Source: Zingiber officinale (lineage: Eukaryota > Streptophyta > Magnoliopsida > Zingiberales > Zingiberaceae). From it: a DNA stretch of 64,000 nucleotides. The stretch's first letter is position 1, and each line of letters opens with the position of its first letter. Position numbers and translations under genes: made by a program. Of the stretch, positions 1-64,000 are shown in pieces. The stretch covers positions 74,472,688-74,536,687 of the forward strand of contig NC_056000.1 in NCBI RefSeq assembly GCF_018446385.1, in the 5' to 3' direction. Under the pieces are notes generated by a model, which was not told the DNA's origin, ran no database searches, and was given only the letters and a program-made list of their open reading frames with translations.

Positions 1-1349
1 AAGCTGATGATGTCGTCGTCGTTCGGGTGATCTTCTTGCATCTTCCCGTCGCCCGACAGACTAATGCCCACGTTGTCGGTCGGGAGAGGGAGATCGGCGA
101 TGATATCCTCTTGGAGCCAGTCTAGCGATTGGCGTCAGGCCGAGGCAGTCGCGTGTGTTGTACGACGTCGACTGATGGAAGGAAGAGAACATAGGTGTCT
201 ATACCTTTCCCTTTGACACCTTTTGTCGTTCGGAAGCCACATGTTGCACGACATGTGCCCTCGCCTCCTAGTGTGGTTGTATTCCTTCGGCTCTAGGTCC
301 CCTTAGCGGCTGGTGGTTGCCCGGCGACCGACGTTCGGTCAGCGTCGAGGGTTTGGCTGGTGCCTCCTTTCTTCTCGCTGCCTAGGCCTCTTCTACATTT
401 ATGTATTTGTTAGCTTTCTTGAGCATGTGATCGTAGTCCCGAGGCTGCTTCCTGATGAGCGATCGAAAGAAGTCTCCTTTGATGAGCCCCTGAGTGAATG
501 CATTCATCATGGTCTCAGATGAGATCGAAGGGATATCCATGGCTACCTGGTTGAAGTGTTGGATGTACGCCTGAAGAGCTTCTCTTGGTCCTTGCTTCAA
601 TGAAAACAAACTGACGCTCATTTTTTGGTAGCATCTACTGCTTGCGAAGTGATGTAGGAAGGTCGTTCGGAAATCCTTGAACCTTTGTATCGATCCGTCC
701 GACAATCTCCTAAACCAGCGTTGTGCCGAGCCGGAGAGCATGGTGAGGAAGACTCGGCAGTTCACCCCATCTATATATTAGTGAAGTGTAGCCGCGTTGT
801 CGAACTTATCCAAATGATCGTCTGGATCAGTCGATCCGTTGTACTCTCCGATTGTTAGTGGGGCATAGTGTCTTGGCAGTGGGTCCTGCAATATCGCTTT
901 AGAGAACTGTCGGTTAATCCGTTCGGGAGACGCATCACCTCGGCGTGCCTTCCCTTTTCGTGCGTCCCGAACGGGCGCTTCGTTCGAAGAGGACCTCCGC
1001 TCTTGATTCGCCTGAGCGATTTCCGAGGGCGTTTGGAACAGAGCCCGGTGGAAAGGTATTGGCATTGGCGGTGCCTCCCCATGCGTACCAGTCGGCCCTC
1101 TATTCTGTCCTCAGATAGAGAATTGCTCCGGCCGGTCCTCATGCGCCGCTCGACCACCCAATGCCAACATTGCCTGCTGGGTCAGCCGATCGACCAACGC
1201 CTTTTGTTGTTGCTTGAATATCTTTGCAGTTCGAGCTTGTACAAGCAGGTCGAGCTCCTCTTGGGTGAGCATCATGGTGTGAAGTCATCTAGCGTCCTCC
1301 ATCTTCTCAGCTCGGATGTAGGTTGTGTTCCCATAGATGACGCCAAATT
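1..1349 (-). mobile_element. Ty3 element H: primer-site region and gag, cut by window edge
   Basis: Minus-strand internal part of a Ty3/gypsy retrotransposon. Next to the LTR lies a TTTGGCGTCATCTATGGGAA string (about 1348-1329), which matches the primer-site/leader region usual in Tat-type plant Ty3 elements. Downstream (about 1300-380) is a gag region with the retrotransposon-gag signature: an AQRWFRRL block, an aspartate-rich stretch before it, and a KQGPREALQAYIQHFNQ block. The coding region is broken, and the element continues beyond the window. It resembles the gag at 37480-38460, so both belong to one family. Family assignment is by recognised motifs, not a search. Confidence 0.8.
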
Positions 1350-2233
1350 TGATCCTGTCCGAGAGTCGAGGCGATGGATGCTGGGGGACGTGACACTCCT
1401 GTTGATCGTGCGTGGACTCCGAACTAGAGGGGCCTGCAGCCACAGCAGCGTCAGTGCCTAGCCAGGGAGGGGTTCCCCGGCGATGGCCCTCCGACGCTCA
1501 AGTCAGTCACCGATGGTGTGGAAGCAAAGAAGCGGAGTAAGAGAAGCAGAGTAACAGTGTGACTATAGTGAAAAACTAGCATACCTCCGTTGAAGCTTGG
1601 GGCCCTTTATATAGGGCTCCGGCATGCATGCACGCTCCTCGAGGCAGGCATGATTCTCAAAGCTTTCCCTAAAAAGACGTGTCAGGAAAGTGTCTCTGAC
1701 ATCATACCTTAATGACCCGAGCATATCTCTAACGTGACAGTGGAAGCTTCCGTCGTACGATCCACTGCCTGATCATGTCGTCTATCGATGGCACGGGCTC
1801 CTAGAAAGATATCGCTAGATCCTCCTTTTGTCCATTACTGGGCCGAGCGGGTGAGCCGTTTGGCCAACCATCAGTCGTCCGGATGCTATTGTTCTCGGGT
1901 TGAGCGAGATGGCTGCTCGGCCAACCTCCCACTGTCCAAGCTCCGCTTTGAATGTAATCTGCTCGATCGTGGCTCCGCTTGGTTGGTTCCGAGGTTTGAT
2001 GTAAGTCCAAGCGGGCTGATCGCTCGGCGTGTGCCTCACCGACACATATTTCTCTGAGTGTCAGAAGCTCGGTATGTGGTTGAGCTATGATGATGTTGGA
2101 TCGGACCTTCTCTATCCCGGTCGGGCGACTGGGCCGCCCGACCGGTCGGTGATACAGGGGCGTTGACCGCCCTGACTTTGACCTCCATTGTGGCAATGCC
2201 CCTCCATTGGGTGGGCCCCTCATCACCGCATCA
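1350..2233 (-). repeat. LTR of Ty3 element H
   Basis: This 884-bp segment starts TGATCC and ends CATCACCGCATCA on the plus strand, so on the minus strand it has TG...CA ends. It abuts the primer-site leader on the left, so it is the 5' LTR of H. Several blocks match the LTR at 38464-39761: the GACGCTCAAGTCAGT block, the ACACG/AAGACAAGTCA block, and the terminal CATCACCGYATCA. The two are diverged members of one family. Confidence 0.75.
2117..2145. repeat. Perfect GC-rich hairpin inside the H LTR
   Basis: CCGGTCGGGCG (2117-2127) and CGCCCGACCGG (2135-2145) are exact reverse complements of 11 bp separated by 7 nt. The hairpin lies near the upstream end of the minus-strand LTR, in its U3-like part. 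Confidence 0.8.
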
Positions 2234-2442
2234 CTAGGATTTATAGCCGCTACTCGGTTGTGATGCACACTATACAAAGGTTTATAGTCATCGCTCGACT
2301 GTGACACACATTGCACAAGGGTTTATAGCCGCCGCTCGACTGTGACGCACACTACACAAGGGTTTATAGCCACTGCTCGGATTATCTAATTTTGCTCCGA
2401 GCTGAAATTTCTTTTCTTTTGTTTCACTGGCTCCGCGTCTAG
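2234..2442. repeat. 41-bp tandem repeat between two Ty3 pieces
   Basis: From about 2238 to 2380 a unit of about 41 bp recurs four times: TTTATAGCC, then a CGCTCGACTGTGACGCAC core, then ACACAAGGG. It sits directly between the outer edge of the H LTR (2233) and the pre-RT fragment of element G (from 2443). It may be 3' non-coding sequence of G. No gene is visible here. Confidence 0.7.
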
Positions 2443-3301
2443 TTAAACATGCAACTTATGTTGTGCGATGGTCAACGAGATACCCGGGAGCTCGTGCATT
2501 GCCCATGCGAACACATCGTGATTTTGCCTTAGGCAGACAACCAACCATGCCTTCTTCTTTGGACTCAGGTCAGTTGCGATGAAAGTTGTGGCTTCTGACT
2601 GCTTGGGATGCACTTGAACTTCTTCTTTTTCATCATAGACTCGAACAAGAGGCTCTTTTGGGATTGCATTTACCTCCAGCAGTTGAGCCTTCCGTACGGC
2701 CTGTGACTCAGTCTTGATCATTTCGACGTAGCATCGATGAGCTGCTAGCTGGTCGCCGACCAAGTTATCCATGAGAAACTTGATCTTCTAGCATAACGTT
2801 GACACGACCGCTCAAAACTCGTTTAGCGCCGGTCGGACCAGTATAAAATTGTCGGCAGACATGCATTCACCACAATGAAGTTTGTCGTCCTTGTCCTCTT
2901 GAGCGCCTCCTCCCTAAGGGATATGGCTAGTCAAGCTTGACCGATTGGCAACACCTCATTGTCTATGAACTCGTATAAGGGTGTTGCCATGAGCTGCAGC
3001 TCGCTCCGATCAATTTGTGCTTAATCAAATGTCTTCTTGAATATCATATTTACCGAGCTATCTGTGTCTACAAAAGTGTGGTGAATATTATAATTAGAAA
3101 TTATTGCTTTGATGATCAAGGCGTCATCGTGAGGGACCTCCACTCCCTCTAAGCCTTGAGAACCGAAACTGATCTTGGGTCCTTCCGCTCTTTCCTTGCT
3201 GCATCCGACAGCATGTATATCCAGTCGTTGGGCGTGTGACTTTCGAGCTTTGTTAGAATCGCCATTGGTCGGTCCCCCTGAGATCATATCTATGTCGCCC
3301 T
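2443..3301 (-). mobile_element. Ty3 element G, distal piece: protease and pre-RT region
   Basis: On the minus strand, about 3250-3030 encodes the protease-type block of a Ty3/Tat element (HAVGCS...GVEVPHDDALIIKA...FVDTDSSVN, an aspartic-protease-like motif). About 2772-2443 encodes the region just before reverse transcriptase (ATDLSPKKKAWLV...HDVFAWAMHELPGI). Protease here follows, in minus-strand order, the gag piece at 37004-38460. The two pieces therefore read as one element split by insertion of E. The element is broken and its 3' part is missing. Confidence 0.8.
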
Positions 3302-4893
3302 TGTTGGGACCTTTGTGCCCTCTAGAGGGGGGGGGGGGGGGGAATAGCAGTTCATCGCGCGCTTGCGTCGTTTGCTTTGTCTTAATGGTTTGCAGCAGAA
3401 TACAACTCGAAGACAAACTATACAATGTTAACAAGTAGGATTTACTTGGTATCCACCTCAATAAGAAGTGACTAATCCAAGGTCCACACACCGACTCACT
3501 CCTCCACTATGAAATACTCCTTCTCGGTCGCAACCGGAGGCGGAGAAGCCTCGTACAAACCCAAACACACAAATACAACTCACACAAGAAGAGAAATACA
3601 AAAATACAAGTGAAAACACATTCTTCTTGCTTACTTGCTGTGTGTTGTTGTTGCCTCTTGAATCTTGGAGATGCACTCCAAGAACCCTCAAGAACTGGCA
3701 AGAAACTCGGAGGAAATCACTGGTGAAGATCGCAGAAAATCACATGAAGAAATCGCAAAGATCTGCGGAGAAAACGCTCAGCCAAGGCTTTAAACAGTGC
3801 TCCCAATCGATCCAATCCATCCCCAATCGATTGCCACGTCAGCACCGTTCCATCGCAGCCATCCATCACCTGCATCCTGCCCAACGGTCGAATCTCAATC
3901 GATCGACCGATCGATTGGGAACATCTGAATCGATCGGTGGATCGATTCAGAAGCTTTCTATGTTCTCACGATCGTGCTAGAACTCCCCTGCCCAATCGAT
4001 CGACCTATCGATTGACAGTTCCCAATCGATCGCCGGATCGATTGGGAAAGCTTCCATGCTCGCGATTTCACATCTCAATCAATCGATCGATCGATTGAGT
4101 CTTCCCATAATCGCAGCACACTCCAATCGATCCATTGATCGATTGGACTCTGGTTCAATCAATCGCCCGATCGATTGACCAGCCTGGACTTGACTCAAAC
4201 TCAAGTCCAAAATCTCCAACCTATCTCTTGGTCAACCGTGACCTGTTGGGTCTCCATGGCTAGCATTTGGCTACACCCGACCAACCTCGAACTAGCCTTC
4301 TAGTCTCCTCCATCAGCCTTGCGTCCCTCGGATATCTCCCATCTTTCATGCCTTGCCTTCAAGAGCTTCCTTCGGCCTCATCCTAGTTATCGAGTTCTCT
4401 TTGCCAAGTCACACTAGGACTTACCTTGCCAAGCCCACATGCTTGGACTTACAACCTTTGCCAAGATCACACTTGGACTTTCCAATTGCCTGGCTCCTCA
4501 CCAGGACTTTCTCCTTTGCCAAGATCACACTTGGACATTCAAAAAGCCTAACATCCAGTTAGGACTTTCCCAGTCAAGTCTCTTGTCAATCTTGACATGC
4601 TTGACTTGTATTCTCATCAACTTGGTCAACCCTTTGACCATCTCTACAACCGGACTTTCCAAAATCCTAACATCTAGTTAGGACTTTCCCAGTCAAGTCT
4701 CCTGTCAACCTTGACCTGCTTGACTTGTATTCTCATCAACCTGGTCAACCCTTTGACTATCTCCCCAACCGGACGATTACTCCAGCAATCTCCTTATATT
4801 GTCAAACATCAAAACTCAAATCCTGACTCAAACTTGACTCAACTCAAGCTTAGTCAAACTGGTTAAACTTGACCTAGGGAAATTACTCCAACA
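3302..4893 (-). repeat. 3' LTR of element E
   Basis: This 1592-bp LTR runs from TGTTGGGACC to CTCCAACA on the plus strand and matches 35212-37003, which is about 200 bp longer, partly through extra stem-loop units. It contains AATCGATC/GATCGATT dyads (about 3895-4175), CCAAG...CTTGG and CCTGG...CCAGG hairpins (about 4425-4680), and a G run at about 3328-3342. Confidence 0.9.
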
Positions 4894-4908
4894 ATCTCCC
4901 CCTTTTTG
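4894..4908 (-). promoter_or_regulatory. Polypurine tract of element E
   Basis: The plus strand reads ATCTCCCCCTTTTT immediately after the LTR end. On the minus strand this is AAAAAGGGGGAGAT directly before TGTTGG, the usual plus-strand priming site of LTR elements. It fixes E as minus-strand with its 3' end here. Confidence 0.85.
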
Positions 4909-5212
4909 ATGTTTGACAATACATCTAAGTTAGGCTAAATCTCATAGCCTTAACCTCTTCTTTGTTGGTGCAACCTTAGGTCAAGGTTGACCTGGTTGAC
5001 CCGACTCGAGTTGACTTGACTCGAGTTGTATTTTGATGTTTGACTTGAGAAGATTGTTGATGCAACCTTAGGTCAAGATTGACCTAGTTGAGTTGCATGT
5101 TGATGTTTGACACTCGTGAAAGAGTTGTATTCTTGATGTGAGACAAGAATAGATGGTTGGGAGATTATTGGTGCAACCCTAGGTCAAGGTTGACCTGGTT
5201 GACCTGAAAAGT

Positions 5213-5899
5213 CCAAGTATGGAGACTTGGCAAACGGAAAAGTCCAAGCAGGGAGCTTGGCACGCGAAAAGTCCAAGTATGGAGACTTGGCACTGGAAAA
5301 GTCCAAGTACGGAGACTTGGCACGGGGAAAAGTCCAAGCAGGTAGCTTGGCACGCGGAAAGTCCAAGTATGGAGACTTGGCACGGGGAAAGTCCAAACAG
5401 GGAGTTTGGCACGGGAGAAAGTCCTGGTGAGTGAAGCCAGGCAGTCGGGAAAGTCCTGGTGAGTGAAGCCAGGAGAAAGTCCTGGTGAGTGAAGCCAGGC
5501 AGGGGAAAGACCTAGTGAGTGAAGCTAGGCAGTGTGGAAATCCTGGTGAGTGAAGCCAGGTGAAAATCCTAGTAAGTGAAGCTAGGTGAAAGGGAAAGTC
5601 CTGGTGAGTGAAGCCAGGTGAAAGTCCTGGTGAGTGAAGCCAGGCAGTGGGAAAGTCCTAACTGGGATGTTAGGCAGTGTGGAAATCCTGGTGAGTGAAG
5701 CCAGGTGAAAGTCCTGGTAAGTGAAGCCAGGCAAGGGAAAATCCAGATGGATCAGGGATGATCGGACATCTGGTGTTGAGGAAAGTCCAAGTAGGTCAAA
5801 GGGATTGACCGGACACTTGGCAGGGAGTTCTAGCAGGTCAAGGGAGTGACCAGATGCTAGGGATGAAGTACCAATAGGTCAAGGTTGACCGGATATTGG
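5213..5899 (+). repeat. Chain of about 20 short stem-loops with co-varying stems
   Basis: Modules of 17-34 nt, each usually led by AAAGT, form perfect short stems whose sequences differ. Examples: CCAAGT/ACTTGG (5213-5230, 5273-5290, 5303-5320, 5363-5380, 5787-5820), CCAAGC/GCTTGG (5244-5260, 5334-5350), CCAAAC/GTTTGG (5393-5409), CCTGG/CCAGG (from 5423, repeated), CCTAG/CTAGG (5511-5529), CCTAAC/GTTAGG (5657-5674), CCAGATG/CATCTGG (5743-5773), CTAGCA/TGCTAG (5830-5860), CCAATA/TATTGG (5871-5899). The last three modules and 5787-5820 also enclose, fully or in part, a second inner stem such as GGTCAA/TTGACC. The chain lies in U3, so it would be in the 3' end of genomic RNA. Confidence 0.85.
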
Positions 5900-5942
5900 T
5901 TTGGAAGTCTTGGGACTTGGTTTGGGCCAAACCCAAGCTCTG

Positions 5943-6290
5943 GATCGGTCACCAGACCAATCCAGTGATACTTGTTTGCTCTGATCGGTCTGGTGACCGA
6001 TCAGATACCGAACAGAAGCTCTCTGTTCGGTTACTGATCGGTCTGGTGACCGATCAGCAAGCGAGGCAAAGAGAGGCGGTGATCGGTCCACCGATCGAGG
6101 CCATATCTGATCGGTGCGGGACCGATCGAGACGATGTCGCTGAGAAAGCAAGGGTTGGGATCGGTCCGTGGACCGGTCTTTTGATCGGTCCACGGACCGA
6201 TCGAACCCGCATGAAGGTGGGCGGCTTTACGTGAAGAAAGCGTCGATCCGGGACCGATCGAATAGGTCTGATCGGTCCCGGCCGATCGAA
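5943..6290 (+). repeat. Chain of GATCGGTC/GACCGATC dyads
   Basis: About nine imperfect to perfect dyads with a fixed outer half-site and a variable centre, for example GATCGGTCTGGTGACCGATC at 5983-6002 and 6036-6055, and GATCGGTCCACGGACCGATC near 6183. The chain lies just upstream of the TATA box. The same half-site is found at 9701-9779 inside D. In element E the corresponding dyads use AATCGATC/GATCGATT. Confidence 0.85.
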
Positions 6291-6348
6291 CACTAACCGT
6301 TGCGTCCGCAGCTGATTTCTTCTGTGTTTTCTTCACTTTCTTCGCAGG

Positions 6349-6355
6349 TATAAAT
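6349..6355 (+). promoter_or_regulatory. Probable TATA box of the D LTR
   Basis: TATAAAT followed by GAGGGC, placed after the dyad chain and about 570 bp before the LTR end. The 3' LTR has the same box at 11716-11722. Transcription would start at about 6380, which makes the stem-loop and dyad chains U3. Confidence 0.55.
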
Positions 6356-6925
6356 GAGGGCTACGGGACTTCGGTGAAAACTCTCGGTCCTGCTCGCTTC
6401 TTCCTTCGGAAGTTCTCTCCCTGAAGCTTCGCTTACGGTGCTCGAGCTTTCTTGAGCTCAACCGCTTGAAGCTTCGTGAGCTTCCCGCAGTGTTTTTCTT
6501 CGATTGGTTTCTTTGTTGCATCATCGTGAAGTTGCTACTTCATCCGGGACCCCAGTCGACGAGAAGGCGAGTTAGTGTTTGTACATTGTTCTTATCTTTC
6601 TACTTGTATTCCTTGTACTCTTTGTTTGCTGTTGCAAACGTTTGTGGCGAGGTTTCTCCACCCACAAGGAGTATATTGTATTAGCCGGTTCTCCGGGGAC
6701 TCATCCACCGACGGATTGACCGGACTCGTCCACCTTACGGACACGCCGAGGAGTAGGAGCCCTAATCTCCGAACCTCGTTACATCCTCGTGTTAAGGTTT
6801 GGTTTTCTTCTCTTTCGTTTCTTTGTATTTTCCGCTGCGACTAACCTAATTGTAGGAAGAAACGAGAGCGATTTGGGGCGGCTATTCACACCCCCCTCTC
6901 TAGCCGTACGAAGGATCCTAACAAG

Positions 6926-6937
6926 TGGTATCAGAGC
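6926..6937 (+). promoter_or_regulatory. Primer-binding site of D (initiator-Met tRNA)
   Basis: TGGTATCAGAGC begins two bases after the 5' LTR end. It is the standard complement to the 3' end of plant initiator-Met tRNA used by copia elements. Confidence 0.9.
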
Positions 6938-6983
6938 GAGGTCGCTCTTCATCGGATCAACACCCGTGGGAGCAAAGCTAGAG

Positions 6984-8457
6984 ATGGATCAATTCGGAGA
7001 AGACATCACCATTCCACCCTTCTACAACGACAACTTCGCATATTGGAAGGTAAGGATGATGTATTTTCTTAGGACTAATATGTTGAATTGGTTTTGTGTA
7101 CAAGAAGGTTTTACTCCTCCAATGGATAAAGAAGGAGAGCCTCTAGAGAAGAACAAGTGGACGAAGGAACAAGTCCACCAATCTACAATCAACAATGAGG
7201 TAACTAAAACAATTGAATTTTCATTACCTACTAATATTTTGTGTAAGATAGGTAAGTACAACAATGCCAAGGAATTATGGGATAACTTGGCCAAGTACCA
7301 TGAGGAGAGCTCCACTTCAAGCCATGAAGAGGAGCCTAGTGAGCCAAGTAGCTCACATCATGGAGGGAGCGAATTGGGAGTTGAGGGCTACTCAACATCC
7401 AAGGAAGAAGAGGAGGAGAATTCCTCTTGTTCAAGTTCGGAGCAAGAAGAAGAAGTTTCCACCTCCGGAAGGGTTGAAGAAGAAAGCTCATCTCCATTCA
7501 CAACTCTAGGTAACTCAAACACTGTGATTTCAAGCAAATTACACATAATGTGTTTTGAGTGTAGGAAACATGGACATTACAAGAGTAAGTGTCCAAAGAG
7601 GGTAAGAAAGACTCCACCGGCACCAAAGGTCAAGGAAGCCGGAGTCCCAACACGCAAAGGCAAGGAGCACATCGTGTGCTTCCAATGCAAGCAAAGGGGA
7701 CACTATAGGAGCCATTGTCCGAGGGGGAGGCAACCTCACAAGGGCAAGAGACCGGGCACATCGATAGGGGGAGCTAAGGCAAACCCTAAGGTAATCTCTA
7801 AGGTTCATTATTGCAATTCTAATAAAACTCATGCTAGTAGTTTTGTTGCAATTGTTAATAATGATAAGCATGTTAACTTTAGGAACCAATACATGTGCTT
7901 AGGAGCTAAACATGTTAGCCTAGGTAAGGATAACACTAGAAATACCAACCCTAGGATTAGCTTCTAAAGTTAAGGAAAACCTAGGTAGAAATCCCAAGAA
8001 GACTAGACACATGCCTAGGAATATCTCAAGAGAAAATGACAAATTAAAACTTGAGGTATTAGAGAGGGAAAATCAAGTCTTGAGGTCAAGACTTGATAAT
8101 TTAGAAAAGGCTCTTAAAAACATGGAGAAGCCATCTCTAGGGTTTAAGAGTCAAAAACCCAAGTCCAAGGACAAGAAAGGTTTGAGTCACAAACCTAAGC
8201 CCCAAATGGTCAAGCCCACATATCATAATGTTCCATTTGATTATGGAACAAGACCTAGGGCTAGGAAGACCATTACCAAGGTCACAAGGGGAGTCACCCC
8301 TATAGTTGACCTTGATGAGACCCAAATAACCAAGGCTTTAAAGCCTAAGAGGGTCATTAGGAGGGTTGCTAGGGAAGTCATCCCTAGTGAATTTTTAGTG
8401 AACCCAATGAGCTCAAATAGGTATTGGGTTCCTAGGAGCATCTTCTCTACCCCATAA
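6984..8457 (+). CDS. gag region of element D
   Basis: Gag of copia type. The start MDQFGEDITIPPFYNDNFAY is the usual opening of plant copia gag (UBN2-like: small polar lead, then YWK and a W-rich block). An acidic Ser/Glu-rich spacer follows, then two CCHC zinc knuckles about 40 residues apart (CFECRKHGHYKSKC and CFQCKQRGHYRSHC). A basic C-terminal part with a leucine-heptad-like stretch (LEVLERENQVLRSRLDNLE) ends the region. A related gag lies at 33448-35139 in element E, also with two knuckles but a different N-terminus. The region is partly broken. No protease domain is seen. Confidence 0.8.
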
Positions 8458-10382
8458 ATGGGTTAGAGAGTGTCAACTCCAATAAGAAGGGTAGTTAACC
8501 CAACTTTGAGGAAATTGACACTCAAGGAGCATTTTCAAGGTTTTTGGAAACCTTTGAAAATGAAATGGAATAATCTTTATCATTCACTCCTTGGAAGAGT
8601 AAAGTGTGCCAAAGTGAGAATATATTAATCTTACTTTAATGTGACGCAATTTGGAAAAACCTAGAGAAATATCAAATTGGGATTTTGATATTCTCTTAGG
8701 TAATCAAGGCAATCCGGGCCTTAACTTAGAAGTGCTACTCTTGTAGAATTTTAAATGGTATAAATCAAACAAGAGATCAAGAAATGTCAATTTGGGTTTT
8801 GACATTTCCTTGGAGCACTTTGGGCAATCTAGGATTAGAATTTAAGTTAGCTAAGTGATTAAGGATACTTAGATAGGTAATCTAGGTATTTTATTTGTGT
8901 TAACTTACCATGGTTGTTTGCCATATGCCATGTCATGACATCATATTTAATTTATGATCATTTGAAATGCCATGATAATGCTTAGGTAATAATATGTCAT
9001 GTGTTAGTTTAGTTTCAAACTTTATGCCATGACATCATGACATTGGCACATGTTTTCATTTATGATACCATTTTATGCCATGTCATCATCTCTTGCGTTA
9101 ATAATCAATTGAATTGATTTAAGGACAAACATATAATTTGATATTGAGATCAAATTGGTGTTTAGAAAATGCATGAGAACTTAGCCTAAGTTGACCTTAA
9201 CCCATATCTCACATCAAAATTGACTTGGATGTGTTTGATACACTTTAGATGTGTGTGAGATATTAGGATCATGAGTTAGGATCAAGGTGCATAGGTTTTG
9301 TACCTAGATGAGCCTAATTCAAGAAAATAGGGATCATAGGGAAAGCTTGTGTACAAGTCATGTACATTTAGCCCTAAGATTATGGTCCTAAATTCAAATG
9401 GTTTTAAAAGCATTTTAAAATTGATTTGAAAAACCTTGATGAAGCTTTCCTAGTGATAGCATTCTTCATTGAGCAAGATGATACAAAGATGACTTAACTT
9501 TGAACTATTTCAAAGTTTTCGAATTTTGTATCAAGATTTGAAAATGGAAACTATTTTCATAGAAAACTATTTTTCCATGATAATGTATGTTATGAGGAAT
9601 GTATCCTCAAAATTTCACAATTTTTCGAATTTTCTGGAATTTATTAGGGGTTTCTGAATTTCGGGAGAAGAAAAATCAGAAATCCCTGTGATCAGTGTCT
9701 GGATCGGTCACTGGACCGATCCAGAGGGCTGGATCGGTCTGGACCGATCCAGTCTGTGGATCGGTCTGGTGACCGATCCAGTGAGGTCTGATAGCGTGCC
9801 AATGTGCTGAAATTCGACTGCATGTCTGAAATTTCGGCTGACAGTTGGTTTTTAGATTTATAAAGGTTTGAAACTCTCCAAGACATTGTTGGTGCAATGG
9901 TCAAGGGGGAGTTGACTTTTAGGGGGAGTTTTTACTCCTTAAAACTTTTGAGGATTAGTGATATGAGATTATCACTAAGTTGATTGTTGAGTTTAGTATC
10001 AAGGGGGAAATTAAGAGTTTCAATGAAAGGTATGGGACTTTCATTAGGAAGAAACTTTTGACCTTGATATCCTCCTTTTACTTTTTGATGTGTGTCAAAA
10101 AGGGGAGAGTGTTTATTGGAGAACCCAAGTTAGGTTATCGGGTTAACCTAAGCTAGGGGAAGAATGTCAAGGAATGTTCAAGGAAGAACATTGGAATTCT
10201 TTTTGATGTGTGTCAAAAAGGGGGAGAACTATTGGAGAACCCAAGTTAGGTTATCGGGTTAACCTAAGGGGAGAATGTCCGGAGAATGTTCAAGGAAAGA
10301 ACATTGGACATTGGAAGATGGTTGGAAAACCTAAGTTAGGTTATCGGGTTAACCCAACTTGATTATAGTTTTGTCAAACATC
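8458..10382 (+). other. Non-coding 3' internal region of D
   Basis: About 1.9 kb with no enzyme coding that I can recognise. It holds AT-rich sequence with ATGCCATGTCATGACATCAT-type repeats (about 8920-9080), three dyads GGATCGGTC/GACCGATCC at 9701-9779, and reiterated polypurine modules from 10082. The same layout, with other dyads, occupies 14958-12927 of E. Confidence 0.75.
9701..9779 (+). repeat. Three internal GGATCGGTC dyads of D
   Basis: Dyads at about 9701-9722, 9731-9750 and 9757-9779 have the same half-site as the LTR chain at 5943-6290. They lie in the non-coding region about 600 bp before the polypurine tract. Confidence 0.85.
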
Positions 10383-10396
10383 AAAAAGGGGGAGAT
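10082..10396 (+). repeat. Reiterated polypurine-tract modules ending in the true tract
   Basis: TTTTTGATGTGTGTCAAAAA followed by GGGGAGA or GGGGGAGA occurs at about 10082-10107 and 10200-10227. A related ACATCAAAAAGGGGGAGAT ends at 10396, right before the 3' LTR. Each of the first two modules can fold on TTTTTGA/TCAAAAA with the purine run just 3' of the stem. Between them a CCCAAGTTAGGTTATCGGGT block recurs. Confidence 0.75.
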
Positions 10397-12283
10397 TGTT
10401 GGTGCAACCTTAGGTCAAGGTTGACCTGGTTGACCCGACTCGAGTTGACTTGACTCGAGTTGTATTTTGATGTTTGACTTGAGAAGATTGTTGATGCAAC
10501 CTTAGGTCAAGATTGACCTAGTTGAGTTGCATGTTGATGTTTGACACTCGTGGAAGAGTTGTATTCTTGATGTGAGACAAGAATAGATGGTTGGGAGATT
10601 ATTGGTGCAACCCTAGGTCAAGGTTGACCTGGTTGACTGAAAAGTCCAAGTATGGAGACTTGGCAACGGAAAAGTCCAAGCGGGGAGCTTGCGCGAAAAG
10701 TCCAAGTATGGAGACTTGGCTTGGAAAATCCAAGTACGGAGACTTGGCACGGGGAAAAGTCAAGCGGGAGCTTAGCACGCGGAAAGTCCAAGTATGGAGA
10801 CTTGGCACGGGAAAGTCAAGCAGGAGTTTGGCACGGAGAAAGTCCAGTGAGTGAAGCGGTCGGAAAGTCTGGTGAGTGAAGCCAGGCGGTTGGAGAAAGT
10901 CTGGTGAGTGAAGCGAGGGAAAGACCTAGTGGTGAAGCTAGGCGGTGTGGAAATCCTGGTGAGTGAAGCGGTGAAAATCCTAGTAAGTGAAGCTAGGTGA
11001 AAGGGAAAGTCGTGGTGAAGCCGGTGAAAGTCCCGTGAGTGAAGCCGGGGAAAAGTCCTAAGCGGGATGTTAGGCGTGTAAATCTGGTGAGTGAAGCGGT
11101 GAAAGTCCAGTAAGTGAAGCGAGGCAGGAAAATCCAGATGGATCGGGGATGATCGGACATCCGGTGTTGAGAAAGTCCAAGTAGGTCAAAGGATTGACCG
11201 GACACTTGGCGAGGAGTTCTAGCAGTCAAGGGTGACCGGATGCTAGGGATGAAGTACCAATAGGTCAAGATTGACCGGATATTGGTTTGAAGTCTTGGGA
11301 CTTGGTTTGGGCCAAACCCAAGCTGGATCGGTCACCGGACCAATCCGGTGATACTTGTTGCTCGATCGGTCGGTGACCGATCGATCAACAAGCTCTGTTC
11401 GATTCTTGATCGATACGGTGGCCGTCGCCAGCAACGAGGCAAGAGAGCGGTGATCGGTCCACGATCGGGCCATCTGATCGATGCGGGACCGATCGAGACG
11501 ATGTCGCCGAGAAAGCAAGGGTTGGGATCGGTGCGTGGACCGATCGGTTGTTTGATCGGTCCGGACCGATCGAACCCGCATGAAGGTGGGCGCTTTACGT
11601 GAAGAAGGCGTCGATCGGGGCCGTCGAGAATAGGTCTGATCGGTCCCGACCGATCGAACACTAACCGTTAACGTCGCAGCTAGATTTCTTCTGTGTTTTC
11701 TTCGCTTTCTTGCGGTATAAATGAGGGCTACAGGACTTGGTGAAAACTCTCGGTCCTCTGCTTCTTCCTTGGAAGTTCTCTCACTGAAGCTTCGCTTTTA
11801 CGGTGCTCCGAGCTTTCTGAGCTCAACGCTGAAGCTTCGCGTGAGCTTCCCGACAGTTTTCTTGTTGGTTTCTTGTTGCATCCGTCCGTGAAGTTGCTAC
11901 TTCATCCGGACCCCATCGACGAGAAGGCGAGTTAGTGTTTGTACATTGTTCTTATCTTTCTACTTGTATTCCTTGTACTCTTTGTTTGCTGTTGCAAACG
12001 TTTGTGGCGAGGTTTCTCCACCCACAAGGAGTATATTGTATTAGCCGGTTCTCCGGGGACTCATCCACCGACGGATTGACCGGACTCGTCCACCTTACGG
12101 ACACGCCGAGGAGTAGGAGCCCTAATCTCCGAACCTCGTTACATCCTCGTGTTAAGGTTTGGTTTTCTTCTCTTTCGTTTCTTTGTATTTTCCGCTGCGA
12201 CTAACCTAATTGTAGGAAGAAACGAGAGCGATTTGGGGCGGCTATTCACACCCCCCTCTCTAGCCGTACGAAGGATCCTAACA
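10397..12283 (+). repeat. 3' LTR of element D
   Basis: 1887 bp, 74 shorter than the 5' copy. About the first 230 and the last 350 bases match the 5' LTR nearly perfectly. The middle (about 10630-11930) differs by many small losses. TATA box at 11716-11722. Confidence 0.9.
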
Positions 12284-12288
12284 TTCTT

Positions 12289-12412
12289 TATACCAAGGCT
12301 AAATCCCATAGTCTTAACCTCTTCTTTATCACAAGGTTAAATCCCATAGCCTTAACATCTTCTTTATACCAAGGCTAAATCCCATAACCTTAACCTCTTC
12401 TTTATCACAAGG
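12289..12412. repeat. 38-bp tandem repeat of E, target of the D insertion
   Basis: ACCAAGGCTAAATCCCATAG plus CTTAACCTCTTCTTTAT recurs with a period of 38 bp (marker positions 12293, 12331, 12369, 12407). A related unit precedes the D insertion at about 4926-4962, so D landed inside this array. Confidence 0.85.
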
Positions 12413-12480
12413 CTAACTCAACTCGAAATGCCTACCATGTTTTGATACCCATTACTACCTCGATCACATGTTGTTAAATA

Positions 12481-12574
12481 GGTGCAACACGAGGACTTCC
12501 CAGGGAGGCACCTATCCTAGTACTGCTATCGCCCAAGCACGCTTAACTTCGGAGTTCTGATGGGATCCGGTGCA
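12481..12574 (-). pseudogene. Partial 5S rRNA copy in inverted orientation
   Basis: The left IR1 arm holds about 94 nt of 5S rRNA on the minus strand, from ATGCACCGGATCCC to the 3' end. It lacks about the first 25 nt of the gene. It keeps CTCCGAAG, the standard plant sequence, where the other arm has CTCCTAAG, and its C box is altered. The two arms are thus not exact copies and each keeps some original bases. Confidence 0.75.
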
Positions 12575-12587
12575 TATTATCTTGGTA

Positions 12588-12704
12588 GGGTGCGATCATA
12601 CCAGCACTAATGCACCGGATCCCATCAGAACTCCTAAGTTAAGCGTGCTTGGGCGATAGCAATACTAGGATGGGTGACCCCCTGGGAAGTCCTCGTGTTG
12701 CACC
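12588..12704 (+). rRNA. 5S rRNA-like sequence, full length, inside the foldback
   Basis: About 117 nt matching plant 5S rRNA from GGGTGCGATCATACC to CCTCGTGTTGCACC. The internal promoter parts are largely kept: an A box AAGTTAAGCGTGCTTGGGCG and a C box GGATGGGTGACC. The intermediate element differs from the plant standard (GATAGCAATACT in place of GAGAGTAGTACT). It lies in a foldback inside a retrotransposon, not in a 5S tandem array, so it is probably a captured copy. Whether it is transcribed is unknown. Confidence 0.75.
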
Positions 12705-12926
12705 TATTTAACAACATGTGATCGAGGTAGTGATGGGTATCAAAACGTGGTAGGCATTTCGAGTTGATGCAATTAAGATCTAATCTAATCGTTAATGTGT
12801 ATCATATACGCGATCACATGTTGTTGTTGAATCTGCCAAAGTAGAGCAACAACAACATGTGATCGCGTATACGATACACATTAACGATTAGATTAGATCT
12901 TAATCGCATCAACTCGAAATGTAACT

Positions 12927-14958
12927 TAACCTTCCATTCTCCCCCTTTGTCACACATCAAAACCAGAAAACAAATTCTTCTCCATAAGAGGTAACTCTTC
13001 GTTGTTTACAACCTTATATGTTGTTAACAACCCCACAATGAAGATCTCATAGTCTTTATTGCCGCCAAAGCTCCCCCTTGAGCTCTACTTCACTTCACAA
13101 TGCTCATCCTAGAGCATGCATCAACTTTCCAATAAAACTCCCATTCATTGTATTCAATGTTGCTCCTTGAGTAGTAATCTTCTTCTCAATGCTCATCCAA
13201 GAGTATTTTTCACCTTACCAATGAAGGTCTGATCCCCTTCATTAACCCAATGCTCCCCCTTGAGTAGTAATCTACTCCACAATGTTCATCCGAGAGCATT
13301 TATCATCATAGCAATGAAGATAACCAATCTTCCATTGCTCCCCAATACTCGTCCCTGAGTATTAATTCATCACGAAGGTTTAACCCCCTTCCATGGTCTC
13401 TGAAATTTTTTTTATGTTTTTAAAGAGTAACTCCCCCTAAAAACATGGTCAAACTTCTATCATTGCACCGACAATGACTTGGGGTTCCTAAATAATTAGG
13501 AAAACCAAAACTCGAAGTTTTGAAGTTCAAAATTCAATAATGAAACTAAACCTCAACCTAAACTTCACTTAAGTCTACATTAACCAAACCATGCTTGTTT
13601 TCATCATGAAAACTCTCCCTAAGTGTATACAAATATATTCCAAAGGGTTAGGAATGGTTAATGACCCTTGAAAACCAAAACTTGAAGTTTTAAGGTTCCA
13701 AAATTCAGAATTGAAACTAAACCTTATCCTAAACTTCATTTTGGTTTATCTTAACCAATCCATACTTGTTTTCATCATGAAAAACTCCCCCTAAACGTAT
13801 ACAAATGTATTCCAAGGGGTTTGGAGTGGTTAACGGGACTCGAAGTGACTTGAAGTGCTGAAATCGGGCTTTTCCAGCCAAAAAAGACTTCCCAATCGAT
13901 TGAAGTTGGGACTAAATTGATTGAAATCACTTCAATCGATCCATTGATCGATTTCGCAAGCTACTGTTCACAGAAATTCCCTCTAAATCGATCGACTAAT
14001 CGATCCAGCCTAGGTCAATCGATCGGCTGATCGATTCACTATCCTTCGGTTTGCGGGAATTGACTTCCCAATCGATCGGCTAATCGATTGAACTCAATCC
14101 AATCGATCGACTGATCAATTGGGTTTCTAATTTCTCTGAAATCCAATTTCAGCGAAATTCAGAAACTCCCCAAAGATTCTACAAAAATCTAAAAATCATG
14201 AAAACTCATGTAGTCATTATTTAGGGTATACTTTATCAAGGAAAAATAGTTTTATATGAAAATACTTCCTATTTTCAAAGATTTACACAACTTTGAAAAC
14301 CCTTGAAAACTTTAATGTTTTCTCCTAATTTGTGTCTAACTTTTCAATGATGATTACTATCAAAAGATAGTCTTCACAAAGGTTTTCAAAAAGCATGATA
14401 AAATCATTTTCAAAACCAATATCCAACCATGTTCTTTGGGCTCAATGCACATGACTTATACATTAGCTTTCCCAGTGATTGGAAATCACATGACTATATG
14501 CTTTGATGACCCTAAAACTCAACAAGATGCACTAAATCAACATCTTGAGTTTTGTTCATCATCCTAACATCTCACTTGTATCTAACGTGCATTAAAATAC
14601 ATTCAAGTCACCTTATAGTTCTTGTGAAATGTATATTTGGTTTTGCCCTAAACTAAGGGATCATGCATATCTATCTAGGTATTATAAGACTTATGATCAT
14701 TCACCTAAAATGTCATTTGGTATAATCCCACTAATTGAGATATTTACCATTCATAATAAATGCCTTTTATCCTTAATTACAAGAAAATTGACATAATGCA
14801 TGATGATCAATGACATACATCAAAATAAGTAATTTTCAAAAGAAAAAAATATGCTATAGCTACATGATATATGTATGACATGACATGACATGATATTTTT
14901 ATGTTTTTCATAATAAAATGAATGCAACACATGATGTCATGACATATAATATGCAATC
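12927..14958 (-). other. Non-coding 3' internal region of element E
   Basis: Homologous to D 8900-10200 in reverse orientation, with no enzyme coding. It contains several CTCCCCCTTGAG purine/pyrimidine-tract strings (about 13070-13440), about six AATCGATC/GATCGATT dyads (13891-14125), and ATGACATGACAT-rich sequence before the B insertion site. Confidence 0.75.
13891..14125. repeat. Internal AATCGATC dyads of element E
   Basis: About six dyads such as CAATCGATCGGCTGATCGATTC (core at 14014-14033) and CCAATCGATCGGCTAATCGA (around 14070). They share their half-site with the LTRs of E, not with the dyads of D. Confidence 0.8.
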
Positions 14959-17575
14959 TGTTGGTTAGTCCTAGGAAAATCATACCGGTTCCACTGTACA
15001 AAAATTTTGTACAAGTGTCGAACCTTTCCTTAAATAACTTATTGTGTTCTTTAGAAGTTAAATTAGGAATCGCAGACGGAACTTAACATCATTGATTCCA
15101 AATTTAACTTATCTGTTCTTAATGGTTTAGATTTGAATCACAAGCGAAACTTAACACTATTGATTCAAATTCACCTATGTTATTAATTCCATTAAATATT
15201 AATTTCCAAAATTGGCTTCCAGGACTGCATGGTGAGGCACATGGCCTTCTTGGATATGGGAGCAACCACCACCGCCTAGACAAAGCCTTTTAAGGAAAGC
15301 TAATATTTAATTTCCTTAAATAACTCTAGGTTTAACTAAAAAGAACAATCGAATCACAAATTCGAAAAATAAAAGAAAAGAAACACAACTTCGAAACAAA
15401 TCCGAAAACTCTAGAATCATATGCCTCTTGTGTTTGGTATTTCCAAAAATAACTATACAAAGAAAACTAGTATGATGCGGAAAACAATTACTAGTTATAC
15501 CTTAAATTCTTTGTAAGCAAATAACCTCTTGATCTTCTACCGTATTCCTCTTCTTATCCCGGATGTTGTGTGGGCAACGATCTACCGAGATGAAAATCCA
15601 CCTAAGCCACCTTCTCCAAGCAAGATTCGGCCACCATAATTCTCCAAGAGAAGTAGAGGTCCGGCCACCACCACCAAGCTCCAAGGGATGCTAGAAACAA
15701 AGCCTCCTTTCTCTCCTTCTTCTCCTAGCTAGAACCGGCCACCATGGATTTCTCTTGTGTTGATGCTGCCGGCCACAAAGGAGGAAGAGAAGAGAAGAAG
15801 AAGAGACCCTAGGGCCGGCCACACCAAGGAGGAAAAGAGAGGAAGAAAAAGAATAGAGGCGTTAGCCATGAAGGCACCTCTACCCCCTCTTTTATAATCC
15901 TTGGTCTTGACAAATAAGAAAATTTAAATAAAAAATTTCCTTAATTCTTTTGCCATGAAAAAGAAATTTTATTTAATTAAAAATAATTTTCTCTTCTCAA
16001 TTGTAATGGCCGACCACTTTTAAAAACAAAACAAGGAGAGTTTTAATTAACACAAGAATTAAAACTTCCTAATTTGTTTCCGGAAATTTATTAAAATTTC
16101 TCCAATAATTTTGCCTTCATGGTGGTTTGTAAAAAGGAAATTTTACAAATTAAAATCTTTCTTTTAAACATGTGGATGATTTCCAAAAAGGAAAGTTATC
16201 TCTAAAAATTAAAATCTCCTTTCAATCTACAAATAAGGAAAGATATCAAATCTTTTCTTAATCTTTTGTAGAAACTTATAAAAGAAATATTTAATTTTTA
16301 AACTCTCTTTTAAATCATGAACATGGTTAAAAAAGGAAAGTTTTCTCAAAATTAAAATCTACCTTTCAATCTACAAATAAGGAAAGATTTCAAATTTTTT
16401 CTTAATCTTTCGTAAAAACTATAAAAGGAAAGATTTAAAATTCAAGCTCTTTTTTAAAACCATGATATCCACATAAGAAATAATTTTAATAAAAATCCCT
16501 TTTATTTTCTATGTGGCCGGCCACACCTAGCTTGGACTCCAAGCTAGGGCTGGCCACTTATCTTGACTCTATCCTTGGGTCTTGGCCGGCCCTAGCTTAG
16601 GTTTCAAGCTAGCTTGGCCGGCCCCATTAGGATGGGTAAGAAGTGGGTATAGGTGGGTATAATTCTTTATATACAAGAGGCTACGATAGGGACCGAGAGG
16701 AGGAATTGGTTATGGTCTCCCGATGAATTAAGCTTCCCGTGTTCGCCCTGAAAACACAACTTAATTCATCAATAATAATTCATACCACTAAAGAATTATT
16801 ATTGAACTACCGCACCAATCCCAAATTACATGTTGGGCTCCTCTTATTATGAGTGTGTTAGTCTCCCTGTGTTTAAGATGTCGAATGCCCACTAATTAAA
16901 TGAGTTACTGACAACTCACTTAATTAATATCTCAGTCCAAGAGTAGTACCACTCAACCTCATCATCATGTCAGACTAAGTCCACCTGCAAGGTTTAACAT
17001 AACAATCCTTATGAGCTCCTCTTGGGGGCATTCTCAACCTAGATTACTAGGACACAGTTTCCTTCTATAATCAACAACACACACTATAAGTAATATCATT
17101 TCCCAACTTATTAGGCTTATTGATTTATCGAGCTAAATCTCACCCATTGATAAGTCAAAGAAATAAATACTAAATATATGTGTTTGTTATTATATTAGGG
17201 TTAAGAGCACACACTTCCATAATAACTAAGGTCTAGTTCTTTTATTAAGTCAGTATAAAAAGAACTTACCTAAAATGGTCTTACTCAGTACACTTAGAGT
17301 GTACTAGTGTAATTTATTAGTCAAGATAAACTAATACCTAATTACACTACGACTATTCCAATGGTTTGTTCCTTTCCATCTTAGTCGTGAGCAACTGTTT
17401 ATAATTTATAAAGAACTGATAACATGATCTTCTGTGTGTGACACCACACACCATGTTATCTACAATATAAATTAATTGAACAACTACAAATAAATGTAGG
17501 TATTTGACCATTATGATTCTTTATTTCTTAATAAATGTTTATACAAAAGCTAGGCTTTTAGTATATACTATAACA
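14959..17575 (-). repeat. 3' LTR of element B
   Basis: 2617 bp, TGTTGGTTAGTCC to ACTATAACA on the plus strand. It holds a near-palindrome TGTACAAAAATTTTGTACA at 14995-15013, a CCGGCCAC-rich stretch (15600-15870), a minus-strand TATAAAAGAGGG box at about 15900-15889, and AT-rich reiterations GGAAAGAT...AATCTTTT (16080-16490). The same modules recur in the other B LTR and in solo LTR A. Confidence 0.9.
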
Positions 17576-20500
17576 ATCTCCCACTTATACTAAAAGACTA
17601 TGCTGCCATCTTTGCTACCATACATCTGATTCTCATCCCCTCCACATGCCGATCAAAAGCTTTCGCCGGAAGGGCCTTAATGAAAGGATCTCTTAGGCTA
17701 TCATCTGATGTAATCTAGGCGGCAATAACTTCTCCTCGTTATACGATATCTTGTATTGGGTGGTACTTATGCTCTATTGTGTTTACTTGCCTTATGGACT
17801 TATGGTTTCATCGAGTTTGCTACTGCACCACTATTATTACAATAAATTGTAATAATTTTTTGGGCAAACCAAAAAACATGTCTAAGTCCATCATGAAGTA
17901 TCTGAGCCATACAACTTCTATGACTGCCTCAGAGGTTGCCACTTACTCAGCTTTTATGGTGGAGTCCGAAAAAGCACTTTTGTTTATCACTCTTCCATAG
18001 TTATGACTTTACCTCCTAAAGTAAACATAAAACCCCGAGGTTGACTTACTATTGTCCCTATCTGATTGGAAGTCAAAATCCGTACAACTCACAGGGAGCA
18101 AATTATCTACCTTGTAAGTTAACATATAATCTCTAGTGCCTCTAAGGTACTTTTATATATGCTTTACCGCTGTCCAATGTCCTTATCTAGGGTTACTTTG
18201 ATATCTGCTAACTATGCCCTTGGCAAAACAGATTTTTGATCTCGTGCATAACATACATTAGGCTTCCGACAGCCGAAGCATAAGGAACTGCCTTCATTTC
18301 CTCTATCTCCTTTGATATCTTCGGAGACATCTCTTTAGGTAAAGCTACTCCATGTTGAAAAGGTAAGAAACCTTTCTTGGAGTTTTGCATGCTTACAATG
18401 AGCAAGGATTGTTTCGATATATGAAGCTTGGGATAAGCAAAATATTCTTTTCTTGCGATCCCTTATTACTTTGATCCCAAGAATATGTGCATTCTCCCAA
18501 GTCCTTTATATCGAATTTGTTTAGACAACCATACCCTTACTTCCGACAATATTTTGATATTGTTTCCAACTACCAAAAATGTCATCTACGTATAGTACAA
18601 GAAATACCACCACGCTTCCATCACACTACTTATATACACAAGACTCATCTGGACACTGAATAAATCCATAGGTCTGGATTACTTCATTAAACCAGATGAA
18701 CTAAGACCTTGAATCTTTTCTTCAGTCCATAGACCGATTGAGCATACATACTAGATGTTCTTTGCTCTTTGCAATGAACCCTTCTGGTTGGTATATATGG
18801 ATGCTTTCTTCAAGACTTCCATTAAGGAAAGCTGTCTTGACATCCACTTACCAAATCTCATAGTCCATATAGATAAAAGAATCCGGATAGACTTAAGCAC
18901 GGCTACCAGCGAAAAAGTTTCCTTTTTTCAACAAGCCTTGCTTTGAAAATTTCCACCTTCCTGTCTACCCCTCTTTTCCTATTGTAGACCTATTTACACC
19001 CAATGGCTTTTACACCATTTGGTGGTTCTACAAGCTCCCAGACTTTATTAGAATACATATATTCTAATTTTGTATTCATTGCCTTTTACAAAGATGCTGC
19101 ATCTTTAGCGCTTCGTCATATGTCCGAGAATTAGGTTCATGTTCACCAGGGATCAAGTCCAAAGACTCTCCTAAAATATGAATATTTTAGGTTGCCTAAC
19201 AACCCTCCCACTATTACAAGGCACTTTCTGCAATTGTGTATCATCTGTGATACGTGTTGCAGTTTCTTGTGATATTTCATCTTGTACAGTTGGTACTAGA
19301 TTAGACGTGTCCTTTATTATTTCCTTAAGAACAAATTTACTTATGGGCTTATGGTTTATTACTCAGTCCTCTTCTAAAAATCGTGCATTGGTGATAACAA
19401 TGACCTTCTGATTTTTAGGACTATAAACCTCCTTTCGTTTCTCTAGGATAACCTACAAACAAGTGAACTCCTATCCAACTTATCAATGTCTCTCATGTGC
19501 TAGACCACCCAAATCCAAAAATGCTTCAGACTAGGCTTACGCCCATTCTGCAATTCTATGGGAGTAGAGAGTTCTGATTTAGAAGGTACTATGTTTACTT
19601 CCATTTCCAGTGTATATCATCAAAATAAATTTTGGTAATTCTGAATAACTCATCATTGATCTAACTATTTCCATAAGAGTCTTATACCTTCTTTCTACTA
19701 CATCATTATGTTTGGGTGTACCAGGTGTAGTCAGTTGGGATTGAATCCCGACTTCTGATAAGCGACTCCTAAACTCTCCTAAGAGGTGCTCGTCACTACG
19801 ATCTCACCGTAGTGTCTTGATACTTTTACTTTGACGTTTCTCCGCGTCAGCCTCGTACTATCAAAACACTTAGACTTGCGGTGCATCAAGTAAATGTATC
19901 TGTATCTCGAATAGTTGTCTATAAAATAGATAAAATATTTGAAACTATCTCTTGTCTGGATAGTCATAGGATCACATAAATCAGAATGAACCAATTCCAA
20001 CATATCTTCGGCTCTATACCCCTTAGATTTAAAAGCTTCTTAGTTATTTTTTCTTCCAAGTAAGACCCGCAGGTTGGAAAGATTTCCACTACCAATGAAC
20101 CAAAGAGTTCATTGGTTATTATCCTTTGAATCCTACTCAAGTTAATATAACCTAGCCTTAGACTGCCAAAGATGTGATTGGTTCATTTCTGAAGGTTGCT
20201 TTCTCTTATTAAAGTTAGAAGATGTATTATTAATTTCCATTTATTGCATCGTGGGAGTTATTGGATTTATAAATTGCCAACCAACGTAGCAGAATAGATA
20301 TCTTTTCTATTTTCTCGATAATAACTTTATTATCTAAATAGACACAATATATATTTTTTAATAGTTTAGAACTGAAATCAGGTTCTTTCTAAACTTAGTA
20401 CGTAAAGACAATTTCTGAAAATCCATAGTTTATTCTTATTAGAGGATAAACATCTCCCACTGCAACAGCTGCTACTTTTACAGCAGTGCCCATGTGGACG

Positions 20501-21273
20501 GTGATTTATATAGTTGTCGGGTTTCCTGAAACCCCTGCAATGAATTACAGACATGATCAGTGGTTCATGTATCTACACACTAGATACCGGTAGATAATAC
20601 CACTAAATATGCTTCAACAACTAATAAAATACACCATTATTGTTCTCAGTTCTAAGAGGACAGTCTACCTTAATGTCCAAGTTTTCCAATCATTACAATT
20701 GGAACTACTAAATCCATTCTATAGTATAACAACTAGGGGATTGACTAACATTTGAAAAACTTAAGAATCACAAAAATATTTGGTCAAGACCAACATCTCA
20801 AAATCCCCGTGAATTTTGTATGCCACGATAGTGTGGACGTATACAAATTTTAAAGAAGATTTTATCCATTAATTTTATTATCTTGTCAACTTATGACAAA
20901 TAAAATTAATAGTTGGTCTGTCTTTAGGTCACACAAGTAATAGCAGTGACTCCGTTGGGGAGGATACTATTAGATGCATCTAAGTGTATACCATTACTTT
21001 GATACTAAGTCCATTAAATAGAATTGTGCCCCTTCAGTTGGAGAAGATCACATACATCCTAAATAATTTCCTATAACCATCCATTAAAGAAATTTGATTT
21101 AGTGATCCACAAACAAACTCATCCGTTGTGGAGAGAGGCACTCAGAGCTAACACGCAAACTTGTTGCATCACTTACAAACTAGTAATGGAGACCGTGGGA
21201 TTTATATACTAATCCATCTCTCACTTAGTTATTTAAAATGAGGAATTTTAACCTATGCTAGCATATAACACAT
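17576..21273 (-). mobile_element. Polymerase region of element B
   Basis: On the minus strand, about 20003-19850 encodes a copia integrase-type block (ELVHSDLCDPM...YFIYFIDNYSRYRYIYLM) and about 18405-18215 a late reverse transcriptase block (MSPKISKEIEEMKAVPYASA then VGSLMYVM). Their order, integrase before reverse transcriptase, is that of copia elements. The region is broken in many places. Confidence 0.8.
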
Positions 21274-21527
21274 TGTAACGCCCCAAATTTCCTCAATTAG
21301 AGTCCTAAAATTAATTTAAAAATATTTTAAAATTCTATAGAAATATTCTAAGGATTTTTAGAAATTTTTAGAGTATTTTTATGTAATTTTTGGAGGTCGT
21401 TTGGTATTTTTACTAAACGAAGGAAGTTTTGACAAAAAATGTCCAAGCCGAGAATTGAACCCACGACCTTTGACTCGGTCAAAACCCAGCTGACCAGGTG
21501 TGCAAACGGATTTTTCTATTTAAAAAA

Positions 21528-21890
21528 GGTAGCGAATTTATTTAAGATAGTTAATAGAATATTGGATTATAAAAGGGATAAGTTGATCTTGGATTTATCT
21601 GTTTAGAAAAGGTAGCGAATTTATTTAAGATAGTTAACAGAATATTATAAAAGGGATAAGTTGATGTTGGATTTGTCTGTTTAGAAAAAGTAGCGAATTT
21701 ATTTAAGATAGTTAACAGAATATTGGATTATAAAAGGGATAAGTTGATGTTGGATTTGTCTGTTTAGAAAAGGTAGCGAATTTATTTAAGATAATTAACA
21801 GAATATTGGATTATAAAATGGATAAGTTGATGTTGGATTTGTCTGTTTAGAAAAGGTAGCGAAATTATTTAAGGAGTTAACATAAATATT
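21528..21890. repeat. About 83-bp tandem repeat in solo LTR C
   Basis: The marker GTAGCGAATTTATTTAAG recurs at about 21530, 21613, 21691, 21774 and 21857, with TTAACAGAATATTGGATTAT and a GGGATAAGTTGATG block in each unit. That is four full units plus a partial one. It has no counterpart in F. Confidence 0.85.
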
Positions 21891-22139
21891 AAGTTATAAA
21901 AAGGGATAAATTGATGCTCTATTTTCTCGTGACTTAAACCATTCTCTCCTTCTCTTCTGCGTACGATGGCGGAGCTCGGGCAGAAAACGAAAGGGAGTTA
22001 GGGCATCATCTCCGACGGCCGGCCAAGGTCCTAGAAGCCCTTTTTGTTCGGTTGTGAGTCCAAGAAGCAAGGTAAGTGCTTCTCACCTGCAGTAGGAGTA
22101 GTTTCGGACCTTTGTTCTTCTTGAATTCGAAGCATGAGA

Positions 22140-22700
22140 AGCGCTTATAGTGCATATTTTTAATTAAGCCTATAGTGCAGATTTTAATTCAGCTTATAGT
22201 GCAGATTTTTAATTAAGCTTATAGTACAGATTTTAATTAAGCTTATAGTGCAGATTTTTATGTAGGCTTATAGTGCAGATTTTAATTAAGCTTGTAGTGC
22301 AGATTTTTATGTAGGCTTATAGTGCAAATTTTAATTAAGCTTGTAGTGTAGATTTCTTAGAGCTTAAAATGCAGATTTCTTTAGAGCAGATTTCTTTAGA
22401 GCTTGTAGTGCAGATTTCTTAAGAGCTTATGGTACAGATTTCTTTAAAGTTTATAGTGCAGTTTTTTGGTGGAACTTGTAGTGTAGATTTTTGGTGGAAT
22501 TTATAGTGCAGATTTTTGGTGGAACTTGTAGTGCAAATTTTTGGTGGAACTTATAGTGCAGTTTTTAAAGAAAAAGATTATAGTGCAGTTTGGTTAAGTA
22601 TTATAGTGCAGAATTTATGTTTGCATAGTATGCAGAAATAGTGTAGTATAGAATGCAGAATCTTGATTAGTATAATATGTAGAATTTTGATTAGCATAGT
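22140..22700. repeat. GCTTATAGTGCAGATTTT minisatellite in solo LTR C
   Basis: About twenty degenerate copies of a 22-27 bp unit, GCTTATAGTGCAGATTTT followed by TTAATTAA, TATGTAG, CTTTAGA or TGGTGGAA. The unit drifts gradually along the array, as in a locally expanding minisatellite. Confidence 0.85.
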
Positions 22701-23701
22701 ATGCAGATTTTTGTTTATACATTTCAAAGTTAGAATTTGTTTAAACATTTCAGTTTTTAAAGAAGCATTCTTTTATTAGAAGTATTAACAAGTGTAAGAA
22801 AGATAAAGAAAAGAAAGAGAAAAGCCAAGACCTTAAGTAGATCTCAAAGTCAAGACTTTAGGGATTTTGGCACACAAGGTGCTTAAAAAAAATGCCGAGG
22901 CATTATATATTAGAAGTAATAAAAGATAACAAGTATTTTACTTTATTTAAGAGGCTAGTACCCGACTTCCGAGGTTGTCGTTAAACAAATCTAGGTGTCC
23001 AATTCCGAGGTCTTAGCCCTGGTAGACCGAGGTCTGCTCTTTTAGGATTGGTGGCTCGCTACGCCAACCTATTAGGGAACGCGCATAAGATGGTACTACG
23101 CCTAGGCCCAAGAAGAAAGTTGATTATTATTTTGAAGTATTAAAGTATAAGTTTTTAAACAAGTGAAATAAGATTCAGAAAGTGTTTAAAATTCAGCAAG
23201 ATTATGCTAGCATGATTGTATAAATTTGTTTTACACGTTTAGCATTTCAGTATGTTTCTTTTGCTTGTAGATGAGCATGAGTAGTTTTCCTTTTGAGCAT
23301 TCAGCTTTTAGATTTCAGTATATTCACATGCATATTCGAGTTTTGTGAGTTAGATAGCGCTTACTAAGTAAGTTTGCTTATAGATGCATTTTCCTCTTAC
23401 TACAGATAAAGGAAAGGAAAAGTTATAGCAAAAGAAGGCGACAAGGAGGTGTGGATGGATGTGTGATGCCTGGACTATAGAAACCTTGGGACCTAGCATA
23501 AGAATTTATTAAGATTGTCATTTATTAAGAATATATTAGACGAGTCATTTAGTTTTCCGCTGCTAGTTAATTGTATGTTTTGAGTTCTCCGAGAGTTTTA
23601 GGAATTTCTATCAACATGTGAACAAGGATAGTTAAGTAAAGTTAGTAGTCCAGTAGCGCTCCGCCCTCGCAGACTAGTAGTGAGGAGGGTGGGGTGTTAC
23701 A

Positions 23702-24232
23702 CACATGCACACACACAGTAAATAAAAGCAATAAATTTAGAAATTAATTTTCCAACTATTATGGCATTTTTATCACTGTCCTCCATGTGCCCCAACCCTA
23801 GCTATTGCCATCTTTAGCCACCGCCATCGGGTCGAGTTGTCACATCTATCTTGCTTCTTATTCTGCTACGCCTCTGGTCCTCCGATAGCACCACGCCTCA
23901 CAAGGATACGATCCGTGACAAATACAGAATTTTACATACATCGATCCTATATTCCATAAAGGAATGTACATGTATTCTAGATTGAACAAAAATAAAATTC
24001 TAAAAATAACACAGCTCCTGCTGTATTTGATACATACAATCATGCACACAAAATAATACCCTTGACATGTCCAAGGGTCCAATCACACACAATATCTATA
24101 TGCCATAATAGTTGGAGCCTGCACCAAAGAGTTAGCACATCCTACTATTATCCTGCCTAAATTATGTATGACATGTGCATAATCTATTTGAAAACCAAAC
24201 ACACAGAGGCAAACCCTAGCTCTGATACCAAT
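23702..24232 (-). mobile_element. 5' leader and start of the internal region of element B
   Basis: Runs from the C insertion to the 5' LTR of B, ending at the primer site GCTCTGATACCA (plus strand, about 24219-24230). No intact gag domain is visible. Confidence 0.6.
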
Positions 24233-26545
24233 TGTTGGTTAGTCCTAGGAAAATCATACTGGTTCCACTGTACAAAAATTTTATACAAGTGTCGAACCTT
24301 TCCTTAAATAACCTATTGTGTTCTTTAGAAGTTAAATTAGGAATCGCAGACGGAACTTAACATCATTGATTCCAAATTTAACTTATCTGTTTTTAATGAT
24401 TTAGATTTGAATCGCAAGCGAAACTTAACACTATTGATTCAAATCCACCTATGTTATTAATTCCATTAAATATTAATTTCCAAAATTAGCTTCCAAGACT
24501 GCATGGCGAGGCACATGGCCTTATTGGAAATGGGAGCAACCACCACCACCTAGACAAAACCTTTTAAGGAAAGCTAATATTTAATTTTATTAAATAACTC
24601 TATGTTTAACCAAAAAGAACAATCGAATCACAAATTTGAAAAATAAAAGAAAAGAAATACAACTTCGAAACAAATCTGAAAACTCTAGAATCATATGCCT
24701 CTTGTGTTTGGTATTTCCAAAAATAACTATACAAAGAAAACTAGTATGATGCGGAAAACAATTACTAGTTATACCTTTCTTTGTAAGCAAATAATCTCTT
24801 GATCTTCTACCGTATTCCTCTTCTTATCCCGGACGTTGTGTGGGCAACGATCTACCGAGATGAAAATCCACCTAAGCCACCTTCTTCTCCAAGCAAGATT
24901 CGGCCACCATAATTCTCCAAGAGAAGTAGAGGTCCGGCCACCACCACCAAGCTCCAAGGGATGCTAAAAACAAAGCCTCCTTTCTCTCCTTCTTCTCCTA
25001 GCTAGAACCGGCCACCATGAATTTCTCTTGTGTTGATGCTGCCGGCCACAAAGGAGGAAGAGAAGAGAAGAAGAAGAGACCCTAGGGCTGACCACACTAA
25101 GGAGGAAAAGAGAGGAAGAAAAAGAATAGAGTAGTTAGCCATGAAAGCACCTCTACCCCCTCTTTTATAATCCTTGGTCTTGACAAATAAGGAAATTTAA
25201 ATAAAAAATTTCCTTAATTCTTTTGCCATGAAAAAGAAAATTTATTTAATTAAAAATAATTTTCTCTTCTCAATTGTAATGGTCGACAACTTTTAAAAAC
25301 AAAACAAGGAGAGTTTTAATTAACACAAGAATTAAAACTTCCTAATTTGTTTCCGGAAATTTATAAAAATTTCTCCAATAATTTTTCCTTCATGGTGGTT
25401 TGTAAAAAGGAAATTTTATAAATTAAAATCTTTCTTTTAAACATGTGGATGATTTCAAAAAAAGAAAGTTATCTCTAAAAATTAAAATCTCCTTTCAATC
25501 TACAAATAAGGAAAGATATCAAATCTTTTCTTAAACTTTTGTAGTAACTTATAAAAGAAATATTTAATTTTTAAACTCTCTTTTAAATCATGAACATGGT
25601 TAAAAAAGGAAAGTTTTCTCAAAATTAAAATCTACATTTCAATCTACAAATAAGGAAAGATTTCAAATCTTTTCTTAATCTTTTGTAGAAAACTATAAAA
25701 GGAAATATTTAAAATTCAAACTCTCTTTTAAAATCATGATAACCACATAAGAAATAATTTTAATAAAAATCTCTTTTATTTTTTATGTGGTCGGCCACAC
25801 CTAGCTTGGACTCCAAGCTAGGGTCGGCCACTAATCTTGACTCTATCCTTGGGTCTTGGTCGGCCCTAGCTTGGGTTTCAAGCTAGCTTGGCTGGCCCCA
25901 TTAGGATGGGTAAGAAGTGGGTATAGGTGGGTATAATTCTCTATATATAAGAGGTTACGATAGGGACCGAGAGGAGGAATTGGTTATGGTCTCCCGATGA
26001 AATTAAGCCTCCCGTGTTCGCCCCGAACACACAACTTAATTTCATCAATAATAATTCATATCACTAAATAATTATTATTGAACTACCGCACCAATCCCAA
26101 ATTACATTTTGGGCTCCTTCTTATTATGAGTGTGTTAGTCTCCCTGTGTTTAAGATGTCGAATGCACACTAATTAAATGAGTTACTGACAACTCACTTAA
26201 CTAATATCTTAGTCCAAGAGTAGTACCACTCAACCTCATCATCATGTAGAACTAAGTCCACCTGCAGGGTTTAACATAACAATCCTTATGAGCTCCTCTT
26301 GGGATCATTCTCAACCTAGATTACTAGGACACAGTTTCCTTCTATAATCAACAACACACACTATAAGATGTAACGACCCAATCTTCCCTATTTCGAGTTC
26401 CAAATGTCTATAAAAATATTTGGAAATGCTTTTAAAATATTCTAGAGATTTTTAGAAATTTTTAGAGTATTTTTACGCAATTTTTGGAGGTCGTTTAGTA
26501 TTTTTACAAAACAAAAGAAGTTTAGGCAAAAATCGTTGAAGGCGA

Positions 26546-26608
26546 GGTTCGAACCCACGACCTTGGGTCGGACTGACCCAAGCAAAACCGGCCCAACCAG
26601 CTGAGCTA
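26546..26608 (-). other. tRNA-like A-box/B-box stretch in solo LTR F
   Basis: On the minus strand TAGCTCAGCTGG (26608-26597) fits the tRNA A-box form TRGCNNAGYNGG. GGTTCGAACC (26555-26546) fits the B box. The gap of about 41 nt is close to that of a tRNA. The matching region of C (about 21455-21500) is degenerate. This is a pol III-like or tRNA-derived remnant; no complete cloverleaf was found. Confidence 0.55.
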
Positions 26609-27939
26609 CAAGATTTTTGTTAAACTTATATGGAAAGAATTAAATTTGTAGTATAATTTTGATTTAACCCGAATATAAGAAATTGAATTAGGTTTTGATT
26701 TTCCAAAACCCAAAACAATTTCTCCCGAAATTGTTTCTCCCCTTCTCCCTCGCGACAGCGCCGTCTCTCTTGGCGGAAACCAAGAGGAAGCTAGGTCTTG
26801 GGTCTCCGGCACCGACGAAGCCTTATTCCAGTCATCCTTCACCGTGGGTGGTTATCCCGACGGAGAGGAGCTCACGGGTACAAGAGGAAGCCAAAATTTT
26901 GCAAGCCGCCGAGCCCTAAAAGTCTTCCCCTTACTTCTTCTCGGTTGTAAGCGCAAGAACGAGGTAAGTACTACTCACCTGTAGTAGGATAGCTCCGAAG
27001 TTATTCTTGATCCCTGTCTGGTTTCCGAAGCTTTGCACGAACCCTAGAACCGGTTTGCTCATCCTTTACCGTCGGCTGTAATTTGAAGATTTTCGTGAGC
27101 TTTACATGAACCCTAGGTTGCATTGAGTACTTAGGGTGCTTAGCTTTTTCAGTTACAGTTAAGTTTTCCTGCAATTGACTACGATTCAATTTGGCACAAA
27201 TAGTTGTACATCACAGCAAGCTTGTATAAGTGCAATTATTCTCCTTTTTTATTCTTCCTTTGCTTCCGAGGCCTAGCAGGAACCCTAGAATCTTAGTATT
27301 TGCATGCACAGCAAGTTTGATCTTTCCTTTATACGAGCACAACATGTTAGGATTGAGAAATTGTGCTCTTGTTCATTGTGAATTCGAAGCATGTTGTGGA
27401 GAATTTTATGTGAGTTCTTTGTAGAAGCTGCTGTGCCAAATTTTACCATGCAAAGTGTTGTGCCGTGAGTTCTTTCTTGGGTTTGCTATTGAACAGGACT
27501 ATGAGTTAGGGTTTTTTTCCCTTTTATTCCTTACCTTCTGTAGCCTACCTATTGAGCATGCTATTTATTGTTTGAATTTAATTGTATAGAAGAAGTTTAG
27601 CTCTTAGTTGTAGTATCCGTGTACATACACCTGCTGCCATAAATTCCAGCAAGTTCATATTCTTGTTTTGGCCGAGCATATGGGCATAAACAACCCTTAG
27701 TTAATAGTAGGTAGTTCTGGGTTTTGTTTGCTACCTCCATGGACATGAACATCCATTAACTAGAGCATGCACGGTTTAGTTTTTCCCTACTACTTAACAA
27801 GCATGCACCACTTAGTATACTATTATGTTGGGATAGATTGTTTATTACTGTTTGAAAGGCAAGAACAACCTCGTTATAACAATTTAGAGTTAGCTTACTT
27901 TGCTACCCAGCATTTTAGTGATTGACTTTGCTCTATTTT

Positions 27940-28330
27940 ACAGTATGTTTAGGAAGCTTAAAGTTGTATTCTTTTGCTCTATTTACAGCATGTTTAGAAA
28001 GCTTAAAGTCACATTCTTTTGCTACCCTATCCAGCATGTTTAGAAAGTCCAAAATTAGCTTCCTTTTACTTTATTTTATAGCCTGATTAGTAAGCTCAAA
28101 GTTGCTTCCTTTTGCTCTATTTTGTAGCATGATTAGTAAGATCAGATTAGCTTACTTTTGCTCTTATCACAGCATGTTTAGTAAGTCCAAGTTAGCTTTC
28201 TTTTGCTCTATTTTATAGCATGACTAGCAAGTTTGAATTATCTCTCTTTTGTTCTATTTTATAGCATGATTAGTAAGTTCAAAGTCGCTTTCCTTCGCTT
28301 TGTTTAATAACATGCTTAGAGAGTTCAGAT
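27940..28330. repeat. About 45-bp minisatellite in solo LTR F
   Basis: About eight units of AGCATGATTAGTAAGTTCAA followed by AGTTGCTTCCTTTTGCTC and TATTTTAT, with markers near 27989, 28032, 28080, 28127, 28172, 28218 and 28263. Confidence 0.8.
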
Positions 28331-30045
28331 CTTCTTCCCTTGTGTATTTTCATATAGCATGCTTGGTTAGTTGTAATCTTATACTTGTTAGAAATATTTA
28401 CAGGATTCTAATAAGTTCTAATAAAGGAGTATCAGAAGTATAAGTAAAGAAAAGACTAGAGTCTAGTTAAAAAGAGATAACTAGTAAATTAAAGTAAGAG
28501 GCTAGTACCCGACTTCCGAGGTTGTCCTTAAACAAATCCAGGTGACCAATTCCGATGTCTTGGCCCTGGTAAGGCCGAGGTCTTTATCCTCATAGGGCTG
28601 GAGGCTCGCTACCCCAGTCACTATTAGAGAGCGCGCAAAACAAAGATGGTACCTAGCCTGGGCCCACAGAAAAGAAAAGAAAAGTTAAGAAAAAAGAAGA
28701 AAGAAAGAAGAAGAAAGTAAAAGATAGAAATTAAAAGATTAATTTCTATTACAAGGATATAGGAAATTGAAACAAGTTTTATGCTTAGAATAAATAAAAA
28801 GTTAGTTTTTTTAATTCTAAGCTTACAGTGTTAATTTCTTATTATCCTGTTAGATAGTGAGCATGTTTAGTATCCAGTTTCATTTTCTGTATACCATGAG
28901 CACATGCAGATTTGCATTAGCATTTCAGTTTCAGTATTATTGCATTACTTTTTATGCACTTCGAGTTTTGTGAGATAGATTAGTACTTACTAAGCGTTTT
29001 CGCTTATAGTTTTGTTTTATTTCCTCCTACTGCAGATAAAGGAAAAGCTAAGATATGAAGGGAGGCGACAGGGTGGTGGTGATGATGAATGTGTGTGGTG
29101 ACTGGACTATGGAGAGATCCAGAGAGTGCTAGCAAACTTGCAGGACCTAATGATTAGAGTTTATGCTTTAGTTCTTTTCTTTAAATACTGTTATGAAGTT
29201 TATGTGATTGTGATTGAGTTTGATTCGTATTGTAGCTTATTTATGTCCTATTCTGGGAGTTATGTTTAGTTCTTGTTGCTAGTCTAGTCTTTTGGTTATA
29301 GTATGAATTTATTACTGCGTGGTTGTGAATAAAATGTGTTCCAGCCGCATGTGGCTGCGTATATATCTTGTGTATTATAGATTTGGTCACCGGTACAGGG
29401 GAGACTCTGCTGAAATTTTTCGGTAGGAATTCCTCTGAACCGTGATAAATCTAACTGACTCTAATAATTGCGTCAGTGACACTAGATAGAGAGTTGTAGT
29501 TAGGTAACATTCGCCCTTAGAGAGTAGAAGTAAGAAGGGTGGGTTGTTACATAAGTAATATCATTTCTCAACTTATCGGGCTTATTGATTTATCGAGCTA
29601 AATCTCACCCATTGATAAGTCAAAGAAATAAATACTAAATATATGTGTTTGTTATTATATTAGGATTAAGAGCGCACACTTCCATAATAACTAAGGTCTA
29701 GTTCTTTTATCAAGTCAGTATAAAAAGAACTTACCTAAAATGGTCCTACTCAATATACTTAGAGTGTACTAGTGTAATTTATTAGTCAAGATAAACTAAT
29801 ACCTAATTACACTACGACTATTCCAATGGTTTGTTCCTTTCCATCTTAGTCGTGAGCAACTGTTTATAATTTATAAAGAACTGATAACATGATCTTCTGT
29901 GTGTGACACCACACACCATGTTATCTACAATATAAATTAATTGAACAACTACAAATAAATGTAGGTATTTGACCATTGTGATTCTTTATTTCTTAATAAA
30001 TGTTTATACAAAAGCTAGGCTTTTAGTATACACTCTAACACAATC

Positions 30046-30771
30046 AATCATGACATTTTAGCATAAATAAAATATACCTAGATAATCTATCTAAGTATCC
30101 TTAAACCTTAGCTAAAATCTTAAAATTAAGCCTAGATTGTTTATCTCTTGAAGGAATGCCAAAACCCAACTTGGTATTTCTTTTACTCCTTTTCTATTTG
30201 TGCCAATTGAAATTAAGAATTCAATCCTCAAATATTTGTTTGGCACATATTACTCTCTTTAAGGATCAAACATTTAAATTGAGACTTAATTTTGCTCTTA
30301 ATCCCTTAAGAACATACTAATATCTCAACTAGACATTTCTTATCCTTTCTCCAAGTGTGCCAACTTACCTTTGATGTGATTCCTCAAGGTTTGGCACACC
30401 TTACTCTTCCAAAGAGTAATTAATTTGATTAAGGTTTAAATTTTTCCTTAACCCCTCAATAGAATACCAAATTTCCAACTTGGTATTTCTTATAGTTTCC
30501 TTAGGTGTACCAATTTTAGATTAATTTCAATTCCTCAAATTTTGGCACGTTTTGCTCTTCTCAAAGAGTAACACTTAATTCTTCTCATTTTCAAAGGTTA
30601 GTAAAATCTTGAAAATGCTCTCCAAGTGCCAACTTCATCAAGATTGGATTGACTACCCTTCCGATTAGAGTTGACACTCTCTAAACTCATCTAGGGTGTA
30701 GAGAATATGCTCCTAGGAACCCAATACCTATTGGTGCTCCTTGGATGCTCTAGGTACTCACTAGGGATAAC
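30046..30771 (-). other. Internal stretch of E between insertions B and A
   Basis: Aligns in reverse with D about 8360-8900: the gag tail (CCAATACCTATTGG...GTGTAGAGAATATGCTCCT) and repeated GGCACAC...TACTCTT blocks. It joins the sequence right of 33447 across the ATAAC duplication, which shows that A is an insertion into E. Confidence 0.8.
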
Positions 30772-33442
30772 TATTGGTTGCTACTCGGAAAACCTAATGG
30801 TTCCATTGTACAAAAATTTTGTACAAAGGTCTGAACCTTTTCCTAGCTACCATGTATTCTTTTAAATTAAACTCGGATCGCCTGCGGAACTTAACACGTT
30901 TGATCCTAAGTTTAATTTATTTGTTCTTTTAGGTTTAGACTTGGATCTCCTACAGATCTTAACACGTTCAATCCAAATCACCTAGGTTATTAATTCTATT
31001 AAATATTAATTTCCAAAATTAGCTTCCAGGACTGCATGGCGAGGCACATGACCTTCTTGGATATGGGAACAACCACCACCGCCTAGACAAAGCCTTTTAA
31101 GGAAAGCTAATATTTAATTTCCTTAAATAACTTTAGGTCAACCAAAAGGAACAATCAAATCACAAGGAAAAGAAAAATAAAAGAACACAACATCGAAAAC
31201 TAATTCGAAATACTAGAATCGCATGCCTCTTGTATTTGGTATTTTTACATGGAGATAAAACTAACATGATGCGGAAAACAATATTAGTTATACCTTACTT
31301 AGTAGATAATGACCTCTTGATCTTATACCGTATTCCTCTTCTAATCTCGGGCATTGTGTGGGCAACGATCTTCCGAGACGAGGACCACCAAGGCACCTTC
31401 TTCTTCCTTCCTTCAAGTTTCGGCCAAGCATATCTTCTAAAGGATGAAGAACTTTTTTCACCAACCAAGCTCCAAGGGACGCAAGCTTTCTCTCCTTATT
31501 CCTCAAGCTAGATCCGGCCACCTCCTCGAAGCTCCAAGAGATAAAGGATTTTGGCCACACAAGAGGAAGAGAGAAAATGAGAAGGGTCGGCCACACCAAG
31601 GAAGAAAAGAGGGAGAAAATAGAATAGAGTCGTAAGTTATGAAGCCTCCTCTACCCCCTCTTTTATAATCCTTGGTCTTGGCAAATAAGGAAATTTTAAT
31701 AAAAACTTCCTTAATTCTTTTGCCATGAAAAGGAAAATTTAATTAATTAAAAATCAAATTTCTTTTCTCAATTCATATGGCCGACCACCACAAGCTATAA
31801 ACAAGGAGAGTTTTAATTAATTAAAACTTCCTAATTTGTCTCCAGAAATTTATAAAAATTTCTCCAATAATTTTAATCCCTTCATGGTTAGTAAAAAGGA
31901 AATTTTATAAATTAAAATCTTTCTTTTAAACATGTGGATAAAAAGAAAGTTATCTCTAAAAATTAAAATATCTTTTAATCTATAAATAAGGAAAGATATC
32001 AAATCTTTTCTTAATCTTTTGTAGAAACTTATAAAAGAGAATATTTAATTTTTTAAACTCTCTTTTAAATCATGAACATGTTTAAAAAGGAAAATTTTCT
32101 TAAAATTTAAAATCCACCTTTTAATCAACAAATAAGGAAATATTTCAAATTTTAAACTCTCTTTTAAACATGTAGATGATTTACAAATAAAGAAAGTTTT
32201 TACCAAAAATTAAAACCATCCTTTTAATCTACAAATAAGGAAAGAGATTAATCTCTTCTCTTAATCTTTTGTAGAAAGCTATAAAAGGAAATTTTTAATT
32301 TTTAAACTCTCTTTTTAAAACCTTGATATCAACATAAGAAATAATTTTAATAAAAAACCTTTTTAATATTCTAGTGGTCGGCCACCTAAGCTTGGGACCC
32401 AAGCTTTGGCCGGCCACCAACTTGGCTCATCCACTTGGTCTTGGCCGACCCTAGCTTGGATTCCAAGCTAGCTTGGCCGGTCCTATTGGATGGGTAAGAA
32501 GGTGGGTATGTGGTGGGTATAAATCTCTATATACAAGAGGCTACGATAGGGACCGAGAGGAGAAATTGGTTTTGGTCTCCCGATGAAATTAAGCATCCCG
32601 TGTTCGCCCCGAACACACAACTTAATTTCATCAATAATAATTCATTCCACTAAAGAACTATTATTGAACTATCGCACCAATCCCAAATTACATTTTGGGC
32701 TCTTTCTTATTATGAGTGTGTTAGTCTCACTGTGTTTAAGATAGCAAATGCCCACTAATTAAGTAAGTTACTGACAACTCACTTAATTAATATCTAGCTC
32801 CAAGAGTAGTACCACTCAACTTCATCGTCATGTCGGACAAAGTCCACCTGCAGGGTTTAACATGACAATCCTTATGAGCTCCTCTTGGGGACATTCTCAA
32901 CCTAGATTACTAGGACACAGTTTCCTTCTATAATCAACAACACACACTATAAGTGATATCATTTCCCAACTTATCGGGCTTATTGATTTATCGAACTAAA
33001 TCTCACCCATTGATAAATTAAAGAAATAAATATCAAATATATGTGCTTGTTATTATATTAGGATTAAGAGCACACACTTCCATAATAACTGAGATCTTTG
33101 TTCCTTCATAAAGTCAGTATAAAAGGAACGACCTCTAATGGTCCTACTCAATACACTCTAAGTGTACTAGTGTAATTATATAGTTAAGATAAACTAATAC
33201 CTAATTACACTATGACCTTCCAATGGTTTGTTCCTTTCCATCTTGGTCGTGAGCTACTGTTTATAATTTATAAGGAACCAATAACATGATCTTCTGTGTG
33301 TGACACCACACACCATGTTATCTACAATATAAATTAATAGAACAACTACATTTATCATAAATGTAGACATTTGACCAATGTGATTCTTATTTCTAGATAA
33401 ATGTTTATACCAAAAGATAGATTTTTAGTATACATCCTAACA
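30772..33442 (-). mobile_element. Solo LTR A, related to the LTRs of element B
   Basis: 2671 bp with a perfect ATAAC duplication (30767-30771 and 33443-33447). It shares all main modules of the B LTRs but is clearly diverged from them, with an extra AT-rich reiteration at about 32100-32260. The palindrome TTGTACAAAAATTTTGTACAA is at 30808-30828. No internal sequence remains. Confidence 0.88.
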
Positions 33443-33447
33443 ATAAC

Positions 33448-35139
33448 TTCCCTAGATACCTTCCTAAGGGCCTTTCTTGGCTTCTTAGAAGTCTTGGTCA
33501 CTTCCACTGGGTCACTTCTAAGGCTAACTTCCCTTGTAATCTTCTTTGTGACTTTATTTGACCTTTTTGGAGCTTTAGTCACCTTTACTAGGTCAACTCT
33601 AGGAATAGCCTCCCTTGTGACCTTCTTTGTGACTTTGTTAGACTTCTTAGAAGTCTTAGTCACATTGGTCTTGCCAACAGTACTTTTAGGGATTCCTTCC
33701 CTAGTATCTTTGACTTGACCTCTCAACCTAGGGTTGATCCCATAGCTATATGGAACTCTATGAAAGGAAGTCACATCCTTCTTGGCTTTAGGTTTGTATC
33801 TCAAACATCTATAGTCATTGGATGGCTCTTGTCTAGCTCTCCCTAGAGTTTGCTTATTTTGACCCTTAAGTATATTTTCCATTCTTGCTAGAGTCCTCTC
33901 TAAGTTATCAAGTCTTGACCTCAAGACTTGGTTTTCCGTCATTAAATCCATAGGTTTGGATTTTTCTTGACCCCTATGAGCATTTCTATATTTAGGCATG
34001 TATCTAAAATCCTTAGAGTTATTGCCTGAATTGTTATCTACCTTCCTAACCTTAGGTATGGTAGTTCTAGCATGAGAAGAAATATATTTATCCTTAAAGT
34101 TATCATGCCTCTTATTCTCATGATAATTAGCATCAAAATGATAAAAGTTATTTCTAGCATGCTTTTTATCATGTGTCAAAGGAATATGCTCATTAAATGA
34201 TACCTTGGTTTTTACCTTGGAAACTCCCCCTAGACTTGTGCTTCCTCCTTTGACCTTGAACGACTTCTTCCCCTTTGGACATTGACTTCGATAATGTCCA
34301 TTTTGATTACACAAGAAACACACAATGTGTTCCTTGCTCTTCTTTGTTGTGGGGATTGTCTCTTTGGGCTTCTCCTTGCCCTTGAGTACTACTTGACTCT
34401 TCTTCTTGGCCAACTTGGGACACTTGCTCTTGTAGTGCCCATGCTCCCTACACTCAAAGCAAATGATATGATTTTTGTTATTTACAATTGAAGTTTCTAT
34501 ACCTTTGCTTGTAGAGATGATGCTTGATTCTCCAATTGATGTAGCTTGAATTGTGGAGGTAGCATCATCTTCTTCTCCTCCTCTTGAGGGTGTGAGTGCT
34601 TCCACCTCTTCAATTCGTGAGGATGTGGATGCTTCCACCTCTTCCTCTCTTGAAGATGTGGATGATCTCTCCTCATCTTCCTTCCCCTCCTCTTTTTTTT
34701 CTTCCTCGAATGTTGCACTCGTGTCAACATCCGATTGGTCCTTCTCTTCTTGGACCAATGAACCCTTCTCCTTGGGCTCCTCCACTCCTTGGAGTTGTGT
34801 AGGGGTCTCATGATAAGCAATGATCTTTTTCCAAAGATCACTTGCACTTATGTATTCACCTACACTCACAATGATATTAGAAGGAAATAAATTTAGCAAA
34901 ATTTTAGTTACCTCCTTATCGGCCTCCACTTGTTCCTGTTGTTCCTCGGTCCAATGTCGAGGTCGGAGGCACTTCCCCTTCTTGTCTGTTGGAGCTTCAA
35001 ATGGGTCCTCCAAGACCATCCATTGGTTCCAATCCATTTGGAACCAAGTCTCCAATCGGTTCCTCCAAAAATTGAATTCCTCTTTGTCGTATGGAGGTGG
35101 AATCCGGATGTCCCATCCGAGAGGTCCTTCACTCTCCAT
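33448..35139 (-). CDS. gag region of element E
   Basis: Gag of copia type on the minus strand, starting MESEGPLGWDIRIPPPYDKE (UBN2-like lead, then a W-rich block). A Glu/Ser-rich spacer follows, then two CCHC knuckles (CFECREHGHYKSKC and CFLCNQNGHYRSQC) and a basic tail with TENQVLRSRLDNLERTLARM, as in D. The tail has repeated KxSNKVTKKVTREAIPRVDL-like units of about 30 residues. Solo LTR A interrupts the downstream end. The start lies 59 bp inside the primer site. Confidence 0.8.
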
Positions 35140-35197
35140 CTTCTTCTTCCTCTAGCTTCTTGCTCTCTTGGCGGTTAGTCCGTAGAAGAGCGACCTC

Positions 35198-35209
35198 GCT
35201 CTAATACCA
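35198..35209 (-). promoter_or_regulatory. Primer-binding site of E
   Basis: The minus strand reads TGGTATTAGAGC two bases inside the 5' LTR, one base off the usual initiator-Met complement seen in D. Confidence 0.85.
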
Positions 35210-35211
35210 AT

Positions 35212-37003
35212 TGTTGGGACCTTTGTGCCCGCTAGAGGGGGGTGAATAGCGGTTCATTGTGCGCTTGCTTCGTTTGCTTCGTCTTGATGGTTTGCAGCGG
35301 AATACAAATCGAAGACAAACTATACAATGCTAACAAGTAGGATTTACTTGGTATCCACCTCAAGAAGAGGTGACTAATCCAAGGATCCACACATCGACTC
35401 ACTCCTCCACTATGAAATACTCCTTCTCGGTCGTAATCGGAAGCGGAGAAGCCTTGTACAAACCCAAACACACAAATACAACTCACACAAGAAGAGAAAT
35501 ACAAAAATACAAGTGAAAACACACTCTTCTTGCTTACTTGTTGTGTGTTGTTGTTGCCTCTTGAATCTTGGAGATGCACTCCAAGAACCCTCAAGAACTG
35601 GCAAGAAACTCGGAGGAAAACACTGGTGAAGATCGCAGAAAATCGCAGGAAGAAATCGTAAAGATCTGCGGAGAAAACGCTCCGCCAAGGCTTTAAACAG
35701 TGCTCCCAATTGATTCAATCCATCCCCAATCGATTGCCACGTCAGCACCGTTCCATCGCAGCCATCCATCACTTGCATCCTGCCCAACGGTCGAATCCCA
35801 ATCGATCGACCGATCGATTGTGAACATCTGAATCGATCGGTGGATCGATTCAGAAGCTTTCTGTGTTCTCGCGATCGCGCGAGAACTCCCCTGCCCAATC
35901 GATCGACCGATTGATTGGCAGCTCCCAATCGATCGACCAATCGATTGGCAGCTCCCAATCGATCGCTCGATCGATTGGGAAAACTTCTGTGCTCATGATT
36001 TCACATCCTAATCAATCGACCGATCGATTGGGCCTTCCCACAATCGCAGCACACTCCAATCGATCCATTGATCGATTGGACTCTGGTTCAATCGATCACC
36101 CAATCGATTGACCAGCCTGGACTTGACTCAAACTCAAGTCCAAAATCTTCAACCCAACTCTTGGTCAACCGTGACCTGTTGGGTCTCCATGCCTAGCATT
36201 TGGCTACACCCGACCAACCTCGAACTAGCCTTCTAGCCTCCTCCATCAGCCTTGCGTCCCTCGGATATCTCTCATTCTTCACGCCTTGCCTTCAAGAGCT
36301 TCCTTCGACCTCATCCTAGTTATCGAGTTCTCCTTGCCAAGTCACACTAGGACTTACCTTGCCAAGACCACATGCTTGGACTTACAACCTTTGTCAAGAT
36401 CACACTTGGACTTTCCAATTGCCTGGCTCCTCACCAGGACTTTTTCCTTTGCCAAGATCACGCTTGGACTTTCCAATTGCTTGGCTTCTCACCAGGACTT
36501 TCTCCTTTGCCAAGATCACACTTGGACTTTTCAAAAGCCTAACATCCAGGTAGGACTTTCCCAGTCAAGTCTTCTGTCAACCTTGACATGCTTGACTTGT
36601 ATTCTCATCAACCTGGTCAACCCTTTGACCATCTCCACAACCGGACTTTCCAAAAGCCTAACATCTAGTTAGGACTTTCCCAGTCAAGTCTCCTGTCAAC
36701 GTCGACCTGCTTGACTCGTATTCTCATCAACCTAGTCAACCCTTTGACCATCTCCACAACCGGACTTTCCAAAAGCCTAGCATCTAGTTAGGACTTTCCC
36801 AGTCAAGTCTCCTGTCAACCTTGACCTGCTTGACTTGTATTCTCATCAACCTTGTCAACCCTTTGACCATCTCCCCGACCGAACGATTGCTCCAGCAATC
36901 TCCTTATATTGTCAAACATCAAAACTCAAATCCTGACTCAAGCTTGACTCAACTCAAGCTTAGTCAAATTGGTCAAACTTGACCTAGGAAAATTGCCCCA
37001 ACA
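35212..37003 (-). repeat. 5' LTR of element E
   Basis: 1792 bp. It contains eight AATCGATC/GATCGATT dyads (about 35799-36112) and, at 36363-36790, stem-loops such as CCTGG/CCAGG, CCAAG/CTTGG and CCTAAC/GTTAGG (36658-36674). It therefore has the same two-layer design as the D LTR, read on the other strand. It has one more CCAAG unit than the 3' LTR. Confidence 0.9.
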
Positions 37004-38463
37004 ACCCCGACCGACATTGTTGCAATTTTCCTCTTTACGGGCTGACGGGCGTGACCGCTTGGCGGATGCCCAGGCAGGCCTTTCATATTCTCTTCACGAA
37101 GGCTGCTGTCGGTGCTGCTCGGCTCTCGACCTTCCTTCCTCTTGATGTCCTCCTGATCGGCTATGCTGGTAGTGATCGGGACTCAAGGATCAGTGGAAAA
37201 TCTTGGAGAAGCCGGTTGGCGAGGTTTCGCTTTGAGATGGTAGCAATCTCTGGTGTTATGGGTCGGTGAGCGATGATAACTACAGAATAGCGGAGTTCAT
37301 GGTTGGGACTTGTTGGGCCTTGCCCGCTCAGCGTCCACATGTTGAACTGCATGGGTCCGAGGCTCTTGGTGTTGCTGCATGGTGTCCGCTCGGGGCCCCT
37401 TAGGCGGCTGGTGTGTGTGTGTGTGTGTCGTTTAGCTCTCCAGGATAGATGTCGGGTCGGGGATCACTTCCTTCCTCCGAGCCACCTAAGTTTCTTCGAC
37501 GTTGATGTATTCGGTAGCTCGCCCTACCAAATGATCAAAGTCTATCGAGGGCTTCCGAATGAGTGAGCAAAAGAACTCACCCTCTATAAGTCCCTGTGAG
37601 AAAGAACTTACTAAGATCTCCGAAGTGGTTGATGGGACTTCCATGACCACCTAGTTAAATCTTTTAATATAGGCCCATAATTCTTCCTTAGAGCCTTGTT
37701 TGACCACGAACATGTTGGCGTTCATCTTCTGATAGGAACGACTCCTCGTGAAATGCTGAAGGAATGTCGTTCGGAAGTCTTTAAAGTTACGGATGGATCA
37801 GATCGGCAATCGTTTGAACGATCTCTACGCTGATCCAGAGAGCGTGGTGAGGAATACTCGGCATTTGACTCCATTGGTATACTGGTGGAGCGTGGTCATG
37901 TTGTCGAACTTGATCAAATAATCTTCGGGGTCGGTTGCCCCTGTGTATTCCCTGATCGTCAGTGGTCTATAATGACGTGGCAGTTGGTCGTTAAGGATCT
38001 CCTCGGAGAACTGCCTATTGATTCGCTCGGGAGAGTCGTCGAGCTGGGTGCTTTCCCTTTCCGTCCATTCCGGATGGGCGCATCCTCTGAAGAGGAACTC
38101 TGTGGTTTTTCCGCTCGACCCTGCTCTTCCGATGGCGTGCGAAACAATGCATGGTGGTAAGGAATTGGCACGTTCGGCAGTTCTCCGAAGACGCCAGTCG
38201 GCCTGTTGTTTGGCTGGCGCACGACAAGATTTTCCACTCGACCTTTGGGATCAACTCGCTGACTCATTGATGACATGACAAGATCGGTGGTTGCTCGGCC
38301 TTCAACCGCCGCTTCTTATTGTTGTTGTACCATTTTTGTAGCTCGAGCATTTATGAGCATCTCCAACTCTTCTTGTGTTAGCATTACGATGATGAATCGT
38401 CTAGTATCTTCCATATTTTTGTTTCAGTCGAATGTACTACATAGCCATAAACAATAGCTACGA
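37004..38463 (-). mobile_element. Ty3 element G, proximal piece: gag
   Basis: On the minus strand a broken Ty3 gag lies between about 38457 and 37480, with the same blocks as H (ME DTRRF... start, PIPYHHALFRTPSE, then the gag core). Downstream sequence runs to the E junction. In minus-strand order it precedes the protease piece at 3301-2443. Confidence 0.78.
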
Positions 38464-39761
38464 AGATTCAAAGGTACCCCCTATCGCTCCGTGGGTTTGA
38501 ATTTGTGCAACTCCTAATACCAATTTCAGCTATACTGAGCTAACATAGGGCCTTCGAAACCTCCCTCATTAAGACAGGGTTCAGACAGCTAAGAGTCGGA
38601 GAAACCAATTAGTCAATTAGTGCATATAAACTATTTCTTTCTTAGTGCATATAAACTATCTCTCTTAAGGATAGTAGCCGGAAGAGATTCCACTATAAAG
38701 GGCACCAACTCATTCAAAATACCAACTCATTCAAAATATCCCGAGCAAATATAGTAGCTGCTCGCTCCATTTCATTCTTTTGTCTTCATCCTCTTCTTGA
38801 ATAGGAATACAATAAAAGGTAACCCACGGGGACCTACTTCATCCTCTTCTTGAATTGGAATACAATAAAAGGTAACCCACGGGGACCTACTTGAAAAGGA
38901 TAAAGAGAAGATTTTTATAGACGGCGTTAAAAATGATCCTATTCGAAAGCGAAGAAGATGATAAGTTAGGGATGTGACTAGAAGTTTGACAGAGCGAAAA
39001 CTCTACGTGGTCCTACAACACAAAAGCGTCAGTGCTGGATTGGGAAGGGGTTCCCGGTGTTGGCCCTTCGACGCTCAAGTCAGTTCCCAATGATGTGGAG
39101 AAAACTGTAGCAAAGAGCGTGTAAGATAACAAAGTTGCGCACACCTCCCCTTCTAAATGGAAACCTCCTTTTATAGTGTCACTGTAGTGTCTGTGTACGC
39201 ATCTCAAAGTGTGTGTGTTTTCGCAAATGCCCTATGAAAAGACAAGTCAAAAAATATCCCTGACACCTTTCCTTAAGCGAGCATGCATATATCTCTGATG
39301 CGATAGGTGGGAAGTTTTTAAAGTACAATTTGCCTGCGGAACATGCTCTGTTAATGGCACAAACCTCCAAAAGAGTACGAAGAGATACGCAGGTGACCCC
39401 CGTTATAGGTCAACCAGTGTCCGCTCAGCCGAGAAACCCCCGCTCGGCCATGATGAACAACACCATCTTTCTTTTACTTATCTTTTCCGTAGTCGGAGGA
39501 CTACCTCTCTCCCTAACGAACACGCTGCTCACTTGGACGAGACAACGATCAAGAGCTAGATTATCTGTTTGTCCCTTAACTTAATGCTATCCGCTCGACC
39601 TTACCTGCCCGGTCGAGCATGTCATCTGTCCGACCATAACTAGCCCGTTCAATCATTCTACGACCAACGTCTCTTTTTCTTCCTTAACTTTAACCTCCAC
39701 ATTGACTAGTCTCCCTTGCTTTGACCTATCTTTGATGGGACCCTACTTCATCACCGTATCA
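38464..39761 (-). repeat. 5' LTR of Ty3 element G
   Basis: Ends CATCACCGTATCA at 39761 (plus) and resembles 1350-2233. It includes a 58-bp direct duplication (CATCCTCTTCTTGAAT...GGGGACCTACTT, about 38783-38895) and doubled AGTGCATATAAACTAT and CCAACTCATTCAAAATA strings. The inner edge is approximate. Beyond 39761 the sequence is host. Confidence 0.7.
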
Positions 39762-40528
39762 CTAAGGAACAAATGTTTTGGGTTGTAATTGGTGAATAAG
39801 CTCAATCCTAAATCAAGTCAAAATTCCCGAGAAAAACCAGTCGATTAAAATTTAAAAATATAGATTCTCATAAAATGCCATTTAAATGCTTCATATTAAT
39901 AGCATTTAATGTGGATGAAACAAACCAAGTAAAGCATGACATAGGCCAAGAAAACACCGCTCAGTGAGGAAAACACTTGCATACAACCAAATGGCCAGCT
40001 ACTGCAATATAAAAGCAGTTACAAGTCACTATCTGAGCTAGGTAAATAGGCAATTCATATACATAGAGCACTGCAAGGTGAGCAATGTTATTGTTAAGGA
40101 AGCATAGCACAGGCTCTATTATTCATGGAGCCTGCGTTGTGGATATCACAATCAGTTTCTACTAAATGCTACAGACTAAAATATATTACATCACATCTGC
40201 GCTTTGCTCTTGCAATATTCTACAAACTTCTATAGTTCGAACTCGACGTAACTTCTACTATCAGCGGAATGAAGCCAGCTAATTCTGAGAATCTGTAGGT
40301 CGTGAAATCAAAAAAGAAACAGAAAATGTAGCATCCTGGTTGATGATAATTAACCTCAGATGAAAAAACACCATGGAAAATGAAGGACTAATGGTTGTTC
40401 TGTTGAACGATCCCAACCATGAGTTGAACAATCTTTTTCTTCATTTTGAAGCCATGGAAAGTCCTAATCATGGGATTTGTTCAGTAAGTTGGGTACAATC
40501 CTGCACAGAAGCCTGATCATAAGGCGTT
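39762..40528 (-). other. 3' flank and probable 3' UTR of the MAPKKK gene
   Basis: The 767 bp between the stop codon of the kinase gene and the edge of Ty3 element G. AT-rich host-type sequence with no other gene seen. Part of it should be the 3' UTR; the exact end cannot be read. Confidence 0.5.
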
Positions 40529-43500
40529 CTAGTGAACCTGCTCATGTGACTTGGGTAATGCATACAACTGAAAATTTCCTGTATCCAACGGCACACCATT
40601 TAGAGTATTCACAGGATCGCTAGCTGAACTCAGTCTAAGATGGATTTGCTGTGGTGATGGCATGCTACGACTGATCTCAGAAGCAGATTGTGGTACAGGA
40701 AAAGTTGCTGTCTCAAAAGTTTCTAGATGAGAGTGACAGTTTTCCCTGAAGAGGAAAACATTATTGTAACACTTGAAAGGTACCAGTTTGAACAGTCCCA
40801 TATTAAGCAAACACCATGCTTACCCATTGCATGAGTTTTTTCCTTTAACACACAGCTCACTTCGTGATTTACTTTTCTCTCTTGGACTGGCAGTGTTTTC
40901 CTATCATAATGATATGAGACTTTTATGACATTTGAAATGATAAAGTAAAGATTATTTGTAGAGCTGGTTGAATAACACCACGACTTACAATTGTTTTACT
41001 CCCTGGAATACCTTCAGGATTGCCAAGGATATTGTAGTTGTAGTGGAAGAACCGAATGAATGGATGTTCAAGCAACTTCAAGGCAGTTGGCCTCTCGGCA
41101 GGATTCCTACGAAAGCAGGATCGCAGGAAGTCTTTACCCTCATTAGACAGCGATTCAGGTATTGGTGGGTCCTTATGCAAAACTTTGAACATAGCAGCAG
41201 CCTGTTGTCAACATAACCAACTCATATTCACACGAACCAAGTTAAAGTACACCATAAAAGGTCAATCAGTGGTCTAAAGAACGTAATTTTCCAAGAATAG
41301 CTAAATTTAACATATTAAATCGATCTTTGAATATCTATCAAGTCATAAATATAGGCATGATTTTTCAATTCCAGCAAAACATGGTTATCCAACCATCAAG
41401 TTTTTGAGAAGTATTCAGACTTCAAAATAACAACCACTGCAACTCAAAGAAGCATGTTTGTTGAGCGTCCAATATTCATACTTCACCAATCAGAGCTGGA
41501 ATATCCAGTGGGATTGTAATCAACTTCCAATGTTTTTACTTTTAAATGCCATTAACTGCATTGCAAATTATTATCGTCATTAAACCGTACTAATTCAATC
41601 AGCCAGGCACGATTAGAAAGGGATGACGAACCCAACCACAATGTCACATTTTTGCACAACCTAAGAATGATACAACAGTCATACAAGACTCCAGGAGTTC
41701 CTCTTGAGTTCATATGTTTAGTCATTGTCCTATTAACAATACATCTTTAATATCTTGTGAATATCAGGTCCAACATATCCAATCATTCCGAAATTTATGT
41801 TCATCCCCTGCTTGCGGTGAGTGATATCACCTTTTGCTCTTATGTTTCATTAGTTTCAACTCTGATTATTCACCACAAGGGCCGCTCCGCTAGGACAAAA
41901 TGTCCCCCGTGATTTACCTACTTATATGTTACCGTAGGGCAGGCGATACTAGGCCGCTTGGAGTGCACGATATCACTTTTTGCTAATACCAAAAATAAAA
42001 AAAGGGGGGTGGGGGTGATTCTTTGAATTTAAAAAACTCAGCTACCTTGGTAGTGGTGTATCAGGTGGCAGGATTCACAATTGAGAACTTAAATTTGCTG
42101 CAAATAGGACATTCACAGATGATGAAAACGTGTTAGAACATCAAAATCAGTGTTTTCCATGTACTATGGCATGAACAAGGAATGCTAGGAAACGGAAATA
42201 CTACCAAACCTATAGACACCTAATCTCATTCTCTAGAACAACGAAATAAGTTTGTCCTTCGGGTTGCCTAGTCTAATCGAGATGGAATTAAGGATATGAA
42301 AAGAGATGAAGCAAACTTGTCATGGGTTTAGAAAACAATATTATGAATGCAATACTTTTCTTGGGGTATATATAACCTGTTCTCCTAATGCCAGCTGCCA
42401 ATCCTAAGACAAAAGACTGAAAGAGACTATATAGTGAAAAACTAGGATAAGATTTATAGCAAGAAAAGGAGGCCATAAACCCAATCATACTAGAATTCAG
42501 ACCTATGACAGGATATGGGCTCCGTTTTGTCACTTTGTTAAGTCTTTGACAATCAAAAATGATTTCTTCAATTTTGAAGAAGTCTAATAATAAGAAGAGT
42601 CAAGAAGTATTCTAGACAGCTTGATGTCATGACCTTCAATACAGAAGTACTGCATAGCAATAATATTGTCTCCTTGATCTGGCATTTCATATTAACCAAC
42701 AGTGGTTCCTACTCGACTTCACGTTATATTGACAAAGCCAGAGAGGAGTCACCGTGGAAAACTAAGTTGTTGGTTTTACTCCCTTATCTACTACCCCCTT
42801 GTCACATTTGATGCAACTTTCAACAAATTAATATAAATATCATAGGCAAAACTAGCAATCCTGATATAGTCATATAGTCAACAAAATAATTTAAACTAGC
42901 CACTTGTGATTATTGGATCCTTGGACACTTCATTATGCTGTTCAATATATATGTGTTTGCAATTCCAACTGTAAATTTGCTCGTTATTATTATGCCCTAT
43001 CAAATATGAACACCAGACAAAAAAAAAACAATGTCGTAGAAATCATTATGGGAAAAGGAAGTCCATAGTACAAAAGTCATGTTAATCCAGGTAGCAAACT
43101 GTGGATTGAATCTGTATATGGAGTCCAAATTATCTTTACAAACATTTGCAAGCTTATATATGATGGTTTGACTGGTGAAATTCATAAAGTTATAAATCTA
43201 AAAACAAAGAAAAATGGAGCATCTAACCACAAATAACTAGGAGTGTACAAGAAAATCTACCCCTTCTAAACCATTCCAAGGCTGTTTTCCTGTAAACATC
43301 TCAATAATAGTGCATCCCAAACTCCAAATATCAACAGCAAGATCATAGCCAATATCCTTGTTCAGCGTTGCTTGCATAACCTAAATAGAGGAAATAGGTT
43401 AAAGAATTAAAATTGATGTATATTAAGTGAGCATGCAAACAGAAATTTTGTGTAGATCAATTTTGAAAGAAAATACTTTTGAATTGCTTTCATAAGAAAA

Positions 43501-46500
43501 AAAAAACAAGGTTTTACCTGGTTTCATAACAGGGTCGATACATGCTACAGAAAGAGATATAGTCCCATGTCAAATGGGTGTGAAATAAACAGAAACAGGA
43601 GTAGCCACATTCAAAACAGGTAAAAATATTTGGTGAGAAAAGATGAGTACTCAGTTAAAGGTTGCAAATTCTCAGGTGCTTAAATGAAGGGCCCCAAAAA
43701 AATGAAGTCCTATAAAACTTTCAGAATTTTTTCATTGGCGTTCCACAGTAATTGTAGTTGAAAAGAAAAGACAGCATACAGCTTAACTTGAAAACAAACA
43801 TCAAATACAGGAGTGGATCAGAAAGCTACCAGTACTAAAATCCTTATGAAATTGTACAGTTCCAAGTATGATTGGTAAACTTGAATAAGAAAAAGGTGGC
43901 ATCTGTTTGAGTAATATGCTTGGACATTTGGAAAATTAAGAGCAGGAACATCGCATTACTCTTTTAACCAAGCAGCTTCTAAAGCAGGCAAATGAAATTC
44001 TTGATGCACCACTGAAGGACTCTCCGTCCCAGCTGCTCTGCCATTGTCAACTGGATTCCCTCCTTTCCTTCAATCCCAAAACCTGCACTTCCTCTTACTC
44101 TATGCTCCTCCATCAGGACTTTGAGGCTGTTTGACCAGGGCGTTTTGAGCATCCCACTCAAGCATGTTGACACCTGTTTCCCCACTGAGCCTAGGCTCCT
44201 TGCTGATGCTTCCCTTTCTCCTACACCTTGTTCAGTATGTGCTCCTCCTGTGATGCATTGGTGCTCAGCATTCTCAGCTGCATCTGTTGTATCCTCACAT
44301 CAATAGGCCAAATCAACATCCTCAATGAGGTGTCTACAATTCCTTTGGTACATGAATGACAAAGTACCAGAGAAGATGAAGATGGAATGCTGACAACTAT
44401 ATCTTAGCCTAGGAGCACTTCCTGCCTCAATGCCCTCAATCTCATTTTCATCCTCCTAGAATGGAGTCATTGCAGTAGACCACTGAAACATTTTCCCCAT
44501 AGCAGTTGCTATATTGTGTGGCCATGGCCCATGGAATGTCAATCAAAGCCCTCACCATTCTTTGTTCTCGTAATGCAATCCAGCAAATTTGGCATCAATT
44601 TCTTGGACACTGTGCTCACTAACAATGGGAACCTTGGGTCTGAACAGTGGTGAATTTTGCTTTGTTTGTGAAGGCTTCAGAATCAAGAGGGTAAGCTATT
44701 GCTCAGCAGTGTTTGTAGGCCTTCAAGTAGTAGTTGAGGTGGTGGTGAGTGTTTGGCTAGGCTTTGTCCATATTATTAGCTTGTTGACTGGTCCTGGTTA
44801 GCTATATAGTGTTGGTGCAATTATGCCTAAGTGGTTGAGTCTGACCAACTTGTTAAGTGAACATGTGGGTAGTGACCACGTGGATGGTTTTAATGTGGTT
44901 GGTAAAGAGTTAAATTAGATTTAATTTATTTTACTCTGTTGAGTGATAAGTGTACGAAGTAGACAAGGAATTGAGGGTACAAGTTGGAAAAGACTAAGTA
45001 GGTCTAGGGTCGGTTAGATAGTTGGCAAAAAGGAAAACTACAGGAGCCACTTGGTAAATGGAGAAGTACAAGTAGGCCAAGGATACTGGAAACTTTGCAA
45101 AGGAAAATGTTCAAGAGGTGCTTGACAGATAAAGAAGATGCGGATGTAAAGATTTACTGACAAGTTGTAGAAGACCAGGATAAAGAATGATCATGTCAAG
45201 AGGATGTTGGTTCGATGGCTCAAAGACTTCGATCAATAAGAACTTGAGGGCGAAGAGAATGTCCCCAGGGCGTAGCACAGTTGGGGGTGCATGGTCTTGT
45301 GGTTGAGAGGTCCAAGGTTCGATCCTCGGGGTGTCACGGCTTGGGATTAACGTCTCTGCCATGCGCTTTTAACTGTGTACCTGCATTTACCTCCCTCCAT
45401 ATCCGCGTCTTATACTTAAACATATACTCAACCAAGGAAAAGGTGTCCCAGGTCAAACTTAATGAGCAAGCTCGAAGTGGAACATATTGAGTCAGCTAGG
45501 TAGTTGACTATAGATGGTGTGCTCGTGAATAGAAACGTTCAATTCTGGCTTGAATTGACTAAAATGTAATTTAATTGACTAAAGTTGCTTGAGTTGACTG
45601 AGTAGTTAACTAATGAGAATTGAGTCAAGTAAAATGATCTTAAGTCAACTCAAGAATTTTTCTTTGTAGGATAAGATTTGCCGCAGAATTTGAGTCAACT
45701 AGGATAAATGGAGTCAACTAGGGTCTAGACTACAGTGAAACATCACGGATTTATCCAAGGTGAATTGGTTGACTAGAACTCAAGTTGAATAAAGGCAAAG
45801 TCATTGAAAACAAAAATGTTTATCCAGTTGGGCCGACTAATGACAATTGAAATTTATTAATGAAGATTTGGAGTCAATTGGAAGGATTTTGAATCAACTG
45901 AAAAAGAAATATTCACTGCAGATAAGCTTCTGAGGTTTGACTTTTCAATCGACTGATGAACAATTTGACTCAACCAAATCATCTAGGCTGCTACAAAAAT
46001 CTATTACTCTGACACCGTTAGTACAAACATCTAATGTGGGTGTAAATCTAGCGTTCAGCACAATTATTTCTATCAGTTGTAGCAAAAGGTGATTACGCTT
46101 ACCTAAACGCCCCTCACAACCCATCCCTACGTTATGTGAAAGGAGATAAATCACGGGATCAGCTTATAACCGACTGCCAAATTGGCTAGGAAGTGAGAGA
46201 GTTTTTTTTTCCGAAGGCATGCCCCCGCCGGGAATTATTTCTATCAGTGATTAATAGTATAGCGTGTCGACTGTAAGAGTTAATAACAAATACTTGCACA
46301 AAGGGAGTAAATTAATAGTCTAAACATAATATCAAATATCCTTTTAAGGAATGTATGTGTACAGGTAAAAAAAAAATCACATTTTTGTTTTTAACTCTCT
46401 TGAACATTTTGCGAAAATTTTCACACTGTTGAAAAGTTTACCTGCATTAGCTTCTCTTTTCAATATTAGTATAAGATTATTGATCTCTTTTCAATATTAG

Positions 46501-49500
46501 TATAAGATTATTTATCCATTCTTCCATCAGGTTAGTTGTATCTTGTATGCACATTCTCATAGTCATCAACTATATGTGTAGGTAGTCACCAATTCTTGTT
46601 TTAGGAACCTTGAATTAACAAAACTTAGGATTCTAATTGTGAGGATCTTAGGAATTGTTTACTTGGAGAGAAAGCTAGTAAAAAACCTAAAATATATAAA
46701 AGCAGTTGAGATGACTTAAAACATCTTGTTTACTTGGATAGGAAGTTTAGGAATGAAAGAAAATTGGATAAATTAAAACCATGAACATTCTTCCCAATTC
46801 AATCGTCCCATAAGCAGGAAGTAGATAGCAAGAGATCTAAAACCAAAATGGCCAACTTATCCCTTTTTCTTATAAGGCATGATTAACATCATAGGTAAAA
46901 TTCTCATTATCTATTTTCATATTTCTATATTCGCTATTTCTTCTTAATAAACAACATAATTATATGCAAAATTCTCAAAGACTCCATTGTCATTATTCCC
47001 CAGTAAACAACATGAGGTTGAAAAAAATAAAGGTTTCTTCCTCATCTATTATCTATCTTCTCCTTGTATCTTCATAATTTTTCTCTTCCAAGCATACAGA
47101 GCCTTAGGATGCATGAATGTGACAAGCGGATCAGACCTCCCTCAAAAAATTTATACTAATAGGATTCAACCAAACTAGGAAATAAATCAAATTACAAATC
47201 AGCAAAAAACTAAATTAAATTAAATTTCTACCAAAGGCTTCCATAATCCTAAAACTATTGGAAGCAATGGTAAATTACAATCAGAGAAGAGAAAGCTTTC
47301 CAATTTTTGTTGTATTTTCAGGGTATTTGAGTGCTTGAAGATGGCAATGGAATGGGAATGCTTGTATCCATGTTGATGTCCCTATCAGATCAGGCAAAGC
47401 AAAGATGGGACGAGGTGCACCAGCCAGGTGCATTGCGCTATATTGATGGCTGGAGGTTTGGAATAGCAGTGCAGGGGGCAGAGGCTTCAGTTTAGCACAT
47501 TGGAGAATGAGGTCAAGAAGGCTTTCTGGCAGCTCATGCTTCAGGTAGCTTAGCCTGCCCAATTTCTGTTGTTCTTTGTTCGTAGAATCTCAGTACTTTT
47601 AGATGGGAAATTGAGATTGGTTAGTATTTGAGTTTCTATCTTTTGATTGAGCTGTTTCCTTGGAGGTTGTGGAAGAAGTTGGCCTTTGTTGATTATTGCT
47701 ACTGCTTTGGGGGATTTCTTTTAAAAACAATTATCAACTTGGAGAATTTTTGGCATGGAGACTTTTTTGCACACTTAATTTTCTTAAAGAGGAAAGCCTA
47801 CAAAAACAATCTCTCAGATATTTAAACCTTATAAAAATTAAATTCCTAATTTGCATTAGAATGCTGATAACTCTAAGATAAAGTTAGGTTTACCAAACAA
47901 CCAGATGGTAAGATATTAAATCATGTCGAAGTCCATATGATCACTCTGCTAAATAAATTTGTATTGATTTATTAATATAGATGGATCATCGAACATAGCT
48001 GAAACCCTATTGTTTAAGTGCACCAAGAAAAAAAAAGAATCCATTAAATTTTGATTCTTCCACAGAGCACAAACCAACAGTCACTATTTCATATTCACTA
48101 TCTCCTTGTATCTAGTAAAAAAGAAAGAAATTATCACAATCAAGAAAATTACCTCTGGAGCCATCCAGTATGGTGATCCTTTTAATGAAAGAGCCCCTGC
48201 CGCACCACTCAACTGTACAACAGGACAAAAAGGGAAATGTTAGCCACATCTGCATTAGCAAAAGACATGTAAACAAACAAACAAAGAACAATGAACAATA
48301 CTTGCACAATTATTTGCAAGTATCTACACTGGATATCAAGGTGCATAGGCATTAATGTACAAACCAAGATACATAATTACATAGAACATGAATGAATGCA
48401 AGAGAAAACGGAGATTAGTGCTAAAATCCAGAAGCACATTATGGCATTACATATTTCTTGGATATAGTAAAACAATAATCAGACTAGGGTGTTTTGAGAT
48501 CAAGAAATAAGGGGTCTCTACTCATGTTTTTTATTTAAAAAAGTTATTTTATTAAGACAATGCGATGCCAATTATTTTTAAATTAGAAAGTTCTAATTTG
48601 GAATTTATAAACTAGGATTTTTTTAAAAAAATAGGAATTTTATAAAATAAATTATTATAGGAATTAGTATTTGTTTACTAAGTAATTAGATAATAGATAA
48701 CTTCTTGTCTAATTTTTAAAGAAGGTCAGTGTTGGTCCTTCAAAAGAGACTCTAATCCCTTTATTTATTTTACTTGTAGCTAATAAAATTTGAGTTCACT
48801 TTGTTAGTTTAAATTTCTTTGGTGAAAAATTATTTCTCTGTCATGCTACATCAATTTATATTAGAGCCAAATTTTTAAAACTGCTCCCAAAAGTGCTTCA
48901 TCCTGATTCCTCTAGCATATAACTTATGTTTACTCTTACAGAATTGGATTCCAAATTTGGCAACTGCTGCTTCGCTCATCTTCTCTCTCTTTCCTACTGC
49001 TAAATTTAACCCTGAGCCCCTCCTCAACACACCTCGAGAGACCTTCTACTTGTTCTAGGCAAGTAGCTTCCACACCCATGTGTCATTGCTTCACCAACCC
49101 CCATAAGTGTCGCCGCCACCTAGTAGCTCATTATCCCAACCACCATTAGCAAGATAGAAGAAATGTGGAGCCTCTTCATTATGTTGCTACCACCCAGTTC
49201 GATGATACTCACTTGCAATTAGTCTCACGGATGGATTGTCAACACTTAATCTACACCGCTAGAACCAGCTTGAGCTATCACTCACAGAGATTGCCATTAA
49301 CATGTTGTCGCAGCATCAAATCCAACTACTAAAAAAAGTCTCTTCTCTTGTGATAAGCTATGGTTAAGTTGTCGATGGCATCTTCTTCAACTGTAGATTC
49401 CATCTCTCTGATCTATATTGTTGTCTAGTTAACAAACACAGAAGCACATAACCCTCCAGTAGACACAAGGTAGAAAATAAATCCAGACAAATAAATACAT

Positions 49501-52500
49501 AAAAAACAGTGAATAGAAACACACATGTTTTGCCATTCCAAAATCGGCCAACTTGACAACACCATGTACATCAACAAGCAAATTTGCCCCTTTGATATCC
49601 CTGCACGCGTTGGTTTTCTTTAGATTAAGCAGTGTCATCTATTGCGGGAAAATGTCAACAAGAAGTAGAAACACACTACAGAAGATGAGAGCTAAAGAAT
49701 ATTGTATTTTCTTATAGCTGTGCAAACAAAAATAAAACCAATTAACATAATCTGAATAAGCTTAATTCATGAATTTACTCCACAAACAAATATGAAAGCT
49801 CATCAGACAATTAAAAAACATTGACTATAAACCAGAAAGATAAAGTAATATAGGACAGACCAATTTAAAAGCCAATAGAACACAAAGCAAATTCTTAAAA
49901 GAAATCTCAAACAGCATCGTACAAGTAGCATACATGTTTCCCCATTGCCACAGCTTAAAAAAGCAAGATAAATTAAAGCAAGTGGGATCCAAAGGACTCA
50001 ACTGAGGCAAAGCATGAAAGGAGGAGGCAAGCCATGTCACATTGACATAGGAGAGCTTGCAACAAATGGAAGTGCAGTTGAGAAGATTCCACAAGGGAGG
50101 CAGTATGATCTCAGCCTAAGGGATATGCCTCTGTAGCCCCAAAAAGGGTGCTCAAATACCATGTAGAATTTAGAGAAATAAACATTGTACTTCATCATGG
50201 TTAAAGGAAATACCTAGCGAGTCTTCACCTATGCATATTGTAGAAAGATTTGCTCTCTAGGAATGCATTTATATATACTACTTTATACATTATTCTCAAA
50301 TTGCAGTATGAATATAGAATGTCAACTTTTGAAGGGAATTGAGTGGACATGCAACAACATGCAATACCATAGAAGTGCAAGGTGTTCCCAGTATCTATAA
50401 GATACGGACCTGTGCATTATATTCTTACTATGCAAGTAGGCCAACCCTTTGAGAATATGACCAGTGAAACTGCGGACAACTGATTCTGTCACAGCTCCAC
50501 AGTGTTGGCGAACATATTTATTAATCGAGCCAGGATGGACATACTCTAGATATATGTAAAACTGATCATCAATCTGCATGAAAAGAAGTAAAAACTGTAA
50601 TGAACAGAACAAGTTTCAGACACTAGCACAAGTACCAATGCTAGCCTCAAAAAGGAACTCACTGTTTCACTCCCATAATATTGGACAATATTTGGATGCT
50701 CAAACTGGCTAAGAAACTTTATTTCCTGCATACCAAGAAACAGTGTAATTTAAATCACAAAAAAATAGAAAAATAATAATTAAAATGATTCTTGGTCTCT
50801 AGAATGCAATAAGTTGCCAATTTTGACACTTGGAGCGAATGTTAGAGGTTTCAACTTTTAAGCATCAACAATTTAAGTTCTGAAAATAATCATGCTAAAT
50901 TCAAAAGTAATCTTTGTAAATCTAAAAGCAAGCAGATAGATTACTTGAGGAATGCTATAAATTAACACAGGGCATTGTTACTGTTGTCATAGATGAAAAT
51001 CAAACCTGTTCTAGCTGAGTTATGCATTCTGCAGATTTGGCATCACCAGGAATTATATTTACTTCTTTCATTGCACATAAAGCTCCTGTGTGCCTGTTGA
51101 AACTTTCAGTCCAATAAGATGGTAAAATGAGGCTTGAAACACCTATCAAACAGACACTATACACACCTGTTGGTGGCTTCATAAACATTCCCAAATGTGC
51201 CACTACCAATGAGTTTTCCTTTCTTCCATTGGCTTTTCAATGCCTCAGGTTTCACACCATTCTGATGAGAGGACCCAGAATGTGAAGGAGATATAGCTCC
51301 AGGAGGAAGAGGAAGTGGGTGTCCGTTAACGTTACTGCCATTCTCATGAGATGCTGCAAAGTTATCTGAGAGCATCCTTGTGTTCAAAGGGGAAGAAGGT
51401 GCACTGAGATTCCAGGGTTTTGGGTCAGGACTTCTAACCGTTGGACTGCGAAGTGGTGAATGATCAGGACTTGGAATAATTTTCTGAGAGAAATATGGCA
51501 GCGATTCATTGAATGGGATCTCCAGAGAAGGCCAGACTTGCCGCCCTGGAGTTGCAATGTTAAAAGTAGAAAAATCTACATTACTCAATCTTCGAGGACT
51601 ATACAAAGGACTGTGCACCGGACTTGAGAACCCGCTTGTTGGAGCACTTTTAGCAGGTATATTAAGTCTGAAGGCAGCAGTTCCATTATAATTTGGATCT
51701 TGAGATAGCTTTTTCTGACGTCTAAAAGCAAACCCATTTCTTGAGATGCCTGTGGGTTCTGAATTTCTTGATGAAATCTGGTGAGGCAACCTACTGCCAA
51801 GAAGAAAGTAAAAAAATAATAAACCAAGTTCCAAAACGACCACCATAGATTTAGCTTTGCAGTGCCATTGCACTACAGAAAAAAAAAATACAATCTTTTA
51901 AGGAATGATATAGCATGACCACTGAAAAACCAAAGAATTGCAGTTTTTCCAAATGCAAAGATGCTTCAACTTGCAAAATATGTAACATAGAACTTCTATG
52001 CTTACAAATCCACAAACAGGAGATAACAGATGCTGAAACAGTAACAAAATGATTATCATGAAGAAATCGTAACAATAGCTAAATGGAAAAGAGTGTCAAT
52101 CTCCAATGAATTTTCAACCTAAAAAAGAACAGATTTAGCTTAGGGCCACAGACACATTACAAAAAGATAAAACAACTGATTTATGTTCTAATTGTTTCAA
52201 AGCTACTCCCCAATCCCCATCATTGTTACTCTCAATGACCATTGTCGTAGATAAATCTTTCAAATTTGTGAGGTACACACCTTAGGAATAAGCTATGCTT
52301 ATATTTACTGAATAGTTTTATAATGCAGGGATGATCCTTTATGAATGGTAGGACTATCCAACAACAATGACCTTAAGGTACTACTATAGTTGTGTATCTA
52401 TCAGCCTTATACCCTTTGCAGAAGGCTGGTTTAAACCTATTCATCAAATGCTAAAGCTGCAATGGGCATCTTAATATATAAATCTTTCACAGCTGTAAGG

Positions 52501-54181
52501 TAGGTAACTTGTGAATAAGCTATGCTTGGTGAAGAACAGAATGAAATAAGGATATTACAGGATTACTTACCCCAATTGGAGTCATAATCATCACTTCCAT
52601 TGTTGTTCTTAGAAAATATTAAACACAATTACTCAATTCTTCAATACGTTTCATCCACTTTTACTACTATTGTCGGTGTGTATCTGCCTGTTTAATTCCC
52701 TGACACCTTAAGAATAAGCTATACTTATTTTTTGCTAAAATAAGTTTGTGGCCCAAGGATGATCCACTTATGAAAGGCAGGTATTTCCTGTACCAATGTT
52801 CTTCTGGTATTGTGATACATTGTTGCTTTTTTAATGAAGAGCAGAACAAAATAATCATACGAGTTTCATTACCCCAATGTAGTCATAATTATCATTTTCA
52901 TAGTTCTTGTTAGCAGTATTAAAAATATTTACCCTATTTTTTATTATGTTTCATCCATCTCTACAACTATTATAGGTGTGTTTCTATCTGCTTTATTCCT
53001 TTGGTAAAAGGCTGGTGTTTTCATCAAATGCTGAAGTAGCTATTCAACACAAAATTAAACAATTGCAAGCCTTATAAGAAAAACCATCATCAAACTAAGA
53101 AACATAAAATAGCTCATTGAGTACTTCTAATAAACAACAACAACTAAGCCTTTATCCCACTAAGTGGAGTCATGATATGGATCCTTTTACGTCATTGACT
53201 TTGATCCCCTACTCTATCTTCATTAAATACATTTACAAAAATAAAAAAATCAAAGGAATCTCATTACAAATTAGAATGAACTGCTCATTATCTACTAGCT
53301 GAAGAGGGAATGCAGATTAACGAACTGCATAAATACTGGAAGAAAAAGATACCTCATTAACATAATCTAGTACAACAATAGTACTGCTTATATATTGAAC
53401 ATTCAAAAGAAATCACCTAACTCTGTTTGCAAGTATCAAATGGTTTTCTATTAGATCAGCTTGTTAAAATCATCTGATACATGCTATCAGAATAAGTATT
53501 CCTGATATCCATTGGTTAAATACTGAAGGTGTCGACACCAACTTTGATTATGGAAATTCGAAGCTGCTAGTATATTCGACACGTATTGGATTGTTCGAGA
53601 AGGAATCAGAAATAAGCTCACCTTCCAATTTCACCAGCTGGGAAGGTCCGGTCGCGGAGTGGCTCCATGACAGAGGAAACTTCTGTGGCCACTCGAGTCC
53701 CTTCATTACCTTCTAATCTCTTTGTAAGCTCTATCGGAGAAGGAAGTCGGCAGCACGCTGAGTTAGGCGACGGGAACCCAAACCCCGAAGCCGGCACCTG
53801 TGTAGGATCCCGACGAGGCGATGCAGCTGCCGGCGTCGCCGACTCAGGCAAAGGGAGCGGACGCGGTAGCAGCACAAGGGCTGACACAGTCCGTCCAGGG
53901 TTGCTGTCTAGGTTGCTAAGGGAGGAGCGAGAAGCGGTAGGCAAGCTCCCAGATCTCGGGTCGGCGTTGGAGGAGTCGAAGGAACGCCCTCCCAAATCGA
54001 TTTCAGCGAGACGGTCGAGCTCTGAGAGGCGGGTGAGGCGGCGCTGGGAGTCGCCACGGCGGGTCCAGAAGTGAAGGTCCTTGGAGCGGCTGCGGGCGGA
54101 TCCGGGAGAGGAGGCGGCGGAAGATGGCGAGGAGGAGGAGGAGGAGGGCGATCCGGCGCTCTTACGGTTCCACCAACGCAT
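40529..54181 (-). CDS. MAPKKK5: MAPKKK5-type MAP kinase kinase kinase, 11 exons
   Basis: Plant MEKK-type Ser/Thr kinase that would phosphorylate MKKs (MKK4/5 to MPK3/6 in Arabidopsis immune signalling). Coding exons: 54181-53622, 51793-51167, 51093-51006, 50725-50663, 50573-50410, 49600-49525, 48212-48153, 43380-43261, 41201-40989, 40900-40824, 40745-40529. All junctions are GT-AG and in phase; 754 residues (Arabidopsis about 716). Residues 1-370 are Ser/Pro-rich. The kinase domain is about 376-635: P-loop GSGTFG, K405 (CAMKEV), HRD at 500-502, DFG at 520-522, [17 protein letters not shown], and [19 protein letters not shown] in the hinge area is typical of MAPKKK5. The start MRWWNRK matches the MRW start of the family. 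Introns range from 73 bp to 4.8 kb and hold old repeats. The Ty3 LTR lies 767 bp downstream. Confidence 0.93.
41780..41985 (-). mobile_element. Two short SINE-like copies in tandem
   Basis: On the minus strand AGCAAAAAGTGATATC starts at 41985 and AGCAAAAGGTGATATC at 41837, each followed by a CACTCC or CACTCACC string. The first runs through GCCCTACGGTAAC and GGTAAATCACGGGG, as does the copy at 46078-46231. They lie in intron 8 of the kinase gene. The second copy looks short. No A or B box is clear, so the promoter type is unknown. Confidence 0.45.
43960..44810. other. Unidentified insertion-like stretch in kinase intron 7
   Basis: This stretch is less AT-rich than the intron around it and has short open frames on both strands (for example minus 44185-43979, with [14 protein letters not shown]). 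I do not recognise a family. It may be a degenerate repeat or gene fragment. Confidence 0.3.
44811..46061 (+). mobile_element. Old LTR-like fragment resembling the D/E LTRs
   Basis: Begins TGTTGGTGCAATTATGCCTAAG, like the D LTR start, and continues with AAGTAGGTC-type modules and many AGTCAACT/TTGACT strings. A clear right end or site duplication was not found. A SINE (45266-45431) lies within it. It is probably a decayed solo LTR of the same broad family. Confidence 0.4.
45266..45431 (+). mobile_element. tRNA-derived SINE
   Basis: The head carries a pol III A box TAGCACAGTTGG (about 45271-45282) and a B box GGTTCGATCC (about 45313-45322). A body CGGCTTGGGATTAACGTCTC, then CATGCGCTTTTAACTG, follows, with a TTACCTCCCTCCATATCCG tail region, all typical of widespread plant SINEs. 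It is inside intron 7. Confidence 0.7.
46078..46231 (+). mobile_element. SINE-like copy with 16-bp target duplication
   Basis: AATTATTTCTATCAGT occurs at 46062-46077 and 46232-46247, a perfect 16-bp direct repeat framing about 154 bp. That length is typical of LINE-driven retroposition. The insert starts TGTAGCAAAAGGTGATTACG and contains CCCTACGTTATG and GGAGATAAATCACGGG, shared with the copies near 41985. Confidence 0.65.
52190..53050. repeat. Three diverged 300-360 bp units in kinase intron 1
   Basis: Marker strings recur: ACCCCAAT...TCATAATCATCA (about 52570, 52872; degenerate at 52208), TTTCATCCA, GGTGTGT(A/T)TCT, ACACCTTAAGAATAAGCTAT (52280s, 52700s) and AAAAGGCTGGT. These are degenerate tandem units of unknown origin. 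Confidence 0.5.
53120..53245 (-). mobile_element. RTE-type LINE 3' end or related SINE
   Basis: The plus strand reads AACAACAACAACTAAGCC, then TTTATCCCACTAAGTGGAGTC, then ATATGGATCCTTTTACG. This is the well-known reverse complement of a plant non-LTR 3' end with a TTG-rich tail. Only about 120 bp remain, in intron 1 of the kinase gene. Confidence 0.5.
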
Positions 54182-56731
54182 GGCGACGGCGAGAGGGGGC
54201 GACCATGGTACGGGGGCAGATGCCTGAGCGCAGAGGTCGAAGATCTATAACCCTAACCTTGATCCTGCGAAGGCGATGGCGTCGCCCATGGAGAAGGTGG
54301 AAGCCCGAGAACCCTCCGATCGGATGGGAAGGGGGAAAGAGCCAAAGAGGAGGAGGAGGTGGTGGGCTTCATCTCTCTTTCTTGATATTTGTTTGGGCGT
54401 CGTTTCGCTACGCGACTTCGAGGAAGAAGCTCTGAGAAGTCAAACCGTTTACCTGGCGTTTGACGTCTTTCTTATTTTATTATATTTATGAGCAAAACTA
54501 GAGCATTTTTAAAGCATAAGGACTTTTTTTTCTTAGAATGTTTTTAAAATGTAGTCAATAAGGCTCATATAATAATTTTAATAAAACTACTATATAAATT
54601 AAAATTAAAACATAAAAATACAAATAAAAAAAACTTTTAGTAAACTTTTAAGTAAACTTTGATCATGAGCTGACTAAATAGGGTTCTAGTTGATTGAATA
54701 TTTGATTATTGACTTGCAATGATAAACTTAATGATTCCATTCAACTAAATTGAATTTTAATCGATGAAAGTTATTTGAAAATAAGCTATTTGCTAGGGCT
54801 AAGGTCATTCTATAAGTGTTAGACATGTTTTTTCTCAATAATTGTGCATAATACTCAACAAGATTGAAAAAAAAAAATAGTCTATGAAAAAAATGATAAC
54901 AACCCTTTTATAATTGTCCTACATCATTAAAAGGGGATTCAGTAGGAATCTAAATTGGTAAGTTTATGGACAGGAATATGCAGAGATGAGGAAATCCTTG
55001 TCCCCCAACCATTATAATCATTATTCGATATACTTACCAACTAAGTCCGTGAGGTGTATGAAATGTTCTCTATTAGATTTTGATAATTCTTTTATAATTT
55101 TAGTGTATGAGATTTCTTAACTTTACAAAAGAAAATAAATGAGATTCTCTTGTGAACTAATGAGTTCATTCATCTTACTGGGTAATATGTATTTGTTGAT
55201 CGTATAACGACCCATACTCATCTTAAGTTTTAAGACTAAGAGCATATATTGCATGCTTTAAGATTGTCCTAAATTATAATTTATTCATCATTAAATAATG
55301 ATTTTTATTAATAAAATGCAATTAAATATATTTTATTTAATTGTCTCCATCTCGCACTATCACTCCCAATCAAATGTTGAAACACGATGCTCACGGATTG
55401 TTCATACAGAGTGTTACTCTCAATAGATCTGGGATCAATTTCTAATGAGTACAGAATGCATCGTTGATTAACTCAATCATGCTCCGTTGATTAGCTCAAA
55501 TCCTCCTTGCATGTGCTTCTATTGTTGGGTAAAATCTCTCATGATTTGCTACTTTCCTTTCAAATAGTGGAGGTTACCTTGAAGGGGTTGCCGAGATAAT
55601 GATTGCACCTCTTATTGTCAAATGTTAAAACATGATGAAAAAGAGCATCAATCATTGTCCTTAATTCACTTAACAAGGCACATCTCAACATAAATATGAC
55701 CATGTTTGATTGTTTAGTATGCAATACATGTAAGAGATTGTAAAGACTAACTACATTGTAATTCCATATTGTATGAAATCATCAAGTGTTGGCTGACTTC
55801 AAATGAGAGAAAATAAAAAAGTTATAAGAAAAATTCAGTTCAAAGAAAGAAAATAGTAATTTGTGTGACAGTTTTTTCATACTGTATCGGATGTTTAATG
55901 TTGTCTAAGAAAACATAGTTATCAAATAATTGAACTTTTGCATACTTCCATCTACACTTTTTTTCTAGGATTTCTTTAATTATTTTTAATTGGCACAAAA
56001 TATATAACTTATGCCAATTAATTTTAAAGTGGCTGGTTCAGTTTTATAAAAAAAAAATTATTGACTATCAGGATAAATCAAGAAACGATTGTAATGAACA
56101 TTTCATCAGTCCAATATTCTCAAGTGTCTATTAAAAAAAATTATCGGGACTAACAAGATATTTTTCTTTTTTTTTTATTTACTCGAGGAATTCATTTGTT
56201 TCTTTTTTCCTCCATTTCCTCAGTCTCAAAGCTTCTGCACTGTCAGAGGCTTAAAGATGGATGTCCTTTCACCAATCGTGAGCACTGACAGATTCCCCTA
56301 TTTTTCACATCATAAAGATCACTGCACAATGTTTTTATTTGAGGAAATAGTTGATCAGCAATACCTGAAGAATGTTGACAAAAAAAAAAACATGTATATT
56401 TCAGATCTCAGGATGGAAGAAGACAGATGAGAATTTTATAAATGTTTATAAAAATTTTTGATACCAGACTTGAAACTTCTCAGTAGTTGGAATGAACCAT
56501 TGCTTCACCTGTCACATAACTTGGCAGAAATCAGAAATGTATCTTGAACAGGCAAATTCCAATGTAAGAAACTCAGATGAATCAAGATCTCTATGTCATA
56601 CAATTCATCACATTAGCCTCTTTCTTACATTCAATCAGCAAAAATAGAGAGCTCTCTACACAACTCGCAGAAGTAGCCTTAACAGCACCTGAGCTACCCT
56701 AGTTCTTCAGTATCTTTACTAGTAAATAGCA
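54182..56731. other. Intergenic region between kinase and GARP genes
   Basis: 54182-54490 is GC-rich and should hold the 5' UTR and core promoter of the kinase gene. From 54490 the DNA is AT-rich with no gene seen. 56200-56731 would include the 3' UTR of the GARP gene. No clear transposon or RNA gene was recognised. Confidence 0.45.
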
Positions 56732-58335
56732 TTATTTCCAGCTATAGCTCTCAGATTTTCCATCTTCCTCAAGACAATTGCCGGCGGTGTTGGACAGTGT
56801 GAGCTGAAGAGGACTCTGTGGAGAGTCAGATTGAGAAACACTCGGTCGCGAGGAACTGCTGTGTCGCTCTTCAGCATCAGGAACACCACCTGCTATTATT
56901 GGAATAGATTGGCTCTCCAAATCTGAAGTGGATACTTTCTTTGCATGCAATCTATATTTCTGAAATGAAGAAGGAATTCTTTTGGTTAGTGATCCAAGGA
57001 ATAAACAAGGAAAGGAATTTTCTGAGCAAACCTACTTGTAGATGACTCTTCACTTCATCATTGGTGAGGCCATCCACCTTCATCAGTTCTCTGATCTGCT
57101 TAGGAGTAGCCACTGTTCGATCATAAAAAAAAATTGCAGTTCATATTGAATTTTATCCAGTAAATAGAAGGCCCAAATGTTCTTAAAGATCTAAGTTTAT
57201 ATTACTTTACCAAACTGAAAGATGACCAAAAGATTTTCTAGCTTAGGCATAATTGAGAAATTAAGCTACCTCAAGATGCAATTTTGCATGCAATTTTGAG
57301 ATTTCAGAGAGAGAGAGAGAGCAAGATCGGCATCTAACCTTGGACTCCGCCGAGCTGTTTGAGGGCGGAAAGAAAGCGGCGATGTAGATCCGGTGACCAG
57401 CACCGCCGCACTTTTCTCGGTGCCTGATGTTGTGACTGTGAGCTAGTGGGGTGGTCGTCCGTCTTCAACGGGGTCTTTCTGACGCCCTTGGACGTGGAGC
57501 TACTTACACGGTGGCCGTCGTTGACGGCGGAGAGAGAAAGAGCCCCGCTATCCGTTGCTGAGGCATGAGTGGATTTCTCTGGAAAGTCAAGCGTCTCCTC
57601 CTTGGAATTCACTGTGACGGTGGATGGACCTTTGAAAGGCACAAAGGCGCCGCCGCTCAATCTCTTCGATTCCAGGAACAAGTTCTCCTTTTTCTTGCGA
57701 TTAAGATCTCCACTGCCCTGCGGACGAACAATTCCGAAGATTAACTTGAGAAACAAGAAAAGAACCATTTTTTGCAAGAAAACGCTCGAAAAAATTATCC
57801 TGCACACCTCAACCTTCTCAATTTCATCATCCCTACGATCGTTTCTGGCGGAGTTATCGATCCGGTGCTGAGAATAACTTATCCACTTCATCGTCTCGAC
57901 GGCGCCCCTTTCCGGCTTTACCCTCTTTTCCTCCTCTTCGAATTTTCGCCCAATGGGGATCAATTCTCCGAACACACGCGCATATCTCTCGCCTCTGCAT
58001 TGCTCAAGCTCCTTCTCCAACCCCTTGATCACTGAAACATTTGGACACCAAATACGCCAGTCAAGAAATTCAATCAATAAAAAAGATTCCTTTTTGGGTC
58101 TAAGAAACCTAGAAACCAACCGACCATCGTTGAGCAGGTGCATGCACAGAGGAAGCTCCCTCTTGAAAACCTCGATCTTCCTCCTCTCCTCCTCCAGGCT
58201 CCTCACTGACTCCTCCAGCCTCGCCACCCTTGTGTCTCCGCTCTCTGTCTCCGACGCCGCTTTCAGGAAACCGGCCACGGTCCGCGCTGTGAACAAAGCC
58301 AGGTCCAATCTGACCTCTGCCTCCGTCGATCCCAT
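56732..58335 (-). CDS. HHO: HHO/NIGT1-type GARP transcriptional repressor, 5 exons
   Basis: Nuclear DNA-binding repressor of the HRS1-HOMOLOG family, which in Arabidopsis and rice links nitrate and phosphate status. Exons: 58335-58125, 58031-57808, 57717-57339, 57112-57036, 56959-56732; 372 residues, GT-AG and in phase throughout. The N-terminus carries the family block [20 protein letters not shown] followed by CMHLLND. The GARP/Myb-like domain is about residues 246-305 ([47 protein letters not shown]). LQLTL near the C-terminus is an LxLxL (EAR) repression motif. The MGS start and N-terminus look most like HHO5. Introns 1 (93 bp) and 2 (90 bp) are multiples of three without in-frame stops. 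Confidence 0.9.
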
Positions 58336-58414
58336 TTCTCTGTCCCGGATCCCTCGCTCCCCAGTGAGAAGACAAGAACATACACCAGCGAGAGCGAGGA
58401 CGGGGACGTGCCCC

Positions 58415-58421
58415 GTTTATA
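58415..58421 (-). promoter_or_regulatory. Probable TATA box of the GARP gene
   Basis: TATAAAC on the minus strand, 80 bp upstream of the ATG at 58335, in otherwise GC-rich DNA. It would place the transcript start near 58390. Confidence 0.45.
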
Positions 58422-60462
58422 CAGGAGAAACGAAAGCGATTAGGAGCGGCGGCCCGGTTCGGTCGAACCGGAGAGGCAGGAAGCCGACGAGTCGTCGCGT
58501 AATAGCACGGCGCGGTCGAGTCACCGCCTCTGACTCGACCAGTGCGGAATCTTCCTAATTCCTGTTCACACATTCAGACCCAATAGATTACCCACTGATT
58601 TTTTATTTGTTGGCTAATGGCGAGGGCCCACGTGTTAGTTCGAAAAACAGGAGGTCGGGGAAACCGTGCACAGCAGTGTTGCTTTACAAAGTTTTAGCAG
58701 TTTAGTGTGGGCCCTCTGAAATTAAGCAAATTATCTTGCTGATTAAGATAAATTATATATAGTTACCATTTAAGTAATTTTACCAAGGTACTTCGTAATT
58801 TTCAAATAATAGCTTTGCCCAATTGAGATATTGTGTCATCTAAATTACTATCTCAAATAGTCACTATATAAATATATGCTGCAGTTAAATCTTGAACTTT
58901 AGATCTATGATCTATTATTGAAGAGTTTAACCATGATACACTATCCCGGTGCATATTTTATTCACCTAGAAATTATATTTATTTGCTATGATACTTGACC
59001 AATCTAGAGTTCTAGACCTGAGAATCTTGGTTAATCATTTTTTTAGGGTGAATAAAATAGTTTTTGTTTAGTTTAATCAATTGGCTTTCTTGTAGGTAAT
59101 TGGTAGGTTAACTAGCTTAAGAGTCATTCATATTAAATGACTAATCGATTCAAGGTGTCTAGAATTGATATGTTGAAGCCTTTGTTTTATAGGATCTTGG
59201 AAAATTTTCAACATCCCAAGCACTTTGTTTTTTTTGTTCTTTCTCTTGTATTCATTATCATCCCTAGGGAGATATGAGATTTAGTTGTGAGTGAAATTAT
59301 TATTTAAGGTTAGGCTTAATTATGATTTAGTATTCACCCTCTCTCTGGCCGCTACACACAATCCTATAATTCTCACTACGTATTAATTCAACACGATAAA
59401 GTGATCACACAAACGACATTCATATTCTACAAACAATTGTCTTGTCTTTGAGATTGTGCAAGGATTTAGCTGTGCCGATCTATTCACCCCCTAGATATAG
59501 TCGGGCCATCATCATCGACTTTATTATTAGCAATGTCTCTTACATGATGTTAAGTACAAGAGATTAATTGATGAATTAGAAGTACCACAAAAGCTAGTCA
59601 TCCTTATGATCGAGCTAGCTAGAGGATGATGCATGAGATAAACCTATAGAGCTAGGATTACGATGCCTTGACAAAACAAACACAATGGAAAGTTTTCTCC
59701 ATAAGTGCAGCAGTTCATAGTTGCAGTCCCTCTCCTGAAAATGTTATCACTGTAAATCAACAGAGCTGCTACTAAAGCGAATCTAGTCGGCATTCCACTA
59801 ACTCACACCGTTGCTTAAATTTTGGCACGTTGTCGATCCACGATGCCTTGCAGGAATCAAATGGAAGGACGACTACAGTGCTGAATTGTTTGTCAAAGGC
59901 TTTCTTTGTCAGTGGTTTTTGGTGGAGCCATAAATGTGTTGGAGATTCTCCTAATGGCGTGGGGAATCCAAGGGAGGAAATGAGGAGCAAAGTGTATTAG
60001 TGTGCTTGATCAGGACCAAGAGAATCCGACCAAACTATCATGGATTCCATCAGGGGGAAGAAGACAAGGAAATGGATGCTCACTGAGCTGGATTGGTTTC
60101 TTTAGCATGACTAGAAGTAGTACAATACTTTTGAGGGATATGATGGCAAACAAGCTGCCCATGGTTTAGGCAAAATGGTTTAGGGATCAAACAGTAGAGA
60201 GAATTGGGATTAAAGAGCAGAGCGTAAGAGAGTGAGAGAGGATGAAGGTACAATAAAGTTAGGAAATGATAGAAGGTTTAACTAAAGGAAGAAAGGGATG
60301 CCTTGCTCTTTGATCATGAAAAGTTTAAAGCTGAAGATGTTTGTTTGTTCAGAAAGTGGGGGAAAGGAAAAAGTTGAGAGAGAGAGAGGAGAAACAGAGA
60401 AAAATACGAATCGCATTGATAAAGTTAATGAATAAACTATATTTTATAAAAAATGTATAATT
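58422..60462. other. Intergenic region, no gene recognised
   Basis: A GC-rich promoter-proximal stretch to about 58560, then AT-rich DNA. A 72-codon open frame on the minus strand (59990-59772) has no features I recognise and no visible splice partners. 59330-59500 has TATTCACC(C)CCTAG-like strings seen at copia LTR ends, but no element could be bounded. Confidence 0.4.
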
Positions 60463-60535
60463 TGTTGCTGCCCAGGATCGAACTGGGGACCTTTAGTGTG
60501 TAAGACTAACGTGATAACCACTACACCACAGCAAC
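60463..60535 (-). tRNA. tRNA-Val (UAC anticodon)
   Basis: The minus-strand sequence folds as a standard tRNA: acceptor GTTGCTG/CAGCAAC, D arm GTGTAGTGGTTATCAC, anticodon stem TTAGT/ACTAA with loop CTTACAC (anticodon TAC), T arm CCCAG-TTCGATC-CTGGG, discriminator A. There is no intron and CCA is not encoded, as usual. A T6 run on the minus strand at 60453-60448 serves as pol III terminator. It is separate from the SINEs and LTRs of the window and looks functional. Confidence 0.93.
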
Positions 60536-60804
60536 TGATATGTTCATTGTTAAAGAACAAGTAATCTATATCCTTTTTAATTTAAAGGATATTTCATATT
60601 AAAATATATCAAAAATACGTCTAACACTAGGAGAAGTTCTGACTTGAATCATTTTTACTAACAAAAGCTGATTCGATTGAACTTCATATTCTTTCAACAG
60701 CATTAAACACCATTTTATTTCATCTTACAAGATCTCATCAACAACCTACACCACAGATATCTGCAATATATATATAACAGGAATCCTACATAAATTTTCT
60801 CACA
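60536..60804. other. Spacer between tRNA and dioxygenase gene
   Basis: 269 bp of AT-rich DNA. Part will be the 3' UTR of the dioxygenase gene, which ends at 60805. No other feature is seen. Confidence 0.5.
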
Positions 60805-62902
60805 TCACTTGCTCTTCTTGAAATGATATATCTGGATGTTTTCCACATCCAACTTCTTGAAGTTACTATTACTCCTTGTCATTAAGAACTCCCCCCAGTT
60901 GAACTCCTCGTACCTGGCAACGTTATTCTCATCCAACAATTCCTCCAATGGCTTCACCATCACATAGTGCGCAGGGTTGAAAAAGAATGGTATCGAGAAT
61001 CTCTCTTTAATCGTGTTCACCGAAACCCTGTGCTCTGCGCTCTCATACTTGTCATTGCTCCATACCTGAACAAGGTCGCCTACATTGATGATGAAGGAAT
61101 TGGGGATAGGCTTAACGCGAACCCACTCGCCGTCTGATTGGCTCTTGACGTCAAGCCCACCTACATCGTCTTGGGCGAGGATGGTGAGGGCACCGGCGTC
61201 CTTGTGCCGACCAACGCCAAGGGCAAGGTCGGGGGAGGGGCAGGGTGGATAGTGGTTGAGCCTCATGAAGGTGGTCTGATTCTTGAAGAAGCCATTCAGC
61301 CTCTTGGCCGGTAGGTTCAAGGTAAGCGCAATCAGTTCCAACAACTTGAAAGCTAGCACCTCTGTGGCCTTGGCATACTCTTCCAACGCTTCCCTGGAAA
61401 GCCAAGTGCACAGGAAAAGAATGATGCATGTTGTTTTACTATCAGCTAAGTTCCAAATGTATGTTGGCATGTTTCCATTGACTAAACATTCGAGACTAAT
61501 GATAATCCAACTCAAATAATTCATGTATGTTTGCCTGTTTCTATCGACTAAACATTTGAGACTAATGATAATCCAGCATGTTGAGATGTCTCTATCGACT
61601 AAACTTTTGAGAATAATGATAATCCATCATGAATAAAATTTTCAACCATAGTTATGAGCAATTGTCCCTGTTTCAGTATGTACTTCAGAGGAAACACACA
61701 ACTATATTGTGGGAATTCATAAGCATTTGCTTGAAAATGATTTAAGTTCTATTCAGTTTAAAGATCATGTTGGCATGTTTCCATCAACTAAACATTTGAG
61801 ACTAATGATAATCCAACTCAATTAATTCATGTATGTTTGCCTGTTTCTATCGACTAAACATTTGAGACTAATGATAATCCAGCATGTAGAGAAGTTTCTA
61901 TCGACTAAACTTTTGAGAATAATGATAATCCATCATGAATAAATTCTTCAACCATCAGTTTTGAGAAGTTGTCCCTGTTTCAGTAATGTTCAGAGGAAAC
62001 ACACAACTATATTGTGGAAATTCATAAGTTCTATGAAGTTTAAAGAGAGAAAGCATCACAGGAGAACAATAATAAAATAGATTACTACAAATTATTTAAG
62101 CTTATGAACTTCAATTTTATTTAACATTTGCCCAAGTGTAGATGATGATAACTGTAACGTGTTTCAGGATATCAAGCATTAAACATGAAGGATGAAAGTA
62201 TAGCTTCAATCCGTTGATAAATTCTAGAAAATAAGCAAGAATCCACAAAAAAATGTTCTATATTTCATTATATGATCTTCATCAACAACTCAAAAATCTT
62301 AATTGTACCTTTATAAAAAATTCTCTCTTTCCGTTTAGTCTTGGATATGGATCAGGAACCCTAATAGTTTTTTTTCTTCCAAATTTGTTGAACATAGAGG
62401 TGAAATTTTACCTAAATCCAGGCGGCGATTGGGGCCACTGGTTTCGCAGCTGGATCGGCTCATCGGCATCTTTGCCGTCCGCCGCTAGAGAGGGGATGAA
62501 GGCCGGCTCGTAGATGACCATGTCAAACACCTCCTTCCAGTCCCGCACATTCTTGGTGTTCTCCGCCTCGTAGTATCCGAGCGGGTTCGCCTCGTCGCGC
62601 CGCACCCGACTCCGCTCCTCCGGCGGCAAGGCGAAGAAGCCCCTCGCCGCCGCCCACGCCCTCTCCACCACTCCTGGCTGGACCCCGTGGTTGATCACCT
62701 GGAAGAACCCCCACTCGAGGCACGCCGCCTCCACCTGCGCCACCAGATCCTCCAACTCGGGCGGCAGGGCCGACTCGAGGCTGCCGTCAAGGTGGTGGAT
62801 CGGGGCGAGATCGATGACGGGAATCCCGCCAACTTCGGACACGACCGGCTTCGGCCGGTGCTCGGGGGCTTGGACGAAGGCGGCCTCGAAAACCAGCACC
62901 AT
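60805..62902 (-). CDS. 2-oxoglutarate/Fe(II)-dependent dioxygenase, At3g19000-like
   Basis: Soluble plant DOXC-type dioxygenase; the substrate cannot be told from sequence. Exons 62902-62412 and 61393-60805, joined GT-AG in phase, give 359 residues (At3g19000 about 350). The N-terminal DIOX_N part has GIPVIDL, CLEWGFFQVINHG and the group signature ENTKNVRDWKEVFD. The catalytic core has NHYPPCP, iron ligands H227-x-D229 (GRHKDAGALT) and H285 (EHRVSVN), and the 2-oxoglutarate-binding R295-x-S297 (RFSIPF). The C-terminus FKKLDVENIQIYHFK matches the same group. The start MVLVFEAAFVQAPEHRP agrees with the FIQAPEHRP start of homologues. The first exon is very GC-rich, as often in monocots. All key residues are present. 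Confidence 0.92.
61465..62060. repeat. 306-bp tandem duplication in the dioxygenase intron
   Basis: TGGCATGTTTCCAT starts at 61465 and 61771, and the following 270 or so bases correspond closely, through TCCCTGTTTCAGTA and GGAAACACACAACTATATTG. Each copy contains three inner repeats of TCGACTAAACATTTGAGACT plus AATGATAATCCA. Confidence 0.88.
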
Positions 62903-64000
62903 TTTTCGTTCTTTTTCTTCTTCTCTTCCTGATTTTTTTTGGCTGGCTGCTGCGTCCTCGCCGCTTGCTTATCAGTTGGCTCGGCCAATGGATGTGGACG
63001 GTTTTAGGTCCCAGTTCAACATTTGCAGCCGATGGTACGTATAATGTATGTACGTATCTGCATTGCGTCACTTGTACGAATTTACCCACTCTCCTGATTA
63101 GTGTTTTAAAGTGGTCCAGAGTAGGGTAGGGCCCAAATGACGGCGACTGTAAGGGTTAGTTAGGAAATGGACGAGGAGTCCTTGTTTTTTTTGAAATTGT
63201 TAAAAGTAATTACAATTGTTACAAGCATTTTATTCAAAATACAATTTTTTTTTAAAAAAAAATCTTTCTTATCTCTCTTCGTATAAACAGGCGGTAACGA
63301 CATTAAAGAGTATAATTATTTTTTACTATAATAATATATTATTTTTAAGCAATTTTGATTAACATTAATAAATTATATTGTAGCAATTTATTTTTATTGC
63401 TGTTAAAAGGATTTTTATATTAAAAAATTATTAAAATAACATCTCTATCTTAAGTTTTTTTTTACAAATATAAACTTTATTATTGGTATGGACCCCATTC
63501 ATTTTTTTTGTTATTATGCTTTGCTGGTTAAATATTTATTTGCTCATTGTCTTCGGTTGTTAGATCTGCATCAGAATGGAATCTTTTATAGGTTTGCTGA
63601 CATCAATGATATTCTCTTCGGGTGAAGGTGGTTATGTTCGTAATTTATAGTTAATCATCAAGTAGTTAGAAGATAGGAATTTTTGTATATGTGCTCATCA
63701 GAAATTTATTATGTCCTATTATAATAAATCTAGATGTCAATAATATCCTCAAAATCAAATGGTGTGGCATTCTCGGTCCTTTATTTGGTCATCCACTTAA
63801 TCATAAAAATAGTGATGATGATGATGATGAGAATTATGAATAATTTTTTAGACAACAGATATTAGGACGAGCAAATTACATTTTTTTTTAATTTTATCTT
63901 ATTTATCACACAATGGTGATACATGAAAGGTTTCTATTTTATCTTAGCATTTGTTTACTTTATTGTTGTCTATCTTATTCCTTTTTTTTTTTTTTAGTTG
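62903..64000. other. Upstream region of the dioxygenase gene, no other gene seen
   Basis: 62903-63060 is the 5' UTR/promoter side of the dioxygenase gene, with an ATTGGCC (CCAAT-type) string on the minus strand at about 62983-62989. From 63180 the DNA is very AT-rich with T and A runs and a short GATGAT repeat (about 63811-63830). No coding region or element was recognised. Confidence 0.45.

Follow-up and report, generated by a model that had tools for sequence, protein, structure and literature searches.

The window (i.e., the whole 64-kb stretch of ginger DNA analysed here) harbors a complete, young LTR element of the Ty1/copia type, which encodes Gag only and carries the marks of Sireviruses. 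It is bordered by a 5-bp target-site duplication (TTCTT; left copy at 4958..4962, right copy at 12284..12288). The following parts lie between these copies on the forward strand: the 5' LTR (TGTTGG...CTAACA, 4963..6923) with a TATAAA sequence at 6349..6354; a primer binding site (TGGTATCAGAGC, 6926..6937), which we take to be of the tRNA-iMet type; the gag open frame (6984..7967); a second open frame 3' of gag (8011..8457); a cluster of seven polypurine-tract-like (PPT-like) sites (9903..10394), the last of which forms the junction with the 3' LTR; and the 3' LTR itself (10397..12283). An inverted repeat with exact 14-nt arms surrounds this junction (left arm at 10373..10386, right arm from 10465). 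The zinc-knuckle model matches the gag frame twice. For Pfam zf-CCHC, the score of the two matching stretches in the window element is at the model cut-off, the gag frames of four sampled relatives score above it, and the Retrotran_gag_2 model gave matches only below its cut-off. The gag frame in the window is shorter than those of most relatives listed, and the stretch 8011-8457 is part of one longer frame in most relatives listed. No pol frame of at least 180 residues was found within the 64-kb window. The insertion is young, since the flanks of the 5' and 3' LTRs differ at just 1 of 241 and 1 of 369 positions. Furthermore, the LTR start (4963-5205) contains three near copies of TGTTGGTGCAACC...AGGTCAAGGTTGACC, so that the LTR terminus itself is multiplied.

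The U3 region of the 5' LTR contains a chain of 22 hairpin modules (5206..5903, forward strand). The assignment to U3, already made in the earlier note, holds because the TATA sequence starts at 6349, downstream of the chain. Each module follows the outline GAAAGTCC-arm-loop-arm'-GG (in the fuller form GGAAAGTCC-arm-loop-arm'-GGCA), with arms that vary from module to module; the short modules are 16-19 nt long, and the loops measure 5-22 nt. Modules 8-22 were placed by a scripted search for complementary strings and modules 1-7 from inverted repeats, so the exact arm match of the placed modules is partly there by construction. Counting perfect non-overlapping hairpins confirmed the chain: 22 of at least 5 bp were found (mean 6.5 and maximum 12 in 500 shuffles), and 13 of at least 6 bp (mean 1.8 and maximum 5 in 500 shuffles). 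The earlier note had spoken of about 20 stem-loops with at least nine stem sequences, and all nine types that it named do occur between 5213 and 5899. It was also right about a second, nested stem in the last four modules (GATCA/TGATC in module 19, GGTCAA/TTGACC in modules 20 and 22, GGTCA/TGACC in module 21). Of the stems that it named, CCTGG and CCTAG are 5 bp long with T.G at the sixth position. No Rfam model matched inside 5206-5903 (region 4000-13000 scanned, E up to 1). The same chain is present in the 3' LTR (10639..11288, forward strand) with many small losses, mostly at CAG/CTG, and homologous chains of a second family are located on the reverse strand, opposite to the window element, at 4399..4774 and at 36334..36881, the latter with a gag frame nearby (33355-35151, reverse strand).

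Three marks of Sireviruses are present (multiple PPTs, the inverted repeat at the junction and RM palindromes), and of a fourth, the large gag with CCHC knuckle and coiled coil, the knuckle is seen. Besides the seven PPT-like sites of the window element, each of eight relatives has 2-7 GGGGGAG sites; the terminal PPT and the attachment site read GGGGGAG-AT-TGTTGG, with the exact inverted arms described above. A second palindrome cluster upstream of TATA (5930..6300, forward strand) contains four exact CGGTC-4 nt-GACCG boxes (5986, 6039, 6162, 6186), which have the CGG-CCG core of the RM boxes in PMC2829016 (Table 3) and resemble the RM of Osr10/Osr8 described there. RM-type palindromes are also found at 9699-9781, between gag and the 3' LTR, a position reported for envelope-bearing Sireviruses (PMC2829016); no envelope frame was seen in the window element. 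According to Bousios et al. 2010 (PMC2829016), the Sirevirus RM occurs in many palindromic copies in the upper LTR, upstream of TATA, with letters that are specific for a family and a dyad symmetry that is kept. The hairpin chain of the window has the same position, family-specific letters and retained symmetry, and the element, like Sireviruses, has several PPTs and an inverted repeat around the PPT/LTR junction (PMC2829016). In contrast to the RM as described there, i.e., one box repeated at high identity with a CGG-CCG core, the stretch 5206-5903 lacks this core and has at least nine stem types, loops of 5-22 nt and nested stems. Judged from its sequence, the hairpin chain is thus separate from the published RM (here 5930-6300) but shares its logic. 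For maize Sireviruses, an excess of small RNAs and strong predicted secondary structure have been reported for the palindromic cis-region (Bousios et al. 2016 as cited in PMC10760457). That region likewise consists of clustered palindromes in a Sirevirus LTR, but its motif is described as one sequence repeated (PMC10760457), unlike the ginger chain with its covarying stems. As to coding content, the window element has LTRs and Gag without pol and therefore falls under the TR-GAG elements (terminal repeat with Gag domain), defined by LTRs, primer binding site, PPT and Gag frame in the absence of pol (PMC6022998). This definition, as given there, concerns content and includes no hairpin chain, whereas the ginger group has the chain, about 20,000 junctions and Sirevirus signals. 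The mix of many covarying stem types in one element appears to go beyond the known palindromic LTR repeats of Sireviruses. No description of a covarying hairpin chain in an LTR was found in titles and abstracts of the open-licence literature, which does not prove its absence.

The group is very large. A 30-base motif of the PPT/LTR junction, searched through the 3.09-Gb genome with at most one mismatch, gave 9,966 + 10,018 occurrences (~20,000), and the reversed motif, used as a control, gave none. Twenty junctions were sampled, approximately every fifth of 100 listed places (19 exactly, one the place before). All of them are exact motif matches in the first 18 Mb of a single chromosome, and the sample is therefore systematic yet local. 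When modules were parsed by an anchor rule independent of pairing, all 20 junctions proved to bear them (2-22 each, median 9). The LTR starts fall into six types with 11, 4, 2, 1, 1 and 1 members (type labels are our own). For comparison, eight flanks of other copia elements gave 12 anchor-rule matches in 56,000 bases on both strands. Two control flanks, L088 and L091, each have a neighbouring reverse-strand junction with 7 and 6 anchor-rule matches, respectively. The L091 junction belongs to an LTR type already in the sample, and L088 represents a seventh, distant type with a different LTR start, other stems (e.g., CCTGGT/ACCAGG, TAGGG..CCCTA) and loops with C; its chain may be an independent instance of this design. 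In four copies (L112, L073, L080, L084), another covarying-looking hairpin, CGGAGA...TCTCCG (variants AGAGA/TCTCT), replaces some of the last modules.

The coding content of the relatives agrees with that of the window element. Within 4 kb upstream of the 3' LTR, seven of eight sampled relatives have gag frames (in pieces in L121) and no long pol frame, and the eighth has neither; note that forward frames of at least 90 residues were scanned, so that broken pol pieces could escape. The claim of the earlier note that the element makes only Gag, and the TR-GAG assignment, thus extend to seven of the eight relatives. A search with the Gag C-terminus (150 matches scored) revealed 670 amino acids as the longest open frame. 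On the forward strand, the 3' flanks of 10 of 151 RVT_2 matches contained neither an array nor a Sirevirus junction, which is therefore uninformative about helper elements; these ten flanks include L088 and L091, with their reverse-strand junctions, and the eight that served as control.

Do the stems covary? The close-copy set (39 copies fetched of 40 scored matches, the 40th being the window, together with both window LTRs; 41 aligned rows) has nearly invariant stems throughout this young family and therefore cannot test covariation. Covariation was seen between modules and between families. Among 152 unique anchor-parsed modules from 81 copies, Watson-Crick pairs at positions 3, 4 and 5 number 86, 102 and 79, compared with 49.7, 60.3 and 53.4 after shuffling of the 3' arms; position 6, with 55 versus 46.4 (shuffle maximum 66), is not clearly above. 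The 55 unique modules of the 20 sampled junctions have 137 Watson-Crick cells, compared with 90.9 on average and 113 at most in 2,000 shuffles, with no excess at position 6 alone (18 versus 17.8).

Two nested modules were analysed with all extracted variants counted and no rows dropped: A1 (57 variants), where the search rule also picked up rows from neighbouring module types, and A2 (36 variants), where one row comes from an LTR start. Doubly changed cells number 39 in A1 (14.6 in shuffles) and 26 in A2 (12.7), the scores being 0.143 (0.091) and 0.155 (0.082), respectively, and none of 500 shuffles reached either value in either module. Slid partners were lower on all measures, the nearest being A1 at +1 (22 cells, 0.106). 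Less striking are the pairs with a double change, 6 versus 3.7 in A1 (11 of 500 shuffles) and 5 versus 3.8 in A2 (121 of 500), and the further pair types (61 of 500 shuffles in both). The excess of compensatory pairs on which the earlier note had staked its case is therefore present over shuffled and slid controls, which take no account of phylogeny, but it consists of many cells and few independent pairs. The outer helices of A1 and A2 covary, and the inner ones (GGTCA/TGACC) retain their letters, partly because the module search demanded GTCA. In most copies of family 1, A1 has an A.C mismatch at pair 8-29. Double changes can also be found between modules with homologous loops, namely CCAAGC/GCTTGG versus CCAAAC/GTTTGG, CCTAAC/GTTAGG versus CCTAAT/ATTAGG (two modules of one copy, L062), CCAATA/TATTGG versus CCAACA/TGTTGG, CCAAG/CTTGG versus CTAAG/CTTAG, and CCTGG/CCAGG versus CCTAG/CTAGG (two families with different loops).

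In total, 1,115 of 1,337 modules from 81 copies are fully paired. Whole-module duplication is evident as well (A-B pairs recur in L050, and B modules in L104): the arrays change in length and order through duplication and loss of modules, and while the arms drift in sequence, most of their complementarity is retained. The simple view that stem variants arise from duplication of whole modules only accounts for much of the module variety, but the covariation between modules and families remains. We infer that the conserved property is intrastrand pairing and no particular sequence, and are fairly confident that a pairing-dependent process, either selection or templated copying, keeps the arms complementary. 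The earlier note had attributed the paired changes to selection on a folded RNA or cruciform; the covariation between modules and families speaks for this, but there is nearly none within the young family, and template switching could match the arms instead.

Part of the apparent covariation is probably nanopore error at CAG/CTG. Compared with the 5' LTR of the window, the 3' LTR is changed at 25 of 30 CAG sites and 12 of 24 CTG sites, and the central base of CAG/CTG is changed in 29 of 54 cases versus 33 of 582 other A/T and 72 of 713 G/C bases. Gap runs in the LTR alignment number 38 for the 3' LTR, where 37 fall within the middle part, versus 5 for the 5' LTR. The possibility that the 3' LTR carries an old, decayed array was rejected, as the flanks show the 1/241 and 1/369 differences given above and the gaps are concentrated in the middle; the degraded look of this chain (10639-11288) is probably an assembly artefact. 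For ginger, a haplotype-resolved nanopore assembly has been reported (3.1 Gb, 11 chromosome pairs; PMC8342452), and the CAG/CTG changes would fit nanopore error at methylated CHG sites, unpolished in repeats, although no report of such error was found in the open-licence literature. With such errors, CCTGG/CCAGG would appear as CCCGG/CCGGG, which can pass for compensation. Approximately 10 of 31 compensated cells sit in CAG/CTG (eight at position 3 of CCTGG/CCAGG, two at position 3 of CCAGATG/CATCTGG) and were excluded from the covariation evidence. The pattern is a warning for covariation work on nanopore assemblies. Losses clustered at CAG/CTG extend over 10639-11915 (versus 5206-6555) between nearly identical LTR ends, and L073, L079 and L084 look similar by eye.

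What does the pairing act on? Our best reading takes the chain for an array of palindromic repeats, carried in U3 by a very large group of Sirevirus-like Ty1/copia elements in ginger that are Gag-only (TR-GAG type); that its working form is RNA we favor only tentatively. The likeliest target of the pairing is the transcript, because the array is close to the 3' end of genomic RNA; since the short modules vary between 16 and 19 nt and the loops between 5 and 22 nt, hairpins fit better than dyad sites of fixed spacing. The transcript would carry a row of short stems that present purine loops, a structured 3' region with a possible role in binding the two-knuckle Gag of the element itself, or in protecting or processing the RNA. 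The inner GGTCAA/TTGACC stems, with their letters kept, may double as DNA sites for transcription factors. In the common LTR types, the sense-strand loops consist mostly of purines and contain hardly any C (window: 1.2% C and 83% purine among 166 loop bases; 82% purine and 3 C in 1,186 bases of the 20 samples), as compared with 52% purine in the LTR start and the RM cluster. A C-poor U3 has been reported for Sire LTRs generally (PMC3601003).

One-sided changes in the 1,337 modules show no preference for wobble pairs (99 G.T versus 92 A.C, 122 others; without the CTG/CAG position 76 versus 81; by set 22/18, 49/22 and 28/52), and this comparison is weak, as most one-sided changes probably postdate insertion. 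When 15 arrays were folded with 60 shuffles each, the antisense strand was lower in 9 and the sense strand in 5, and one array was tied; the window copy had a z of -6.0 (sense) and -10.7 (antisense), compared with -6.2 for an equal-length gag control (sense). Folding energy was therefore set aside as evidence for RNA, the gag control likewise beating its shuffles and the antisense strand being lower in 9 of 15 arrays. Unpaired C is depleted in the folded sense strand of the window copy (0.10 versus 0.20 shuffled, z -3.2; antisense z -3.5) and over six copies (z -1.7 to -3.2 sense, -1.6 to -3.5 antisense), a depletion that is not strand-specific, because the antisense strand shows it as strongly. 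The notion that C is confined to stems was dropped, since shuffles also pair most C, the antisense excess is equal, and the L088 loops contain C.

Somewhat less likely is an action of the array as double-stranded or cruciform DNA. In that case it would extend the Sirevirus palindrome cluster and offer dyad protein sites, e.g., inverted W-boxes for WRKY factors, the small RNAs being a side effect. The array lies directly upstream of the RM-type palindrome cluster and TATA, and the pairing shows no consistent strand preference. TTGACY, which we take to be the W-box bound by WRKY factors, occurs 13.05 times per 1000 bp of LTR start versus 1.66 in shuffles (mean of the 20 samples, both strands; about eightfold), and this enrichment in the first kilobase of the LTRs suggests a stress-linked expression. 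The inner GGTCA/TGACC helix retains its letters, in part owing to the GTCA requirement of the search. For Sirevirus palindromes, moreover, a cis-regulatory role has been discussed, as has their being hot spots of small RNAs (PMC2829016, PMC10760457). On the other hand, the outer arms swap letters yet stay paired, and their spacing is variable, neither of which is needed by sequence-specific dimers; the loops are purine-biased on the sense strand; and an inverted GTCAA/TTGAC pair is absent from the examined stretch of the L088 chain, which has a single TTGACT only. In sum, strand composition leans weakly to RNA, the W-boxes and the position lean to DNA, and the pairing itself is neutral. With the L088 chain, the pairing pattern becomes broader, but the arguments from W-boxes and from purine loops both lose force; it therefore leaves our weighing of the readings as it was.

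Mutation alone, without any selected function, is a rather unlikely but live alternative source of the pattern: tandem duplication would have built the array, and template switching during reverse transcription or DNA replication would copy arm onto arm. Perfect stems can arise and be repaired through template switching (PMC8794818), retroelements replicate via single strands, and the whole-module duplication in L050 and L104 is plain. However, modules with paired arms are present in every LTR type sampled, and one-sided changes persist in older copies (family 2). Arm repair is therefore not frequent in chromosomal copies, but it may occur during replication. If template switching is at work, a retroelement array would be well suited for observing how mutation alone keeps hairpins matched.

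The RNA reading can also be put in a much more specific form, which we consider improbable. Retroviral packaging stem-loops (psi) are short stems that present G-rich loops to a Gag with CCHC knuckles. The 22 covarying stems, most with C-free, purine-rich loops (ATGGAG, TGAGTGAAG, AGGGA), could be a multivalent landing array for the zinc knuckles of Gag. Gag would thereby be concentrated on the element's RNA, so that an element without pol would make particles of its own and depend on others for reverse transcriptase and integrase alone, and array length, altered by module duplication, would tune the strength of packaging. The ginger array has short stems similar to those of psi but far more units, and these lie in U3 at the 3' end. 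Finally, a simple minisatellite, whose stem variants copy a few ancestral modules and whose covariation is an illusion from duplication and assembly error, agrees with the near invariance of stems in the 41 close copies and with the compensated cells (~10 of 31) in CAG/CTG, error-prone in the window 3' LTR, but is highly improbable in view of several compensated pairs outside CAG/CTG that are common to copies of different LTR types.

If the pairing is selected, be it as RNA, as we prefer, or as DNA, the ~20,000 junctions with 2-22 modules in the sampled arrays offer, within one genome, a large natural experiment for telling apart three roles of LTR palindromes (DNA site, RNA structure, source of small RNAs), which maize Sireviruses have not settled. 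Selected pairing would also have a bearing on the way in which elements without pol become so numerous.

Outside the element, the window contains two matches to 5S rRNA in opposite orientation just past its right end (12479-12706; 61.9 and 95.4 bits), which together form an inverted repeat. They are followed by a further inverted repeat at approximately 12792-12884, and a tRNA-Val(TAC) gene is located on the minus strand at 60463-60535.
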